Shown here in pieces: positions 1 to 64,000 of a stretch of DNA of 64,000 bases. Origin of the DNA: Pseudomonadota bacterium (lineage in GTDB: Bacteria > Pseudomonadota > Alphaproteobacteria > Rickettsiales > UBA3002). The position numbers and the translations under genes were made by a program. The DNA is taken from assembly GCA_040384265.1 (NCBI GenBank), contig JAZKJM010000001.1, positions 248,001-312,000 of the forward strand. The letters are read 5' to 3'. The notes below the pieces were generated by a model. It was not told the DNA's origin, ran no database searches, and saw only the letters and a program-made list of their open reading frames with translations. Positions within the stretch are counted from its first letter, which is position 1; every line of letters begins with the position of its first letter.

Positions 1-529
1 CATCAAGCACGACGTGGCTGCGGCCGCCGGGCAGCGTTTCCTCGTAGCGCGGGATGGCATGCATCTGCCCCTGCGAATCGGGCAGGGTCACATCGCCACG
101 GCGGGTCTGCTCGACCAGCGTACCGTTGATATAGAGCCGGTCATGCTTCATCTGCACCCTGTCGCCAGGCAGGCCGATCACGCGCTTGATGTAATCGGTG
201 CTGGTATCGACCGGGTTGCGAAACACCACCACATCGCCACGCGCCGGCATGGTGCCAAGCACGCGCTCGCCGCCAAACATATCCGGGCTGAAGGGGAAGG
301 AATAGCGGCTGTAGCCATAGGACAGCTTCGACACGAAGATATAATCGCCCTCATACAGCGTGCTCAGCATCGAGCCCGAGGGAATGTGGAACGGCTCATA
401 CGCCACCGAGCGGAACAGCAGCGCCAGCAGCACCGCAAACGCAAACGAGCGGAACATCTCGCCGGGCGTTTCTTTTTTCTTCGCTTTTTTCGGGGTGAGC
501 AAGGGCGATACGGGTTGGGTCTCGGTCAT
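1..529 (-). CDS. lepB: Signal peptidase I, 3' end cut by the window edge
   Basis: Membrane serine protease that removes signal peptides from exported proteins. Read on the minus strand, the product starts MTETQPVSPL, has a membrane segment at about residues 26-43, then the catalytic serine in the SGSM motif (about residue 53) followed by the YEGDYIFV block, and the catalytic lysine in YIKRVIGLPGD. The reading frame runs off the left edge without a stop, so the C-terminal part is missing from this window. It lies 7 bases downstream of rimO on the same strand and may be co-transcribed with it. Family assignment is secure from the Ser/Lys dyad motifs. Confidence 0.93.
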   Translation of the reverse strand, partial: MTETQPVSPLLTPKKAKKKETPGEMFRSFAFAVLLALLFRSVAYEPFHIPSGSMLSTLYEGDYIFVSKLSYGYSRYSFPFSPDMFGGERVLGTMPARGDVVVFRNPVDTSTDYIKRVIGLPGDRVQMKHDRLYINGTLVEQTRRGDVTLPDSQGQMHAIPRYEETLPGGRSHVVLD

Positions 530-536
530 GAAGCCT

Positions 537-1898
537 CTAGCTGGGTTGGCGGATGAGGCCATACAGATCATACGCATCCGCATCGGTGATATCCAAATTC
601 ACAAAGTCGCCCACGCGGATGCCTTTTTGCGCGGGCGCGAAGGCATTGCCATCCACTTCCGGTGCATCGGCGCGGGTGCGGCAGATGAGTTTCCCATCGG
701 CGATGCCATCGACAATCGCTTGCTGGGTGGTGCCGATTTTTTTGGTGAGCTGGCGCGCGGAAATGCCCTGCGCGGCCTCCATGAAGCGGTGCCAGCGCTC
801 CTCTTTCACTTCCTCGGGCACATGGTCACCAAGCTCGCGCGCGGTGGCGCCCACCACGTTTTCATATTTAAAGCAGCCGACGCGGTCGAGGTTCACCTCT
901 TCCATCCAATCGAGCAGGAACTGGAAATCCTCTTCCGTTTCGCCGGGGAAGCCGACGATGAAGGTCGAGCGCACCGCGAGATCCGGCACGGCGCGGCGCC
1001 AGGCGGCGATGCGGTCGGCGGTTTTTTCCTGATTGGCCGGGCGCTTCATCGCTTTGAGCACCTTCGGCGAGGCATGCTGGAACGGGATGTCGAGATACGG
1101 CAGAATTTTGCCCTCCGCCATCAGCGGCATCACATGGTCCACATGCGGATAAGGATACACATACTGCAACCGCACCCAGATGCCGAGCGCGCTCAACGCC
1201 TCGCACAGCTCCAGCATCGAGGTTTTATATTCACGGTCACGCCAGCTGCCGGGCGCATATTTCACATCGATGCCATAGGCGCTGGTGTCCTGCGAAACGA
1301 CCAGCAGCTCTTTCACCCCCGCTTTGGCGAGCAGTTCGGCTTCTTTCAGCACATCCGCAATCGGGCGGCTGACGAGATCACCACGCAGCGCCGGGATGAT
1401 GCAGAAGGTGCAGCGGTTGTTGCAGCCTTCCGAGATTTTCAGATAGGCATAGTGGCGCGGCGTCAGGCGGATGCCTTGCGGCGGCACAAGGTCGGCATAG
1501 GGCTCGTGCAGGCGCGGCAGGGCTTTGTGCACGGCGTCCATCACCGCTTCGTAATGCTGCGGACCGGTGATGGCGAGCACGTTGGGATAGCGCGCGGTAA
1601 TCACCTCTGGCTCCGCTCCCAAACAGCCGGTGACAACCACTTTGCCATTATCGTTCAGCGCCTCGCCGATGGCGGCAAGCGATTCCTCGCGCGCCGAATC
1701 AAGAAAACCGCACGTGTTGACGATGACCAGATCCGACCCGCGATAATCCGGCGCCAACTCGTAGCCCTCGGCGCGCAGACGGGTCAGGATGCGTTCGGAA
1801 TCCACCAGCGCCTTGGCGCACCCCAGCGACACGAACCCAACGCGCGGGGCGGCGGAAACGGTGCTGTTCTTTTTGGTAGTGGCGGCGGCGCGGGCCAT
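537..1898 (-). CDS. rimO: Ribosomal protein S12 methylthiotransferase RimO
   Basis: Radical-SAM enzyme that adds a methylthio group to an aspartate of ribosomal protein S12. The 453-residue product has the N-terminal methylthiotransferase domain with cysteines in [22 protein letters not shown] and VTGCLG (second cluster), the radical-SAM motif [16 protein letters not shown] near residue 160, and a C-terminal TRAM-like RNA or protein binding region. Length is typical of RimO. The motif [12 protein letters not shown] separates RimO from MiaB (usually GCQMN). It is followed closely by lepB. Nothing unusual is seen. Confidence 0.95.
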
Positions 1899-1959
1899 AT
1901 GGATATTCCCTTAGAATTTTCGGGCGTTAGAGCATAGCTTCACGCCCATTGCAAGCGCC

Positions 1960-2526
1960 TCAGGAATCCCCGAATCCAAGGTAGGATTCCAACCGCTCGA
2001 AGGTACGGTTCATGGCGACGGATTCACCCATGCCAAACGGCATATGCCCGTAATTCAGCCATAATTGCCGTTCGGACGACCATTCACTGCGTTTGGCGAT
2101 GGCCGCAAGATACAGCGCGGCCGCAAGCCCCGTGCGATCTGCCCCCGAATAACAGTGAATCAGCAGTGGCTTAGGCGCGGTGCGCATGGCCTCGATCAGC
2201 GCAAACGCCTGCCCATCCGTCAGCTCCCGGCTGCGCTTCATGCGGAAATCAATATGGGTGATGCCAAGGCTTTTCGCCTCGCGCACCTCGTCATCATACC
2301 ACGGCGAGCCAATATTCTCGCCGCGCAGGTTGATGACGCTGGCGATTTTGTATTTCTCCACATAGCGCGTGAGGTCGCCCTCTTCCAGCTGCGCCGAGCG
2401 GTAAAGCTCGCCCTCGATCGTCTCATGAAAATTGCCAAAATAGAGCTGCACGCCCAGAAATATCGCCCCCAATAACACAGCAGAAACCAAAGCAATGCCT
2501 GTATATTTCAGGCGGCGTCGCAGCAT
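1960..2526 (-). CDS. Membrane-anchored dual-specificity/tyrosine phosphatase-like protein
   Basis: Probable cysteine-dependent phosphatase. The 188-residue product has an N-terminal hydrophobic segment at about residues 10-30 that would place the enzyme domain in the periplasm, then a fold typical of the DSP/PTP-like family with VINLRGEN and the P-loop HCYSGADRTG (CX5R, catalytic Cys near residue 125). An acid region with Asp (YDDEV, FRMKRSR) lies upstream, as in the family. The substrate cannot be deduced; related proteins act on phosphoproteins, phosphoinositides or phosphate esters. It stands alone, separated from rimO by about 60 bases. Confidence 0.8.
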   Translation of the reverse strand: MLRRRLKYTGIALVSAVLLGAIFLGVQLYFGNFHETIEGELYRSAQLEEGDLTRYVEKYKIASVINLRGENIGSPWYDDEVREAKSLGITHIDFRMKRSRELTDGQAFALIEAMRTAPKPLLIHCYSGADRTGLAAALYLAAIAKRSEWSSERQLWLNYGHMPFGMGESVAMNRTFERLESYLGFGDS

Positions 2527-2620
2527 TGTCTCACTCCCTCTGGGGCCTGCATGGCACCCGGTGTCTTTATGGATTTCTTACATACGCGCTGCGCCCATGT
2601 AAATCAATCGACGAAACAGG

Positions 2621-2649
2621 TTGAGATTCTGAAGAACAGTTGCTACACC
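2621..2649 (+). promoter_or_regulatory. Candidate promoter for tRNA-Ser
   Basis: TTGAGA (2621-2626), a 17-base spacer, then TACACC (2644-2649). It lies about 70 bases before the tRNA. The -10 box is weak, so this is a suggestion only. Confidence 0.3.
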
Positions 2650-2722
2650 TCCCGTCTCGCCGATACCCAAACCGGGCCATCGCGAGGAATACCCGCGTTT
2701 TTGTCAGCTAAAAACGCCGTGC

Positions 2723-2815
2723 GGAGGGGTGGCCGAGTGGCTGAAGGCGACGGTTTGCTAAACCGTTATAGGGGGTAAACCCTTATCGTGAGTTCGAATC
2801 TCATCTCCTCCGCCA
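2723..2815 (+). tRNA. tRNA-Ser (anticodon GCU), CCA encoded
   Basis: A 93-base cloverleaf with acceptor arms GGAGGGG / CTCCTCC (2723-2729 and 2805-2811), the GGCCGAGTGG D-arm, anticodon loop TTGCTAA giving GCT, a long variable arm (ATAGGGGGTAAACCCTTA) typical of class II tRNA-Ser, and a T-loop TTCGAAT. The discriminator base G and an encoded CCA (2813-2815) complete it. An AT-rich gene begins 30 bases after the 3' end, which fits use of the tRNA as an integration site, but no integrase or duplicated tRNA end was seen. Confidence 0.97.
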
Positions 2816-2844
2816 TTGTTCGAACAAGTAAGCAATTGAAATGT

Positions 2845-3699
2845 ATGAATGATGAAATCAATAGCAATTGGAATTATGCGGTTTGCTATTTAGAGTTTCT
2901 CTTTAATGATCTTGTAATTGCCAAAGGCAGCGGTTTCTTTTGGGAAGCCAGCTCCAAACAAATATTTCTTATTTCCAATTGGCATAACTTTTCAGGCCGT
3001 TCTAATGAAGATGGACAGCCATTATCTAAAGAAACGGGCGCAACTCCGAATTCTGTTAGTTTTTATGCTTATCAGCAGTTATCTGAGCCTGATGAAAACA
3101 ACCAATTTGCTCTTAATATTACAAAAACAACTGTGCCTTTAGTTCATCCCACAACAGGTGATAATCTCTGGTATGAACATCCTACTTTTGGCCGCAGAGT
3201 TGATCTTGGTGCTCTACGCGCAAGCAATATTAAGAATTTTAATCACATAGTAAAACCTGCCAACACCTTAGAAACTGACTGCGGTGAAAAGTTTTGCGTT
3301 TCACAAGACGCATTTATTGTTGGTTATCCTCTTGGATTAGTAACAGCGGCCATTCCAATACCGGTATGGAAACGGGGAACAATAGCCACTGAACCTTACA
3401 TAAACCCAGATGGAAACCCTTTCATATATGTTGACGCAGCCACAAGAAAAGGAATGTCAGGATCTGTAGTTGTTGTGAAAGATACGTTCTTTGGACAACA
3501 TCTGAAAAAAGACGGAACAAAGTCCGCTAATACAATTATATCTAAACATGAGCAAATTCTTGGAATCTATTCTGGACGTCTCCACCCAAATAATGTGGAG
3601 GCACAGCTTGGCAAAGTATGGAAGCGGCACTTAATTGATGAATTAGTAGAATCACCAAAAATAGCAGATACTTCACTTATTGCCGTTTCCCCTTCTTAA
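2845..3699 (+). CDS. Trypsin-like serine protease, probably horizontally acquired
   Basis: The 284-residue product resembles the chymotrypsin/HtrA-like protease fold: a candidate catalytic histidine in LISNWHNF (about residue 47), a candidate aspartate in RRVDLGAL, and the nucleophile motif RKGMSGSVVVV (about residue 210), here GMSGS instead of the usual GxSGG. No signal peptide or membrane segment is seen, so it is likely cytoplasmic. The start at 2845 is chosen because the longer frame overlaps the tRNA. Base composition is much more A+T-rich than all neighbours, and codons such as AAT, ATT and TTA are frequent, pointing to transfer. It may belong to a defence or stress function, but nothing nearby proves this. 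Confidence 0.65.
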   Translation: MNDEINSNWNYAVCYLEFLFNDLVIAKGSGFFWEASSKQIFLISNWHNFSGRSNEDGQPLSKETGATPNSVSFYAYQQLSEPDENNQFALNITKTTVPLVHPTTGDNLWYEHPTFGRRVDLGALRASNIKNFNHIVKPANTLETDCGEKFCVSQDAFIVGYPLGLVTAAIPIPVWKRGTIATEPYINPDGNPFIYVDAATRKGMSGSVVVVKDTFFGQHLKKDGTKSANTIISKHEQILGIYSGRLHPNNVEAQLGKVWKRHLIDELVESPKIADTSLIAVSPS

Positions 3700-3859
3700 A
3701 CCATTTGGCGATATAAGACTTCAAATCAAAGCGTTCCCAAAAATCGACGATATACTTCCGCTTCACCTCATCCTGTCGAAAATCGTCAACTAACCCACGC
3801 CATTTAAAAAAGGCCTGCGTATAGTGACGACGCTCTCCACCTAAAGCATCCTCATTCAC
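3677..3859 (-). CDS. Small hypothetical protein, possibly translated with the upstream pseudopilin
   Basis: A 60-residue frame starting with GTG that overlaps the TGA stop of the upstream pseudopilin (GTGA, 3856-3859), the arrangement seen in translationally coupled pairs. The product is rich in charged and aromatic residues (FFKWRGLVDDF, YIVDFWERFDL, WFKKGKRQ) and has no recognisable domain. Its 3' end overlaps the convergent protease gene by 23 bases. It could equally be a chance frame in the A+T-richer border region, so the call is tentative. Confidence 0.35.
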   Translation of the reverse strand: MNEDALGGERRHYTQAFFKWRGLVDDFRQDEVKRKYIVDFWERFDLKSYIAKWFKKGKRQ

Positions 3860-4590
3860 GGAATCATATAAAACTGCAGCGCGCAGACGATGTCCGTGGT
3901 GGATAATGCATACACACCCGCTGGGGCGGCGACGCCGTCGGTGCAGAGTGCGGTGGTGGCTCGGATCTTCCCGACTCCCGGATTGCCATCGTCCATTTTA
4001 GTATCCACATTCCAGGCCTCTTCCGGCGTGATCGCCGCGAGGAGGTTACTCCCATTGACCGCTACCTGGCCGACACCAAATTGCATCCAGTTGCCTACGG
4101 TCGCGTTGCTCAGCACTGCCCACCCTGCAGGGGTGAGGCGCGCTGTGGGCGTGTTTTGCCCGATGACCACATGGTTGTTGCCCGCAGAACCGGGGACACC
4201 CGTGTAGGTGCCCTCGATCAGCCCGGCATTGGCCAAATGCTGCCATAGGCGGAACCGCTCATAAATGGTGGAGGCAAGCTGGCCGACAAACCCATCGCCA
4301 TTGCCGTTGCATGTTTTGCTGTCGGTGCTGGGTTCGGCACTTGTTCCGGGGCAGACCGTCGCGGTTTGCCACAGCTGGGTGGCGTTTGGTATATCGCCGG
4401 GCAAGAAAAAATACTTTTCGCGGAAGGAATAGATCGCAGTGGCATACCGCTGCGCTTCGGTCGTAATGCTACGGATTTCCGCCGCGCGGATGAGCGATTT
4501 CCCCGCCAACACCCCCCCGACAAGCAAGCCGAGGATAACAAGGACGATCGATAGCTCTACAAGTGAAAACGCGTTGCGCATGGAATCCAT
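3856..4590 (-). CDS. Type IV pilin-like pseudopilin (prepilin N-methylation protein)
   Basis: The 244-residue product begins MDSMRNA then FSLVELSIVLVILGLLVGG, the class III prepilin signal: a short basic leader, cleavage before Phe, Glu at +5 and a hydrophobic helix that is membrane-inserted until assembled. The globular part carries FLPGDIPNAT and a Cys/Gly/Asp-rich loop (CNGNGDG), features of GspG/H-like pseudopilins. A start three codons later (MRNAF) is also possible. It is a paralogue of the gene at 4652, sharing nearly the same N-terminal 40 residues. No pilus or type II secretion motor, pilotin or peptidase gene is in the window, so the assembly machine must be elsewhere. Confidence 0.85.
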   Translation of the reverse strand: MDSMRNAFSLVELSIVLVILGLLVGGVLAGKSLIRAAEIRSITTEAQRYATAIYSFREKYFFLPGDIPNATQLWQTATVCPGTSAEPSTDSKTCNGNGDGFVGQLASTIYERFRLWQHLANAGLIEGTYTGVPGSAGNNHVVIGQNTPTARLTPAGWAVLSNATVGNWMQFGVGQVAVNGSNLLAAITPEEAWNVDTKMDDGNPGVGKIRATTALCTDGVAAPAGVYALSTTDIVCALQFYMIP

Positions 4591-4651
4591 TATAGATGGT
4601 TCTTTATATTCTACGCAACCAATCTATGCTCTTTAAGGACGCGACCAGCCC

Positions 4652-5452
4652 CTAAAACGCATCCGGGAACATCAGGGTGCAGGCGATGGTGGCGTGGTCG
4701 GTTTTGTAGGTGGCGGTGTAGTCGGTTTGGGAGGTTGAGTTGGTGCAGGAGGTGGCAAAGCCCCAGCCGGTATAGTCGCGCGCCATGACTTTGCCGGTGC
4801 CGGGGACGCCGTCATCGATTTTCTTATCGATATTCCAGGCGTCTTCCGGTTTGAACAGCGCATCCAGCGGCAGGAAGTTGGCGCGCCGCATGCCAATGGT
4901 GAACATGTTCTTGTAGTTGCGTGCATAGGTCGAGCTGTCGCCCGCCGGAACGGGCAGATACAGCATCGCCCACCCGCCTTTGCCGAATTTGGACGCGGGG
5001 GTGTTGGTGCCGGGCACTACATCCGCGCCGGGATAGGACATATACAGGGTGGGGCCGGAAAGGCCGCTATAGGTGCCCTCGATCAACCCGGCCAGCGAAA
5101 GCTGCTGCCAAAAACGAAACATTTCGCCCGTGGCGCTGACACCGGCGGCAGAGGTAATTTGCCCATCCCCATCGCCGTTGCAGGTGCCGGGGGTGGCGTT
5201 GCTGCCGGTATGGCCGGTGCAGTTGGTGTCATCCTTGCCCCAGACGGCGGTGGCGTTGGCCATATCGCCCGGGAGCGCGAAATATTTGTCGCGGAAGGTG
5301 TGGCTGGCGGTGATGTAGCGGGTGTATTCCGTGGTAACGGCGCGCAACTCGGCGGCGCTTATCAAGGATTTTCCAGCCAGAATGCCGCCGACAAGCAAGC
5401 CGAGGATGACGAGAACAATCGACAACTCGACCAAAGAGAACGCGCGTTTCAT
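4652..5452 (-). CDS. Type IV pilin-like pseudopilin, paralogue of the adjacent gene
   Basis: The 266-residue product starts MKRAFSLVELSIVLVILGL, a class III prepilin peptide with Glu at +5 after cleavage before Phe. The later sequence parallels its downstream neighbour: ALPGDMANATAVW, CNGDGDGQITS, a FRFWQQLSLAGLIEGTY block and EDAWNIDKKIDDG. The longer open frame to 5725 adds 91 residues without any pilin character, so the start at 5452 is preferred; a promoter-like pair lies just upstream. Together with 3856-4590 it forms a tandem duplication transcribed in one direction. Role in a pilus or type II secretion pseudopilus is inferred. Confidence 0.87.
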   Translation of the reverse strand: MKRAFSLVELSIVLVILGLLVGGILAGKSLISAAELRAVTTEYTRYITASHTFRDKYFALPGDMANATAVWGKDDTNCTGHTGSNATPGTCNGDGDGQITSAAGVSATGEMFRFWQQLSLAGLIEGTYSGLSGPTLYMSYPGADVVPGTNTPASKFGKGGWAMLYLPVPAGDSSTYARNYKNMFTIGMRRANFLPLDALFKPEDAWNIDKKIDDGVPGTGKVMARDYTGWGFATSCTNSTSQTDYTATYKTDHATIACTLMFPDAF

Positions 5453-5459
5453 GGATTGG

Positions 5460-5487
5460 AGTGTACAGGATAACGGGGTTTCTTCAA
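5460..5487 (-). promoter_or_regulatory. Candidate promoter of the pseudopilin pair
   Basis: On the minus strand TTGAAG (5487-5482), a 16-base spacer and TACACT (5465-5460). The -10 box ends only 7 bases before the ATG at 5452, so a transcript from here would have almost no leader. Confidence 0.4.
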
Positions 5488-5552
5488 GCGTGTATTGACG
5501 CGTATGCGGCTCACTTAAATAGATAAACATTGATGCTTCTTCACGAGAGGCC

Positions 5553-6980
5553 CTAATGCTGCCCTTGCACCTTATCTGCCGCGGTCCACCCACCGCCGAG
5601 CGCCTTGTAAAGCGTGACGCTGGCGCTGAGGCGGTCGCGGGTGGATTGGATCTGGTCGAGCTGGGACTGGAACAGTGCGCGGTCGGTATCGAGCCGTTCG
5701 AGCTGGGTGGAATAGCCCGCGTCATAACGGCGGGCGGCGATGCGGGCGGCGTCGCGGCGGGCAGTGACTTGGCGGGTTTGGGCGGCGGCGGCGACTTCGC
5801 TCGTGCGCACGGCGCTCATGGCGTTGAGTGCTTCGGCGAAGGCGCTGCGCACGACCTGCTGGTAGGTGATGATGGCGGCGTCGTTGCGGGCCTTCGCGGC
5901 ATCCACATTCGCGCGGGTGCGACCGGCATCGAGGATAGGCGCGGCGAGGCTGCCGCCGAGCATCCAGTTGCGGGCGGAGCTTTTCAGTAGATTATCGACA
6001 TGCTGGCTATCGAGCCCGATGAGCGCGGAAAGCGAGAGGCTCGGGAAATACGCCGCGGTGGCCACACCGATATCGGCATTGGCAGCGACCATGTCCTGCT
6101 GCGCGGCGGCAATATCCGGGCGGCGGGTGAGCAGGCTGGATGGCAGGTCGGCGGGAATGGCGGGCGGCACTGGCAGGGCGCTCAGCGCTTTGCCGCGGGC
6201 AATGGGGCGCTCGACCAGCGCATGCGGCGAGCGGCCAAGCAGGATGGACAGCGCATTCTGCTGCTCGACCTGCGCCTGCTCCAACCCTGGCAGCACGGCC
6301 TGCGCCTGCGCCAACTCGGCTTCCGCCTGACGGTAGCTCAGCGCATCGATCGCGCCGTGTTTATAGTGGCTGGCCTGATAATGCTCGCTGGATTGGCGGG
6401 TGGCGATGGTTTGTTTGGTCACCGCGATTTGCGCATCAAGCGCGAGCAGGTTGAAATAGCCGCTGGCGATGTCGCTGGCGACGGCAAGCGCCACGGCGTC
6501 GCGGTTGGCTTGGGTCGAGAGCAATTGGGCGCGGGCGGATTCCGAAGCGCGGCGCAGCTTGCCCCACAAATCCACCTCGTAGCTGAGCACGGCGGCGACG
6601 CTGAAATCGTTATACGGCTTCGCGGAACCGCCGGGATTGGTCGCGCTTTCCTTGCTGCGGCTGGTGCGGTTGGCGCCGCCCTGCGCATCCAGCTGCGGGT
6701 ATTGGTTGGCTTCCGACAGGCCAAGCTGGGCGCGCGCTTGTGCGACGCGGGCGGCGGCGAGCAGCGTGTCGGCGTTGGCTTTTTGGCCCTCTTCTTCCAG
6801 CGCGGTCAGGATGGGATCGTTGAACAGCTTCCACCAATCGAGCGGGATGGGCGTGGTGGCGGTGCTGACGGCGCTCTCGTGGCTCCACAAGGTCGGCAGC
6901 TCGAGGTTCGGCATCGCAAAATCCGGGCCGACCGAACAAGCGGTGAGCAGCAGCATGGCGCTGAGGGTTAGCTTACGCAT
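5553..6980 (-). CDS. RND efflux outer-membrane channel (OprM/NodT family lipoprotein)
   Basis: TolC-like outer-membrane factor, third component of a tripartite drug/solvent exporter. The 475-residue product has a lipoprotein signal with the lipobox LLTACS (Cys near residue 15), then [12 protein letters not shown] and the two repeated coiled-coil/beta-barrel halves of the OMF family ([28 protein letters not shown] at the C-terminus). Its start overlaps the stop of the pump gene by 8 bases, which shows an operon membrane-fusion protein / pump / channel. Length is normal for the family. Confidence 0.93.
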
Positions 6981-9900
6981 GGGGCTCCTCCTCGTGATAG
7001 GCTGGCACGGATGGCGGGGTGTGGGTCACGCTCGGGCGGCGGCGCTTGAAACGTTCGCCGAGGTTGGAGATGGTCATATAGAACATCGGGATGAAGAAGG
7101 TGGCGAGCACCGTCGCCGCAATCATGCCGCCGATGACGCCGGTGCCGATGGAATGGCGGCTGGCGGCCCCTGCCCCGCTGCTGATGGCGAGCGGCACACA
7201 GCCGAGAATGAAGGCCAGTGACGTCATCACAATCGGCCGGAAGCGTAAGTGCGCGGCGTTGATGGCAGCCTCGCGGATGGATTTGCCTTCCTTGCGCTGC
7301 ATCACTGCGAACTCTACGATGAGAATGGCGTTTTTCGCGCCAAGGCCGATGAGCGTAAGCAGCCCGACCTGGAAATACACATCGTTCTGCAGCCCGCGCA
7401 ACCAGGTGGCCAGCACCGCGCCGAACACCGCGAATGGCACGGCGGTGAGCACGGCAATCGGCAGGCTCCATTTTTCATACTGCGCGGCGAGGATGAGGAA
7501 CACCATCACGATACCAAACAGGAAAGCGCTGGCCCCGGCGCTGCCCGCCAGTTTCTCCTGAAACGCCGTGCCCGACCAGGCGAGCGTGTAATCCGCCGAG
7601 AGTTCGTGGGTGGCGAGCTCTTCCATCACTTTGATGGCCTGACCGGAGGAATATCCCGGCGCCGGGCCGCCCATGATTTTGGCGGATGGGTAGATGTTGA
7701 AACGATCTACCAGATCCGGCCCAAGGATGCGCTTGACGGTGACCAGCGTGCTCAGCGGAATCATCGTGCCGCTCTCGGTGCGCACGAACACCTGGTTGAG
7801 ATCTTCCGGCTTCTCGCGGAAATCAGCTTCCGACGACAGGCTGACGCGGAAAATGCGGCCCATCAGCGTGAAATCGTTGATGTAGTAGCTGCCAAACGTG
7901 CTTTGCATGGCGGTGAACACAGAGTTGACCGGGATGCCGAGCGCCTTGGCCTTCTCGCGGTCGAGATCGATGTAATATTGCGGAATATTGGCGGCAATGG
8001 TGGTTGAAACGCCCGCCAGCTCGGGCCGTTTCTTCGCGGCTTCCACCAGCTTCTGCGCAGTGGCGGCAATGGTTTTCACATCCGCACCGCTACGGCTTTG
8101 CAGATAGGCCTCGAAACCGCCAGTAAGGCTGATGCCGGTGATCGGCGGTGGGCTGAAGGCGATCACCATTGCCTCCTTGATGTCGCTGCCCATGCCCATC
8201 ACTTTGCCGACGAGCGTTTTCGCGCTATGCTCCACACCCGGCCGCTCTGACCAGTTTTTGAGCACCACAAACGACGCGCCCGCATTGGTGCGCTGTGCGC
8301 CCGAAAGCAAATCAAAGCCCGAGAACATGACCACATGCTCGGCTTCGGGCATCGCCGTCAGGCGCTTGGAAAGCTCGGTGGTCACTTCCGTCGTGCGGTG
8401 CAGCGATGCACCCGGCAGCAGCATCGGCGCGACGATCAGATAGCCCTGATCCTCCTCCGGCACGAGGCCGGTGGGCACGCGGGTATAAAGCACGCCGGTG
8501 AGGACCAGCAGGCCCGCAAACAGGAACAGCGCCACGCCCACACGGCGGATGAGATACCCCACACCGCGCATATAGCCATTCGTCATCCGCTCGAAATTGC
8601 GGTTAAACCAGACAAACGGGCCTTTTGGCTCGCTATGCACCGGTTTCAGGATCAGCGCGCACAGCGCCGGCGATAAGGTAAGCGCCACAATGCCCGAAAT
8701 GATGACCGAAACCGCGATGGTGATGGCGAACTGCTTATACATTTCCCCCGTCATGCCGCCCATGAAGCCCACCGGTACGAACACCGCGCACAGCACAAGC
8801 ACGATGGCGACAATGGGCCCGGTTACTTCCTGCATCGCCTTGATGGCCGCTTCTTTGGGCGAGAGTTTTTCCGTGCGCATGATGCGTTCGACGTTTTCGA
8901 TCACCACAATCGCGTCATCCACCACAATGCCGATGGCGAGCACCATGCCGAACAGCGTCAGCAGGTTGATCGAGAACCCGAGCAGGTACATGCCGCCAAA
9001 CGTGCCGATGAGCGAAACCGGCACCGCCAGCAGCGGAATCAGCGTCGCCCGCGCGCTTTGCAGGAACACGAACACTACGATGACGACCAGCAGGATCGCT
9101 TCAAGGAAGGTTTTCACCACCTCGTGAATGGACACCCGCACGAAGCGGGTGGTGTCGAACGGCAGCGCATACGCAATACCATCGGGGAATTTCTCCGAGA
9201 TGCGGGCCATAGTTTCATTAACGTTTTTAGTCACATCCAACGCATTGGCGCCCGGCTGCAGCGTCACCCGGATGATGGCCGCGGGCTTGCCGTTATACAT
9301 GCCGTTGAAACTATAATCCTGCGCACCAAGCTCAACGCGGGCGACATCCTTCACCCGCAGCGCCGCACCGTGGGCGTCGGAGGTGAGGATGATATTTTCG
9401 AACTCGCGCACATCCACCAGCTGGCCCTTCATGGTGGCGCTGTAGGTGAAGGCTTGCGGGTTGTTCATGGGCTCCTGACCGAATTGCCCGGCGGCGAACT
9501 GCGAGTTCTGCTCGCGGATGGCGGTCGCCACATCGGCCGGTGTCAGCTTATAGCGCGCCAGTTTGGCCGGGTTGAGCCAGACGCGCATGGAGTAATCCTT
9601 GGTCGAGAACAGCCCGGCATCGCCCACGCCCGGCACGCGCTTGATTTCATCCAGCACGTTCAGCAGCGCATAGTTGCTGACGAAAACCGGGTCATACCGG
9701 CCATTGGGCGAATACATGACGACCGCCTGCAAAATCGCCGAAGCTTTTTTGGTGACGGTGATGCCCTGGCGGCGCACATCCTCGGGCAGGCGCGCGACGG
9801 CGGCCTGCACGCGGTTGTTCACATCAATCGTCGCCTGATCGGGATCGGTGCCGATGGCGAAGGTGACGGTGAGGTTCAGCGTGCCGCTGTTGGAGCTGCT

Positions 9901-10143
9901 GGAACGCATGTAGATCATGTTCGGCACGCCGTTGATCTGCTGCTCCAGCGGCGCAGCAACGGTACTGGCGATCACTTCCGCGGAAGCGCCGGGATAGCTG
10001 GTGCTCACCACCACATCCGGCGGGATGATGTTGGGATATTGCGCGACCGGTAGCGAGCGCATGCCCGCAAGGCCCGCGATCACGATCACGATAGAAATGA
10101 CGGAGGCAAAAACCGGCCGCTCAATGAAAAACTTCGAGAACAT
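6973..10143 (-). CDS. RND efflux pump, HAE1 family (AcrB/MexB type)
   Basis: Proton-driven inner-membrane transporter of 1056 residues, the usual size for AcrB-type pumps. It starts [19 protein letters not shown], the standard first helix; has the periplasmic SYPGASAEV block, the helix 4 proton-relay acids in [17 protein letters not shown] (about residues 404-420), and the helix 10 lysine region [14 protein letters not shown]. Two copies of the 6-helix/porter half are evident. It lies between its membrane-fusion protein (2-base gap) and its outer-membrane channel (8-base overlap). The closest general match is the hydrophobe/amphiphile exporter class; the substrate range cannot be read from sequence. 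Confidence 0.96.
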
Positions 10144-10145
10144 GC

Positions 10146-11288
10146 TTATCCCTTCGCAGGCGCGGGCGTTTCAGGGGCTTTTTCCTCGCCGGTATCCACC
10201 GTCACCGGGCTGTCGGGCTTCACCTTGATCATGCCCTGGGTGATGATGCTGTCGCCCTCGTTCAGCCCATCGGCGATCAGCCGGGTCTGGCCGTTGAGCA
10301 GGCCGAGCTTGACCGGCGCGATCTGCGCCTTGCCCGCCTCGTCGATGCGGTAGACAAACGTGCCCATCGGCCCTTGCATGATGGCCGCTTCCGGCACGGC
10401 GATGGCATTTTTCTGGGTCAGGCCTTTCAGCACCACACGCACGAACTGGCCGGGAAGGATGGCGTGATCGGCATTAGGCACCACCGCGCGCACGCGCACG
10501 GTGCCGGTGGTTGGGTCAATAATGTTATCGGTGAATTTGACAAGGCCCTCGCGCGGATAAACCGTGCCATCGCTCAGGCGGATTTCGACTTTCAGGGTTT
10601 TATCGGCAGGCAGCGTCATGGTTCCGGCGGCAACCGCAGCGCGCTGCTGCATCGCCTCCATATCCGGCGTGGCGAATTCGACATACATCGGGTCAAGCTG
10701 CGTCAGGCGGGTGAGCAGGCTGGTATCCGCCGCGACAAGGCTGCCTTCGGAGAACCCCTCCTCGCTCGCAAAGCCGCTGATCGGCGCGCGTACGGTGGTG
10801 TAAGCGAGGTTGATTTTCGCCGTATCCACCGCCGCTTTGGACTGGCCGTAGGTCGATTGTGCCGCCTCGAACTCGCGCGGGCTCAGCGATTTATCCTTCC
10901 GCAGGGAAACCGCGCGTTTATAGTCCTTGTCCGCCTGCTCGAAACGCGATTGCGCATCCGCAAGCGCGGCTTCATACGGCGCCGGGTCGATCATAAACAG
11001 CACATCGCCACGCTTGACCCATTGGCCCTCAGTATAAACGCGCTTTTGCAGGATGCCGCCGACGCGGGCGCGGATTTCCACCTCGCGCGAACCGGCAAGG
11101 CGGGCAGCATAATCAAAGGTCAGCGGCATATCCGCAATGGTGATGCGCTGCACCGCCACCTTGGGCGCCGGCGGCTTGGGCGGCAGGGGCGGCTTGGCAA
11201 ACAGCGCGCCATAAGCAAAATAACCTATCACGCCCAGCACAAGCAGGATGATAAGGAGGCGCATCAAAGGAAAACGACGACGATACAT
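10146..11288 (-). CDS. RND efflux membrane-fusion protein (AcrA/MexA type)
   Basis: Periplasmic adaptor linking pump and channel. The 380-residue product has an N-terminal membrane anchor (about residues 9-28, no lipobox Cys), a proline-rich linker, the barrel-sandwich/lipoyl motif [21 protein letters not shown], an alpha hairpin at about 100-170 ([19 protein letters not shown]), and the beta-barrel segment [10 protein letters not shown] proline-rich tail ends the protein. It is the first gene of the operon and is transcribed from a promoter overlapped by an AcrR-like operator. Confidence 0.95.
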
Positions 11289-11323
11289 AAAACAGGTCCG
11301 CGTAGGAGAGAAAATCTGATGAC

Positions 11324-11352
11324 TTTATACATACATCCGTGTATGTGTACAA
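11324..11352 (-). promoter_or_regulatory. Promoter of the RND efflux operon
   Basis: On the minus strand TTGTAC (11352-11347), exactly 17 bases, TATAAA (11329-11324), about 36 bases before the first efflux gene. The spacer is filled by the operator described next, so a bound repressor would block RNA polymerase directly. Confidence 0.65.
11326..11349. promoter_or_regulatory. AcrR/TetR-type operator palindrome
   Basis: Inverted repeat with 10-base arms TATACATACA / TGTATGTGTA matching at 9 of 10 positions around a 4-base centre. It closely resembles the published E. coli AcrR site (TACATACAT...ATGTATGTA), recalled from memory. It sits between the efflux operon and the divergent tetR-type gene, as expected for autoregulated control of both. 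Confidence 0.75.
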
Positions 11353-11397
11353 GAAGATTACGCTGCACCGCATTAAATATAGGTAAGGTGAACGCCC

Positions 11398-12009
11398 ATG
11401 GCCCGCCGGACGAAAGAAGATGCCGAAAAAACGCGTGAAGCCCTGCTGGATGCGGCAGAGCGGGTGTTTATTCGCGACGGCGTTGCCGCCGCCACGCTGG
11501 AGGACATCGCCCGCGAGGCCGGGGTGACGCGCGGCGCGGTCTACTGGCATTTCGATAATAAACAGGATGTTTTTAGCGCGATGCATAACCGCGTCAAACT
11601 GCCGATGGACATGCTCTACCAGCGTATGGTCAGCGGCGACGACCCACTCGGCGGGCTGCAAGCGGTCTGCACCGAAGTGCTGCAGATGATTGCCACCACC
11701 CCGCGCGCGCAGAATGTTTATACGGTGCTGTTCCTGCGCTGCGAGCAGATGAACTGCAACACCAGCAGCTACAAAAAGGAAATCGCGGAAAAACGGCTGG
11801 AAGTCATCGCCAAATTCCAGAAAGTGTTTGCCAAAGCAGCGCGCGAGAAAAAACTCGCACCGGGCGTAACCGCCAGCTTTGCGGCCAGCGCGCTGCATTC
11901 ATGGTTCATCGGCATTCTGATGGATTACCTGCGCAACCAGGCCACCTACCCGCTTGCCAAGCTCGCCCCCAAACTCACCGCCACCTTCTTCCGCGGCGTG
12001 CTGCGCTAA
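11398..12009 (+). CDS. TetR/AcrR family transcriptional repressor of the divergent efflux operon
   Basis: The 203-residue product has a TetR N-terminal helix-turn-helix at about residues 10-57 (ALLDAAERVFIRDGVAAAT, LEDIAREAGVTRGAVYWHF, NKQDVF) matching AcrR/TtgR/MexR-like TetR members, and a C-terminal ligand-binding all-helical domain with the AcrR-type ending (LHSWFIGILMDYLRNQ). It is divergent from the RND operon and separated by 109 bases containing a 24-base operator. Such proteins bind drugs or solvents and release the operator. Direct control of the pump is inferred from position and operator similarity. Confidence 0.92.
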   Translation: MARRTKEDAEKTREALLDAAERVFIRDGVAAATLEDIAREAGVTRGAVYWHFDNKQDVFSAMHNRVKLPMDMLYQRMVSGDDPLGGLQAVCTEVLQMIATTPRAQNVYTVLFLRCEQMNCNTSSYKKEIAEKRLEVIAKFQKVFAKAAREKKLAPGVTASFAASALHSWFIGILMDYLRNQATYPLAKLAPKLTATFFRGVLR

Positions 12010-12045
12010 GGATACGCACGGCAAATTGAATCCATACCCAACCGC

Positions 12046-12136
12046 CGTCATTGCGAGCGAAGCGCGGCAATCCAGCTTGCAGGCTTGCTGAAAGAAGAAA
12101 GTAAGGCTGGATTGCCGCGCTTCGCTCGCAATGACG
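12046..12136. repeat. Dispersed palindromic repeat, type A copy 1
   Basis: Perfect 30-base inverted repeat: the arm beginning CGTCATTGCGAGCGAAGCGC at 12046-12075 is repeated inverted at 12107-12136 around a 31-base loop. A second, partly diverged copy is at 41391-41469. It lies 36 bases after the TetR-type gene and could fold into a strong RNA hairpin. Sequences of this kind are scattered in many alphaproteobacterial genomes. Confidence 0.92.
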
Positions 12137-12169
12137 AGGAGGAGAGGTTGAGTGTATAATCACTCAGCC

Positions 12170-12625
12170 CTAAAACAGCTGCAACCGCTTTGGCCGTAAG
12201 TCGGCGAGCACCGCGGCGGGGTCCGTGCGCCACAGCTCTGGCTGCACGTCGATATAGAGCTCGATTTCATTCCCATCCGGATCGGCGATATAGAGGCTAT
12301 GGGTGAAGCCATGATCCGTCGCGCCCTGAATGGCCACACCGGCAGCTTCCAGCTCGCGGTAGGCAGCGCGCAATTCATCGTCCGTGGTGCCGATTTTGAG
12401 GCCAAAATGGTAAAGCCCCGCGCGATGGCCGGTGGCAACCGGCGGCGCATCCGCGCCAACCTCGATCAGCAACAGCTCGTGATGGGTGCGGCCGCTGGAA
12501 AACAGCGCCACATTGCGCGCCGGACGGCCCAGCAATTTCCAGCCCAGCACCTGCCCATAAAAATGCGCCGAGACATCCATGTCATGCACATACAGCACGA
12601 TATGGCCGAGTTCTTTGATTTCCAT
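12170..12625 (-). CDS. VOC (glyoxalase/extradiol dioxygenase) family protein
   Basis: The 151-residue product, starting MEIKELGHIVLYVHDMD, has the paired beta-alpha-beta-beta-beta modules of the vicinal oxygen chelate superfamily: metal-site candidates are His in LGHIVLYV, a Glu/His in THHELLLIEVG, His in GLYHFGLKIG and Glu in DPDGNEIELYID. These fit a glyoxalase or ring-cleaving dioxygenase-like metalloenzyme. The start at 12625 is preferred to 12640 because a GAAAGG ribosome site lies at suitable distance. Substrate unknown; CatE-like or resistance roles are possible. Confidence 0.85.
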   Translation of the reverse strand: MEIKELGHIVLYVHDMDVSAHFYGQVLGWKLLGRPARNVALFSSGRTHHELLLIEVGADAPPVATGHRAGLYHFGLKIGTTDDELRAAYRELEAAGVAIQGATDHGFTHSLYIADPDGNEIELYIDVQPELWRTDPAAVLADLRPKRLQLF

Positions 12626-12651
12626 GAGCGAGCCTTTCATAACCGAAATAG

Positions 12652-12690
12652 AAAAAGGGCGGGAGACTGGCTAACGCCTATCCCCCGCCC
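12652..12690 (-). terminator. Rho-independent terminator of the small secreted protein gene
   Basis: On the minus strand GGGCGGG (12690-12684) pairs with CCCGCCC (12663-12657) and is followed by five T. It ends transcripts of the gene at 12722. Confidence 0.7.
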
Positions 12691-12721
12691 CTCTTTATAG
12701 CATCAGAACGCGAATCGCGAA

Positions 12722-12967
12722 CTAGTGTGCTGCACCGTGTGCGGCTTCTTTTTTAGCTTCTACTTTAGCATCCGCTTTAACAGCTTTTGCATCAACTTTA
12801 GCATCGGCTTTAACAGCAGCTGCTTCTGCTTTCGCATCAGCTTTAACTTCTTTTGCTTCCGTTTTAGCGTCAACTACTTCGGCTTTTGCTTTTACTGCTT
12901 CGTTAGCGAAAGCTGGCATTGCAACTGCTGCGAGGAGAGCTGCGGTAGCGAGAACAACGTTTTTCAT
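12722..12967 (-). CDS. Small exported Lys/Ala-repeat protein
   Basis: An 81-residue product with a clear signal peptide (MKNVVLATAALLAAVAMPAFA, cut before NEAVK) followed by a low-complexity, almost entirely Ala/Lys/Asp/Glu/Val region built from the repeat KADAKxxAKAV (KADAKAEAAAVKADAKVDAK...) and ending HGAAH. The predicted mature chain should be a highly charged helix or disordered. The upstream in-frame start at 13051 would destroy the signal peptide and is rejected; an AGGGA ribosome site lies 9 bases before 12967. Function is unknown. Confidence 0.75.
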   Translation of the reverse strand: MKNVVLATAALLAAVAMPAFANEAVKAKAEVVDAKTEAKEVKADAKAEAAAVKADAKVDAKAVKADAKVEAKKEAAHGAAH

Positions 12968-13012
12968 ATCAATAGTCCCTATGGTTAAAAGTATTATTAG
13001 TGCGCATTTCTT

Positions 13013-13025
13013 CGTGGTAACCACG
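13013..13025. promoter_or_regulatory. Short perfect palindrome upstream of the Lys/Ala protein gene
   Basis: CGTGGTAACCACG, arms of six around one base, about 46 bases before the start of the gene at 12967, near where a -35 box would lie. It looks like a regulator site; the regulator is unknown. Confidence 0.4.
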
Positions 13026-13105
13026 TCGCATGCGTTCATTTTCATAAGCATGTCGCCTGGCCAATTGCACGTGAAATTTTCGAATTATACGAACAAAATA
13101 CTGAA

Positions 13106-13149
13106 TCACAGCCTGGCCTCAGCTTGGCCTCAGCTTCGCATCAGTTTCG
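13106..13149. repeat. Four imperfect 11-base direct repeats between two divergent genes
   Basis: TCACAGCCTGG, CCTCAGCTTGG, CCTCAGCTTCG and CATCAGTTTCG follow each other without gaps. The 11-base period equals about one DNA turn, so equivalent faces are presented on one side. The array sits between the Lys/Ala protein gene and the GST gene. Possible multimeric regulator site. Confidence 0.7.
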
Positions 13150-13236
13150 GGCAAAACCTGTGGATAATATCGCCCCTTGTAACGCGCCGGGGGCGACCTA
13201 GTTATAACCCGCAATCATCAACAACGAGGACTGACT

Positions 13237-13872
13237 ATGTATACGCTTTACGGAATGACCGGCTCCTGCTCGATGGCAGTGCATGTGGTGCTGAACGAAC
13301 TCGGTGAAACCCCCACCATGGTGGATGTGCGCGTGCCCGATGGCCAGCCGCGCCCGGCAGAATTCCTTGCCATTAACCCACGCGGCAACGTGCCCGTGCT
13401 GGTCGATGGCGACATCGTGCTGCGCGAAGGCGGCGCCATCATTTCCTACCTGCTCGACAAACATGATAGCCCGATGCTGCCCAAAAGCGGCGCAGGCCGC
13501 GCCAAAGCGCTGGAATGGCTGATGTTCGCCAACGCCAGCATGCACCCGGCGTATGGGCGCGTGTTCTTTACCTTGCGCACCATCAGCGATGCAGCCGCCA
13601 AGGAAGAAGCCCTCACCGCCGCGCTGGCGCAGATCGACAAACTGTGGGCGGATGTGGATGCCCAGCTCGCCAAAACATCCTTCATCTGCGGCAACGAGGT
13701 TTCGGCGGCGGATATCCTGCTCGCCGTCATCGCCAACTGGGGCATGGACAGCTTCGCCAAACGCCTCACCCTCGGCGACAACGTGAAACGCATGCTGCGC
13801 GCCGTCACCGCGCGCCCGGCATATCAAACCGCCATCGCCCAGGAGCATGTGGTGTACAAAGCCGCCGCGTAA
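13237..13872 (+). CDS. Glutathione S-transferase family protein
   Basis: The 211-residue product has the thioredoxin-like N-terminal domain with the possible catalytic Ser/Cys in YGMTGSCSMAVH, the cis-proline segment NPRGNVPVLVDGD and the glutathione gamma-glutamyl contact EGGAIISYLLDKH, followed by the helical C-terminal domain (FICGNEVSAADILLAVIANW, the hallmark N-capping Asp). It is likely a cytoplasmic conjugation or reductase enzyme, beta class from the size and Cys near residue 11. A GAGGA ribosome site precedes the start. Confidence 0.9.
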   Translation: MYTLYGMTGSCSMAVHVVLNELGETPTMVDVRVPDGQPRPAEFLAINPRGNVPVLVDGDIVLREGGAIISYLLDKHDSPMLPKSGAGRAKALEWLMFANASMHPAYGRVFFTLRTISDAAAKEEALTAALAQIDKLWADVDAQLAKTSFICGNEVSAADILLAVIANWGMDSFAKRLTLGDNVKRMLRAVTARPAYQTAIAQEHVVYKAAA

Positions 13873-13914
13873 TCACCGGGGTATAACCGGCATAAGTGAC
13901 TTGCCAGTATGGCA

Positions 13915-13958
13915 ATGGTGGCGGATAGATAGGGCATGCTCCATCGATCCGCCACCAT
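13915..13958 (+). promoter_or_regulatory. 12-base inverted repeat directly before the GtrA gene
   Basis: ATGGTGGCGGAT (13915-13926) and ATCCGCCACCAT (13947-13958) are perfectly inverted around 20 bases. The right arm ends 3 bases before the GtrA ATG, so the RNA hairpin would cover the ribosome-binding region, or the DNA could be an operator. Confidence 0.55.
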
Positions 13959-13961
13959 CGC

Positions 13962-14372
13962 ATGACCGCCGCACGCCTCACCGAATTTTTGCGGTTCTGC
14001 CTCGTCGGCTTCATTGGCTTTTTTGCCGATGCGGCGCTGCTGGAACTGCTCGTGCGCGCGGGCCTGAATACGCCCTGCGCCCGCGTGATTTCCTTATGTT
14101 GCGCCATGCAGGTTACCTATGTGCTGCACGACCGTTTTACCTTCCGCCACGCGGTGCGTGAAGCTCGGCGGCGCACATGGCTCACCTTCATGCTGGCGAA
14201 CTTCACCGGCGCGCTGATCAACTACGCCACCTTCATGCTGGTGCTGGCGCAGGATGCCATTGCCGATGCCATGCTCTCGCGCCAGGTAGCGCTTATCTGC
14301 GGCACGGCCATCGCGCTTGGCTTCAACTACTGGGCCAATAGCCGCTTTGTCTTCGCAGCGAAAGAGCACTGA
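13962..14372 (+). CDS. GtrA-like family membrane protein
   Basis: A 136-residue protein with four membrane helices in the GtrA arrangement, containing the conserved FCLVGFIGFFADAALL start, VTYVLHDRFTF and the C-terminal GFNYWANSRFVF block. GtrA-family proteins are flippase-like or modulator proteins working with polyprenyl-phosphate sugar transferases. Its stop overlaps the next gene's ATG by one base (TGATG), and the next gene is a GT-C type membrane protein, so the two probably act together. No conventional ribosome site is apparent, but a hairpin covers the region. Confidence 0.85.
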   Translation: MTAARLTEFLRFCLVGFIGFFADAALLELLVRAGLNTPCARVISLCCAMQVTYVLHDRFTFRHAVREARRRTWLTFMLANFTGALINYATFMLVLAQDAIADAMLSRQVALICGTAIALGFNYWANSRFVFAAKEH

Positions 14373-16243
14373 TGGGCGGCTGGATAAAACGCATCCCCAT
14401 ATCCGTCATCGCCATCGCGTTGCTGATAGTACCGCAATTGGTGATGGTACTCGCCAAATGGCATGCGGTGCCGATGGATGGCGCGATGCCGACCGGCCCA
14501 AGCGACCCGGATTCATGGCTGCGGCTGACGCTGGTGCGCGACTGGCTGAGCGGTGGGGGTTGGTTCGACCATACGGTCGTGAACAGCAACACGCCGTTTG
14601 CCGGCATCCCCAGCCCATGGACACGCCCGCTTGATCTGGTGATCGCGGGCCTTGTACGGTTACAACCGGAAACAGTTGATCTTTCCATCCGCCTCGCACG
14701 CGCGGCACTGCTGCTTCCTATCCTGTGGATGACGCTATTGCTGCTGGGCATCCAACGCATCGTGCGCACCCTCACCCGCGCGCCTGCCGCCGTGCTAATG
14801 GCCAGCCTGTTTGTCGCCTGCATGCCGATGGTATGGAGCTATTTCGGCACCGGCAATGCCGACCACCATGCGCCGCTGGCCGTACTGTTTATCTGGGCGC
14901 TGGGAGTGGTGTTCATCCCCACACCATCACGCGCGCAGCTGGTACTGAGTGGGCTGCTGCTGGCCATGCAGCTGTGGATCAGTTTCGAGGCACTCATCCT
15001 TATCGCCGCCATATACGGCTGGTATGGCAGCCGCTGGCTACGCGGCGATACGCAGGCGGCGCGCGCGCTTGCGATGCTGGCAACCACCACCGCCTTTGCC
15101 GCCGCCGCCGCGCTGCTTATCGAGCGGGGGCCCACGCAATGGTGGCTGCCGGTCTATGATTCGATTTCGGTGGTCTATGTGTTCGTGCTGCTGATGGCCG
15201 CGCTGCTTAGTGGGGTGATGGCAGCCCTCCCACGGGCAACGCTGCCTGCGCGCTGCACGCTCGTCGCACTTGGTAGCGCCGCGATACTGGGCGCGCTTTA
15301 TGGCGTGTATCCGCTGGCACTGCACGGGCCGATGGCGGGTGTTGACCCCTATGTCCTCAGCGATTTCCTGCCACGCGTGGCAGAGGCACAGCCGCTGCAC
15401 CACTCCCCCCTGCCGACCGTGCTGGCGATGCTGCTGTACCCACTCGTAGCGCTGGTGCTGTGTGCGCTGGCATGGGCACGCCCGCCATCGGCATTCTATA
15501 CCAAGCCATCCGCCGCGCCGTTGCTGTATTTCATGGCCATCACCGGCCTGCTGTTCCTCGGGCAGGTGCGCTGGTGCTATTATCTTTATCCGCTGACGGT
15601 AGCGGTGCTGGCACCGGTTTTTGGCGCGCTGTTCGAGCCACAGCACCGCGCGGTGCGCAACCTCTGGCCCGCGACATGGATCAGCCGCTTCAACGAAAGC
15701 GGGCAAGCCAAACGGCGCGTGCCGCTGCTGCTCATCACCCTGGCATTGCCGCTGGGGCTTGGGCTGCTGACACCGCAATACGAAGCCTATGTAAAAGGCA
15801 CCGCCGCCGACACCCGCAGCGATGCCTGCGAGCTGACCGCCCGCCAGCTGATCCATAATGGCGCGCTAGCCGACATGACCGGCAACAAACCGCTTACCAT
15901 CCTCGCCTCGACCAACCTTGGTGCGGAAATCCTGTTCTGGACAAAGCTGCGCATCGTCGCCTCCAACTACCATCGGGAAGGCGCGGGCATCCACTATGTC
16001 TGGGATACATTCCTCATCCGCGACATGGCGGCGCTGCGCACCCACCTCGCGCAACGGCAGATCAACCTGCTGCTGCTCTGCCCAGTAAAAGAACCCGTGG
16101 CCGGCAGCGTTCTCGAAGCCCTGCAACGCGGCGCGCGCCCACCAGCATGGCTGAAGCGATTGCCCTACACCATGCCACCCACGCCGGAGGGAGACGACAC
16201 TGTCGCCGGCGCTGCACCGGTGATATTTCGCGTTACGCGATGA
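14372..16243 (+). CDS. Multi-pass GT-C superfamily membrane protein (STT3/PglB-like)
   Basis: The 623-residue product has roughly 11-12 membrane segments and a soluble C-terminal domain. Early loops show PSDPDSWLRLTLVRDW (acidic motif after helix 1, similar to the STT3/GT-C metal-binding aspartates), SPWTRPLDL and GTGNADHHAPLAVLF (DHH motif reminiscent of the second external loop of oligosaccharyltransferases). These features suggest a polyprenol-phosphate-sugar dependent transferase acting at the periplasmic face. The acceptor cannot be predicted. It is translationally coupled to gtrA-like. I would call it GT-C/STT3-like rather than a proven oligosaccharyltransferase. Confidence 0.6.
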   Translation: MGGWIKRIPISVIAIALLIVPQLVMVLAKWHAVPMDGAMPTGPSDPDSWLRLTLVRDWLSGGGWFDHTVVNSNTPFAGIPSPWTRPLDLVIAGLVRLQPETVDLSIRLARAALLLPILWMTLLLLGIQRIVRTLTRAPAAVLMASLFVACMPMVWSYFGTGNADHHAPLAVLFIWALGVVFIPTPSRAQLVLSGLLLAMQLWISFEALILIAAIYGWYGSRWLRGDTQAARALAMLATTTAFAAAAALLIERGPTQWWLPVYDSISVVYVFVLLMAALLSGVMAALPRATLPARCTLVALGSAAILGALYGVYPLALHGPMAGVDPYVLSDFLPRVAEAQPLHHSPLPTVLAMLLYPLVALVLCALAWARPPSAFYTKPSAAPLLYFMAITGLLFLGQVRWCYYLYPLTVAVLAPVFGALFEPQHRAVRNLWPATWISRFNESGQAKRRVPLLLITLALPLGLGLLTPQYEAYVKGTAADTRSDACELTARQLIHNGALADMTGNKPLTILASTNLGAEILFWTKLRIVASNYHREGAGIHYVWDTFLIRDMAALRTHLAQRQINLLLLCPVKEPVAGSVLEALQRGARPPAWLKRLPYTMPPTPEGDDTVAGAAPVIFRVTR

Positions 16244-16370
16244 CTGCTGCACGACGCGCTGGATAAGCGATGAATAATTTTTGCAGTTTCAATCGCCCAT
16301 GCTAAAGTTCGCGCAGCCGCGTCGTTTCAGAATGCAGCATTAAGACTCTCTTCCTCGCACAGGACCACCC

Positions 16371-18401
16371 ATGACCCTTCGTTTTAAAATCATCGCAGGC
16401 CTTGTTTCCTTCGCGCTGCTGTGCGCCCTACCGATCCTTGGCGTATTCGTCGCGCAGAAAGAATCGCTGAAACAAACCACCAGCGCCCGTGCGACGGATG
16501 CCGCGAAAACCCTCAACGACGCCATCGACACCCAGCTGTTCGAGCGCTCGCGCACCCTGCAGGCCTTCACCAGTAACCCCGCCGCACGCACCAGCGAACT
16601 GTGGGGCTATAGCGCCCCCGCGAACGCGCTGGTCAGCAGCATCAACACCGACATCATGAGCTACCGCATGTACCGCATCGCGCTGTATGTCGGGCTGGAT
16701 GGCGCCGTGCGCGCGGTGAACACCGTGTCCCTCACCGGCCGGCCGATCGACACCGCGCTTTATTACGAGCAAAATTTCGCGCAGGCGGAATGGTTCCAGC
16801 ACCTGCAATCCGGCCAGCCGCAGACCGGCGTCTATATGATGGGTCCCTACCGCGACGCCACCGTCGCTAAGGTCTATGGCGACGATGGGTATGTGATGGT
16901 TTTCGCCGCACCGGTGATGGATGCGAGCGGCAAGCCCATCGGCTACTGGGCGAATTTCGCATCCTTCGCCGTGGTCGATGAGGCCATTGCGGCGACGGAG
17001 AACACGCTGCGCCAAGCAGGCCTCAACCGCTCGCAGATCACGCTGACGGATAGCGGCGGCATGGTGGTTGCCACCGACATGCCCGCAAGCGGGCGTGAGG
17101 CGGCCAAACGCGACTACAGCATTCTTGGCACATGGAACCTTGTCGAGCGCAAATACCCACCTGCCCTGCAAGGCAGCGCGGGCCGCAGCGGCAGCGTGGT
17201 TGCCGCCAACCTGCGGCGCGAAGCGGGGCAAAGCCCGCAGCAATGGGTGGGCTACCACCACAGCACGGGCCTTGACGGCTATCCCGGCCTTGGCTGGACG
17301 GCCATGGTGCAGCTCGATGAGGGCGAAGTTTTCGGCAGCCTCGATGATGCAATCAGCAAGGCCGTCAATGGGCTTGGGCTTGTCGCCGGGGTGGCACTGC
17401 TGCTGGCGCTTATCGTCGCGCGGGTGGTGGTGCGACGGGTCGGCGCGTTCGCGCGGCTGCTCGATGCGCTGGGTGACGGGCAAACCGGCATGCCCCTGCC
17501 CGCCGCCGCCAGCAACGATGACATCGGCACCCTTCGCCGCGCGACCGCGAAGCTGCATGATCGCCTCGCTCAGCCTGGCACACGGCCGCCCGCCGCGGCG
17601 CCGGTTGCTGCTATCGTTCCCATCAGCGAACCGCTACCACCGCAACCCGCGCTGCATGACCGCAACCATGCGGATGCGCTGGAAAAACATGTGGCCCAGA
17701 TCACCGCTACCGCCGCCCGGATGCGCGCGGAAACCGAGCGGCTGGCAACGTTGATGCCGGCCCCCACCGCGGCCACCGCGCCGCAGGATGCGCTGGCGAA
17801 AGCCGCCGGGCAGCTCACCGCCGCCATCGGGCGGATGGATGGGCAGGCCGGGCAATCCGCCGCCGCCGCCGAAAAGGCGAGTGAGCACGCGCACGGCATC
17901 AACGCCACGATGCTGCAGGTGGCGGACGCTTCCGGCAAAGTCGGCACGGTGGTGCAGGCTATCCGCGGCATCGCCAGCCAGATCAACCTGCTGGCGCTGA
18001 ATGCCACCATTGAATCCGCCCGCGCGGGTGATGCCGGGCGTGGTTTCGCAGGCATCGCCGCCGAGATGAAAGCGCTTTCCGGCAAAGCGGCCCACGCGGT
18101 GGAGGATGTGCTCGCGCAGGCACACACCCTGCAAACGGCCGCTCAGGAAGCAACCGGTTCGCTGGGGCAGATCGCCAACACCCTCGACCAGATGGGCGCA
18201 AGCGTGGCGGATATGGCCAACGTCGCCAGTGAACAACGCAGCACCGCCGAGGAAATAGCCCGCGACAGCAGCCATTTCACCGGTGCAACGCCAGCGTCCA
18301 ATGCGCCGTTGCTCGCATCGGCGCAGGCGCTGCGCGGCCACGCGGAATCGCTGGGCCAAGCCATTGATGCACTTCTGGTGACGGCGCGCGACCTGCCATG
18401 A
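16371..18401 (+). CDS. Methyl-accepting chemotaxis protein with a periplasmic dCache-like sensor
   Basis: The 676-residue product has TM1 at about 7-27, a large extracellular sensor region (about 30-325) of dCache type (RPIDTALYYEQNFAQAEWFQ, GPYRDATVAKVYGDDG), TM2 at about 330-355, a HAMP-like segment (about 355-400, ending DDIGTLRRATAKLHDRL), and a cytoplasmic signalling helix with the hairpin QINLLALNATIESARAGDAG and RGFAGIAAEMKALSGK. The usual hairpin end reads EVR..., here EMKAL, so the tip is slightly divergent, and the downstream helix is short. Its stop overlaps the next gene by 4 bases (ATGA). It probably senses small molecules; no other chemotaxis genes are in the window. Confidence 0.9.
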   Translation: MTLRFKIIAGLVSFALLCALPILGVFVAQKESLKQTTSARATDAAKTLNDAIDTQLFERSRTLQAFTSNPAARTSELWGYSAPANALVSSINTDIMSYRMYRIALYVGLDGAVRAVNTVSLTGRPIDTALYYEQNFAQAEWFQHLQSGQPQTGVYMMGPYRDATVAKVYGDDGYVMVFAAPVMDASGKPIGYWANFASFAVVDEAIAATENTLRQAGLNRSQITLTDSGGMVVATDMPASGREAAKRDYSILGTWNLVERKYPPALQGSAGRSGSVVAANLRREAGQSPQQWVGYHHSTGLDGYPGLGWTAMVQLDEGEVFGSLDDAISKAVNGLGLVAGVALLLALIVARVVVRRVGAFARLLDALGDGQTGMPLPAAASNDDIGTLRRATAKLHDRLAQPGTRPPAAAPVAAIVPISEPLPPQPALHDRNHADALEKHVAQITATAARMRAETERLATLMPAPTAATAPQDALAKAAGQLTAAIGRMDGQAGQSAAAAEKASEHAHGINATMLQVADASGKVGTVVQAIRGIASQINLLALNATIESARAGDAGRGFAGIAAEMKALSGKAAHAVEDVLAQAHTLQTAAQEATGSLGQIANTLDQMGASVADMANVASEQRSTAEEIARDSSHFTGATPASNAPLLASAQALRGHAESLGQAIDALLVTARDLP

Positions 18402-18739
18402 GCCTGACGCCCTATTTCACCATCGGCATGCTGCTGATTTCGAATATCTTCATGACCTTCGCCTGGTATGGGCACCTGAAATACAAGGAATCGCCGCTGC
18501 TGCTGGTGATCCTCGTCAGCTGGGGCATTGCGCTGTTTGAATATTGCTTCCAGGTGCCTGCCAACCGCTATGGCAGCGCCTATTTTTCGGCGGTGCAGCT
18601 TAAGGCGATTCAGGAAATCATCACCCTCACCGTTTTCGTGTTTTTCTCGATGTTTTATCTCGGCGAGGCCATTCGCTGGAACCATATCGTCGGCTTCCTG
18701 CTGATTGTGCTGGCGGCGTTCTTCATCTTCAAGAAATAG
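18398..18739 (+). CDS. DUF486 (DMT-like) membrane protein
   Basis: A 113-residue protein with four membrane helices and the family blocks SNIFMTFAWYGHLKY, ILVSWGIALFEYCFQVPANR, and QLKAIQEIITLTVFV. DUF486 proteins belong to the drug/metabolite transporter-like superfamily (half-size); function is not defined. It overlaps the chemoreceptor stop by 4 bases. The match to family blocks is very good. Confidence 0.9.
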   Translation: MSLTPYFTIGMLLISNIFMTFAWYGHLKYKESPLLLVILVSWGIALFEYCFQVPANRYGSAYFSAVQLKAIQEIITLTVFVFFSMFYLGEAIRWNHIVGFLLIVLAAFFIFKK

Positions 18740-18803
18740 CCCCCAGGCTTGCCAAGCGCTGCGCAATCCACTAACGCTTGGGCGCAAATCAACGGAGTTT
18801 ACT

Positions 18804-18995
18804 ATGCCCATCGTCCAGATTCACCTGCTTGAAGGCCGCGACATCGAGAAAAAACGCCTGCTGGTCAAGCGCATCACGGAAACCGTGTGCGAGACGCTCG
18901 GCAGCAAGCCCGACAAAGTGCGCGTCATCCTCTCGGACATGCAGCACCATGATTACTCCGTCGCCGGTGTGCTCTATTGCGATGAGCCCAAATAA
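18804..18995 (+). CDS. 4-oxalocrotonate tautomerase family protein
   Basis: A 63-residue protein with catalytic Pro1 directly after the start (MPIVQIHLLEGRD), the helix KRLLVKRITETVCETLG and the VRVILSDM beta strand, typical of 4-OT/DmpI small tautomerases that assemble as hexamers. Arg residues for substrate binding are present (RDIEKKR, VRV). The longer frame from 18705 would hide Pro1 and is rejected; GGAG lies 8 bases before 18804. Pathway unknown: no aromatic degradation genes are adjacent. It is 3 bases from hisZ. Confidence 0.88.
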   Translation: MPIVQIHLLEGRDIEKKRLLVKRITETVCETLGSKPDKVRVILSDMQHHDYSVAGVLYCDEPK

Positions 18996-18998
18996 CCC

Positions 18999-20024
18999 AT
19001 GACCACGCCCGCGCTTTTGCCCTCAGGGCTGATGGATGTGCTGCCGCCCCTGGCGGCTGCGGAGTTCCGGCTCGTCCATTATTTCCTGAAGACCTTCATG
19101 GCGTTTGGATACCAGCCGGTGATCCCGCCGCTGGCCGAATACGCATCGAGCATGCTGGCAGGCCAGGGCGAAGCGACCGGCCACCATGTGTTTCGCATGC
19201 CCGACCCGCTCGCCCCGGAAATGCTGGCCCTGCGCGCGGATATGACCGGGCAGCTGGCACGCATCGCGGGCACCTCGCTCAGCCAGATGCCGCGCCCACT
19301 GCGCCTGTGCTACGCGGGCTACACCCTGCGCACCGCGCCCGAAGCCCTCAAAACCCGCCGCCAGCACACGCAGGTCGGCATCGAGCGTTTTGGCGATATG
19401 GATACGCGCTCGGTCGCGGAACTGCTGTCCATCGCCGCCCACGCGCTGGATGGTAACGGCGTGTCGGATATCACCATCGACCTGCATTTTCCCGCCGTGA
19501 TGGAAGCGCTGCTGGCCGAGGTTTCGGCCGAGGCCCAGCCCGCCATCCGCGAAGCCGCGCGGCTGAAAGACATCGCCCAACTGCGCCGCCTGAAAGCCGG
19601 GCTGATCGCCGATATTCTTGAAACCTCCGGCGAAGCAAAACGCACGCTGGCGAAGCTTGCAACCATCAATCATCCGGCCGTGGCGCAGGCCGTGGCCGCG
19701 CTCGACGCGCTGGTCAACGCCCTGCAAGCACAGCAAGTGGCGGCCAATGTCACCGTCGATATGCTCGACCTGTCCGGCTACGGCTATTACACCGGCATCG
19801 GCTACGCGCTCTATTGGAACGCCGCCAATATCGAAGTCGGCCGCGGCGGCTGCTACCGCACCGGCAGCGGCGAGGATGCCGTCGGTTTCACGCTCTATAT
19901 CAACGACCTGCTGGAGCAATTGCCCGCCGAAGCGCCCGCCCCCATCAAAACCATCCCCTACGGCACCCCGGCCAAAGAAGCGGCCGCGCTTCAGACGCAA
20001 GGCTTTGTCACGGTTTTTAAGTAG
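18999..20024 (+). CDS. hisZ: ATP phosphoribosyltransferase regulatory subunit HisZ
   Basis: HisZ is a catalytically inactive HisRS paralogue that pairs with short-form HisG for the first step of histidine synthesis. The 341-residue protein carries the HisRS-like core: LLPSGLMDVLPPLAAAEF, LRADMTGQLARIAG (motif 2-like), RRQHTQVGIERFG and YTGIGYALYW near the C-terminus (motif 3-like). It lacks a full anticodon-binding domain, which is how HisZ differs from HisS. It lies just after the tautomerase and upstream of purA, although an unknown reverse gene separates it from purA here. Confidence 0.9.
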   Translation: MTTPALLPSGLMDVLPPLAAAEFRLVHYFLKTFMAFGYQPVIPPLAEYASSMLAGQGEATGHHVFRMPDPLAPEMLALRADMTGQLARIAGTSLSQMPRPLRLCYAGYTLRTAPEALKTRRQHTQVGIERFGDMDTRSVAELLSIAAHALDGNGVSDITIDLHFPAVMEALLAEVSAEAQPAIREAARLKDIAQLRRLKAGLIADILETSGEAKRTLAKLATINHPAVAQAVAALDALVNALQAQQVAANVTVDMLDLSGYGYYTGIGYALYWNAANIEVGRGGCYRTGSGEDAVGFTLYINDLLEQLPAEAPAPIKTIPYGTPAKEAAALQTQGFVTVFK

Positions 20025-20039
20025 CGTTATCCGCCTTTA

Positions 20040-20606
20040 TTAATGAGGAGGAAGCGGCAATTCTTGCTGAACTAATTCCTGCGCAGCTTTCCATTGTTTT
20101 TCTACATAGGTTTGGATGCCTTCATCCGTGGTCAACCATTGATCTTCTTGAGCAAACGGTTTGTTGGATGACTGCATTGCATCGCGGAAATAGCGGCACT
20201 CATGCGTTAATTTTGCTTTAGCAAATTCTATCTCTGCAGTGACGTCATAACGCAAATCCAATACGCTCAATTCTTTCATCAAAAGCAATGAACCGATCAT
20301 GGCATCACGTAGAGGGAACTGACTCATCCAAGGGGCGGGCTGAAAACTATTGAGTGATGCCGGCATCGGAGGCAAGTCTTTTGAAAATGCCATTTCATCC
20401 TTTATTGCCTCATAAAGCGCACTATCGTCGTGTTCTGTTGGGCTAAGATGTTTCATTGCTTCGCTATCATCTCCCACGATCTGAACGTTGCGCCAAAAGA
20501 GCGCATCTAATTCTTTAACCTGCTTTAAATCGTTCACGCCTGCCGCCTTGTGCAAGTGCGAATAGGATAGTTTTTTTGCCTGAAACCTTGCAGCGTGCGT
20601 CGTCAT
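20040..20606 (-). CDS. Hypothetical protein inserted between hisZ and purA
   Basis: A 188-residue soluble product starting MTTHAARFQAKKLSY. No recognised domain; it is mainly helical with polar charge (KQVKELDALFWRNVQIVGDD, TECRYFRDAMQ-like regions) and a short proline-rich tail (LPLPPH). The start at 20606 is preferred because AGGAG lies 6 bases before it. G+C content is lower than in hisZ and purA, and it runs against both of its neighbours, which suggests acquisition or relaxed selection. Not recognised; no function proposed. Confidence 0.6.
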   Translation of the reverse strand: MTTHAARFQAKKLSYSHLHKAAGVNDLKQVKELDALFWRNVQIVGDDSEAMKHLSPTEHDDSALYEAIKDEMAFSKDLPPMPASLNSFQPAPWMSQFPLRDAMIGSLLLMKELSVLDLRYDVTAEIEFAKAKLTHECRYFRDAMQSSNKPFAQEDQWLTTDEGIQTYVEKQWKAAQELVQQELPLPPH

Positions 20607-20772
20607 AGTGGGCTCCTGTGATGTCATTCGTCTAGACCATTGGGTTTAAAATAAAAAATGGGTGCTGTTTGTGACAGTTTCATGAAACCTGCATCCGTCA
20701 TAAGCCCTAGACACATGGCTGCATTTGTGGCACAAGGCAGCGGATTTTATGAAATAATCACAGGTGTATGAT

Positions 20773-22068
20773 ATGCAAAGCGTGGTGGTTATCGGCTCCC
20801 AGTGGGGCGATGAGGGTAAAGGCAAAGTGGTCGACTGGCTGAGCGAGCGCGCGGATGTGATCGTGCGCTTCCAGGGTGGGCACAATGCCGGTCACACGCT
20901 GGTGATCGACGGGGTGACGTATAAACTCAGCCTGCTGCCGTCGGGCGTTGTGCGCAAAGGCAAGACCAGCATCATCGGCAACGGCGTGGTGATCGACCCA
21001 TGGGCGCTTTTCAATGAAATTGATAAAGTCCAGAAACAAGGCGTCGAAGTCTCGCCTGAAACCTTAAAAATCGCCGAGAACGCGCCGTTAATCCTGCCAA
21101 TTCACCAGAAACTCGACGAAGCTTCCGAGAAACTGCGCGGTAGCAACAAAATCGGCACCACCGGCCGTGGCATTGGCCCGGCCTATGAAGACAAGGTCGG
21201 CCGCCGCGCCATCCGCATTTGCGATCTGGCGAACCCCACCCTGCTGCGCGCCAAGCTGGATGACATGGTCGCCCACCATCAACCGATCCTGACCGCTTCC
21301 GGCAGTGAATCCATTGATGTGGACGCATTATTTAACGCATTGAGCGAAGTAGCGAAAAAGATCCTTCCGTTTGCCACCCCGGTCTGGCGCCTGCTCGCCC
21401 AATACCGCGCAGAAGGCAAACGCATCCTGTTCGAAGGCGCTCAAGGCATCATGCTGGATGTCGATTACGGCACCTACCCCTACGTTACCTCCTCCAACAC
21501 CATGGCGGGTGCGGCCACCATCGGCTCGGGCTCGGGCATCAACGCGATCGGCTATGTGCTGGGCATCACCAAGGCCTACACCACGCGGGTCGGCAGCGGT
21601 CCATTCCCCAGCGAGCTGAGCGACGACATCGGCGAGCGCATCGGCGAGCGCGGGCATGAATTCGGCACTGTCACCGGGCGCAAGCGCCGCTGCGGCTGGT
21701 TCGATGCGGTGCTGGTGAAACAGGCGGTCACGGTCGGCGGCATCAACGGCATCGCCCTCACCAAACTGGACGTGCTCGATGGGCTCGAGGAGCTGAAGCT
21801 CTGCATCGGCTATGACATCAACGGCACCCATTACGACTACCTGCCCGCCGCCAGCGACCTGCAGGCCGCGGCGACGCCGAAATACGAAACCATCGAAGGC
21901 TGGAGCGAATCCACCCGCGGCGCGCGCAGCTGGGCGGAACTTCCCGCGAGCGCGATCAAATATATCCGCCGCATCGAAGAGCTGATCGGCTGCCCGGTCG
22001 CCCTGCTCTCCACCAGCCCCGACCGCGAAGATACGATCATGGTGAAGGACCCATTCCTCGGCCTCTAG
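20773..22068 (+). CDS. purA: Adenylosuccinate synthetase
   Basis: Condenses IMP with aspartate using GTP, in AMP synthesis. The 431-residue product starts [18 protein letters not shown] and contains the P-loop-like [47 protein letters not shown] and TTTG-like [12 protein letters not shown] blocks of PurA. A GTG start nine bases earlier is possible, but AGG 8 bases before 20773 favours ATG. Length is typical. Confidence 0.97.
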
Positions 22069-22088
22069 ATTCGTTAACCTTTGAATGA

Positions 22089-22117
22089 TTGAGGCGACGG
22101 CGAATTTTCGTTATAGT
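22089..22117 (+). promoter_or_regulatory. Candidate promoter of the pseudokinase operon
   Basis: TTGAGG (22089-22094), 17-base spacer, TATAGT (22112-22117), 33 bases before the start codon. The boxes and spacer fit other promoters in the window. Confidence 0.6.
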
Positions 22118-22149
22118 GAAATAGGAAACGATTCCCATGTAGGGGGTGT

Positions 22150-24246
22150 ATGGCAAAGGCCAACACGATAAGTGACGCGGAAATTCCGCTGATTGAAGAA
22201 CATGTCGAGACAGGGCTTCAACAGCTGCTGGACTCGTATCGCACCAGCTATGTGCCCGGCGGCGACAAGAAGGATGAGCTCGGCGGCCGCTTCACCTTTT
22301 ACCCCTCGCGCCCACTGCCGGAATTCAACCACACCTATGCCAAGGGCTATGAAGCGGTCGATGATTTCAACACCGCCCGCCCCGTCTACGCCATGGTGTG
22401 CGAAGGCCCCGTCCCGCCGCGAACCATGGCCATCAACGACCTGACCGGCTTTGTCCACCCCGCCATCAGCACACTGCTTGGCGCGGGTACGGTCAATTGC
22501 TCGCATCTGGGTGAGTCGCGCATGGTGCTGTTCATCGAGCGCCCACGCGGCACGCGGCTGAAGGATATTATCAAGACCCATGGCCGCCTGCACGAGCATA
22601 AGGTGCTCGACACCATCCTGCAGCCCATCGCCAAAGTGCTGGTTGCCATGCGCGAGAAAAAACTAAGCCATGGCCACATCCACCCGGGCAATGTGTTCAT
22701 GAGCGATGCCGCGATGCTGGGCGAATGCAGCTCGGCGCTGTGCGGCACGCAGCACCATTATATCTACGAACCGCTGGAGCGGCTGATGGCCGACCCGCTG
22801 GGCCGCGGCGAGGCCAGCGAAAAATCCGACGTCTATGCGCTGGGCATCCTCGCCTTCGAGCTGATGTATGGGCTCGATAAAATCAAGGCCATTCCACGCG
22901 AGCAATTCATCGAAAAGGCGATTTCGCTGGGCACCTACCAGCTGTTTGCCGAAAACCGTGAATATTCCGATGCGTTGCAGGATTTTTTCCGCGGCATCCT
23001 CAACGAAAATCCAGCCGAGCGTTGGGGCCTTGAGCAGCTGATGCAATGGATCGGCGGCAAACGCTTCAACATGATTGCGCCCAACACCCCCAAGGAAGCG
23101 TTGCGCCCGATCACCTTCCACGATGAGGCGTTTTTCAGCCGCCGCAGGCTGGCCAATAGCTTCCACGTCCACTGGCGCGAGGCGCTGAAGGATATCAAAG
23201 CACTGCGGGTGGATCGCTGGTGCGAAATGAGCCTGCACCGGCCAGAGCTGGCCGAAAAGATGGAACGCGTCCTGCGCACCGGCGGCCACGCCTCGACCGA
23301 GGCGCAGATGAACGACATGCTGACCCGGGTGATCTGCCTGCTCGATCCCATCGGCCCGCTACGCACCAGTTCGCTTTCCATCCGCCCGGATGCGCTGGGG
23401 GCGGTGCTTGCGGAGACCATCGACCATGGCGGCCCGGAACTGGCGCAGGTGGTTCGCTTTATCGAGAATGATTTCCCCACCTTCTGGGCCGACCAGTCGG
23501 AGAGTAACAAGAACCCCGAGATATCGATCCTGATGTGGCGGCTGGAGCGGGTGCGGCCATACCTGAAAAAGAAGGGCGTCGGCTTCGGGCTGGAACGGGT
23601 GCTGTATGACCTCAACCCCTCCCTCGCCTGCCAGAGCCCACTGCTGAAAGCCTATCACGTGACCACTGCGGTGGATGCGCTGAAGACGCTCGATGCTATC
23701 GCCGTGCAGATGGCGCCCGATACGAGCTTTGTTGATCGGCACCTGGCCGCCTTCATCGCCAGTCGGATCGAGATGGGCAAGGAAATCCGCATCCCCGACC
23801 TTGCCTCGGTGCCCGCACTTGCCAACAACCAGGAGCTGGCCGTGCTGCATTTGCTGGCCAAGGCACAGCAAAAAGTAGCCCGCCTCGCATTGCCGGGCCT
23901 GTGCAGCTGGGCTGCCATGCGCATCGAGAAAATGATTAACGAGATCCATAACCGCATCATCCGTAAACGGCTGAAACTGCAGCTGAAGGGCCTCGCCCAA
24001 TCCGGCAATCTCTACGATGTGCTGACTGCCATCATCAACATTGAAGTGTCGCAGCGCGACCATGAAGGCTTCGCCCGCGCCATCGCCTTGCACCAGATCA
24101 ACACCGACCGCATGGATTTGCTGAAAAACGACCAGATTCTCGATTACAAATCCCGGCGGGCGGGCGGCAAAATGGCCAGCGTCATCACCTTCGCCGCGCT
24201 GGTCATCACCAGCTATATTACCATCTTCAACATCTACGGGCTCTAA
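22150..24246 (+). CDS. Tail-anchored pseudokinase-like protein
   Basis: The 698-residue product has a kinase-like region at about 40-320 with SHGHIHPGNVFM (174-184) in place of the HRD catalytic loop and LGECSS in place of DFG, so both metal-binding aspartates are absent, while Asn of the loop, KSDVYALGILAFELMYG (224-240) and an Arg-rich follow-up segment persist. It therefore looks like a pseudokinase. A long helical region (330-660) and one C-terminal membrane segment (about 675-695, MASVITFAALVITSYITIF) follow, giving a tail-anchored topology. AGGGGG precedes the start. The next gene, two bases downstream, encodes a small membrane protein. Partner or ligand unknown. Confidence 0.65.
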   Translation: MAKANTISDAEIPLIEEHVETGLQQLLDSYRTSYVPGGDKKDELGGRFTFYPSRPLPEFNHTYAKGYEAVDDFNTARPVYAMVCEGPVPPRTMAINDLTGFVHPAISTLLGAGTVNCSHLGESRMVLFIERPRGTRLKDIIKTHGRLHEHKVLDTILQPIAKVLVAMREKKLSHGHIHPGNVFMSDAAMLGECSSALCGTQHHYIYEPLERLMADPLGRGEASEKSDVYALGILAFELMYGLDKIKAIPREQFIEKAISLGTYQLFAENREYSDALQDFFRGILNENPAERWGLEQLMQWIGGKRFNMIAPNTPKEALRPITFHDEAFFSRRRLANSFHVHWREALKDIKALRVDRWCEMSLHRPELAEKMERVLRTGGHASTEAQMNDMLTRVICLLDPIGPLRTSSLSIRPDALGAVLAETIDHGGPELAQVVRFIENDFPTFWADQSESNKNPEISILMWRLERVRPYLKKKGVGFGLERVLYDLNPSLACQSPLLKAYHVTTAVDALKTLDAIAVQMAPDTSFVDRHLAAFIASRIEMGKEIRIPDLASVPALANNQELAVLHLLAKAQQKVARLALPGLCSWAAMRIEKMINEIHNRIIRKRLKLQLKGLAQSGNLYDVLTAIINIEVSQRDHEGFARAIALHQINTDRMDLLKNDQILDYKSRRAGGKMASVITFAALVITSYITIFNIYGL

Positions 24247-24248
24247 CG

Positions 24249-24725
24249 ATGGCGACCACCACCCTGACCATGCGCAAGATGCGCCGCAAACATAAGCTGC
24301 TGCTGATTCTGTTCAGCCTGCTGATGATGGGGCTGCTGAAAACCGGCTTTGTCTTTTTCGTGATCGGGATGATGCCCTGCGTGGTCGCGTACTACATGGA
24401 TGTGAGCAAGCACCGCTACATGTTTAAAAGCGTGTTCAACGCCAACCTTGCGGGCATGATGCCATCCATCGTCAAGATGATCCATGCCGGCCCATCCAGT
24501 GTGCTGCTGCAGGAGATCATGGGCAACAGCACCAACTGGTTCATCATCTACGGCGCGGCGTTTATGGGCTGGCTGCTGGTGAAAGTGTGCCCAATGGTGG
24601 CGCAGGTGATGGTGATGGGGCTGCACCAATCGCAGGTCGCGCGCTATGAGGGACTACAGAGAAAAATCGAAACCGAATGGGGCCCGGAAGTGACCCAGTT
24701 CAGCGGCGATAAGCGGCCCGTCTAA
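24249..24725 (+). CDS. Small membrane protein paired with the pseudokinase
   Basis: A 158-residue protein with a basic N-terminus (MRKMRRKHK) and about two or three membrane segments (LLLILFSLLMMGLLKTGFVF, VIGMMPCVVAYYMDV, and near WFIIYGAAFMGWLL). No known domain. Two bases separate it from the pseudokinase, so they are probably translated together. The 3' end abuts the stop of mnmA, which is convergent. Function unknown. Confidence 0.72.
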   Translation: MATTTLTMRKMRRKHKLLLILFSLLMMGLLKTGFVFFVIGMMPCVVAYYMDVSKHRYMFKSVFNANLAGMMPSIVKMIHAGPSSVLLQEIMGNSTNWFIIYGAAFMGWLLVKVCPMVAQVMVMGLHQSQVARYEGLQRKIETEWGPEVTQFSGDKRPV

Positions 24726-25835
24726 TCAGGCCTGTCCGGTGATCCACCCGCCGCCGAGCACGCGGTCGCCGTCATACACCACACAGGCCTGCCCGGGCGC
24801 AATCCCCTCATAGGCCGCCGCCAGCGCAATGCGCGCATCCGAGTCGGAGGATGGGGTGATGGTCGCCGCCACCGGCGGCTGCGCGGAACGCATTTTAACG
24901 CGGATGCTGTCGCGCGGGCTCAGCGCATCCAGCCAGTTCAGCTCTTTGATGTGAAACGCATCGCGCGCCAACGCTGCGCGCGGGCCCACCACAACCCTGC
25001 GGGTTGGGGCGTCTAACTTTATCACATACAACGGCTCGCCCAAACCGCCGCCGAGGCCTTTGCGCTGGCCGACCGTGTAATGGATAATGCCGCTATGGGC
25101 ACCCAGCACCCGCCCATCGACATGGACGATCTCGCCAGGCTCCGCCGCCCCCGGGCGCAGGGTCTCGATCACTTTTGCATAACCGCCCGTCGGCACGAAG
25201 CAGATGTCCTGGCTATCGGGTTTATCGACCACGGCGAGGTTGAATTGCGCCGCCAGCGCCCGTGTTTCCTCCTTGCGCAACCCGCCCAGCGGAAAGCGCA
25301 GGAAATCCAGCTGCTCCTGCGTGGTCGCGAACAGGAAGTAGCTCTGGTCCTTATCGGGATCAATCCCGCGATGCAGCTCGGCGCGGCCCTGCGCGTTGAC
25401 GAGGCGCTGCACGTAATGCCCGGTCGCCATGCAATCCGCGCCCAAATCACGCGCGGTGGCGAGCAGATCCTTGAACTTCACCGACTGATTGCAGCGCACG
25501 CACGGGATCGGCGTCGACCCGGCGAGATAGGTCTCGACGAAATCCTCCATCACCGCATCCTTGAAGCGCGATTCGTAGTTCAGCACATAATACGGAATGC
25601 CAAGCCCATCCGCCACCCGCCGCGCATCGTGAATATCCTGCCCGGCGCAGCACGCGCCCTTTTTGCCCACCATCGCGCCATGGTCATACAGCTGCAGCGT
25701 GATGCCGATGACATCGTAACCTTGGCTGTGCAGCAGCGCCGCCACCACAGACGAATCCACCCCCCCGCTCATGGCAACCACCACGCGCGTCTGGCTTTCA
25801 GGCTTGTCAAATCCGAGGCTGTTCATGGGGGGCAT
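24726..25835 (-). CDS. mnmA: tRNA-specific 2-thiouridylase MnmA
   Basis: Adds sulfur at position 2 of wobble uridine in tRNAs for Lys, Glu and Gln. The 369-residue product has the PP-loop [13 protein letters not shown] near residue 24, the [10 protein letters not shown] motif with the first catalytic cysteine, DKDQSYFLF, and SQDICFVP with the second active cysteine; the C-terminal barrel carries [10 protein letters not shown] start three codons later (MNSLG) is possible; neither has an obvious ribosome site. Length is normal. Confidence 0.95.
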
Positions 25836-25885
25836 ATAGAGCAGATAGGCCCGTTAGTCGAGGGTGGAGTTGCGCCGCCCTTGCC

Positions 25886-26999
25886 CTATTTCTCCACACT
25901 CCCCTTCACCCGCGCGGCTAAGCTGGCGTTGATGAACATGTCGAGGTCGCCGTCCAGCACGCCTTGGGTGTTGCTGGTTTCGGCGCCGGTGCGCAGGTCT
26001 TTTACCATTTGGTAGGGGTGCAGCACATAGCTGCGGATCTGGTGGCCCCAGCCGTTATCGGTTTTCTGGCTATTGAGGGCGTCGGTCGCCTCTTCCTGCT
26101 TGCGCAGTTCATGCTCGTACAGGCGCGCGCGCAGCATGTTCCATGCCTCGGCGCGGTTCTGGTGCTGGCTGCGCTGGTTCTGGCAGGCCACGGAAATATT
26201 GGTCGGGATGTGGGTCAGCCGCACCGCGGATTCCACCTTGTTGACGTTCTGCCCGCCCGCGCCGGAGCTGCGGAACGTATCCACCCGCACGTCTTTTTCC
26301 TCGATGACGATGGTGATGTTCTCATCCACCACCGGGTAAACCCAGGCGCTGGCAAAGCTGGTGTGGCGGCGGGCGTTGGAGTCAAACGGTGAAATGCGCA
26401 CCAGCCGGTGCACGCCCGATTCCGTTTTCGCCCAGCCATACGCATTATGGCCGGAAATGCGGATGGTGGCGGATTTGATGCCCGCCTCGTCGCCGCTTTG
26501 CTCGTCGATAATTTCGGTTTTGAAGCCGCGCCGCTCGCCCCAGCGCAGATACATGCGGTAGAGCATGAACGCCCAATCCTGCGACTCGGTGCCGCCCGCG
26601 CCGGGATGGATTTCGATGAAACAATCATTCTGATCCGCCTCGCCGGAAAGCAGGGCTTCCAGCTCCATCCGGCTGATTTCTTTGACAAATGCCTCAAGCG
26701 CTGTGTGGGCTTCGGCGCGCATGGCTTCTTCGCCTTCGCTTTCGGCCAGCTCGTGCAGCTCCAGCGCGTCTTTGAAGCCCTGATCGACGCGGGTGAAGCT
26801 GGCGATGAGGTTATCGACCCGGGTGCGCTCGCGCAGGATTTTCTGGGCCTCGGCCTGGTTGTCCCACAGGCTTGGGTCTTCCGCCTTGGCGTTCAGCTCG
26901 ACGGCGCGTTTGACGAGGTTGTCGAAGTCAAAGACACCTCGCGAGCAAAGCTTGCGAGGATTGGAACTGGTCTTTGAGGGTAATAATTTCAGCGCGCAT
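25886..26999 (-). CDS. prfB: Peptide chain release factor 2, programmed +1 frameshift
   Basis: RF2 recognises UAA and UGA stop codons. The coding region starts at 26999 (MRAEIITLKDQFQSSQALLARCL) and meets an in-frame TGA at codon 24 (26930-26928), in the sequence CTTTGAC; after a +1 shift it continues LDFDNLVKRAVELNAKAEDP and runs to 25886 (370 residues). The GCGAGG sequence just upstream of CTTTGAC matches the internal Shine-Dalgarno plus slippery site known from E. coli prfB, so RF2 represses its own synthesis. The C-terminal part contains the GGQ motif (SGAGGQNVNK). Release motif SPF is present. An open-frame reading alone would start at 26722 and miss about 92 residues. Confidence 0.96.
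26926..26945 (-). promoter_or_regulatory. prfB programmed +1 frameshift site
   Basis: On the minus strand: GCGAGG, TGT, then CTT TGA C. CTT at 26933-26931 is the P-site codon and TGA at 26930-26928 the poorly recognised stop; the shift to GAC restores the RF2 frame. The layout equals the E. coli site in order and spacing. Confidence 0.95.
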
Positions 27000-27047
27000 G
27001 CGTTGCTGAGTAAAGAATGGCGGCGGCTTCGTCAACCGTTCAGAGCG

Positions 27048-29633
27048 CTAATAAAGCCCACCGGTGCCGGTGCTGGCATTGGTGTTGGGATCAAAGCCTT
27101 GCGGATCGACCGGGCGCTGGTAGGGAGCCATTTCGCCAGCAGCAGGCCGCTCGAAGGGCTGGGCGCCTTCGGTCGCGCCATCGGCACCGAGGTCTTCGGG
27201 CGTCACCACGGGTGCGCTGCTCTTATCCTTCAGCTCTTCCTGCAGTTCGTTGAAGGGCTTGAAGATGGGCCCGCCGGTCAGGAAGGCTTCCTTGAGGATG
27301 GATTTGGTGTCGCCTGCATCCGCCGCATAGAGCGGCTGGCCGGTGCTGCGGTTGATGGCAATTTCGCGGATGCCCGGCGGCGCGCGGAATTCCTTGATCG
27401 GCAAGCTATCGCCCGCCTGCTGCATGAATTTGATGAAGCCCTGAATGGCGACCCGGCCGCCAGTTTCTTTCTCGCCGAGGGATTTGGGCACATCGAACCC
27501 GACATAGGTGCCGATGACGAGGTCCGGCGTGTAGCCGATGAACCAGGTATCGCGCGAATCATTCGTGGTGCCGGTTTTACCGGCGACCGGGCGGCCAAGC
27601 ACGCGCGCCGCGCCGCCGGTGCCGCGCTGGACCACGCCTTCGAGAATCGAGGTGATCTGATAGGCCACGCGCGGATCGAGCACGCGCTCGCGCTCATCCG
27701 TCAATGTCGGCGGAATAGTGCTAGTGCCGGTTGCCGTCGGCACGGTGCAGGATTCGCAAGCCCGGGTATCGCGGCGGAAAATCGTCGCGCCGTTGCGGTC
27801 ATCGATCCGCTCGATGAACCACGGCGCCACCCGGCGGCCACCATTAGCGATCATGCTGTAGCCGTTGACGAGCTTGAGCAGCGTAGTCTCTTTCGCGCCG
27901 AGCACCATGGAATAGTTCGGGTTGCCCTCGTCTTCATACAGCCCGAAACGCTTGGCGACGCGCATGATGCGCTTGATGCCGATCATCGACGCGATGCGCA
28001 CGGTGACGGCGTTGCGTGAATGCTCCAGCGCCGTGCGGAAGGTGATCGGGCCCATATAGTCGCCCTCGTAGTTTTTCGGCGTCCACATCGGCAGGCCGGG
28101 GCCTTGCGGCAGCGAGATTGGCCCATCGAGAATCACCGATGTTGGGCTGAAGCCGCTTTCAAGCGCGGTGAGGTAAACGAATGGCTTGAAGGCCGATCCG
28201 GGCTGGCGCTTGGCCTGCGTCGCGCGGTTGAACTCGGAACCGCCATACGCATAGCCGCCCGACATGGCGAGCACCTTGCCGGTATGCGGATCCATCACCA
28301 CCAGCGCGCCGTTGACGGCAGGAATCTGCAGCAGCTTGAAGCTGCCCTTCTGACCCTCGATGGCCTCAACCAGCAGCACATCACCCACCGTGAATTTCGC
28401 TTTCGCCCAGGCCATGCCTTCGGGCGCGATGCTGCCGCGGTCACCGTTAAGGGCAACCACATCCAGCTTAGTGCCGACTTTATCGACCACGGCGAGCGTC
28501 TGCGCGTCATACAGCGTGATCGCTTTTTCCTGACGGATGCGCTCAAGCGCGGCGGGCAGCGAGCCCTCTTCATGTTTCAGCGTCGCAATCGGGCCGCGAT
28601 AGCCATGGCGCTGGTCGTAGGTCATCAACGCATAGCGCAGCGCGCGGTCGGCATAGTCCTGATATTTCGGATTGAGCGTGGTTTTGACGAACAGCCCGCC
28701 CTCATACAGCACGTTGCTGCCATACATGCCCGCAAGCGCGCGGCGCACTTCCTCGGCGAAGAAATCGGCGCGGGCGACTTCGCCCTTATCGCGGGCGCGG
28801 GTGGTGATGGGCAGCGCCTCGGCGCGCAGTTCCTCTTTGGTGTCGATATAGCCATCTTCGCGCATGCGGCTGATGACGTAATTGCGCCGGTCAAACGCGC
28901 GCTTGTAGTTTTTGGTCGGGTCAAAATACGCGGGCGCTTTAGGCAGGGCGGCAAGGAACGCGGCTTCCTCAGTCGTCAACTGGTCGAGCGATTTATCGAA
29001 ATAGGTGATGCTGGCGGCGGCGACGCCGTACGTCCCCTGCCCGAGATAAATCTCGTTGAGATAGAGCTCCAGAATCTTTTCTTTGCTGTAAATATTGCTG
29101 ATGCGGTAGGCGAGGATCGCTTCCTTGATTTTACGCTCGAAGGATTTTTCGCTCGTCAGCAAAAAGTTCTTCACCACCTGCTGGGTGATGGTGGAACCGC
29201 CAACCAGGCTGTGGCCCTTGCCAATATGCAGCACGTTCTCCTTGATCGCGCGCAGCGTGCCGAGCATATCGACGCCCTGATGCGAGTAGAAGTTCTTATC
29301 CTCAGCAGAAAGAAACGCGTTCTGCACGTTCTTGGGAATCGCCGATAGCGGCAGGAAGAAGCGCTTTTCCTTGGCGTATTCCGCCATCAATTTCCCGTCC
29401 GCCGCATAAAGCCGGGTGACGACTGCCGGGTTATAATTCGCCAGCTGGTCGGTGGAAGGTAGCGAGGCGCTGTAATGCTCCACCACCGCCGCCACTGCGA
29501 TGAGAGTGAAGATGAAGCCGAGCGCCATCGTCGCAAACACCCAATTCAAAATACGCACCAGACGCCGCCGGCTGCGCTTCACTTTGCGCGGCTTCTCGGG
29601 CGAAAAATCATCGGGCGTGGATGGGTGTATCAT
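27048..29633 (-). CDS. mrcA: Penicillin-binding protein 1A (bifunctional class A PBP)
   Basis: Polymerises and cross-links peptidoglycan. The 861-residue product has one N-terminal membrane helix (about 28-50), a GT51 glycosyltransferase domain (EDKNFYSHQGVDMLG, GGSTITQQVVKNFLL), an OB-like insert region, then the transpeptidase with SAFK (SxxK, in RQPGSAFKPFVYL), SRNAVT (SxN) and the KTGTTND triad motif. It lies upstream of prfB and downstream of amiC on the same strand, the order commonly seen in alphaproteobacteria, with a 48-base gap before prfB. Confidence 0.95.
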   Translation of the reverse strand: MIHPSTPDDFSPEKPRKVKRSRRRLVRILNWVFATMALGFIFTLIAVAAVVEHYSASLPSTDQLANYNPAVVTRLYAADGKLMAEYAKEKRFFLPLSAIPKNVQNAFLSAEDKNFYSHQGVDMLGTLRAIKENVLHIGKGHSLVGGSTITQQVVKNFLLTSEKSFERKIKEAILAYRISNIYSKEKILELYLNEIYLGQGTYGVAAASITYFDKSLDQLTTEEAAFLAALPKAPAYFDPTKNYKRAFDRRNYVISRMREDGYIDTKEELRAEALPITTRARDKGEVARADFFAEEVRRALAGMYGSNVLYEGGLFVKTTLNPKYQDYADRALRYALMTYDQRHGYRGPIATLKHEEGSLPAALERIRQEKAITLYDAQTLAVVDKVGTKLDVVALNGDRGSIAPEGMAWAKAKFTVGDVLLVEAIEGQKGSFKLLQIPAVNGALVVMDPHTGKVLAMSGGYAYGGSEFNRATQAKRQPGSAFKPFVYLTALESGFSPTSVILDGPISLPQGPGLPMWTPKNYEGDYMGPITFRTALEHSRNAVTVRIASMIGIKRIMRVAKRFGLYEDEGNPNYSMVLGAKETTLLKLVNGYSMIANGGRRVAPWFIERIDDRNGATIFRRDTRACESCTVPTATGTSTIPPTLTDERERVLDPRVAYQITSILEGVVQRGTGGAARVLGRPVAGKTGTTNDSRDTWFIGYTPDLVIGTYVGFDVPKSLGEKETGGRVAIQGFIKFMQQAGDSLPIKEFRAPPGIREIAINRSTGQPLYAADAGDTKSILKEAFLTGGPIFKPFNELQEELKDKSSAPVVTPEDLGADGATEGAQPFERPAAGEMAPYQRPVDPQGFDPNTNASTGTGGLY

Positions 29634-29645
29634 GCGCGTTTGGTG

Positions 29646-30752
29646 CTACTCTCCTGCGCGGTAGCGGTCAATGCCCTTGACGATGGAGGCGACGACTAAA
29701 TCGCGATACTCTGGCGAGAGCAGTAAGCGCTCATCCACCGCGTTGCTGATGAAACCGATCTCGATCAGCACCGAGGGAATATCAGGACCCTTCAGCACGC
29801 GGAAGCCTGCGAAGCGATGGGTCTGCGGCAAGCGGTTCACCTTCGCATGCATGGCATCGACAATATTATCGGCCAGCACGGCGGATTTATTCATCGTCTC
29901 GCGTTGGGTCAGGTCGATGAGAATGCTCGCCACATCCGCATCCGTCGTGCTGAGGTCGATGCCGGGGATGATGTCGGATTTATTTTCCCGCTCCGCCAAC
30001 GCCGCCGCTTCCGCATCCGACGCGGTTTCGGAAAGGGTGTAAATCGACAGCCCCTTCGCTTCCGCGCGCGGGTTGGAATCGGCATGCAGCGAAATAAACA
30101 TATCCGCTTTCATCTTACGGGCGATGGCGACGCGGTCCGGCAGCAGCACGAACGTATCATTGTCGCGCGTCAGCGCCACGCGGTAGCGGCCGGTGCGCAG
30201 CAGCTCCTCGCGCAGCGCGCGGGCGAAATTGAGGGTGACTTCTTTCTCCCGCGTCTGGTGCAGGCCGATGGCGCCGGGATCCTGCCCGCCATGCCCGGCA
30301 TCGATCACGATCAACGGCTTGGCCTCCACAACCGGCGCCACCGCTTCCGCCGACGCGCCCTCAGCCGGGGCAATCTCGATCATAAGCACCCTGCCCGGCG
30401 TGGTGCCGATGACTTTGGCCGGGGCACTCACATCCAACACAATGCGCGAGGTCGCCGGGTCGAACTGGCCAAAACGGATATTTTTTAGCAACTTACCCTT
30501 ATACCCACGCGGCAAAGCGAGGGATTTACCCGTCGCCTGGGCCACATCGATCACGATCCGGTTCGGATTGGCGAGGGTGAAGGTCTTCACCACCGTAAGC
30601 GGCTCATTACTCTCGAACTTCAGCTGCTCCGCCCCATTGCCCGCAAGCGTCACCGATACCCCGGCAATCACCGGCGCGGCCATTGCCACACGTGCCGTGC
30701 CGAGCATAACGGCAGCGAACAGAACAAGCATGCGCAACGGGGTTTGGGCCAT
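29646..30752 (-). CDS. N-acetylmuramoyl-L-alanine amidase (AMIN + Amidase_3)
   Basis: Periplasmic zinc amidase that cleaves stem peptides from glycan strands at cell separation. The 368-residue product has a signal peptide (MAQTPLRMLVLFAAVMLGTA), an AMIN domain at about 30-125 (VSVTLAGNGAEQLKFESNEP) and an Amidase_3 catalytic domain with zinc ligands in IDAGHGGQDPGAIG and SLHADSN plus the catalytic glutamate in LIEIGFISN. It is in the minus-strand run with PBP1A and RF2. Related to AmiC; the precise name is not assigned. Confidence 0.92.
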   Translation of the reverse strand: MAQTPLRMLVLFAAVMLGTARVAMAAPVIAGVSVTLAGNGAEQLKFESNEPLTVVKTFTLANPNRIVIDVAQATGKSLALPRGYKGKLLKNIRFGQFDPATSRIVLDVSAPAKVIGTTPGRVLMIEIAPAEGASAEAVAPVVEAKPLIVIDAGHGGQDPGAIGLHQTREKEVTLNFARALREELLRTGRYRVALTRDNDTFVLLPDRVAIARKMKADMFISLHADSNPRAEAKGLSIYTLSETASDAEAAALAERENKSDIIPGIDLSTTDADVASILIDLTQRETMNKSAVLADNIVDAMHAKVNRLPQTHRFAGFRVLKGPDIPSVLIEIGFISNAVDERLLLSPEYRDLVVASIVKGIDRYRAGE

Positions 30753-30787
30753 GCCCCGTCATAGCCACCGCCACTTTATTTTTCAAC

Positions 30788-30816
30788 TTGATATACTCTA
30801 TCCACATGCCTATAGT
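30788..30816 (+). promoter_or_regulatory. Candidate promoter of rne
   Basis: TTGATA (30788-30793), 17-base spacer, TATAGT (30811-30816). It implies a leader of about 318 bases before the RNase E start. The amidase gene is divergent nearby. Confidence 0.6.
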
Positions 30817-30822
30817 TGCCGG

Positions 30823-31140
30823 ACTAAATTCGGTTGCGGCCGGACGCATGCATGACATGAACGTTCAGGGAGCGCAGCAGGGTATGATTAACACATAACG
30901 TGAAAGTGCTGGATAGCACCGACCATGGCATCACTCGGAAACACAATGAAAAACACCTCGCCCGGCGCCTTGCGCGCCCTGCGCGACGGTTTTTCGGGTT
31001 TGAAAACTCATCGTAGCACGGGGGCCTGTGCGCCCCGAATCGGCTCAGGAGTGCGCGGCTAACCAGCCTGCGTGCCGCACTCGCCTGCGGCTTTTTCCGG
31101 ATACTGCCTGTTCGCGCTGTCGGCGTAACAGGAGACCACT
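30823..31140 (+). promoter_or_regulatory. Long 5' leader of rne
   Basis: About 320 bases between the predicted start and the ATG contain no credible open frame but several possible stems, for example GGGG CCTGTGCG CCCC around 31021-31037 and a G+C-rich run at 30963-30990. In E. coli the rne leader binds RNase E and sets its level; the same autoregulation is a likely reading here, but sequence similarity to the E. coli element was not judged. Confidence 0.45.
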
Positions 31141-33969
31141 ATGACCAAACGCATGCTTATTGATGCAGCCCACGCGGACGAAACCCGCGTTGCCCTGCTC
31201 GAACACGACGCCGTCTATGACTATGATTTCGTGACCTCATCGAAATCCCAGCATAAGGGCAATATCTACCTCGCCAAGATCACCCGCGTCGAACCGTCGC
31301 TGCAAGCGGCCTTCGTCGAATATGGCGGCGGCAAACAGGGCTTCCTGCCCTTCTCGGAAATCCACCCGGACTATTACCAGCTGCCCGCAGACGACAAGGC
31401 CAAGCTGCTCGCCGAGCAAATCGCCGAAGCCGAAGCCGAGGAAGCCGCCGAGGACGAAGCCTTCGAGCGCGAGCAAGCTGCCCGCGAAGCCCGTGGCGGC
31501 AGCCGTGGTAGCCGCGGCGGCAACCAGGACGCCGAAAACGAGGACGATGATTTCGCCGCCGAGGACATCGACATCGCTGATGATTCCCAACCCAGCAGCG
31601 ACGGTGTAGTCGCCTTCACCGAAGCCAGCGTGGCGGATTCCGCCGTGGTGGCCTCGTTGCCGGAACTTCCCCCAGTCGAGATTCCCGAAAGCTTCGCAGC
31701 AACGCTCACTAGCACCTACGCGATCGAGCCGCTGAACGCCGAGAGCTTCGCCGTCCATTCGGATACGATGCCTGAAGACATGCCAGCGACGGATGAGCAA
31801 AATATCGAAGCCACCTCCTCGTCCGAAGAAGGGGCGGAAGCCACCGGCACCACCTCGGAAGATGGCGAAGAAACCCGCAGCCGCAACAACCGTGGCGGCC
31901 GCATTGCCTTCCACCGCCGCTACCGCATCCAGGAAGTGATCAAGCGCAACCAGGTCGTGCTGGTGCAGGTCATCAAGGAAGAACGCGGCAACAAAGGCTG
32001 CTCGCTGACCACCTTCATTTCGCTGGCTGGCCGCGCCGCCGTGCTGATGCCAAACTCGCCCAAAGGCGGCGGGATCAGCCGCAAAATCACCGACCGCGAG
32101 ACCCGCAAACGCCTGAAGGAAGTCGCCGCCGAAATGCGCACCCATCGCGGCATGAGCGTCATTATCCGCACCGCGGGTATCGACCGCACCAAGGCCGAAA
32201 TCCGCCGCGATTACGAATATCTCGTCAAGCTGTGGAACGATGTGCGCCAGCAAACCCTTGCCTCCAGCGCCCCTGCCCTCATTTACGAAGAAGGCAACCT
32301 CATCAAACGCTCGCTGCGTGACCTCTACACGAGCGATGTCGAGGAAGTGGTCGTCGAGGGCGAAGAAGCCTTCAACGAAGCCAAAAACTTCATGACGCTG
32401 CTGATGCCAAGCCACGCCGCCCGCGTGAAGCAATATAAAGGCGCGATGCCGCTATTCTCCTACACCGGCGTCGAAGACCAGCTCTCGGGCATGACTGAGC
32501 CGCAAGTGCGCCTGCCTTCGGGCGGCTACCTCGTCATCCACCCAACGGAAGCGCTGATCTCGATCGACGTGAACTCCGGCCGCTCCACCACCGAGCGCAA
32601 CGTGGAAGAAACCGCGATCAAAACCAACCTCGAAGCCGCTGCTGAAGTCGGCCGCCAGCTCCGCCTGCGCGATCTGGCCGGGCTGATCGTGATCGATTTC
32701 ATCGATATGGGTTACGGCAAAAACCGCAAACAGGTCGAACGCGCGATGAAAGACGCGCTCAAAGCCGACCGCGCGAAAATCCAGGTTGGGCGCATCAGCA
32801 GCTTCGGGTTGATGGAGCTGTCGCGCCAGCGGCTGCGCCCATCCATCTCGGAAGCGATGGGCGTCATGTGCCCGCATTGCCGCGGGTCGGGCTATATCCA
32901 TTCGGTGGAAACCGTGGGTATCCAGATCATCCGCGCCATCGAGAAAGAAGCGTCGACCGGGGAATATGTCGCCCTGCGCGTCACTACCCATCCGGAAGCG
33001 GCACTCTACCTGCTCAACGAGAAGCGCGCTGCGCTGCAGGCCATCGAGCAACGCTACAATGTTAGCGTGGCGATCCTGATGGATGCGAGCATCATCACCG
33101 GCAGCCACCGCCTCATCAAAGTGACGAGCGATGGCAAGGAAATCCTCCACGAGGATAATAAAAACGCCCGTCAGCAACAGCGTGGCCGTGGCGCCCGCCG
33201 TGGCCGTCGTGGTGGCAAGGATAATGTCGTCAATTTCGATGGTTCGCCGAACGAATCTGCCGAGCGTGACAGCACCGACAACGCCCGCCCGGACGATGAT
33301 GAAATCATCGGCGGTGGCACCGGCGACAATGTCGAATTCGCCCCCCGCCAACCGCGTGAGCCACGTGGCGAGCGCAGTGGTGGTGGCGACCGTCCGCGCC
33401 GCGAGCGCGGTGGCCGCAACCGCAATGGCAACAACGGCAACCGCCCACGCCGCGACGGCGAGCCACGCCCACCGCGTGACGAAAACGCTGCCGCCGCCCG
33501 CCTGGGCAACGATGGTGTGGAAGGTGGCATCGCCACCGAAGCCACCGCCGCCGAGCCGGAATTCAACGCCGATGGCACCCCGCGCGAGCGCACCAACCGC
33601 CGCCGTGGCCGCCGTGGTGGCCGCAACCGCCAACGTGGCGGTGAACGCGGTGAGCGCCGCCCACGCGAGGAGAATGGCAGCGTCAGCACCGCCGGTGAAG
33701 CAAGCGCCGGCCCGGTTTCCTACAGCGCCGCACCGGCCTCGTATGAACCCGCCGCCGAACGCAGCTACACGCCGCGTGAGTCCGCTGCCGAGCGTGGCTA
33801 CAGCGCACCGGCACCCAAGGCCGAAGCCGCCAAGCCATCCTTCGTGATTCCGCTGAGCGAAAAGCAGACCAACCCGTCCGCTGTCGCCTCGCCGATCATC
33901 TCGGAATCCGCCGGTGGCGACGACAAATCCAAGCGCAAAGGCTGGTGGAGCCGCGTGCTGGAAAGCTAG
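31141..33969 (+). CDS. rne: Ribonuclease E
   Basis: Endoribonuclease and degradosome organiser. The 942-residue product starts MTKRMLIDAAHADETRV, has an S1 RNA-binding domain interrupted by a long acidic insertion (about residues 96-245), the 5' sensor/RNase H-like region, the catalytic aspartates in SIDVNSGRSTTE and VIDFIDMGY, and the zinc-link CPHC (about 577-580). The C-terminal half is Arg/Gly-rich and disordered (RRGRRGGRNRQRGGERGERR) and would bind RNA or partners. The acidic S1 insertion is common in alphaproteobacteria. It is monocistronic, with a long 5' leader and a palindromic repeat just after the stop. Confidence 0.96.
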   Translation: MTKRMLIDAAHADETRVALLEHDAVYDYDFVTSSKSQHKGNIYLAKITRVEPSLQAAFVEYGGGKQGFLPFSEIHPDYYQLPADDKAKLLAEQIAEAEAEEAAEDEAFEREQAAREARGGSRGSRGGNQDAENEDDDFAAEDIDIADDSQPSSDGVVAFTEASVADSAVVASLPELPPVEIPESFAATLTSTYAIEPLNAESFAVHSDTMPEDMPATDEQNIEATSSSEEGAEATGTTSEDGEETRSRNNRGGRIAFHRRYRIQEVIKRNQVVLVQVIKEERGNKGCSLTTFISLAGRAAVLMPNSPKGGGISRKITDRETRKRLKEVAAEMRTHRGMSVIIRTAGIDRTKAEIRRDYEYLVKLWNDVRQQTLASSAPALIYEEGNLIKRSLRDLYTSDVEEVVVEGEEAFNEAKNFMTLLMPSHAARVKQYKGAMPLFSYTGVEDQLSGMTEPQVRLPSGGYLVIHPTEALISIDVNSGRSTTERNVEETAIKTNLEAAAEVGRQLRLRDLAGLIVIDFIDMGYGKNRKQVERAMKDALKADRAKIQVGRISSFGLMELSRQRLRPSISEAMGVMCPHCRGSGYIHSVETVGIQIIRAIEKEASTGEYVALRVTTHPEAALYLLNEKRAALQAIEQRYNVSVAILMDASIITGSHRLIKVTSDGKEILHEDNKNARQQQRGRGARRGRRGGKDNVVNFDGSPNESAERDSTDNARPDDDEIIGGGTGDNVEFAPRQPREPRGERSGGGDRPRRERGGRNRNGNNGNRPRRDGEPRPPRDENAAAARLGNDGVEGGIATEATAAEPEFNADGTPRERTNRRRGRRGGRNRQRGGERGERRPREENGSVSTAGEASAGPVSYSAAPASYEPAAERSYTPRESAAERGYSAPAPKAEAAKPSFVIPLSEKQTNPSAVASPIISESAGGDDKSKRKGWWSRVLES

Positions 33970-34005
33970 GGCACGTCGCCTTTAATGCTACCAATATCTC
34001 TGTCT

Positions 34006-34077
34006 TGTCACCCCGGGCTTGTCCCGGGGTCTGGCCGTGCGGCCTGGCGGGATGCGAAGGAAAGGCCCGGCATGACA
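34006..34077. repeat. Dispersed palindromic repeat, type B copy 1
   Basis: Starts TGTCACCCCGGGCTTGTCCCG and ends CATGACA. A stem CCCCGGG CTTGT CCCGGGG lies at its left end. It is 37 bases 3' of rne and may also act as a terminator or processing barrier. Confidence 0.85.
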
Positions 34078-34168
34078 CGTTTGGGATAACGAAATAAAAT
34101 TAAAACAGCACGCGAAGTGCCCCCACTTCCCACTGGAAAAAATATCCACAAGCCTCCATAACGGCTGC

Positions 34169-35536
34169 ATGCAACGCGTATCCATGATCGCCCGCCATCT
34201 TGCCCGCAGCTTCGCGCTGTTAGCGGCGCTCACCCTTCCCGTCACCGCATCAGCCGGGCTGATCCGCGACGCGGAAATCGAATATACGCTCGGCATCTAC
34301 GCCAAGCCGATTTTCACCGCGGCAGATATTGATCCCACCTCGGTGCGCATTCTCATCGTCAGCAATCCGGAGGTGAACGCCTATGTTTCGGGCGGGCTGA
34401 ACCTGTTTCTCAACACCGGCCTCATCCGCGCGGCAACCAAACCCGGCATGCTGATCGGCGTCATCGCCCACGAAACGGGCCATATCTCCGGCGCGCATCT
34501 GTCGCAGTTTCAGGAAAAGGCCAACCGGGCGACGCTGGGCAGCATCCTCGGTGCGGTGGTCGGCGCGGCGGCGGTCATTGGCGGTGCGGGCAAGGCCGGT
34601 GCGGGCGTCATCATGGGCAGCCAGAGCATGGCCAACCGCCAGTTCATGACCGACATCCGCATCAACGAACAATCCGCCGACCATGCAGCGCTGACCTTCC
34701 TCGATGCCAACGATATTTCCGCGACCGGCATGCTCGAAATGTTCGAAGTGCTGCGCCGTCAGGAAAGCGCCATGGCGGCGCGCGACCCGTTCCTCAGCAA
34801 CCACCCGCTTTCGACCGAGCGCATTGCCACCATGCGCAACCATATCAATGCATCGAGCATACCCGCCGACCAGGTGCCCGCCGCCTACGCCGAGATGCAT
34901 GCGCGGATGATAGCCAAGCTCGTGGCCTTCACCGAGCGTTATGAAACGGCGCTTGCGCTCTACCCTTTAAGTGACACCTCCCTCGCCGCCCGCTATGCGC
35001 GCGCCATCGCCGAGTTCAAGCGCAGCAAGGCAGATGCGGCACTCGTGGGCATCAACGCCCTCATCGCCCAACGGCCGAAGGACGCATTTTTCTACGACAC
35101 CAAGGGCCAGATTTTATTCGAAACCGGCAAGGTAGAAGCGGCTTCTGCCACCTACGCCAAAGCCAGCAGCCTGATGCCGGATTCCGCCCTCATCATGACG
35201 GAATACGCGAAAACCCTGATCGCCCAGAACAAGCCGGCGGAACTGGCGCGCGCCGTCGCCCTGCTTGAACGCTCGAAGGAAATCGACGACAGCTACAGCA
35301 CGAGCTGGCGGCAACTCGCCATCGCTTACGGCAAGCAGGGCAAGCTCGGCCTGTCTTATGAGGCGCTGGCCGAGGAAGCGGCGCTGGCTGGTGATTACGA
35401 CGGCGTGATCCAGCATGTCATCCGCGCCCGCAGTAACGCGCAGGGCGATAGCGCGCTGCTGCTCCAGCTGGATGATCTGGAACGCGATGCAAAGGCGCAG
35501 CGCGAGAAAAAGAAGCAGGCGGAATCGCTATTCTAA
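34169..35536 (+). CDS. M48 family metalloprotease with TPR region (BepA-like)
   Basis: Exported zinc protease of 455 residues with a signal peptide, a zinc site HETGH at about residues 101-105 and the third ligand region INEQSADHAAL (about 159-169), then a C-terminal TPR region. In Gram-negative bacteria BepA-like proteins assist or degrade stalled outer-membrane proteins such as LptD. Positioned between rne and a DsbA-family thiol protein, as in other alphaproteobacteria. A later Met start 5 codons on is possible. Confidence 0.92.
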   Translation: MQRVSMIARHLARSFALLAALTLPVTASAGLIRDAEIEYTLGIYAKPIFTAADIDPTSVRILIVSNPEVNAYVSGGLNLFLNTGLIRAATKPGMLIGVIAHETGHISGAHLSQFQEKANRATLGSILGAVVGAAAVIGGAGKAGAGVIMGSQSMANRQFMTDIRINEQSADHAALTFLDANDISATGMLEMFEVLRRQESAMAARDPFLSNHPLSTERIATMRNHINASSIPADQVPAAYAEMHARMIAKLVAFTERYETALALYPLSDTSLAARYARAIAEFKRSKADAALVGINALIAQRPKDAFFYDTKGQILFETGKVEAASATYAKASSLMPDSALIMTEYAKTLIAQNKPAELARAVALLERSKEIDDSYSTSWRQLAIAYGKQGKLGLSYEALAEEAALAGDYDGVIQHVIRARSNAQGDSALLLQLDDLERDAKAQREKKKQAESLF

Positions 35537-35546
35537 CGCATCCATC

Positions 35547-35638
35547 CGTCATCCTGCGACTCGATCGCAGGATCTCAGGCAGCACATTCAGGCCTGCGTG
35601 TGTGGCCTGAGATCCTACGCTTGAAGCGTAGGATGACG
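35547..35638. repeat. Dispersed palindromic repeat, type B variant
   Basis: Outer arms CGTCATCC / GGATGACG; left hairpin TCCTGCGA CTCGA TCGCAGGA and right hairpin TCCTACGC TTGAA GCGTAGGA; middle arms ATCTCAGGC / GCCTGAGAT. The layout equals the composite repeat at 36520. It begins 11 bases after the M48 gene. Confidence 0.88.
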
Positions 35639-35721
35639 TAAGGGATCATTCTAACACGCTTTTCACTTGCCAATGGGCGAATAAAACCCACAATGGATGC
35701 ATCTTAACCGGAGGATTTTCC

Positions 35722-36507
35722 ATGAAATACGCACATCTCATCATTGGTCTTTTGGCAGGCACCGCACTGGGCGGCAGCGTTGTTGCCGCAACGGGTGCCA
35801 GCATGGGCGCCGCGGGTGCTTCCTCGCTCGATAAAGAAGCCGTAAAACAGATCGTGCGCGACGTGCTTGCCGATGAGCCGAAGCTCATCATCGAGTCCGT
35901 GCAGAAATTCCAGGCGGACCAGCAAAAATCGCAGCTCGCCACCGCCAACGAAGCGCTGAAAGATGAAGCAACGCGCGACCTCGTGTTCAAAAATCCGGAT
36001 TCGGCCTTTGTCGGCCCGGCTGATTCCAAGCGCGTGGTGGTGGAGTTTTTCGACTATAACTGCGGCGCCTGCAAAATGATGTTCAAGAGCATCGAGCAGC
36101 TGGTGCAGAAGGACCCTTCGGTCAAAGTCATCCTGCGTGAATACCCGATCTTTGGGCCGGTATCGGACACCAACTCCAAGCTGGGCCTCGCGGTTAACCG
36201 CCTTTATCCGGAAAAATACTTCGAATTCCACACCCGCATGCTAACCGTTGAGGGCCGTGTAGATGAGAAAACCGTGCTTACTATCGCCAAGGATCTCGGT
36301 TTGGATACGGCTAAAATAAAAGCGGAATCCGAGAAGAAAGAAGTCTGGGACATCGTGCTGGAGAACCGAAAACTGGGTGACAAGCTGCATATTCAGGGCA
36401 CCCCAACGCTCGTCATCGGCGATGAAATCGTGCCACATGGCATGAGCTTTGAGGACCTGGAAGCCAAGGTCAACGCCAACACCGGCCCTGCGCCGAAGGT
36501 GAATTAA
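35722..36507 (+). CDS. DsbA/thioredoxin-fold protein (com1-like)
   Basis: Exported thiol oxidoreductase of 261 residues: signal peptide about 1-25, an N-terminal helical segment (LDKEAVKQIVRDVLAD), then the thioredoxin fold with active CxxC CGAC (Cys114, Cys117 in FDYNCGACKMMF), and a C-terminal cis-Pro region GTPTLVIGDEIVPHG. This pattern resembles DsbA/ScsC-family periplasmic proteins. It is in the rne / M48 / DsbA run. Confidence 0.9.
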   Translation: MKYAHLIIGLLAGTALGGSVVAATGASMGAAGASSLDKEAVKQIVRDVLADEPKLIIESVQKFQADQQKSQLATANEALKDEATRDLVFKNPDSAFVGPADSKRVVVEFFDYNCGACKMMFKSIEQLVQKDPSVKVILREYPIFGPVSDTNSKLGLAVNRLYPEKYFEFHTRMLTVEGRVDEKTVLTIAKDLGLDTAKIKAESEKKEVWDIVLENRKLGDKLHIQGTPTLVIGDEIVPHGMSFEDLEAKVNANTGPAPKVN

Positions 36508-36519
36508 GTATCCGATCAC

Positions 36520-36594
36520 TGTCACCCCGGCTTTATGCCGGGGTCCATCTTCAGCACCGTAAGTAAGATGGATCCCGGCATGCGCCGGGATGAC
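36520..36594. repeat. Dispersed palindromic repeat, type B copy 2
   Basis: GTCA at the left and TGAC at the right enclose hairpins CCCCGGC TTTAT GCCGGGG and CCCGGCA TGCGCCGGG, separated by arms TCCATCTT / AAGATGGA. It lies 13 bases 3' of the DsbA gene. Confidence 0.9.
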
Positions 36595-36646
36595 TACCTG
36601 TTTTTATAACAACCACAAGATGGTTTATAAAAACAAGACACTCTAC

Positions 36647-37513
36647 CTAGCCGCCAATCCCCACCGCTTGCACCCACCAATTCGGGTGCGTTTGCGCCAA
36701 TCCGCGCGCTGCGCGCGCTGCATGGCCCGCGTCCGCATACAGCGCGAGGCAGCAGGCACCGCTGCCGGTCATGCGCACAAGCTGGGGCGCGGGCTGAACG
36801 GTCTCTAACGCGAGCAGCACCTGCGCCACTTGCGCATCCACCGCGATGGCGGCGCGTTGCAGATGGTTGCGTGTGCCGCGCAACGCGTCGGTAAACTGCA
36901 GGGCGCTGGCCCATGGCTGCGACTCCCACGCCACCCACGACGATTCCGGCGTGAACGCGGCGTAGACATCCTTCGTCAGCAACGGTGTGCGCGTATGGAT
37001 GAGCACTGCATGCAGCGGTGGCAATGGGTGGGCCAATGGCGTCAGCTGCTCGCCGATGCCGCGCGCGAGGGTGGGCGTGGCGGCAAGGCACATCGCCACA
37101 TCCGCCCCGAGCGGAATAGCGAGCGCCTGCAGCGCGGTCATTGAAAGCCCCAACTGCCAGAAATCATTGAGCCCGCGCAGCGCCGCCGCCGCATCTGCCG
37201 AGCCACCGCCAAGCCCGGCACCGACGGGAATGTTTTTTTCAAGCGCCAGCGCCGCACCCGCGCTGCAACCGGTATGTGCGCGCAACGCCTGCGCCGCTTT
37301 CAGCACCAGATTGCCCTCGCCCGCCCCCGCCGCGCCGGAAAATTCACCCGAAACACTCAGCGACAACGCGGGCGATGGCGTGATCCGCAACACATCCGCA
37401 AGCGTGGTGAAAACAACCAGCGATTCCAGCAAATGATACCCATCCGCCCGCCGCCCGGTGATGTGCAAAAACAGATTGAGCTTGCCCGCCGCCCGCAGCG
37501 TGACGCCCTGCAT
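36647..37513 (-). CDS. ispE: 4-diphosphocytidyl-2-C-methyl-D-erythritol kinase
   Basis: Phosphorylates CDP-methylerythritol in the MEP isoprenoid pathway. The 288-residue GHMP kinase starts MQGVTLRAAGKLNLFLHI, with the substrate block RADGYHLLESL, the ATP P-loop PVGAGLGGGSADAAAAL at about residue 92, and the C-terminal MTGSGACCLALYAD. Its ATG overlaps the stop of the TPR gene by one base, so translation is coupled. Length is typical. Confidence 0.94.
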   Translation of the reverse strand: MQGVTLRAAGKLNLFLHITGRRADGYHLLESLVVFTTLADVLRITPSPALSLSVSGEFSGAAGAGEGNLVLKAAQALRAHTGCSAGAALALEKNIPVGAGLGGGSADAAAALRGLNDFWQLGLSMTALQALAIPLGADVAMCLAATPTLARGIGEQLTPLAHPLPPLHAVLIHTRTPLLTKDVYAAFTPESSWVAWESQPWASALQFTDALRGTRNHLQRAAIAVDAQVAQVLLALETVQPAPQLVRMTGSGACCLALYADAGHAARAARGLAQTHPNWWVQAVGIGG

Positions 37514-39330
37514 TACTGCACCTGGGTGCGGGGCGCGCTGGGGTCAGCCGGGCTTTTGGCGCTCACTTGCGGCGCGGGCACCGGGGCTGGCGGCAACCCG
37601 TTGGCAAGCTTGGCTTGCAAAGCGGCGATCGCGTCTTTCTCCGGCTTGAAGGTCAGCGCCCGCTCCCACTGGAAGCGCGCTTCCGTCTCACGGCCAACGC
37701 GGTAATAAGCGTCGCCGAGATGGTCATTGACGGTCGAATCGTCCGGCATCAGCTGGATCGCTTTTTCGAATTTCTCGACTGCGGCCGGGTAATTGCCCGC
37801 AAGGTAATAGGCCCAGCCGACGGAATCCATGATATGCGCATCATCGGGCCGTTGGGCGCTGGCGCTTTCGAGATATTCGCGCGCTTTATCGACGTTTTTA
37901 TTCATCATCAGCCAGCTATAGGCGAGGTAATTCAGCACATCCGGCTGGTCGGGCTGCAGCTGCAGGGCGCGGTTGAAATCAGTCTCAGCCGCATTCCAGT
38001 TACCCGCGCGCTCGTAGCTGATGCCACGCGCATAAAGCAGCGGCCAATCGGCAGCATCCAACGGCTCAGTGCGGGCGATGGCTTTGCCATAGGTCTCGGC
38101 CGCGGCGCTATATTCCAGCGCCTCGCGCTCCATGTCGCCTTTGGTGATAAGCGGCGTCGCATCCGTCGGATATTTGGCGGCGAGCGCTTCGAGCAGCGCC
38201 AGCGCTTTATCCTTCTGGCCGAGCGCTTCATAGTTCAGCGCCTTGCGCACGGCGGCGCGGCGGGCGAACACACTGCCTTCGGGAATGGTGTCATAGGTGG
38301 CGATGGCCTGTTTGTAATCCTCGACCTGCTCATACAAATTCGCCAACATCAGCTGCGCAGGCGGCAGGTTGGGCCGCAATTCCAGCGCAATGCGCAAATA
38401 GAGGAACGTGTCCTGCGTCGCATCCTCGCCGAATAAAATACTGGCGGTGGTGAAAAACAGCTCGGCGAGCCCTTGCTTCGCGTCGGCCACCAGCGGCTTG
38501 GGCGGTGCGTCCTTCAGCAGTTTTTCGGGGATCAGGCTCGATTGTGGATTGGCTTTGGCATAGCTGTCATAGACCGCCTGCGCCTCGTCCCACTTGCCCT
38601 GGCGCGCGTAGAAATTGGCGATGGATTCCACCACCCGGTACGGCGTCACCGCCGGGTCGATATTGGCTTTGGTGTAGGCGGCTTGGGCAGCAGCGTTCTG
38701 GCCCAGTACATCGTTCATCAGCGCGCTGTGGTAATTGACAAACGGGGCGAAGAAGCCCGCTTTATCAATCGCCGCGCGCATATCGACCGGGCCTTTGGAT
38801 TCCTCCGCCGCCACTTTCAACCACTCGATCATCACCGGGCGGATGAGGCCAAACAGGCCCGTCGTCGCCGATTGGTCGATCACCGTTTTGGCGCGGATGA
38901 AATCATTCGCCTTCACCGCATCCACCATCAGCAGGCAGGAAACCAGCGGGTCCACGCTTTTGGTGCTGGCGAGTTTTTTGGCGAGGGTGATAGCCGTCGG
39001 CGTATCGCCCGCGAGCAGCGCCATGCGCATGGTTTCATGCTGCAGCGCCTCGTTTTCCGGGTCGCGGGCCAGGGTTTCGTTGAGGAATCTCGCGGCCTCG
39101 TTCAAATCCTGATTATGCTTGGCGAAGCGGCCGGAAAGAAAGCTCCCGGCAAGGCCGGGCCGCACATCGCTCACCGGCGCGGCGAGCGTTTCACCGGCGG
39201 CGGCAACAGGCCGATCTTTGGGCACTTTGCGGCGTAAATCATCCGCATGGGCGGGCTGGCACAACAGAAAAACGCCGCCGAGCGCACTCAGGAACCGGAA
39301 AAAACCGAGGAATTGCGCTGCTTGCGCCAT
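37513..39330 (-). CDS. Exported TPR-repeat protein
   Basis: A 605-residue protein with a signal peptide (ALGGVFLLCQPAHA, cut before DD) followed by about 10 or more TPR-like repeats, for example NLPPAQLMLANLYEQVEDYK, YARGISYERAGNWNAAETDF and DDAHIMDSVGWAYYLAGNYP. TPR domains bind other proteins in the periplasm. It is first in a pair with ispE, an order common to alphaproteobacteria. Specific role unknown; outer-membrane assembly or peptidoglycan-associated function are guesses only. Confidence 0.85.
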   Translation of the reverse strand: MAQAAQFLGFFRFLSALGGVFLLCQPAHADDLRRKVPKDRPVAAAGETLAAPVSDVRPGLAGSFLSGRFAKHNQDLNEAARFLNETLARDPENEALQHETMRMALLAGDTPTAITLAKKLASTKSVDPLVSCLLMVDAVKANDFIRAKTVIDQSATTGLFGLIRPVMIEWLKVAAEESKGPVDMRAAIDKAGFFAPFVNYHSALMNDVLGQNAAAQAAYTKANIDPAVTPYRVVESIANFYARQGKWDEAQAVYDSYAKANPQSSLIPEKLLKDAPPKPLVADAKQGLAELFFTTASILFGEDATQDTFLYLRIALELRPNLPPAQLMLANLYEQVEDYKQAIATYDTIPEGSVFARRAAVRKALNYEALGQKDKALALLEALAAKYPTDATPLITKGDMEREALEYSAAAETYGKAIARTEPLDAADWPLLYARGISYERAGNWNAAETDFNRALQLQPDQPDVLNYLAYSWLMMNKNVDKAREYLESASAQRPDDAHIMDSVGWAYYLAGNYPAAVEKFEKAIQLMPDDSTVNDHLGDAYYRVGRETEARFQWERALTFKPEKDAIAALQAKLANGLPPAPVPAPQVSAKSPADPSAPRTQVQ

Positions 39331-39357
39331 TTGTTACCTGACTTGCGGATAAATTGC

Positions 39358-39385
39358 TTGCACTGCACCTGCATTACATTATATT
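39358..39385 (+). promoter_or_regulatory. Promoter of the small gene at 39439
   Basis: TTGCAC (39358-39363), 16-base spacer, TATATT (39380-39385), giving a leader of about 47 bases. The TGAGGA ribosome site lies 8 bases before the ATG. Confidence 0.55.
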
Positions 39386-39438
39386 GCCACGCCTATCAAA
39401 TGAAATGCGTGAGCCATTCACGCCAATGTGAGGATACC

Positions 39439-39636
39439 ATGAGCAGTAAGAACAACCCAGAATTACGCGGCGCCGTCACCGAACTCCGTAAGTACAAAGG
39501 CAAAACGGTGAAGCCTTGCCGCGTGATCGATGGCACCCGTGGGATCGACTTCATCGGCGCCGCTTACGAAACCGGCGAAATCGTGGTGGACACCGTGACC
39601 TCGCGTCCGATCCCATACAAGGCGATCTACGGCTAA
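39439..39636 (+). CDS. Small unknown protein of 65 residues
   Basis: Starts MSSKNNPELRGAVTELRKYK; contains CRVIDGTRGIDFIGAAYETG and ends SRPIPYKAIYG. Mixed beta-like, basic at the N-terminus and with no signal or membrane segment; no known domain recognised. A promoter-like pair and a TGAGGA ribosome site precede it. It sits in the divergent space beside the TPR gene, and the well-formed expression signals argue that it is real. Confidence 0.75.
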   Translation: MSSKNNPELRGAVTELRKYKGKTVKPCRVIDGTRGIDFIGAAYETGEIVVDTVTSRPIPYKAIYG

Positions 39637-39688
39637 GGTAAGGTGAATGGGGCGCTAAAGCACGGCTTCGCGCTTCCCACTCTCTCCC

Positions 39689-41296
39689 TCACATATTCGG
39701 ATAATTCGGCCCACCGCCGCCTTCGGGCGTCGTCCAGACGATGTTTTGCGTCGGGTCTTTGATGTCGCAGGTTTTGCAGTGCACGCAATTTTGCGCGTTG
39801 ATCTGCAGCCGTTTTGTACCCGCCTCTTCCACGATTTCATATACCCCGGCCGGGCAATAGCGCTGCTCCGGCGCGTCATACAGCGGCAGGTTATGAGCGA
39901 TGGGCACGCTCGTATCCTTCAGCGTCAGGTGGCTGGGCTGATCTTCCTCGTGGTTGGTGTTGGAGAGATACACCGAGGAAAGCCGGTCGAAGCTCACCAC
40001 CCCATCGGGCGGTGGATAGTCGATTTTCTTGCAATCCGCCGCCGGTTTCAGCGCGCTATGATCAGCATGGTGCTTCAACGTCCACGGCGCGCGGCCGCGC
40101 AGGATATAGGTGTCGAACGCCGCATACATCAGGCCCGCCCACAGCCCATAGCGAAATGCCGGGCGCACATTGCGCACCCCGCGCAATTCCGCCCCCACCC
40201 ATGACGCACGCACGGCAGCCTCGTAACCGGGGATAGCGGTGCGGTTCTCGGCCAGCGCCAGCACCGCCGCTTCCGCCGCCAGCATGCCGGACTTCATCGC
40301 CGTGTGCGACCCCTTGATGCGCGGCACATTGAGGAAACCCGCCGCGCAACCGATCAGCGCGCCGCCGGGGAAACTGAGCGTGGGAATCGATTGCCAGCCG
40401 CCCTCGTTGATCGCCCGCGCGCCATAGCTCAGGCGCTTGCCGCCAACGAACAGCGGCCGCACCGCCGGGTGCTGCTTGAAGCGCTGGAATTCCTTGAACG
40501 GATCGAGATACGGGTTGCGGTAATCCAGCCCCACCACATAGCCCACCGCCACCTGATTATCCTCCAGATGGTAGATAAACGAGCCGCCATAGGTCTGCGT
40601 GTCGAGCGGCCAGCCGATGCTGTGCTCCACATGGCCAAGCCGGTGGTTTTCCGCCGCCACTTGCCATATTTCCTTGATGCCGATGCCATAGGTCTGCGGC
40701 GATGCCGAAGCATCCCGCAGCGCGAAGGTTTTTATCAACGGTTCCGTCAGCGAGCCGCGGCAGCCTTCGGCAAACAGCGTCAGCTTGGCGCGCAGTTCCA
40801 TCGGCGGCTGGTAGGTGGCTTTGTTCTCGCCATGTTTGCCCACGCCGAACGCACCGGTGCGCACACCGCGCACCACGCCATCCTCGATAATGGTTTCCGC
40901 CGCCGGGAATCCCGGAAAAACCTGCACACCCAGCGCCTCGGCCTGCTGGCCGAGCCAACGGCACAGATTGGCCAGCGAGATAATATAATTACCATGGTTG
41001 CGCATCTGCGGCGGCGTGGGCAGGCGCAGGCGACGACGGGTGGTGAGAAACGTGAAGCGATCCGCCTGCACCGGCACATGCAGCGGCGCGCCAAGCGTTT
41101 TCCAATCCGGCAGCAGTTCGTTGAGAGCTTTGGGGTCAAACACCGCGCCCGAGAGAATATGCGCGCCAACCTCGGAGCCCTTCTCGACCAGCATCACATT
41201 GAGGTCCGGCGCCAGCTGCCGCAGGCGAATCGCCGCCGACAACCCCGCCGGCCCCGCGCCGACGATCAACACATCGCATTCCATGCTATCGGTCAT
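39689..41296 (-). CDS. Electron transfer flavoprotein-ubiquinone oxidoreductase
   Basis: Membrane-associated flavoprotein that passes electrons from ETF to ubiquinone. The 535-residue product has the FAD motif [17 protein letters not shown] at the N-terminus, [19 protein letters not shown], the amphipathic middle region, and a C-terminal [4Fe-4S] site with Cys in RYCPAGVYE and [17 protein letters not shown]. The last Cys block and the ending [10 protein letters not shown] are typical of ETF-QO. It is near UDG and Slt, an arrangement usual for alphaproteobacteria. The ETF alpha and beta genes are not in the window. Confidence 0.95.
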
Positions 41297-41390
41297 GGGG
41301 TTAGCATAGCATTATCGGGATGGGGGCGAAAGACTTGTTTGGTTTTCGCTGCTCACACGCTGCGTCATGAATCTCCAAACCCACCCACTC

Positions 41391-41469
41391 CGTCATTGCG
41401 AGCGCAGCGCGGCAACCCATCTTTCTTTGTGCGGCCAAGCTGGATTGCCGCGCTTCGCTCGCAATGACG
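41391..41469. repeat. Dispersed palindromic repeat, type A copy 2
   Basis: Left arm CGTCATTGCGAGCGCAGCGC... (41391-41419, diverged) and right arm (41440-41469) identical to the right arm of the copy at 12107-12136. The sequence between is different. It lies 60 bases 3' of the small gene that ends at 41529. Confidence 0.9.
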
Positions 41470-41528
41470 ATAAAAAATGGGAAAAATATTGGATCAGAGA
41501 GCCGCAGGCTCATGCCCGCCGTGCAACG

Positions 41529-41798
41529 TTATGCGGCACCGCCGCGACCGGAACCGGGGCTATCCACACTAGCTACCTGCTGCGGCGCCACATTGGATGT
41601 TTTTGCGGTCTCCACGGGAGCAGCACCATTAAACTGGATACCGAAGCCTGCCAGATTTGGCAGAGATTCTCTCACGTTCGCCATAACATGGCCATCGATG
41701 ATACCAATAATGAGTTTATTCGCGTCAGCAGCAACCGGAGGCAAAGCCTCAAACGCTGGCTTCACGTTGCCCGGCAGCGGTGATTTGGTCTCAGCCAT
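41529..41798 (-). CDS. Hypothetical small protein, second of a pair
   Basis: An 89-residue product, MAETKSPLPGNVKPAFEALP..., without signal peptide or membrane segment and with a Ser/Gly-rich tail. It overlaps the end of the preceding gene by 8 bases, which suggests an operon. No known family recognised. The pair lies between ETF-QO and the uracil-DNA glycosylase, genes often adjacent in relatives. Confidence 0.55.
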   Translation of the reverse strand: MAETKSPLPGNVKPAFEALPPVAADANKLIIGIIDGHVMANVRESLPNLAGFGIQFNGAAPVETAKTSNVAPQQVASVDSPGSGRGGAA

Positions 41799-42081
41799 TC
41801 ATCACCTGCTGTTCATGATCGAGTGAATCAAGGAAATCAATCGCCCGGCGCTGGGATTCGAGGGTTGGCATGCTGAGGGCGACCAGCTCTTTGGCTTGCT
41901 TCACCTTGCGCATATTCACCCCGCACGAGGCCAGATGGCCGCGGTTAGAGGACATGCGCGGGTCCGACAGCAGGGCTTTGGCATATTCTACATCGTGATA
42001 TTCCTGGAGCGCGCCCGAAAGCTCGATGACCGCTTTGGCTGCGATATCCGGTGCATAAAACTGCTGTTCGACTAGTTGCAT
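41791..42081 (-). CDS. Hypothetical small protein, first of a pair
   Basis: A 96-residue product from 42081 (MQLVEQQFYAPDIAAK), mainly helical: VIELSGALQEYHDVEYAKALL, CGVNMRKVKQAKELVALSMPT, RAIDFLDSLDHEQ. A Met five codons earlier is also in frame; GGAG lies 4 bases before 42081. No domain recognised. Divergent from the glycosylase gene, whose promoter must lie in the 74 bases between them. Could be regulatory, but no helix-turn-helix is evident. Confidence 0.55.
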   Translation of the reverse strand: MQLVEQQFYAPDIAAKAVIELSGALQEYHDVEYAKALLSDPRMSSNRGHLASCGVNMRKVKQAKELVALSMPTLESQRRAIDFLDSLDHEQQVMNG

Positions 42082-42155
42082 GGGGCTCCGTAACATATGA
42101 TACTCACTCTACACCATATATTGTCGCAAATTGATTAATTTTTCGTTACCGTTTT

Positions 42156-42998
42156 ATGACAGCTTTCTCAACCGTTGAAATTGTTGATGCTTTGCGCTGG
42201 TACGCGCAGATGGGCGTTGACCTGTGCGTGGAGGATGCGCCGCAAGTGCTGAGGGCGGATGAAGTCGCCGCCAGCCGCCCGTCGCTCGCCGCCAGCAAGG
42301 AAGCGGTACGAACGGACGCCCCAAAAACGGCAGCGCCCCTGCCCACTCCCCAACCCCCAGCCCCCCTACCCTCCATCGCCGGGGCGATCGAAGAGGCCCG
42401 CGCGCTGGCGGATGGCGCGGCGGATCTGGCGACACTGGAAGCCGCGGTGCGCGGCTTCAACGGCTGCAGCCTCAAGAAAACCGCGACCAACACCGTGTTC
42501 GCCCAAGGGGTGGCGGCCAGCCGCCTGATGTTCATCGGCGAAGCGCCGGGGGCGGAGGAAGACCGCAGCGGTGTGCCGTTCTGCGGCGCCAGCGGCAAGC
42601 TGCTCGACCGCATGCTCAGCTTCATCGGCCTCACCCGCGCCGAGAATTTTTATATCACAAACACCCTGTTCTGGCGCCCGCCGGGCAACCGCCAGCCCAC
42701 GGCGGAAGAGCTGGAAATCTGCCGCCCGCTGGTCGAAAAACATATCGCACTGGTCGACCCAAAAATCCTCGTATTGGTCGGCGGCACGGCCACCAAAACC
42801 ATCCTGCGCAGTGCGCTTGGCATCACCCGCCTGCGCGGCCAGGTGTTCACCTATAAAAACGACTACATGGCTTCCGAAGTGCCGGTGCATGTGCTTTATC
42901 ATCCCTCCTACCTGCTGCGCCAACCCTTGGCCAAAAAGCAATGCTGGGCCGATTTACTTGCCCTCAAGGATGCGTTACACGGCCAAAAAACGCAATAA
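42156..42998 (+). CDS. Uracil-DNA glycosylase, family 4-like
   Basis: Removes uracil from DNA. The 280-residue product has an N-terminal proline/alanine-rich extension (about 1-95), then LMFIGEAPGAEEDRSGVPF (active-site block) and the ITNTLFWRPPGNRQPTAEEL region, with HVLYHPSYLLRQP near the C-terminus. Family 4 enzymes carry an iron-sulfur cluster; here the N-terminal Cys motif is FNGCSLKKTA with one cysteine visible where some members have two, plus later cysteines CGASG and ICRP. Close to Slt and ETF-QO. Confidence 0.92.
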   Translation: MTAFSTVEIVDALRWYAQMGVDLCVEDAPQVLRADEVAASRPSLAASKEAVRTDAPKTAAPLPTPQPPAPLPSIAGAIEEARALADGAADLATLEAAVRGFNGCSLKKTATNTVFAQGVAASRLMFIGEAPGAEEDRSGVPFCGASGKLLDRMLSFIGLTRAENFYITNTLFWRPPGNRQPTAEELEICRPLVEKHIALVDPKILVLVGGTATKTILRSALGITRLRGQVFTYKNDYMASEVPVHVLYHPSYLLRQPLAKKQCWADLLALKDALHGQKTQ

Positions 42999-43091
42999 AA
43001 CGCACCTAACCCATTGATCTAGATTTATAATGGCCATTTTAGCTTGCCATGGGCGGTATTTGGCATTATATGGCCCGCAACAACAAAAAGC

Positions 43092-44657
43092 ATGATGATG
43101 ACTCGGATGACTAGCATACGCCGCCGCCTTGGCCTCAGCGCCAACCACCCTGCGCAAACCTGCTGGGCCCTTTTGGGCCTCGCGCTGTGTTTTGCGACGT
43201 CGGTGGCGCTCACCCCAACGCCTGCGCCAACCAGCGCTGCGCCCATCGTGCAAGCCGTCGCCAATCCCGCGTCTTTATCCGCCACCGACAGCGCGCTTTA
43301 CAAAATGATCTACGCCGCCGAAGAAGCCAATGACCACACTGGCGCCAATGCGCTGATCGCACAGCTTAGCAACCGCTTGCTGGTCGGCAACGTGCTCGCC
43401 CAGCGTTATTTGAATTCGCATTATAAGGTGAGCGTGCAGGAGCTTGATCATTGGCTGGAAGCCTATGCCGATCACCCGCGCGCCTCGCGCATTGCACGGC
43501 TCGCGATGAGCAAGGGCGTCAAAACCCCGCTGACCGATGGCAGCCAACCGCTGCGCGGCGAAGGCTACACCGACCATATGGGCCGCAGCGGCATGCCGGA
43601 TGCATGGTTCACCGCGCTTGGCCGCTGGCGCGAGGGCGATGTAGCCGCCGCGAAAACCATCTTTGTTAAACTGAGTGCGGATGAAGCGCTGTCGGACTGG
43701 CAGCGCTCGGCCGCTTACTACTGGGCCTACCGCGCGGCAGACCGCCTTGGCGATACGGATCTGGCGGCACAAAGCCTGCTCAGCGCGGCGCACTACCCAA
43801 CGACGTTCTATGGCCTGCTCGCCGCCGAGCAATCGGGCGACCTCGACATCACCGCCGAAGCGCCGAAAGTGAGCAGCCATCTGCGCAGCGACCCGCACGC
43901 CATCCGCGCGGCGCTGCTCTCAAGCCTTGGCCGCAACGATGATGCCGAGGATGAGCTGCGCCTGCTTTACAGCACCATCGATAAAACCATGCGGCCGGGC
44001 ATTATCACCCTCGCCAGCGAAATGGGCCTGTCGAACCTGCAGGTGCGCCTTGCCCGTACGCCGGGCCTGAGCGCCAGAGAGGCGCTGTTCGCCAACTACC
44101 CGATGCCGCAATTCATGATGCAGCTGCACCCGGTGATGGACCCGGCGCTGCTGCTCGCCGTCGCCCGCAATGAATCCAGCTTCCGCGACAGTGCGGCCAG
44201 CGGCGCCGGTGCCGTGGGCATGATGCAGATGCTGCCTTCCACCGCCCGCGCGGTCGAGCGCCATGTCGGCCGCGAGATGCTCAGCGTCGCTAGCGCCGAC
44301 AACAGCAACGCCCCCCTCGCCGAGCGGCTGAACGACCCGGCCATGAGCGCCCGTTACGGCGCGGAATACCTAAAACTGCTGACCAAGCAACCCGCCATCG
44401 GCAACAACCTTGTACGCCTGTTGGTCGGTTATAATGCGGGCCCGGGCACCGTTGCCAACTGGCAATCGGCCAGCCGCAACGTGAGCGATCCGCTGCTCTA
44501 TATCGAGTCCATCCCCTACCCGGAAACGCGCAATTACGTGATGCAGGTGTCCGCGCAATATTGGGTTTACCAGCTGATGATGGATGAGAAACCCACCACC
44601 CTCAGCGCCATGGCCCGCGGCCAATGGCCCACCCTGCCGGTGAAGGCTGGGGCATAA
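43092..44657 (+). CDS. Soluble lytic murein transglycosylase (Slt70-like)
   Basis: Cleaves peptidoglycan glycan strands. The 521-residue product has a signal/anchor region, a long superhelical region of repeats (about 60-380), and a C-terminal lysozyme-like domain with the catalytic glutamate in AVARNESSFRDSAASGAG followed by GMMQMLPSTA and NLVRLLVGYNAGPGTV. The open frame from TTG 43044 starts with a non-signal stretch; 43092 (MMMTRMTS) is the more reasonable start, but no clear ribosome site is visible. Neighbour of the UDG gene. Confidence 0.92.
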   Translation: MMMTRMTSIRRRLGLSANHPAQTCWALLGLALCFATSVALTPTPAPTSAAPIVQAVANPASLSATDSALYKMIYAAEEANDHTGANALIAQLSNRLLVGNVLAQRYLNSHYKVSVQELDHWLEAYADHPRASRIARLAMSKGVKTPLTDGSQPLRGEGYTDHMGRSGMPDAWFTALGRWREGDVAAAKTIFVKLSADEALSDWQRSAAYYWAYRAADRLGDTDLAAQSLLSAAHYPTTFYGLLAAEQSGDLDITAEAPKVSSHLRSDPHAIRAALLSSLGRNDDAEDELRLLYSTIDKTMRPGIITLASEMGLSNLQVRLARTPGLSAREALFANYPMPQFMMQLHPVMDPALLLAVARNESSFRDSAASGAGAVGMMQMLPSTARAVERHVGREMLSVASADNSNAPLAERLNDPAMSARYGAEYLKLLTKQPAIGNNLVRLLVGYNAGPGTVANWQSASRNVSDPLLYIESIPYPETRNYVMQVSAQYWVYQLMMDEKPTTLSAMARGQWPTLPVKAGA

Positions 44658-44737
44658 GGCCTCCCCGCGAACGCGGATTTGACTCGCCCATGCGCGCGGC
44701 GCTAAGAGAGTGCATCGCCCTTTTGCAGAAAGCTGCC

Positions 44738-45352
44738 ATGCCCGATTTTGCGCTTGAGATTGCCCATGCCCCCGCCCGTGTTTGCGGGGTGGATGAGGCA
44801 GGCTGCGGGCCGTGGGCGGGCCCAGTCGTCGCCGCAGCGGTAATTTTCGAGAACCGCCGCGCCGTGCCACGCGGGCTGGATGACAGCAAAAAACTCACCC
44901 GCGAGGCCCGCGAAACGCTTTATGCACGGCTGATGGACGCGCACGTCACCCACGGCGTCGGCATCGTGGATGTGGACGCCATCGACACACTCAACATCTG
45001 GGGCGCGACACAGCTGGCCATGCGCCGCGCGGTGGCCGGGCTTGGCGCCGCGCCCGCCCTCGCCCTCATCGATGGCAAACGCACGCCGAAAGATTTCCCC
45101 TGCCCCACCCAATGCATCATCGGCGGTGATGGGCTATCGCTGTCGATTGCCGCCGCCTCCATCATCGCCAAAGTCACGCGTGACCGGCTGATGCAGGCCT
45201 ATGCCGAGCAATACCCACACTATGGTTTCGAGCGCCACGCCGGCTATGGCACCGCGCTGCACCAGCAGGCGCTCGCCGCGCATGGCCCCTGCCCGATTCA
45301 CCGCCGCAGCTTCGCGCCGATCCGCGCGCTGATCGAGGCGCGCGCGGCATGA
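44738..45352 (+). CDS. rnhB: Ribonuclease HII
   Basis: Cleaves RNA in RNA-DNA hybrids and single ribonucleotides in DNA. The 204-residue product has the family motif VCGVDEAGCGPWAGPVVAAAV; the usual Arg of DEAGRG is Cys here. Catalytic Asp/Glu/Asp are present in DEAG, DDSKKL and the later IIGGDG and SIIAKVTRDR regions. The start at 44738 (MPDFALE) gives the usual size; the open frame to 44624 is longer than the family. The ATG of the next gene overlaps its stop. Confidence 0.9.
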   Translation: MPDFALEIAHAPARVCGVDEAGCGPWAGPVVAAAVIFENRRAVPRGLDDSKKLTREARETLYARLMDAHVTHGVGIVDVDAIDTLNIWGATQLAMRRAVAGLGAAPALALIDGKRTPKDFPCPTQCIIGGDGLSLSIAAASIIAKVTRDRLMQAYAEQYPHYGFERHAGYGTALHQQALAAHGPCPIHRRSFAPIRALIEARAA

Positions 45353-45843
45353 GCACCACGATCAAAAAGCCCTACCGCAAGCGCCGCCTCTTCCCACGCA
45401 CCGTGCAGGAAGTGGTGCGCGACGCCACCCAGCCGATGATGAACAAGCAAGGCAAGCTCTACGGCGCGCTGCTGCGCGACTGGGCGCAGATTGTAGGCAC
45501 CGAGCGCGCCGGCGTCACCCGCCCGGCGCGGCTGCAATTCACCCAGAGCGAGGACACCGGCGCAATTTTGCACCTCGATGTGCGCCCCGCCGCCGCCCCC
45601 GAAATGGCCTATATGCAGGAGCAAATGCTGGAGCAATGCGCCCGCTATTTTGGCTACCGCGCCATCACCCGCATCGTGCTGCACGCCACCCACGGCGTGT
45701 TCACCACCCCTGAAGCGCCACCCGCGCCTGCCCCCAAACCCGTGCCCAGCAAACCGTTGCCAAGCAATGTGCCCGCCGACATGCGCGCCGTTTTCGAACG
45801 ACTTGCCGCCCATGTTGCATCCGCTAGTGACAAGAAAAAATAG
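45349..45843 (+). CDS. DUF721 (DciA-like) protein
   Basis: A 164-residue basic protein with the DUF721 core: RLFPRTVQEVVRD..., LRDWAQIVGTERAG, GAILHLDVRPAAAPEMAYMQ and RIVLHATHG. DciA is a widespread replicative helicase loader, so this is the likely role, but alphaproteobacterial DUF721 proteins are diverse and a role in DNA replication is an inference. ATG overlaps the rnhB stop by 4 bases. The C-terminus is proline-rich. Confidence 0.85.
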   Translation: MSTTIKKPYRKRRLFPRTVQEVVRDATQPMMNKQGKLYGALLRDWAQIVGTERAGVTRPARLQFTQSEDTGAILHLDVRPAAAPEMAYMQEQMLEQCARYFGYRAITRIVLHATHGVFTTPEAPPAPAPKPVPSKPLPSNVPADMRAVFERLAAHVASASDKKK

Positions 45844-45885
45844 GTGCGATAGAACGTCGCCGACACAATCATTTCGGAGTTACAC

Positions 45886-46587
45886 ATGGCATCCTCTTCG
45901 CACGGCGGTAAAATCGCTCTTTTCATTATTGTCGCCCTGGTCGGCGGCTTTGCGGGCTTTGGTTATTTCAACCAGACCGCCAATCTCGATGCGAAAGCAA
46001 AAGAAGAAGCCGCCAAGCCCGGTGAGCCGGTAGTGGATCGCAGCCTGCTGGCGCCCAAGCCCAACGATATTATCCTTGGCGATGTGAACGCGCTGATCAC
46101 GGTGGTCGAATATTCGTCGCTTTCCTGCCCGCATTGCGCCAATTTCCACCAGACCGTGCTGCCCGCGCTTGAAAAAGAATTCATCACCCCCGGCAAGGTG
46201 CGCCTTGTGGTGCGCCATTTCCCGCTTAACGAACCGGCCATTAAGGCCGCGGAAGTGGTGGAATGCGCCGGCAGCAACGGCCTCAAGCGCGAGAGCTTCC
46301 TGAAAGTGCTGTTCAGCATGCAGCCGCAATGGGCATTCGGCGACAGCTTCCTGAAAGACCTCAAGCAAATCGCCCTCGTCGGCGGCATGGATAGCGCCAC
46401 CTTCGATAGCTGCATGGCGGATAAAGCGCTTGAAACCCGCATCCTGACCACGCGCCAGGAAGCTGAAACCCAGCTCAACATCAACTCAACGCCGACCTTC
46501 TTCATCAACGGCGATAAAATGGAAGGCGATGTCTCCATAGAAAACTTCCGCAAAGCCTTGGCAGGTGCGGGTTCGGGCAAGAAGTAA
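45886..46587 (+). CDS. DsbA-family thiol protein, membrane-anchored
   Basis: A 233-residue protein with a signal anchor at about residues 10-26, a linker, then a thioredoxin fold with active CPHC (Cys81, Cys84, in SSLSCPHCANFHQ) and cis-Pro NSTPTFFINGDKMEG. In many alphaproteobacteria a similar DsbA-family gene follows DUF721 and precedes smc; here the ATP synthase operon follows instead. It probably acts in the periplasm on disulfides. Confidence 0.9.
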   Translation: MASSSHGGKIALFIIVALVGGFAGFGYFNQTANLDAKAKEEAAKPGEPVVDRSLLAPKPNDIILGDVNALITVVEYSSLSCPHCANFHQTVLPALEKEFITPGKVRLVVRHFPLNEPAIKAAEVVECAGSNGLKRESFLKVLFSMQPQWAFGDSFLKDLKQIALVGGMDSATFDSCMADKALETRILTTRQEAETQLNINSTPTFFINGDKMEGDVSIENFRKALAGAGSGKK

Positions 46588-46606
46588 ACAGCCCCCATCT
46601 CGCTGC

Positions 46607-46635
46607 TTGACAGGGTGGGTGTGTATCCATAGATT
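46607..46635 (+). promoter_or_regulatory. Promoter of the F0 operon
   Basis: TTGACA (46607-46612, consensus -35), 17-base spacer, TAGATT (46630-46635). The -10 box ends 9 bases before the atpI ATG, so the transcript would be leaderless or nearly so. Confidence 0.8.
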
Positions 46636-46644
46636 GCGCGCGCC

Positions 46645-46956
46645 ATGAGCGAAGAGACAGAGCAAAAAGCTGCCAGCCTTGAGACGCTTACCAAGCGACT
46701 CGACGAGGTGAAGAAGCTGCAACCTGCCGCAACGCCCGAAGCCAAATTGCCAGGGGATGCGGCCCGCGCCGCGATCGATTTCGCCTCGGCAACGGCAGTT
46801 GGCACCCTGCTCGGTTACGGGCTGGATGCATGGCAGAACACCTCCCCGTGGGGGTTGCTTGGGGGCTTGCTCCTTGGCACCGTAACGGGGGCTTATATGA
46901 TGTTCCTTGGAGAAGCGCACCGGCGCCGCTCTGCGGAAACGGATAAAACGGAATAA
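46645..46956 (+). CDS. atpI: ATP synthase protein I (AtpI/AtpZ family)
   Basis: A 103-residue membrane protein with two helices at about 45-95 (IDFASATAVGTLLGYGLDAW, SPWGLLGGLLLGTVTGAYMMF) after a charged N-terminal region. AtpI/AtpZ assists c-ring assembly or ion uptake during F-ATPase assembly. It is first in the F0 operon, directly behind a strong promoter-like pair. Confidence 0.9.
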   Translation: MSEETEQKAASLETLTKRLDEVKKLQPAATPEAKLPGDAARAAIDFASATAVGTLLGYGLDAWQNTSPWGLLGGLLLGTVTGAYMMFLGEAHRRRSAETDKTE

Positions 46957-46967
46957 AGGATCTCGTC

Positions 46968-47726
46968 TTGGCTGACACCGCACATCATGGCCCGCTCGAC
47001 CAGTTCGCAGTAAGCCCCATTATCGAGCTGCCGCGCGCGCTTGGGATCGACACCAGCATCACCAACTCGGCGCTGTTCATGCTGCTGGCGGTGGCCGCCA
47101 CGGTCGTCCTCTTCGTATTCGCCATGCGCAAGCGCGCCACCATTCCGGGCCGCATGCAATCGCTGGCAGAAATTTCATATCAGTTCGTCCACGGCATTGT
47201 CGGCGAAAACGCCGGTAAGGATGGGATGAAATATTTCCCGCTCATGTTCACGCTGTTCCTGTTCATCATGTTCGTGAATGTGATTGGCCTGCTGCCGATG
47301 TCCTTCGCGCCGACCAGCCAGATCATCGTGACCATCGGCCTTGGCGCCTTCATGTTCCTGGCCATTGTGGTGATCGGCATCGTCAAGCAAGGCCCGGTCA
47401 AGTTCCTGAAACATTTTATGCCCCCCGGCCTGCCGCTGTGGATCGCGCCACTGGTGCTGGTGATTGAAATTGTCTCCTACCTGTCGCGCCCGCTCAGCCT
47501 TGGCATTCGTCTGGCCGCAAACATGACGGCGGGTCACACGCTTATTCACGTCATGGCGGGCTTTGTGGCACCGCTGGCGCTATTTGGCTTCTTGCCAATT
47601 GTGTTTCTCGTGTTTATGACGGGCTTCGAATTTTTTGTCGCGATCCTGCAAGCCTACGTGTTTACCATGTTGTGCAGCATGTATCTCGGCGAAGCACTCG
47701 CCGATCACGATCACGACCACCACTAA
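46968..47726 (+). CDS. atpB: ATP synthase F0 subunit a
   Basis: Proton channel subunit, 252 residues, starting at TTG. Six membrane helices; conserved arginine in LSLGIRLAANMTAGHTLIH (about residue 178) that faces the c-ring, and the PTSQIIVTIGL segment. The C-terminus is histidine-rich (DHDHDHH), an unusual natural run of His/Asp. Twelve bases follow the atpI stop. Confidence 0.95.
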   Translation: MADTAHHGPLDQFAVSPIIELPRALGIDTSITNSALFMLLAVAATVVLFVFAMRKRATIPGRMQSLAEISYQFVHGIVGENAGKDGMKYFPLMFTLFLFIMFVNVIGLLPMSFAPTSQIIVTIGLGAFMFLAIVVIGIVKQGPVKFLKHFMPPGLPLWIAPLVLVIEIVSYLSRPLSLGIRLAANMTAGHTLIHVMAGFVAPLALFGFLPIVFLVFMTGFEFFVAILQAYVFTMLCSMYLGEALADHDHDHH

Positions 47727-47767
47727 ACACTGTATCACTTTAACATTATCACCTCTTGGAGTTTATC

Positions 47768-47992
47768 ATGGAAATGGAAGCATTGAAATTCATCGGCACC
47801 GGTCTTGTTGCAATCGGTATGCTGGGCGCAGCAATCGGCGCAGGGATCATTTTCGGCAACGCCGCTCAAGGCATTGCACGCAACCCAGCGGCTGAAAGCA
47901 AAATCCGCGGTATCGCCATCCTCGGCGCTGTTTTCGCAGAATTCATGGGTCTGCTCTCGTTCGTTCTCGGCATGATCATGATCTACGGCTAA
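47768..47992 (+). CDS. atpE: ATP synthase F0 subunit c
   Basis: Hairpin proteolipid of 74 residues: MEMEALKFIGTGLVAIGM, GAAIGAGIIFGNAAQGIARNP (loop RNP) and a second helix with the proton-carrying glutamate in AVFAEFMGLLSFVLG. The start at 47768 is preceded by TTGGAG. The essential residue is Glu as in other alphaproteobacteria. Confidence 0.97.
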   Translation: MEMEALKFIGTGLVAIGMLGAAIGAGIIFGNAAQGIARNPAAESKIRGIAILGAVFAEFMGLLSFVLGMIMIYG

Positions 47993-48015
47993 GACGCCGT
48001 TTACGCGAGGGTAGA

Positions 48016-48570
48016 ATGAAAGCCATTCAACAGACGGGTTATCTGGTTGCGGGTGCGGTGCTGCTAACAGCAACGGGCGCGCAGGCCGGCGGTTTGCCGC
48101 AGATCGACCCGACATGGTTTCGCAACGAGTTGCTGTGGCTCGCCGTCAGCTTCTGCGTGCTGTATGGTTTTGTCTCGCGGCTGATTGCACCGTCGATCAA
48201 TAACGTGCTCACTATCCGTGAGAACGCGATCAACGAAGCCATCGCCGATGCCGAGCGCGCCAAAAGCGCGGCGGAATCCACCCTCGGTAACGCCGCTTCG
48301 ACCAGCCAGTCGGCGCGCTCGAAAGCATCGGAATTACTGGCGGCGGCGCAAGCCGCCACCAGCGCCGATGCCGCACAAGCCCTCGCCAAGCTCGACCATG
48401 ACCTCGCCCGCAAGACGCGTCAGGCCAGTGCCGTGCTGGAAGAAGCCGTGCAAAAAGCCAGTAAAAACGTCGATGAAGCATCGCAAAGCCTCGCGGAAGC
48501 AATGGCCGCCAAGCTGCTCGGCGCGGATGCAACGCTCAGCGCTCCCCTTAAACTCGTCATGAAACGTTAG
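48016..48570 (+). CDS. atpF2: ATP synthase F0 subunit b' (second b-type subunit)
   Basis: Stator subunit b' of 184 residues: a membrane segment with WFRNELLWLAVSFCVLYGF near residues 37-55 and a long Ala-rich coiled coil (AINEAIADAERAKSAAESTL...). Having b and b' genes side by side (next gene is b) is typical of photosynthetic and related alphaproteobacteria. A hydrophobic N-terminus ending AQAGG could be a signal peptide or first helix. Confidence 0.9.
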   Translation: MKAIQQTGYLVAGAVLLTATGAQAGGLPQIDPTWFRNELLWLAVSFCVLYGFVSRLIAPSINNVLTIRENAINEAIADAERAKSAAESTLGNAASTSQSARSKASELLAAAQAATSADAAQALAKLDHDLARKTRQASAVLEEAVQKASKNVDEASQSLAEAMAAKLLGADATLSAPLKLVMKR

Positions 48571-48578
48571 AGGAATCG

Positions 48579-49157
48579 GTGAAAGAAAAAACCGTCCATG
48601 CTGCCGAAGCCGTTACCACCACCGCCCCTGCGGTGGATAGCGGCATGACGACCGCCGTTGCCGAGCACGCCGCATGGCTGCACAGCGCGGATACGTGGAT
48701 TGCCGTTTCATTCGTGCTTTTTATCGCGCTGTTCGTGAAGTTTGCGCTGCCGAAAATCAATGCCTCGCTGGATGACCGCGCGAATAAAATCCGCGATCAG
48801 CTGGAGCAAGCCGCCCGCCTGCGCGCCGAAGCACAAGCCCTGCTCGCCAGCTACCAGCAACAGCAGCAAGAAGCGATGAAGGAAGCCGAATCCATCATCG
48901 CTAGCGCCCAGCGCGACGCGGCTGACATGCGCACCCGCGCGGTGGATGAATTGAAAACCGCCCTCGACCGCCGCAGCCAGCAAGCGCAGGAAAAAATCGC
49001 CCGCGCCGAAGTGGAAGCGATCGAGCAGATCCGCAAAACCATCATCACCACCGCCACCGAATCGGCCCGCGAAATTGTCGCCACCCAGCTGCAAAGCCAA
49101 ACGGATGACCAAGCCGTCACCCGTGCACTGGCCGCGATTGAACGCCAGATTCACTAG
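48579..49157 (+). CDS. atpF: ATP synthase F0 subunit b
   Basis: Stator subunit b of 192 residues, starting at GTG. The single membrane helix is TWIAVSFVLFIALFVKFALP (about 39-58), preceded by a 38-residue Ala/Thr-rich N-terminus, and followed by the coiled-coil dimerisation region (QLEQAARLRAEAQALLASYQ). It ends the F0 operon; the delta, alpha, gamma, beta and epsilon genes are not in the window, as usual for alphaproteobacteria. Confidence 0.92.
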   Translation: MKEKTVHAAEAVTTTAPAVDSGMTTAVAEHAAWLHSADTWIAVSFVLFIALFVKFALPKINASLDDRANKIRDQLEQAARLRAEAQALLASYQQQQQEAMKEAESIIASAQRDAADMRTRAVDELKTALDRRSQQAQEKIARAEVEAIEQIRKTIITTATESAREIVATQLQSQTDDQAVTRALAAIERQIH

Positions 49158-49275
49158 GCCGCCCACCATCGCCGGATGACGGCGTGGGAAAAAATCCCGC
49201 ATATATTCGCAAACAGCTCTAGTGTTTTCAGGTTGCCCGGCTATAGTCCGTGCCTTCACCGTAAGAAAAATTCTG

Positions 49276-50073
49276 ATGACACGACGAATAACAGTATTCG
49301 CCCTTGCCATGCTCTGCGCCACTTGCGCGCATGCGGGCGCATGGCTGCAGCCCGAGGGCAAAGGGTTGGTCATTGGCCAGGCCGCTTATTACAGCACGAC
49401 AAAATATTTCGATGCGCAGGGCAACACGCAACCCCAGCCGCGCTTTTCCAAATATGAATTCCAGCCCTATGTTGAGTATGGGCTGCTGGAAAAACTCACC
49501 GTCGGCGGCAGCCTGTATGCGCAATCGGTCGAGCAATCGGGCATCACCAATTACGGCATTGCCGACCCGGAATTATTCCTGCGCGCCAAGCTCTGGCGCG
49601 ACGACAAACAAGCGCTCTCCCTGCAACCGCTGATCAAATTCCCCAGCCAGTTCGCAAGCGACCTGCCCCCACGCGGCGGCAGCAAAAGCACCGACATGGA
49701 GCTCTCGCTGCTTTATGGCCGCAACCTGAAACTCATCAGCGATAGCGATTACCTCGACACCCGCATCGGCTATCGCGGGCGCGACCAGGGGCTCAGCAAC
49801 CAATGGCGGGCGGATGCCGCACTCGGCCTGTCGCTCACACCGCACTGGCAACTCATCCCTGCCATTCGCGCGGTTTACACGCCGGGCCTGCAACAGGCCG
49901 CCGCCTTCAGCGAAAATGGCGACCTCGATGGCAATGTCCTGAAAGTCGAACTCAACGGCGCCTACCATATCGACGAGAAACGCTGGGTGCAGCTGGGCCT
50001 GTTCAAACATATCGCGGGCATGCAAACCGGCGAAGGCTACGGCGCCTCCATCAGCTACGCGCATCGTTTCTAA
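49276..50073 (+). CDS. Outer-membrane beta-barrel protein
   Basis: A 265-residue protein with a signal peptide (MTRRITVFALAMLCATCAHA) and a mature chain rich in amphipathic strands with alternating aromatic residues (KYEFQPYVEYGLLEKLTVGGS, YGRNLKLISDSDYL, TRIGYRGRDQ) and a terminal Phe (ISYAHRF), the Bam-type beta signal. About 10-12 strands are plausible. The start is chosen after an upstream Met that lacks a signal peptide. It ends two bases before the MshEN-GT2 gene, with which it probably forms an operon: perhaps an export or anchoring protein. Confidence 0.75.
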   Translation: MTRRITVFALAMLCATCAHAGAWLQPEGKGLVIGQAAYYSTTKYFDAQGNTQPQPRFSKYEFQPYVEYGLLEKLTVGGSLYAQSVEQSGITNYGIADPELFLRAKLWRDDKQALSLQPLIKFPSQFASDLPPRGGSKSTDMELSLLYGRNLKLISDSDYLDTRIGYRGRDQGLSNQWRADAALGLSLTPHWQLIPAIRAVYTPGLQQAAAFSENGDLDGNVLKVELNGAYHIDEKRWVQLGLFKHIAGMQTGEGYGASISYAHRF

Positions 50074-50075
50074 GG

Positions 50076-51965
50076 ATGGAACCCACCCCTAAGCGCATCG
50101 GCGATATTCTGGTGAACCACGGCGCCATTGCGCGCGCCACGCTGGAAAAAGCCGCCGCCACCAGCCGCGGTCGGCTGGGTGATTTCCTGCATGCGCATGG
50201 GCTGATCGAGGGCCGCGCCCTCAGCCACGCCGTCGCCCAGCAGGCGCAATTGACGATGGTGGATTTTTCCACCAATGCGCCCGATGACGCGCTTTTCCGC
50301 CCGCGCGATCTGGATCATTACCTCGCCCATCGCTTCGTCCCCTACCGGCGCGAAGACGGGGTGCTGCTGCTCGCCACCCCCGCCCCCAGCGCCGCCCTCG
50401 CCGCGTTTGCCGCCAGCCATTACGGCGAACCAATCCGCTTTGTCATCACCGGCAGGCGCGACATGGCGGATTATTTCGCGCAGCGGGCAGCACTCACCAC
50501 CACCCGGCGGGCGCGCCTGTCGCTGCGCCGCCGCCGTCGCCATCTGGTCGCGGATCGGATTTTGCTACCGCATCAATCGCGCAGCATGCTGCTACTGGCG
50601 CTGCTGCTGGGCTGTGTCGCGATCTTTATTCCGGCGACGGGTTGGCAGATGCTGCTCATTGCCTGCAACCTGTTTTACCTGACCACCCTGGCGCTGAAAA
50701 TCATGCTCTACACGCACGGCCGCACCGCCCAGCGCGAGCAAGCCACACGTGAGCACGCCCTCAAAATCGCTGCCCAATCACTCGATGCGGCAACGCTGCC
50801 GGTCTATTCCATCCTCATCCCCATGTACCATGAATCCTCCGACGTGATGGCGCGGCTGATCGGCCACCTGAACGCGCTGGATTACCCCAAGGAAAAGCTC
50901 GACATCAAACTCATCTGCGAAGCAGACGATGTGGAAACCCTGCACGCATTGCGCGCCTTGCGCCCACCCGCGACCATGGAAATCCTGCGCGTGCCGCCCT
51001 CCACCCCGCGCACCAAACCCAAGGCCTGCAATGTCGCCTTGCACCATATTCGCGGCGACTACCTCGTCATTTTCGATGCCGAAGACGCCCCCGCGACCGA
51101 CCAGCTGCGCCTCGCCGTAGCAATGTTTCGCGCCGGGCCCAAAAACCTTGCCTGCCTGCAAGGCAGCCTCAACTACTATAACCGCAACGAGAACCTGCTG
51201 ACCCAGCTGTTCGCCATCGAATACAGCGCGTTTTTCCGCCTGTCGCTGCCCGCGCTCGAACGGCTGAACCTGCCGATCCCCCTTGGCGGCACCAGCAACC
51301 ACCTGTGCGTCGCCGCCCTTAACGATGCCGGCGGCTGGGATGCCTTCAACGTCACCGAAGACGCCGACCTTGGCATCCGCCTCGCCTATCTGGGCTATGT
51401 CACCCGCACCCTGCCCTCGCTGACGCTGGAGGAAGCCCCCATCACCGTGGATGCGTGGATGAAACAGCGCACCCGCTGGATCAAGGGCTACATCCAGACA
51501 TGGCTGGTCTTCACGCGCGACACGGCGGAGCTGAAACGCCGCCTTGGCCCGGCGGGTTATTACGGCTTCCAGTTCTTCGTCGGCGCGCCGGCCCTCACCT
51601 TCCTGATGGCACCGTTTTTCTGGGTGGCATTCCTCGTCTCGCTGCTGGGCGTGTTCCCGACCCCGCTTTCCCCGACAATGCTGGGGCTGTGCCTTATTTC
51701 CTTCTTCGGCGGTATCATTGGCCATTGGCTGTTCGCGCGCGCTGTCATGCAGCTGGAAGGCTGGGATGATATGCGCAAAGCAGTCATCCTCTACCCGCTC
51801 TACTGGCTACTGCATTCGGTGGCGGCGGCGCGGGCGCTCTGGCAGCTCATCACCGCGCCGCATTATTGGGAAAAAACCCGCCACGGGGTGAGCAAGGGCC
51901 TAAAAACACCCATCGCCCCGCACGCCGCCGACATGCAAGCGAAAGCGGATGGGGCTATCCCCTGA
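50076..51965 (+). CDS. MshEN-glycosyltransferase 2 fusion, predicted c-di-GMP-responsive synthase
   Basis: A 629-residue membrane protein. Two MshEN-type motifs occur at about residues 6-29 (KRIGDILVNHGAIARATL) and 33-56 (GRLGDFLHAHGLIEGRAL), with the RLGxxLxxxG pattern known to bind cyclic di-GMP. Two membrane helices (about 168-210) precede a GT2 domain with YSILIPMYHE, LICEADD, FDAEDAP, EDADLG and QRTRW (catalytic Q/RxxRW), and several C-terminal helices. This is the architecture of exopolysaccharide or phage-receptor synthases such as NfrB, although here the MshEN part is N-terminal. Its neighbour is an outer-membrane barrel. Nucleotide control is inferred from motifs. Confidence 0.82.
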   Translation: MEPTPKRIGDILVNHGAIARATLEKAAATSRGRLGDFLHAHGLIEGRALSHAVAQQAQLTMVDFSTNAPDDALFRPRDLDHYLAHRFVPYRREDGVLLLATPAPSAALAAFAASHYGEPIRFVITGRRDMADYFAQRAALTTTRRARLSLRRRRRHLVADRILLPHQSRSMLLLALLLGCVAIFIPATGWQMLLIACNLFYLTTLALKIMLYTHGRTAQREQATREHALKIAAQSLDAATLPVYSILIPMYHESSDVMARLIGHLNALDYPKEKLDIKLICEADDVETLHALRALRPPATMEILRVPPSTPRTKPKACNVALHHIRGDYLVIFDAEDAPATDQLRLAVAMFRAGPKNLACLQGSLNYYNRNENLLTQLFAIEYSAFFRLSLPALERLNLPIPLGGTSNHLCVAALNDAGGWDAFNVTEDADLGIRLAYLGYVTRTLPSLTLEEAPITVDAWMKQRTRWIKGYIQTWLVFTRDTAELKRRLGPAGYYGFQFFVGAPALTFLMAPFFWVAFLVSLLGVFPTPLSPTMLGLCLISFFGGIIGHWLFARAVMQLEGWDDMRKAVILYPLYWLLHSVAAARALWQLITAPHYWEKTRHGVSKGLKTPIAPHAADMQAKADGAIP

Positions 51966-51988
51966 GCCATTTCCATGCACGATAGCTG

Positions 51989-52017
51989 TTGACAGCCCTG
52001 CTGCCCCCGGCTAGAAA
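51989..52017 (+). promoter_or_regulatory. Promoter of rpmJ
   Basis: TTGACA (51989-51994), 17-base spacer, TAGAAA (52012-52017), about 32 bases before the rpmJ ATG. Consensus -35. Confidence 0.75.
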
Positions 52018-52049
52018 GCGGCCTCTTTTATGTTAGATAGGTGACGACC

Positions 52050-52175
52050 ATGAAAATTCTCAGCTCATTGAAATCCGCCAAAAAGCGCGATAAAAACTGC
52101 CGCGTTGTTCGCCGCAAAGGCCGCTTGTATGTCATCAACAAGCAAAATCCGCGCATGAAAGCACGCCAGGGCTAG
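52050..52175 (+). CDS. rpmJ: Ribosomal protein bL36, zinc-free form
   Basis: A 41-residue protein ([41 protein letters not shown], written in parts). This is bL36; of the four zinc ligands (Cys11, Cys14, Cys27, His32 in the classic protein) only one Cys remains, so it is the zinc-independent (C-minus) type often induced when zinc is scarce, or the only type in some alphaproteobacteria. It lies 3 bases upstream of the DUF2061 gene. Confidence 0.95.
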
Positions 52176-52178
52176 CGC

Positions 52179-52418
52179 ATGAGCGCTGATCCGGCACCTG
52201 ACCGCCGGGAAGCGCGTGCACGTTCCCTTGCTAAAGCCGTCAGCTGGCGCATTACCGGCAGCATTGACACGTTTATCCTCAGCTGGCTCATCACGGGCGA
52301 TGCCCGCATTGCCGGTGCCATTTCCGCCGTCGAAGTGCTGACCAAAATCATCCTGTTTTACGTGCATGAACGCGTCTGGGGTAAAATCCGCTGGGGCAGA
52401 CCAAGCGCTGCCAACTAA
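52179..52418 (+). CDS. DUF2061 membrane protein
   Basis: A 79-residue protein with two membrane segments, matching DUF2061 (SLAKAVSWRITGSIDTFILS, GAISAVEVLTKIILFYVHERVW, KIRWG). Family function is unknown; in other bacteria it is found near cysteine/sulfate or ribosomal genes. Co-directional with rpmJ, three bases away, and followed by a palindrome. Confidence 0.85.
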   Translation: MSADPAPDRREARARSLAKAVSWRITGSIDTFILSWLITGDARIAGAISAVEVLTKIILFYVHERVWGKIRWGRPSAAN

Positions 52419-52425
52419 CCACTCG

Positions 52426-52457
52426 ATTGTCATGCCAGCGAAAGCTGGCATGACAAT
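52426..52457. repeat. Short perfect palindrome (type B related)
   Basis: ATTGTCATGCCAGC, GAAA tetraloop, GCTGGCATGACAAT; stem 14 bases. It lies between the DUF2061 gene and a convergent unknown gene. The core GTCATGCC..GGCATGAC matches the outer arms of the other repeats. It could act as a terminator, but no T tract follows on either strand. Confidence 0.88.
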
Positions 52458-52487
52458 GGCATGGAGGATGGTTAGGAGCCGAACGGC

Positions 52488-52886
52488 TTAACGAACAAAA
52501 ACCTGCGTTTCGTCGTAGCGGATGCCCGATTGCGACATGCCGGTAACGTTGATGCGGCTCATCGGCACGCCGATATCCTTCATCGCCGCAATGACGGACT
52601 GGGTGTTATGACCAGCAATCGCCTGCCATTTACGATCCGTCTCACCATCGCCCGTTGCCGGGGCGTAGGAAACAACATCGAACATCACCTCCGGCTTGAT
52701 CGCCACGGCCTTCGAGATCGCGCTATAAAGCTGCTGGTCGAAATAGACCCGCGGCTGGTTAAAGCGGATGATGACCAGCGCCGGCGAATCCAGCGACTGC
52801 GCCTGAGCGTGAATGGGCATGGCAACACTCGCCGCAAGCAGCAGGCTGAGCATCAGGGTGCGTGGAAGGCGATGTTTTTTATGCAT
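52488..52886 (-). CDS. Exported hypothetical protein
   Basis: A 132-residue product with a signal peptide (MHKKHRLPRTLMLSLLLAAS, cut after AQA) and a mature part with beta-rich segments IIRFNQPRVYFDQQLYSAIS, VMFDVVSYAP and SRINVTGMSQSGIRYDETQV. The last stretch, SxxxVTGxSQSG...VxVFVR, recalls the closing strand of OmpA-like domains, but the peptidoglycan-binding Asp/Arg are not clearly present. The start at 52922 would add a non-signal extension and is rejected. Function unknown. Confidence 0.72.
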   Translation of the reverse strand: MHKKHRLPRTLMLSLLLAASVAMPIHAQAQSLDSPALVIIRFNQPRVYFDQQLYSAISKAVAIKPEVMFDVVSYAPATGDGETDRKWQAIAGHNTQSVIAAMKDIGVPMSRINVTGMSQSGIRYDETQVFVR

Positions 52887-52953
52887 GATGGGTTGCGTAG
52901 CACGCCCTTTTCGTGCGCGCAAGCGGTGCGTTTCAGAAAGCGAAAAATGCCGC

Positions 52954-52982
52954 TTGCACTTACCCGATGACTTCGTTAGGTT
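52954..52982 (+). promoter_or_regulatory. Promoter of tRNA-Arg
   Basis: TTGCAC (52954-52959), 17-base spacer, TAGGTT (52977-52982), ending 23 bases before the tRNA. Confidence 0.55.
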
Positions 52983-53005
52983 GCCGCTCCTTCACGGCCT
53001 ATTGC

Positions 53006-53082
53006 GCACCCATAGCTCAACTGGATAGAGCACTTGACTACGAATCAAGAGGCTAGGGGTTCGAATCCCTTTGGGTGCGCCA
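53006..53082 (+). tRNA. tRNA-Arg (anticodon ACG), CCA encoded
   Basis: A 77-base cloverleaf: acceptor GCACCCA / TGGGTGC (53006-53012 and 53072-53078), D-arm TAGCTCAACTGGATAGAGC, anticodon loop with ACG (TGACTACGAATCA), T-loop TTCGAAT, discriminator G and encoded CCA (53080-53082). The A34 would be edited to inosine. Confidence 0.97.
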
Positions 53083-53241
53083 ATGCTGCCTATGCCGTTC
53101 GTGAAATTCCCCCAGCCGCGCCCACATACCACACCGCCCCACTGTTTGCCGCCCCGGCGCGCCCACTAAGCGAATGGGCTTGACGGATGGGGGCCAACCG
53201 TGCATCTTGAAAAATGTTACACGATTCAAGCGGAGGATGGC

Positions 53242-53763
53242 ATGGCACATGGCGGCGCACGCAAAGGGGCAGGCAGGCCCAAAGGCAAAGGCCGGTTCAA
53301 CGAGCCGACCAAACCCATGCGCGTGCCGCTCAGCATGGTCGGCCTGATCCAGGATTTCGCGGAAGGGGACGGGCCGGACATGGGCCTGCCGCTCTATTCC
53401 TCACGCGTGCAGGCGGGCTACCCATCGGCGGCGGATGACCATATCGAAACGCGGATCGACCTCACCCGCCATCTGGTCAAGCAGCCCTCTTCCACCTTCC
53501 TCGTGCGCGCCAGCGGCGACTCGATGATCGATGCCGGCATCCGCGACGGGGATCTGCTGATTGTGGATCGCAACGCCAAGGCCGTTAACGGCAAGGTCGT
53601 CGTCGCCGCGATTGATGGGGAACTGACCGTAAAATTCCTGATCGAGAAAAAAGGCACCGCGGTGCTGATGCCCGCAAACCCGAAGTTTCTGCCCATCCCC
53701 ATCAACTCCGAAAGCGGCGTCCATATCTGGGGCGTCGTCACCAGCTCGGTGCATGAACACTAG
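53242..53763 (+). CDS. UmuD-like S24 family protein without a neighbouring UmuC
   Basis: A 173-residue product starting MAHGGARKGAGRPKGKGRF with a basic GRPKGKG tract, then a self-cleavage site VQAGYPS and the S24 catalytic domain: SGDSMIDAGIRDGDLLIVD (nucleophile Ser) and KVVVAAIDGELTVKFL (general-base Lys). The layout follows UmuD rather than LexA, as there is no N-terminal winged helix. UmuD activates error-prone DNA polymerase V after self-cleavage. No umuC lies within about 500 bases either way, and I did not identify an SOS box. GGAGG precedes 53242. Confidence 0.85.
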   Translation: MAHGGARKGAGRPKGKGRFNEPTKPMRVPLSMVGLIQDFAEGDGPDMGLPLYSSRVQAGYPSAADDHIETRIDLTRHLVKQPSSTFLVRASGDSMIDAGIRDGDLLIVDRNAKAVNGKVVVAAIDGELTVKFLIEKKGTAVLMPANPKFLPIPINSESGVHIWGVVTSSVHEH

Positions 53764-53809
53764 GGAATTTTCTATTTAATCCTACACGCTGTTGACCGTT
53801 CCACCGCAC

Positions 53810-53908
53810 TGTCACCCCATCTTCATGACGGGGTCCAGCTTCTTAAGAGATGGCTTAAATATTGGCCTATACAGGGAAGATGGACCCCGGCATAAAGCCG
53901 GGGTGACA
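53810..53908. repeat. Dispersed palindromic repeat, type B copy 3
   Basis: Outer TGTCACCCC / GGGGTGACA; right hairpin CCCCGGCATAAAGCCGGGG; left partial hairpin CCCCATCTTCATGACGGGG; middle arms TCCAGCTTC.../GGGAAGATGGA loosely paired. It lies 47 bases 3' of the UmuD-like gene. Confidence 0.88.
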
Positions 53909-54140
53909 CCCTTTTATGGTGATACAACGGTGTCCACTTCAATCGAAAATCTCTAGGCAGAGCGCCCCTTAGCGGCCTCCCCACCGGCATCCAAACACGG
54001 CCAGAGCGGCGTTGCACGGGTTCACGCCGCTACCAGCAACCCCGCCAACGCACCCGGCTGCACCCTCCCCGGCCCGGTTACCCACAACCCTGGCGGGAAA
54101 AAATCCTTATTTTTTAATAGAAAATTAATCTTCACAGAAC

Positions 54141-54168
54141 TGTCACACACTTGTCACGCGACTGTCAC
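54141..54168 (+). repeat. Three TGTCAC repeats exactly 11 bases apart
   Basis: TGTCAC begins at 54141, 54152 and 54163, about 73-100 bases before the gene at 54241. The 11-base step places all three on the same face of DNA. TATAAA (54169-54174) directly follows. This looks like a multi-site regulator or transcription-activation element for the unknown gene. Confidence 0.6.
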
Positions 54169-54240
54169 TATAAACGGGCATGTTCAATGGACAACACGGG
54201 CACAACGCCTAACTGATGCACAGAAGAATGGAGAATTAAG

Positions 54241-55155
54241 ATGGCTGACAAGAACGAGTACATCGACATCCTAAAACTTTATTATGGCCAAACGGCTGAC
54301 ACAAAAGCGAACCCAACCGGCGCTACCTACAAAAACTGGACAGTTGAGCATTTAAGGCTCCTCCCCGACCGTGATATTCATGGGCTACAGACTGGACTCC
54401 CCACCAATGCATCTGACATGTGGCAGCTAATGCCAGATAGTTTTAGCCGGGGGAAATCAACCGATGAGGCCCGCGCAGAATTTGGACGCGCGCTTTTACG
54501 TGAAGGAGCTCGCCGCGGCATAGCTGACGATAATGCACGCAGCACTCTGCAAATCCTGGTTGCCGAGGTAACTGGAAAAGAATACACAAAAATCAAGACC
54601 GATCAAATAGTTGATACCAAACGCGCAAGCATTGATTTCGCGCCGCCGGGCGTTGCAGTGCCACAACCGCTACAGAAAGTGCAGCTTTCCGCCACTGCCC
54701 TCAAAGTGCTTGACGAGGTGAAGGACTGCCTAGATTCCGGTTACGATCAAGATCCTAAGAACAATGGCGAGACACGGATACGGCCAGATGTTGCAGCAAG
54801 TGTTGCTGCCGCCAACGGGTTAAAGAACATGCCCGCTTTAAGCATTCAGCGTCGGAGAGATAGCGGGTGCTTTGTGACTGCCTATGCGCTTGGGTCCATG
54901 CCACAATTCGATATAGACAAAGAGGGTGTTGTGCTACCGATCGGCCTCACCGTCCTTACAAGCACGCTAGAAACAGCTCCGGCAAAGGTTGCTCAAATCT
55001 TTTCCGCAAACAAAACGGGACAAGTCTCTTCTGCGGATGCGGCGATTTTAGGTTTTTTGCAAGGGCGACTTGACTCAAAAACCAGCTTCGAAAGCATGGA
55101 TACCGCCCTCTACAAGCTGCCTCAAAAACTAGCCATGCAGACACGCCAGCCTTAG
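54241..55155 (+). CDS. Unknown protein, convergent with another unknown gene
   Basis: A 304-residue soluble product, MADKNEYIDILKLYYGQ..., with no signal peptide or membrane segment. Visible parts: a polar helical half up to about 120, KRASIDFAPPGVAVPQPLQK, a short Gly/Cys patch (RRRDSGCFVTAYALGS), and a C-terminal helical region. No known domain found. GGAG lies 8 bases before the start. Its stop overlaps the stop of the convergent gene. Sequence composition is somewhat lower in G+C than the core genes. Confidence 0.7.
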   Translation: MADKNEYIDILKLYYGQTADTKANPTGATYKNWTVEHLRLLPDRDIHGLQTGLPTNASDMWQLMPDSFSRGKSTDEARAEFGRALLREGARRGIADDNARSTLQILVAEVTGKEYTKIKTDQIVDTKRASIDFAPPGVAVPQPLQKVQLSATALKVLDEVKDCLDSGYDQDPKNNGETRIRPDVAASVAAANGLKNMPALSIQRRRDSGCFVTAYALGSMPQFDIDKEGVVLPIGLTVLTSTLETAPAKVAQIFSANKTGQVSSADAAILGFLQGRLDSKTSFESMDTALYKLPQKLAMQTRQP

Positions 55156-56126
55156 AGGGTGATGGTGCTGGATTCCGCCTGAGCGATGCGTGCCGGCTTT
55201 TGAACGGTCGGTGCGACGAGTGTATCGGCACCATCTTTCTGCACAGTATGCTGCAAGGAAGCGGTGGCTTCTTTGACCGCATCGTGCTGATTGCGGCTAA
55301 CGACCATGTTCCCAAACATTGAGCTCTCAGCAGCCATCTCTGAAGGTTCAACACTTGATTTTCTAATAGAATTTAGTGTTTTATGCTGCTCTATATCCCG
55401 ACCCTTCAATTTCTCAATCAATTCTTCAACCTTCGGCAATGCTACGCGGCCGGCTTCTTTTTGTTCTTTTGTCCCATGCTCTGTCCAGCCTTCAGCCGTT
55501 TTTTTGAGCCAGGCGGCGTGGGCTTTTTCAAGTTCCGTACGTTCTGCATCCGTCGCCGTAGCAATCTTACGCCGGAACTCTTCGTCCTTTTTCTTCTCTT
55601 CTTCACTCATGTGAGGGTTCAAGAGTTCCTTGATCTCCTCTTTCAACTTCGCAATTTCGCGCGCGGTTTTCTGTGCCGGCGTTTCCTGTTTGCTGGCGCG
55701 AGTGTCGGAGGCGAGGGCGTTCGCTTCCTTCAGCGCATCGCGGCAAATATCACCCAGATGGTCGCGCTTCGCGCCGACATTGCTGCGCAGGGTTTTGATG
55801 ATTCGCTCAACTTCGCTTATCTCAACACCGGCCGCCAAACAGGTGCCGGTGATGCTGGCCGCGACGCCCGCAATATCCTTTTCGGTAATCACCGGCTCTG
55901 GCACTTGGCCTTTGCTGAGCAGCGTAACCAGCGCATCCAGCGATGCCCCGCTGAAGGGCGCGCCTTCGAAACCGACCATGGCTGGCTCGGATGCCCCGCC
56001 ATGCGTGACCGGCGCTTCGCCATAACGCACATTGCGCAGGCCGCCCGCCGCTGCCTGCGCGGCGCGCTGCGCCGCAGCCGACTGGGCTGCTCTTTCTTCT
56101 GCGCTGTGCTCTTCTTTACTCACCAT
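55152..56126 (-). CDS. Unknown charged, coiled-coil protein
   Basis: A 324-residue product from ATG 56126. N-terminal Ala-rich/polar region, then IAGVAASITGTCLAAGVEIS, and a central Lys/Glu-rich segment KLKEEIKELLNPHMSEEEKK and RTELEKAHAAWLKKTAEGW suggesting coiled coil, followed by a Ser/Val-rich C-terminus ending SSTITL. No signal peptide. Not recognised. A GTG codon one triplet earlier is another possible start. It overlaps the stop of its convergent neighbour, which may mean the two are a recently arranged or acquired pair. Confidence 0.68.
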   Translation of the reverse strand: MVSKEEHSAEERAAQSAAAQRAAQAAAGGLRNVRYGEAPVTHGGASEPAMVGFEGAPFSGASLDALVTLLSKGQVPEPVITEKDIAGVAASITGTCLAAGVEISEVERIIKTLRSNVGAKRDHLGDICRDALKEANALASDTRASKQETPAQKTAREIAKLKEEIKELLNPHMSEEEKKKDEEFRRKIATATDAERTELEKAHAAWLKKTAEGWTEHGTKEQKEAGRVALPKVEELIEKLKGRDIEQHKTLNSIRKSSVEPSEMAAESSMFGNMVVSRNQHDAVKEATASLQHTVQKDGADTLVAPTVQKPARIAQAESSTITL

Positions 56127-56507
56127 CACCGCCGTTGTTGGGCCTTGATTGGTGGTTTGCGACCGAGAGGGGTCTTGTGGATAACTTTCGCCCCGTATGA
56201 CTTGTTTTACGCTTTTAAGGTAAAAATATGGTTAAAATTGTAAACGATTTGATGCATAATAAATGGATTCAATGGTTAATTGGTGCGCCGCAACAGCGGC
56301 ATGGGCGGGCCAGCATACCCCTTCGAGAGGCTTAATCAGGCTGGCTTTCAATGGCTTGGCAGGGGAGCTGGGCCGCCATCTATGATAAAATTATCACAAA
56401 CCAATCAGGCAGCCATTTTGGCGAGGGACATATCCCGGATTGGCAAAATAATACTTGATATTTGGCCCTACCAGAACATTATTACTCTATTCAATCCGGA
56501 GCGTTTT
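56127..56507. other. 381-base intergenic region
   Basis: Holds the promoters of two divergent genes. The stretch 56215-56280 is A+T-rich (TTTTAAGG, AAATATGG, AATTGTAAACG). Near its right end lies the promoter-like pair at 56455-56482. No gene supported; the open frame from 56280 is continuous with the PAS gene but its N-terminal 76 residues show no protein character. Confidence 0.6.
56455..56482 (+). promoter_or_regulatory. Candidate promoter of the TM-PAS gene
   Basis: TTGATA (56455-56460), 16-base spacer, CATTAT (56477-56482). About 25 bases before the start codon. Confidence 0.35.
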
Positions 56508-57107
56508 ATGAGCAAAAAAACCACCCTGCGTTCGAGCGATCTTGGTGAAGGCCTGCGCACTGGCACCACGGGGTTCACGGTTCGCAAACGCACCGGGGTT
56601 GGTAAGGTTGTCCATTTCTTCCTGCTCATCGCGATGGTGGTGATTGGCGCATCCATGCTGGTTTACTACCAATCGCCGGAAGGCTGCATGCTGGCAGTCG
56701 TGGTTGGCGCGGTGTTCGGGTTAGTCGCCATCAATTTTGAAAAACTCAAAACAACCAAGGAATCGCTAGAATTCATGAGCGCGCTGTTCTCCTCGGCGCT
56801 TGGCCGTGGCTACCAGTTCTGCTGCATGGTGAAGGCGAATGGCGATGTTGTTTTCTTCAACCGCCCGTTCCAGTCGGTGTTCCCGGCCTTTATCACCCAG
56901 CCGAGCCGAACGCTGGAGACACTGCTCACCCTCTATCACGTGCCGCAAGACCAGCGGGACCTGCTGGCGGCGCATCTGAGTGCCAATAACGAGGGCTCGC
57001 TCACGCTGAGCCTGCGCGCGGCGGATGAAACCGCGGCCAAAACCATGACCGTGCTGGTGGAGCCGATCGAGCGCCCAACCGGCTTCATGCTGCTGCGCGG
57101 TAAATAA
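56508..57107 (+). CDS. Two-helix membrane protein with a PAS-like domain
   Basis: A 199-residue product: basic N-terminus, two membrane helices (about 36-78; VVHFFLLIAMVVIGASMLVY and GCMLAVVVGAVFGLVAIN), then a PAS-like cytoplasmic region with NGDVVFFNRPFQSVFP and a C-terminal MTVLVEPIERPTGFMLLRGK typical of PAS beta strands. No kinase, GGDEF or EAL output follows, so the protein ends where a sensor kinase would continue. The start at 56508 has CCGGAGCG ahead; the longer frame adds an unlikely extension. Might be a stand-alone sensor or a truncated kinase. Confidence 0.68.
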   Translation: MSKKTTLRSSDLGEGLRTGTTGFTVRKRTGVGKVVHFFLLIAMVVIGASMLVYYQSPEGCMLAVVVGAVFGLVAINFEKLKTTKESLEFMSALFSSALGRGYQFCCMVKANGDVVFFNRPFQSVFPAFITQPSRTLETLLTLYHVPQDQRDLLAAHLSANNEGSLTLSLRAADETAAKTMTVLVEPIERPTGFMLLRGK

Positions 57108-57181
57108 GCGTTTTCATGAATCGTCGCTGAATGGCGTGAGCATGGTTGCATGCCCGCCCCCACTGGGTTACACCCGCGCCC

Positions 57182-59008
57182 ATGGCGGCACGTGTCTTAC
57201 TGGCTTTGGAAGAAATTCACCTGACGATGGGCGTGCGCCATCTGTTCGAGGGCGTGAACCTGCATATCTGCGAGGGCGATAAAATCTGCCTTGTCGGCCG
57301 CAACGGGGCAGGTAAAACCACGCTGATGCGCCTCATCATGCAGGAAATCGAGCTGGATGCGGGCAAGCGCTTCCAGCTGCCGGGCACCCGGATCGGCTAT
57401 CTCGCCCAGCATATCGACTTCGACGACGCACAGCTGGTGCGCGATTTCGTGATGAACGGCCTGCCAGCGGAGCTGCGCAACGAGGAATCCGCCCACCGCG
57501 CCGACCGGGTGATGAACCCACTCTCGCTCGACCCGAACGCGCCAATGGGCCACCTGTCCGGCGGCCAGCTGCGCCGGGCGGCGCTCGCCCAGGCCCTCGT
57601 CGCCGAGCCGGATGTGCTGCTGCTCGACGAACCGACCAACCATCTCGACCTTGAAGCGACCCTGTGGCTGGAGAATTTCCTCGCCCGCACGCGCAGCGCC
57701 ATCGTCTGCGTCAGCCATGACCGGGCGTTTCTGAACGCCTTCACCCACCGCGTGTTCTGGATCGACCACGGCATCGTGCGCAGCTGCCCGACCGGTTATG
57801 CCGGGTTCGATGAATGGGCCGAGGGCATTCTGGAGCAGGAAGCCCGCACCATCGCCAATATGCAAAAGAAGCTCGAAACCGAGCTCGACTGGACGCAAGG
57901 CGGCGTCACCGCGCGGCGCAAGCGCAACCAGCGGCGCCTGAGCGAGCTACACAAACTGCGCGCCAAACTACAAAACGACAAAGCGGCCTATAATGCAAAA
58001 GTCCAGGCGATTGACCTTGATCCGCTGAAGCCCACCCCCTCGTCGAAAATCGTCGCGGAGTTTAAGGGCGTCAGCAAAACCTTCACCCGCGACGGCAAGA
58101 AGATCAAGATTCTCGACAATTTCTCGCGCCGCATCCTCAAGGGCGACCGCATCGGCATTCTCGGCCGCAACGGCTCGGGCAAGTCGACCTTCCTGAAAAT
58201 GCTCATCGGCGAGCTGGAGCCCGATGACGGGCTGGTGTTTCGTAGCAAGAAAATTGACCTCGCCTATTTCGACCAGCACCGCACCGCGCTCGATCCGAAA
58301 AAAACGCTGTGGAAGACCCTCGCCCCCAACGGCGATTATGTCTATATCGGCAGCGGCGACGAGCGCAAACACAAGCATGTCGCAGCGTATTTGAAGGATT
58401 TCCTGTTCGACCCCAAACGCGCCAAGGATGATGTGGGCACCCTCTCGGGCGGCATGCAGAACCGGCTGATGCTGGCGCGCACGCTTATTAACCCCGGCAA
58501 CCTGATGATCCTCGATGAGCCGACCAACGACCTCGATATGGACACGCTCGACATGCTGCAGGAAATTCTCGCCAGCTATCAGGGCACGCTCATCATCGTC
58601 AGCCATGACCGCGACTTCCTCGACCGCACGGTGACCGAAGTGCTCGCCTTCGAGGGCGATTCGCGGATCGATTCCTATATCGGCGGCTACACGGATTACC
58701 TCGCCGCTAAAACCGGCCGCGCGCCCGTGACTAAGGCCGCCCCTGCCCCCGCCGCGCCCGTGAAAGCCAAGCCCGCCAGCGCCGCACCCAGCTTCACCGA
58801 AATGCACGAGCTGAAAAAACTGCCGGAGATGATGGCCAAGCTGGAGCAGGAAATCGCCGAGCTGAACGCCATTATCGCGGATGCCGAACTCTACACGAAA
58901 GACCCGGTGCGCTTCGATAAAACCGTCCGGCTGCTCGGCCGCGCGCAAGCGAAGCTGGAGGAAGCCGAAACCCGCTGGCTGGATTTAGCAAGCCGGGCGG
59001 AAGCTTAA
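57182..59008 (+). CDS. ABC-F family ATPase (Uup-like)
   Basis: A 608-residue protein with two nucleotide-binding domains: first GRNGAGKTTLMRLIMQ, LSGGQLRRAALAQ, LLLDEPTNHLD; second GRNGSGKSTFLKML, LSGGMQNRLMLAR, ILDEPTNDLD, linked by an alpha helical linker (ELDWTQGGVTARRKRNQRR) and ending in a coiled-coil C-terminus (MAKLEQEIAELNAIIADAEL). No membrane domain, so an ABC-F factor acting on ribosomes or DNA; the C-terminal coiled coil and order suit Uup. The start at 57182 fits the family. Confidence 0.92.
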   Translation: MAARVLLALEEIHLTMGVRHLFEGVNLHICEGDKICLVGRNGAGKTTLMRLIMQEIELDAGKRFQLPGTRIGYLAQHIDFDDAQLVRDFVMNGLPAELRNEESAHRADRVMNPLSLDPNAPMGHLSGGQLRRAALAQALVAEPDVLLLDEPTNHLDLEATLWLENFLARTRSAIVCVSHDRAFLNAFTHRVFWIDHGIVRSCPTGYAGFDEWAEGILEQEARTIANMQKKLETELDWTQGGVTARRKRNQRRLSELHKLRAKLQNDKAAYNAKVQAIDLDPLKPTPSSKIVAEFKGVSKTFTRDGKKIKILDNFSRRILKGDRIGILGRNGSGKSTFLKMLIGELEPDDGLVFRSKKIDLAYFDQHRTALDPKKTLWKTLAPNGDYVYIGSGDERKHKHVAAYLKDFLFDPKRAKDDVGTLSGGMQNRLMLARTLINPGNLMILDEPTNDLDMDTLDMLQEILASYQGTLIIVSHDRDFLDRTVTEVLAFEGDSRIDSYIGGYTDYLAAKTGRAPVTKAAPAPAAPVKAKPASAAPSFTEMHELKKLPEMMAKLEQEIAELNAIIADAELYTKDPVRFDKTVRLLGRAQAKLEEAETRWLDLASRAEA

Positions 59009-60174
59009 CGCAACGCGCTTTCCAGATCCGCGATTAAATCATCCACGTTCTCGATGCCGACCGACAGGCGAATCAGCCCGTCATCGATGCCGATTTTGGC
59101 GCGCACCTCCGCCGGGATGCTGGCATGCGTCATCAACGCCGGATGCTCGATCAGGCTCTCGATGCCGCCGAGGCTTTCCGCCAGGGTGAACACTTCGCAG
59201 CGCTTGAGCATCTGCGTCGCCGCCGTCTGCCCGCCGTTGACGATGGCACTGACCATGCCACCAAAGCCGTTCATCTGCCGCCGGGCGAGCGCGTGCTGCG
59301 GGTGGCTTGGCAGGCCGGGATAAATCACCCGCTCGATGGCGGAATGTTTTTCGAGGAACTGCGCGACGGCGAGTGCATTCTCGCAATGGCGCTCCATGCG
59401 CAGGCCGAGCGTTTTCACGCCGCGATGGGCGAGGAAACTATCGAACGGCCCGGCGATGCCGCCCGTCGCGTTCTGCAGGAACCCGACCTTATCGCGGATA
59501 TCGTGGTTGGCCCCGGCCACCGCCATGCCGCCGATAATATCGGAATGGCCGTTAAGGTATTTCGTCGCCGAATGGATGACCACATCGAACCCAAACTGCA
59601 GCGGCCGCTGGATCCACGGCGTCGCAAACGTGTTATCCGCCACGCTGATGAGATCGCGCGCGCGGGCGACGTTGGCAACGGCCTCGAGATCGACCAGCTT
59701 CAGCAGCGGGTTGGTCGGCGTTTCCACCCACACCATGCGGGTGTTGGGGCGGATAGCCGCCTCAAACGCGCCGGGCTGGGTAAAATCGACATAGGAAAAT
59801 TCCAGCTTCGCCGAATGTTTGCGCACGCGCTCGAACAGGCGGTAGGTGCCGCCATAAAGATCATCCGTGGCAATCACATGGCTGCCCGCTTCCAGCAGCT
59901 CCAGCACGGCGGATGCGGCGGCAAGGCCGGAAGCAAACGCGAACCCGCCGCTGCCGCCTTCAAGATTGCTGACCGCGCGCTCATAGGCAAAGCGCGTCGG
60001 GTTGTGACTGCGGCCATAATCGAAGCCCAGATGCTCGCCGGGGGCGGATTGCACATAGGTCGAGGTGGCGTAAATCGGCGTAATCACCGCGCCGGTGCTG
60101 GCATCGAACTGCTGCTCGGCATGAATGGCGCGGGTGTCGAAGCCCCATTTGGGGTTGGTGGTGCGGGTGCTCAT
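59005..60174 (-). CDS. Cystathionine gamma-lyase/gamma-synthase family PLP enzyme
   Basis: A 389-residue PLP enzyme of the Cys/Met metabolism family: GFDTRAIHAEQQ, YATSTYVQSAPG, FASGLAAASAVLELL, the Schiff-base lysine in VIHSATKYLNGHSD, and LAESLGGIESLIEHP. Coupled by overlap (4 bases) to a cystathionine beta-synthase gene, so together they turn homocysteine and serine into cysteine (reverse transsulfuration); thus lyase activity is more likely than synthase, though sequence alone does not decide it. Confidence 0.92.
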   Translation of the reverse strand: MSTRTTNPKWGFDTRAIHAEQQFDASTGAVITPIYATSTYVQSAPGEHLGFDYGRSHNPTRFAYERAVSNLEGGSGGFAFASGLAAASAVLELLEAGSHVIATDDLYGGTYRLFERVRKHSAKLEFSYVDFTQPGAFEAAIRPNTRMVWVETPTNPLLKLVDLEAVANVARARDLISVADNTFATPWIQRPLQFGFDVVIHSATKYLNGHSDIIGGMAVAGANHDIRDKVGFLQNATGGIAGPFDSFLAHRGVKTLGLRMERHCENALAVAQFLEKHSAIERVIYPGLPSHPQHALARRQMNGFGGMVSAIVNGGQTAATQMLKRCEVFTLAESLGGIESLIEHPALMTHASIPAEVRAKIGIDDGLIRLSVGIENVDDLIADLESALR

Positions 60175-61538
60175 GCGTGACCTATCCGTTTGCGTAAATA
60201 ATTGAGTAAATCAATCGGCGTAACCAGCCCGATGAATTCCGCCCCATCCATCACGATGGCGACCATGCCTTGCGTGAAAATCTCGATCAGTGCGGAGGGC
60301 TCGGTGGCCACATCCACCGTCACCAGCTCCTTGGTCATCGCCACCGCGACCTTGATCGCGAACCCATCCGGGTTGCCCGCCACGGCGAGCAGCAAATCCG
60401 TTTCGCTGATGATGCCGACCAGCTGCTCCTTCACCATCACCGGCAGCTGCGACATATCGTGCATTTTCATCTTACGGTAGGTGCCCGCCAACGTGTCGCC
60501 GGGGCCGACTGTGATGGTGCTGCCCTTGCGGTATGGCCGGGTGATGAGGTCGCGCAGCGTGTGGGTTTCGGTGGTCGGCAGAAAGCCGTGATCGTCGAGC
60601 CAATAGTCATTATAGATTTTCGACAGGTACTTGTTACCGCTATCGCAGACCAGGGTCAGCACCCGCTTTGGGATAGTCTGGGCGCGGCAATATTGGAGGG
60701 CGGCAGCAATTAATGTTCCAGATGAAGAACCGCAGATAATACCCTCATATTTAAGAACATCGCGTGCCGTGGCGATGCTCTGCGCATCCGTAATCGTATA
60801 GGCATGGCCGATCAGATCGAGGTCGCAATTATCCGGCACGAAATCCTCGCCGATGCCTTCGACCAGCCAGCTGCCCGCCTCGATGGTGATACCCTCATTC
60901 ACCAACGGCGCGAGGATGGAGCCCTTGGGATCCGCCAACACCATTTCGACGTTGGGTGCCACACGGCGGAAATAGCGGCCAAGTCCGGTAAGCGTGCCGC
61001 CGGAGCCGACACCGACCACCACTGCATCAAGCTTGCCCTCCATCTGTTCCCAGATTTCCGGGCCGGTTGAGCGCTCATGCGTCAGCGGATTATTGGGGTT
61101 GCTGAACTGGTTGACGTAAAACGCACCCGGCGTTTCGGCGGCGATGCGCTCGGCCATGTCCTGATAATATTCGGGGTGGCCCTTGCCCACATCCGAGCGG
61201 GTGATGACGACCTGCGCACCCAGCGCCCGCAGGTGGAAAATCTTCTCCTGACTCATCTTATCGGGGATGACGAGGATGAGCTTATAGCCCTTTTGGCTGG
61301 CCACCAGCGCGAGGCCAAGCCCGGTGTTGCCCGCCGTCGCCTCGACCAGCGTGCCGCCGGGCGTGAGCGCGCCCGAAGCTTCTGCCGCCGCAATCATCGA
61401 CAGCGCAATGCGGTCCTTGATCGACCCCGCCGGGTTATGGCTTTCCAGCTTCACATACAGCTCGCACGGCCCCGTATCCAGATGCGCGATGCGCACGATA
61501 GGAGTGTTGCCGATAAGGTCGAGAATGGTGGATGCCAC
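60171..61538 (-). CDS. cbs: Cystathionine beta-synthase with two C-terminal CBS domains
   Basis: A 455-residue product starting at GTG. PLP domain: IGNTPIVRIAHLD, the lysine in NPAGSIKDRIALSMI, TAGNTGLGLALV and GVGSGGTLTGLGRYFRR; C-terminal tandem CBS regions (KMKMHDMSQLPVMVKEQLVG and EFIGLVTPIDLL). Beta-replacement of serine hydroxyl by homocysteine is the likely reaction; an O-acetylserine sulfhydrylase is the alternative but would not need CBS domains. AAGGA precedes the GTG. Followed by the lyase gene. Confidence 0.9.
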   Translation of the reverse strand: MASTILDLIGNTPIVRIAHLDTGPCELYVKLESHNPAGSIKDRIALSMIAAAEASGALTPGGTLVEATAGNTGLGLALVASQKGYKLILVIPDKMSQEKIFHLRALGAQVVITRSDVGKGHPEYYQDMAERIAAETPGAFYVNQFSNPNNPLTHERSTGPEIWEQMEGKLDAVVVGVGSGGTLTGLGRYFRRVAPNVEMVLADPKGSILAPLVNEGITIEAGSWLVEGIGEDFVPDNCDLDLIGHAYTITDAQSIATARDVLKYEGIICGSSSGTLIAAALQYCRAQTIPKRVLTLVCDSGNKYLSKIYNDYWLDDHGFLPTTETHTLRDLITRPYRKGSTITVGPGDTLAGTYRKMKMHDMSQLPVMVKEQLVGIISETDLLLAVAGNPDGFAIKVAVAMTKELVTVDVATEPSALIEIFTQGMVAIVMDGAEFIGLVTPIDLLNYLRKRIGHA

Positions 61539-61568
61539 AGGTGTTTTCCTTCAGGTTCTTCGGTGCTT

Positions 61569-61595
61569 ATTATATACCACAACAATAAATCGCAA
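61569..61595 (-). promoter_or_regulatory. Promoter of the cbs-lyase pair
   Basis: On the minus strand TATAAT (61574-61569, perfect -10) with TTGCGA (61595-61590) 15 bases upstream, in an A+T-rich block. The spacer is short, so the exact -35 is uncertain. Confidence 0.5.
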
Positions 61596-61672
61596 TTAAA
61601 ATAGTTTTACATTATTTTAATGATAGAAAGCCACGCATGCTCGCTTCATGTATCCCCCACTTTTTAACACCA

Positions 61673-61744
61673 TTGTCATGCCGGGTTTATCCCGGCATCC
61701 AGCCCAGCCACACGGCGGGACCCCGGGGCAAGCCCGGCGTGACA
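61673..61744. repeat. Dispersed palindromic repeat, type B copy 4
   Basis: TTGTCATGCCGGG ... CCCGGCGTGACAA; left hairpin GCCGGG TTTAT CCCGGC, right hairpin CCGGG GCAAG CCCGG. It lies 3' of the small gene at 61865 (minus strand). Confidence 0.85.
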
Positions 61745-61807
61745 AAACGGGGGAGTATCACTACAGCCCCACAAAATGCTACCCCGGTTAGCCCCCACTC
61801 ACCAGAC

Positions 61808-61840
61808 AAAAAAAGAGCGGCGGGAATTGCTCCCCGCCGC
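61808..61840 (-). terminator. Terminator of the gene at 61865
   Basis: Stem GCGGCGGG / CCCGCCGC (61817-61824 and 61833-61840) followed on the minus strand by a run of seven T. Confidence 0.8.
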
Positions 61841-61864
61841 GTTGATTTTTATGCGCCTACCCAA

Positions 61865-62320
61865 TTAGCGTTGGGAAGCGGCGGCTTTCGTTTTTTCTGT
61901 TTTCTCGACATGGGCCTTGCAGGCGGGCGATTGCGATTCCTGATTATTCGCGTCATAACACACTTTATTCAATCGCATCGCCTCTGTTACTTCTGCTGCG
62001 GCACTACCCAGAAACGCCTCAATCCCACCAAATACTTTCTTAGCACCAGCGCCCACTTCCTCTGCTACTTTCCCGGCACCCGCTGCAAGAGCAGCACCCG
62101 CTGCTGCCGGCGCTGAAGCTTCCGAAGCCGCTGGTGCTGGCGCACTGGCCGCCGAAGCGGGAGCTGCAGGCGCGGGAACTTGCCCATTGGCGCCAGCTTT
62201 CTGAGCCTCATCATGCAGCCTTTTCGCTTCCACAGCAGCGTCGACTACCTTGCCAGCACTCGTCAACTTATCCTGTAAGCCTGGAGGCAGTAAATTTTTC
62301 AAATCATCAAACATTCCCAT
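61865..62320 (-). CDS. Small Ala-rich hypothetical protein
   Basis: A 151-residue product from 62320 (MGMFDDLKNLLPPGLQDKL), with a short helical start, a long Ala/Pro-rich low-complexity stretch (about 50-85), then KVAEEVGAGAKKVFGGIEAF and a C-terminal tail with two Cys (KVCYDANN, SPACKAHVEK). No signal peptide. Not recognised. GGAG lies 7 bases before the start; an own terminator follows. Confidence 0.72.
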   Translation of the reverse strand: MGMFDDLKNLLPPGLQDKLTSAGKVVDAAVEAKRLHDEAQKAGANGQVPAPAAPASAASAPAPAASEASAPAAAGAALAAGAGKVAEEVGAGAKKVFGGIEAFLGSAAAEVTEAMRLNKVCYDANNQESQSPACKAHVEKTEKTKAAASQR

Positions 62321-62400
62321 CGTATAACTCCTACTGTTAGCATGAACGTCATCGCCACTATAGCCACCCAACGATTAATAAAGGCTTAACGGCATATAAC

Positions 62401-62433
62401 AAAAAGCCCCGCTTGCGGGGGCAAGCGGGGCTT
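62401..62433 (-). terminator. Bidirectional-type terminator of the secreted protein gene
   Basis: AAGCCCCGCTTGC / GCAAGCGGGGCTT, a perfect 13-base stem around GGGG (62417-62420), followed by T5 on the minus strand and, 7 bases later, T7 on the plus strand. Confidence 0.85.
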
Positions 62434-62460
62434 GAGCATTTTTTTACGGAACGGCGCTGG

Positions 62461-63144
62461 CTAGTTGCTCAGCTTCGCGCTCACCGTCCAGCCAAGGGTG
62501 ATATTGGCCGTGCCGGTTTTTTTGCCGATAGTGAAAGCCTGATGCTTCTTCTGCTCACCGAGGCTTGCATCGAGCAGGTAGCTACCGGCCGGCAGTTTCG
62601 CATAGAGCAGCGGGCCGGCGACCGCATCCAGCATCACCTCGCCGGTTTTGGTGGTGATGACCACGCGTGCATCGCCAACGAATGCTCCGGTCGTGCTCGC
62701 GCTCAACACATAGGTGTTGTAATTCGCCTTGGTGGCTTTGATGCTTTGCAGCTCATCATCGCCGATGCCGCCGGTGATGTAGGTCACATCCGGATGCACT
62801 TGCGCGTGCTGCTTGGTGTTGATGAGTGGGATCGCGTGCGTGCGCTCGGTGCCGGGCTTCACTTTCACGGGCTTGGCAACCGGGGCTGCAACTGGTGCCG
62901 GGGCCACTTCCGCCGCAGGAATCACCACTACCGGTGCCGGGGCCTGCTCCGCCGGGATCACGGCGGAAGGAATGGTCGCCGGGGCGACAGGCACTAACGG
63001 TGCGGGCGCGGCGGTCAATGCCGGGGCGCTAACGGCAGCCGCAGGCGGCGTATCCAACTGATATTCATCGCCCGATTGGGCATGGGCCTGCGCTGCAACC
63101 CCAGCGAGAACAAGGAAGGCAACCGAACGGGACAGATGTTTCAT
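62461..63144 (-). CDS. Secreted hypothetical protein with Pro/Ala-rich linker
   Basis: A 227-residue product with a signal peptide (MKHLSRSVAFLVLAGVAAQA, cut after QAHAQ region), a Pro/Ala-rich linker (about 30-95) and a C-terminal beta-rich region (VHPDVTYITGGIGDDEL, ARVVITTKTGEVMLDAVAG, LPAGSYLLDASLGEQKKHQA) resembling carboxypeptidase regulatory-like or surface-stalk domains. GGAG lies 7 bases before 63144. Probably periplasmic or surface exposed; function unknown. Followed by a strong terminator. Confidence 0.75.
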   Translation of the reverse strand: MKHLSRSVAFLVLAGVAAQAHAQSGDEYQLDTPPAAAVSAPALTAAPAPLVPVAPATIPSAVIPAEQAPAPVVVIPAAEVAPAPVAAPVAKPVKVKPGTERTHAIPLINTKQHAQVHPDVTYITGGIGDDELQSIKATKANYNTYVLSASTTGAFVGDARVVITTKTGEVMLDAVAGPLLYAKLPAGSYLLDASLGEQKKHQAFTIGKKTGTANITLGWTVSAKLSN

Positions 63145-63374
63145 AGAGCGTCTCCTGCAATGGGTGAATAGAACCGATGGCGGCAATTATGTGCCCGAAC
63201 CCGCTGAATAGCAAGGAACATCCCTCACCCGCCATAAAAAGGGCATCGGTTTTTGGGTGGCGAAGGAACCCAGTATTTCCGCCGCACCGTCACAAATATT
63301 TAACAAATATGATATGTGATTCCACCTGCCAATCGCTTACAATGACTAAAGAAATAGCATCGGGATGACACTCT

Positions 63375-64000
63375 ATGAAAAAACATGCTCCAGCCGCCCA
63401 TAAGCCTGCCCATGGGGCAGCCAAAGCCGGCAAAAAAGCGCACGCTCCGGCAAAGGTGAAGGCGCCGGAACCCCCGGCAGAATCATTCGCGGACCTGCTG
63501 CGCACCGGCGCGCACCCGGATGCCACCGAGTGGAACGGCATGAAGGTCTTCGCCATGGATCCGGTAACCGGCTCGGTGCTAATCAATGCCGCGGGCGACG
63601 CTCCGCATGACCCTGCCTCCCTCACCAAGATGCTGACATTTGAAGGGGTGATGCTGAAAATCAAGGCTGGTAAATTGACGCTGACCGGGAAGCTCATCGT
63701 GCCGCCAGAAGCAGGGCGTAAAACTAAAGAGAATGGGTGGGTTGGAATCGAAGGCTCACACCTGACAGCGGGCAGTGAGGTTTCCGTATCGGAGCTGCTT
63801 GGCGCAATGATGACCGCCTCGGACAATGGTGCTTCGCTGATGCTGGCGAACCGAATTTGGGGCAATGACTGCGTGGCACAGATGAACGCCCTCGCCAAAG
63901 ATATCGGGTTGAAAAACACGAAGTTTGTCAACCCACACGGCTTGCCATACGACGCCGCAAAAAATACGACCACTGCCCGCGACATGGCCACCTTGATCCA
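63375..64000 (+). CDS. D-alanyl-D-alanine carboxypeptidase-like protein, 3' end outside the window
   Basis: The visible 208 residues start MKKHAPAAHKPAHGAAKAGK, a Lys/Ala/His-rich stretch without a signal peptide, then a serine-hydrolase fold: SLTKM (SxxK, about residue 88), SDN in MMTASDNGAS (SxN motif), and KFVNPHGLPYD (family S11). Usually PBP5-like enzymes are exported; here the N-terminus resembles a cationic linker rather than a signal. The frame continues past the window end. It likely trims the terminal D-Ala of peptidoglycan or another D-amino acid peptide. Confidence 0.8.
   Translation, partial: MKKHAPAAHKPAHGAAKAGKKAHAPAKVKAPEPPAESFADLLRTGAHPDATEWNGMKVFAMDPVTGSVLINAAGDAPHDPASLTKMLTFEGVMLKIKAGKLTLTGKLIVPPEAGRKTKENGWVGIEGSHLTAGSEVSVSELLGAMMTASDNGASLMLANRIWGNDCVAQMNALAKDIGLKNTKFVNPHGLPYDAAKNTTTARDMATLI

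Follow-up and report, generated by a model that had tools for sequence, protein, structure and literature searches.

A tail-anchored pseudokinase and a small membrane protein with a shared distribution in Alphaproteobacteria

The window (the whole stretch of 64,000 nucleotides analysed here) carries two consecutive genes on the same strand, separated by two bases, which encode a pseudokinase with a C-terminal membrane anchor and a small polytopic membrane protein (Table 1). The description of this locus as a tail-anchored pseudokinase with a small membrane partner goes back to a sequence-only reading, and is borne out by the high-confidence fold, the lost residues, the anchor present in 55 of 58 relatives and the identical distribution of the two genes. 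Both reading frames, the gap, HGH, LGEC and KSDVYALGILAFELMYG, which that reading named as a fold signal of the pseudokinase, are present in the sequence as described. Our preferred explanation, for which we see the scales evenly balanced, is that the pseudokinase would act as a scaffold, tethered to the membrane and devoid of catalysis, together with a membrane protein dedicated to it.

The gene pair and its genomic surroundings

Table 1. Features of the gene pair and its upstream neighbours in the window.
Feature	Position	Strand	Details
Pseudokinase gene	22150..24246	+	ATG 22150, stop 24246, 698 aa
Small polytopic membrane partner gene	24249..24725	+	ATG 24249, stop 24725, 158 aa
Kinase-fold domain, residues 40-305	22267..23064	+	Pfam Pkinase, Foldseek, VIA-align
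HGH in HRD place, residues 174-176	22669..22677	+	Asp at 176 in 2/112 relatives
LGEC in DFG place, residues 190-193	22717..22728	+	E192 on metal-binding Asp, profile alignment to WNK1
Helical C-terminal domain, residues 331-630	23140..24039	+	AlphaFold2 model
Signature GFGxERxLYxxNPxLPCQS, residues 478-496	23581..23637	+	Near-invariant alignment columns (58 rows)
C-terminal membrane anchor, residues 675-693	24172..24228	+	Hydropathy
EWG ending the partner's long C-terminal helix	24675..24683	+	W144, G145 in at least 90% of 60 rows
Sigma-70-like site	22089..22117	+	9/12 matches, not above shuffle expectation
purA, adenylosuccinate synthase, upstream neighbour	20764..22068	+	Homology group of L108 gene named purA by NCBIfam
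hisZ, ATP phosphoribosyltransferase regulatory subunit	18999..20024	+	Best NCBIfam matches, below curated cut-off

A frequent gene order in relatives is serC-serA-hisZ-purA-pair-rpoH-rluD, of which the window retains hisZ and purA upstream of the pair. A 195 aa open reading frame on the opposite strand (window positions 20040-20627) lies between these two genes and interrupts the otherwise conserved order; no NCBIfam match at E 1e-5 was found for it. We considered deducing a function from the neighbours and rejected it: serC, serA, hisZ, purA, rpoH and rluD are housekeeping genes and point to no process, and in our view these surroundings reflect an ancient arrangement and give no functional hint. 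In the record of Azospirillum thermophilum the first gene of the pair is annotated as "serine/threonine protein kinase" and the second as "hypothetical protein".

Joint distribution and linkage

In the order (56 genomes) the kinase occurs in 41 genomes and the small gene in the same 41. The class, searched in genomes at least 85% complete, yields strong kinase matches in 100 of 288 genomes and the small gene in the same 100. Before this count, 23 of 123 kinase hits weaker than E 1e-50 were dropped, those listed spanning the kinase domain only, and so was one genome of 101 (G058) with a weak small-gene match. In a set of 397 genomes of the phylum, members of the class among them, all 20 genomes with a kinase match at E 1e-30 belong to this class.

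The synteny that the sequence-only reading proposed to examine is extensive: the two genes are neighbours in 31 of the 41 holders within the order and in 98 of the 100 within the class. That reading also named an unlinked second gene as a finding that would speak against it. Such genes do occur in ten of the 41 genomes (G018, G020, G022, G023, G029, G030, G034, G046, G051 and G055), on different contigs in seven and far apart on one contig in G030, G046 and G055. The coupling survives nevertheless: neither gene stands alone in any genome of the order, the unlinked ones included, and the retention of both genes though unlinked argues for a functional pair.

Among named records, holders include Azospirillum, Skermanella, Niveispirillum, Magnetospirillum, Terasakiella, Thalassobaculum, Nisaea and a Rickettsiales MAG; the scan, which used one peptide pattern and its best 80 of 260 records, returned mostly alphaproteobacterial titles. 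Two MAGs titled outside the class, L122 (Anaerolineae) and L138 (Stygiobacter), we provisionally take for binning errors. The small gene lies within 1.5 kb downstream of the kinase in 72 of 82 named-record loci; at L161 it falls just outside this criterion, and L160 and L163 end too soon. The seven loci of the 82 without a downstream small gene include six titled Magnetospirillum or Phaeospirillum. In the Magnetospirillum records L152 and L159, which have no small gene downstream, the genes that follow depart from the usual order, and one of them presumably resembles tilS.

Copies of either gene also occur outside the pair. Extra pseudokinase copies at L204 (6000-11700) and L215 (1-10164) adjoin GT41-type TPR glycosyltransferases, the former being also near a DegT aminotransferase; genes of this sort can serve flagellin or surface glycosylation. 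Another extra copy, at L213, is two genes from an IcmF-like gene, others stand beside unrelated genes, and no consistent neighbour partner of the extra pseudokinase copies was found. Small-gene copies away from the kinase adjoin MFS, groES/groEL or pyrophosphatase genes. One genome (G067) has a full pair and three extra small genes (L201, L202, L203) with no pseudokinase in the fetched stretch, and G186 of the same genus likewise has four small-gene matches.

A kinase fold with a degraded active site

In the 698 aa protein, residues 103-299 are recognised by Pfam Pkinase with a score above the gathering threshold (E 3.4e-11), and the related PK_Tyr_Ser-Thr is the sole other Pfam family passing its cut-off; an NCBIfam scan gave matches only far below their cut-offs. 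The AlphaFold2 model of the pseudokinase, built on 58 family members, has a mean pLDDT of 92.2 and a pTM of 0.85. Foldseek matches its kinase-fold region to PknB, and VIA-align of residues 40-305 gives Z scores of 21.1-23.3 over 231-258 residues (rmsd 2.6-3.6 A) for the 50 matches listed, WNK, PknA, PknB and ULK1 among them. A bilobal protein kinase-like fold is present by all four lines (Pfam, AlphaFold2 model, Foldseek, VIA-align), and the structure prediction suggested by the earlier reading places it at high confidence in residues 40-305.

Conservation of the active site was assessed in the 58 aligned relatives and in a set of 112, consisting of kinase rows with an adjacent small gene and less than 25% gaps, thinned at 95% identity from 160 pairs and thus made up of linked members. 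The catalytic Asp of HRD is replaced by His in the window protein; this position holds Asp in none of the 58 and in 2 of the 112 relatives, and HRD occurs in none of the 39 relatives with alignable kinase motifs (of 41 with matches). The beta3 Lys position, set by inspection (YALVC), is Lys in none of the 58 and none of the 112 relatives, and in columns 78-87 the count of Lys never exceeds 8 of 58 rows; Cys takes this position in 69 of 112. At the DFG Asp position, on which E192 was placed by profile alignment to WNK1, 63 of the 112 relatives have Glu, 45 Asp and 4 another residue. Of the two losses claimed from the letters, that of the catalytic Asp holds for nearly the whole family (110 of 112), whereas that of the metal-binding Asp is right only in part: it holds for the letter in the window and is too sweeping for the family, in which Glu or Asp is kept in 108 of 112. 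Retained as well are the Asn of HRDxxxxN (97 of 112), the histidine of HRD (106 of 112) and the fold residues D227 (58 of 58), R291 (57 of 58) and E207 (51 of 58). A catalytic Asp elsewhere in the pocket, which the sequence-only reading had named as evidence against itself, was not found in the catalytic loop, which has no other conserved Asp, the best being column 180 with Asp in 27 of 58.

As far as the sequence can say, the usual kinase catalysis is excluded. The kept Asn and Glu/Asp would still allow some different catalytic role, and a ligand in the pocket is possible in this family because the acid at the DFG position and the Asn are retained. A role as scaffold or nucleotide sensor, which the first reading named as frequent among pseudokinases, may be conjectured for this protein. 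As a nucleotide or metal sensor, the pseudokinase would bind ATP or ADP without the beta3 Lys, and its hold on the partner would vary with the cell's energy or purine status; this is compatible with a scaffold, and we consider it unlikely. It is in accordance with the conserved Asn and acid, with purA as a common neighbour, and with WNK kinases as best matches together with the frequent Cys at the beta3 Lys position, WNK kinases being likewise without the beta3 Lys and having Cys in its place. Against it, columns 60-75 contain no conserved glycine-rich loop, K65 in this region being Lys in just 29 of 58 rows, and several pseudokinase loci (L115, L117, L119, L120) lie away from purA.

We consider it very improbable that the protein is an unusual transferase whose active site has been rebuilt in the manner of SelO or SidJ. 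The acid and the Asn are conserved, and the HGxINPDN loop resembles the Hgvmntdn of SelO (Table 1 in the excerpt of PMC12599244). However, only 27 of 58 relatives have the Asp of HGxINPDN, and SelO-type AMPylases (WHLK) and SidJ (VAVK) keep a beta3 Lys according to the same excerpt, which the family of the pair has in 0 of 112.

Helical domain, membrane anchor and small partner

Between the kinase fold and the anchor, the helical domain matches no family consistently: in a scan of 41 members, none of the Pfam families listed matches more than a single member (best E 0.0035), and a PDB profile search with the domain gave no match below E 0.6. The domain was modelled within the whole protein and may yet have a known fold. 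The anchor is the only hydrophobic segment that hydropathy detects in the 698 aa protein and stops five residues before the C terminus; a C-terminal hydrophobic segment is found in 55 of 58 aligned relatives, and a further segment in 18 of 58.

The model of the partner (pLDDT 92.7) consists of membrane helices followed by one long helix, residues 94-144, which ends at EWG. The partner has no Pfam match and no Foldseek PDB match at E <= 0.001, and in VIA-align its fold reaches a Z of at most 5.0 over 31 chains. Basic residues at the N terminus and in residues 50-60 suggest that both of its ends are cytoplasmic. Residue coupling between the two proteins, calculated from 112 pairs (effective number 86), had no power, 16 of the top 400 scores falling between near neighbours; its top cross-protein scores are slightly higher than those of three pairings obtained by shuffling, a procedure that also removes shared ancestry.

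Association with flagellar genes

FliG_N is present in 38 and FlhA in 37 of the 56 genomes of the order, and the pair agrees with the flagellar genes (FliG or FlhA) in 54 of 56, as against only 42 of 56 for HisG, which served as a control and marker of free living. The misfits are G042 (80% complete), which has the pair but lacks flagellar genes, and G052 (58% complete), which has FliG but lacks the pair. On the RpoB tree, which comprises 43 of the 56 genomes and omits 13 without a usable RpoB stretch, both misfits included, the states of the pair and of the flagellar genes coincide in every genome (43 of 43). The tree contains about four changes, two of them on well-supported branches (sign test p 0.5), and because of this small number the link is far from significance. 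The source assembly (G000) itself gave no RpoB match despite a completeness rating of 95.5%, and absences in it need care.

In the class, FliG occurs in 93 of the 100 pair holders, and only one of the other seven (G332) has FlhA, so that six holders keep the pair without FliG or FlhA matches. Eighty class genomes with FliG lack the pair, among them G105, G148 and G183, which have FlhA too. The phylum search added nine further kinase holders, eight with FlhA; the ninth (G553), without FlhA, has its kinase split over two frames. Within two families the presence follows the flagellar genes (G035/G055, and G079/G602 for the kinase only), and in family f122 G148 has flagellar genes without the pair and G243 the pair without flagellar genes. 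We regard the flagellar link as suggestive in the order and as loose beyond it.

The same distribution has to be considered under the alternative that the pair is an envelope or division factor unrelated to motility, and that its match with flagella results from reduced lineages losing both. This alternative, which is compatible with a scaffold, we consider quite possible, if short of an even chance. The six relatives without FliG or FlhA that hold the pair, the few changes on the tree, the reversed pattern in f122 and the housekeeping neighbours are all consistent with it; against it are the two families in which presence goes with the flagellar genes, and HisG, another loss marker, which does not follow the pair. 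A tentative reading, rather unlikely in our judgement, is that of an ancestral alphaproteobacterial two-protein inner-membrane complex, composed of a no-lysine pseudokinase with a novel helical domain and of a novel polytopic membrane protein, which would be a general accessory part of flagellar motility. If this were true, the role would have been missed because the pair is encoded beside purA and not among flagellar genes. Scaffold, motility, sensor and envelope readings are not mutually exclusive.

Upstream sequences

A good promoter with -35 and -10 boxes had been claimed upstream of the pair. The site carries no weight as evidence: one sigma-70-like site is found (9 of 12 matches), and shuffled sequences contain 1.0 on average. 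TTAACC occurs 24 times upstream of the pair versus 9.6 expected in shuffles. It is present in 23 of 147 upstream regions of the pair versus 7 of 55 for rpoH, of similar G+C content, 2 of 83 for purA and 2 of 66 for hisZ, both with higher G+C, and 2 of 14 for serC. The full TTAAN7TTAA is found in 5 of the 147 regions, versus 1 for rpoH and 0 each for purA, hisZ and serC. Sigma54 sites number 3 versus 1.1 expected, sigma28 sites 0, and no clear CtrA or flagellar sigma site was found upstream of the pair. Control of the pair by CtrA via TTAACC was set aside as unproven but may still operate.

Proposed role of the pair

Under the preferred scaffold explanation, both genes would contribute to one inner-membrane complex, in which the two proteins are presumed to be in physical contact. 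The pseudokinase would not perform the usual phosphorylation, lacking the catalytic Asp and the beta3 Lys. Its kinase fold and helical domain would face the cytoplasm, held at the membrane by the C-terminal helix, and the long final helix of the partner, with its EWG end, would reach into the cytoplasm as well. This complex would recruit other proteins to the membrane as a non-catalytic scaffold, and a nucleotide or metal bound in the altered pocket might gate it. Within the order of the window, the likeliest client might be the flagellum or another motility function.

Occurring in the same 100 of 288 genomes, and with a C-terminal domain and a partner without a Pfam family, the pair points to a gap in the picture of the alphaproteobacterial cell. 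It likewise adds a broad family to the pseudokinases, and its holders include genera with laboratory strains (Azospirillum, Magnetospirillum, Skermanella, Niveispirillum and Terasakiella), which makes it directly testable.

Comparison with known systems

No described system of this form was recognised in the sequence-only reading, which agrees with our literature search of PubMed Central (open-licence papers), where no paper on this gene pair was found. A review of bacterial pseudokinases (PMC12599244) has headings for ActPs1-3, GLW, CP1, DYD and DLHK; the word Alphaproteobacteria is absent from its text and, as far as the excerpt goes, the family of the pair fits none of the seven families headed there. 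The proteobacterial GLW pseudokinases, described in the same excerpt as having GLW at HRD, LLLL/W in beta3 and lost catalytic motifs, share with our pseudokinase the general layout and the loss of catalytic motifs. In the family of the pair, however, the HRD site mostly reads HG or HR followed by a variable residue, and beta3 is YALVC-like. Degraded catalytic motifs are likewise found in the CP1 and DLHK pseudokinases (proteobacteria among others), which are without transmembrane regions (PMC12599244, excerpt).

Ser/Thr kinases of the PknB/PknA type have the same fold as the pseudokinase of the pair. Unlike them, it has neither the catalytic Asp nor the Lys, its anchor is at the extreme C terminus, and a large domain of no known family precedes this anchor with no domain following it. 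WNK kinases are the best structural and profile matches, a likeness of fold only; WNK keeps HRD (WNK1 profile alignment) and the pseudokinase does not.

A membrane helix also occurs in the pseudokinase EssB, where it is followed by a second soluble domain beyond the membrane. The kinase of the pair differs in having an extra domain between kinase fold and helix and none after the helix, so that the domain order of EssB/YukC/TraF is not found in it. The 50 matches listed in Foldseek and VIA-align each are other kinases, and the usual neighbourhood of the pair contains no secretion gene. By this domain order, the pseudokinase of the pair is not a member of the EssB/YukC/TraF family. A precedent for the scaffold explanation is nevertheless given in the excerpts: type VII secretion uses the transmembrane pseudokinase EssB/YukC as a scaffold (PMC12599244), and its structural homolog TraF, of Gram-positive type IV secretion, has two soluble domains (PMC13037476), whereas in our protein the membrane helix ends the chain. 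The likeness with EssB/YukC and TraF, as presented in these excerpts, would lie in the principle of a membrane-bound pseudokinase that serves as a hub for membrane proteins.
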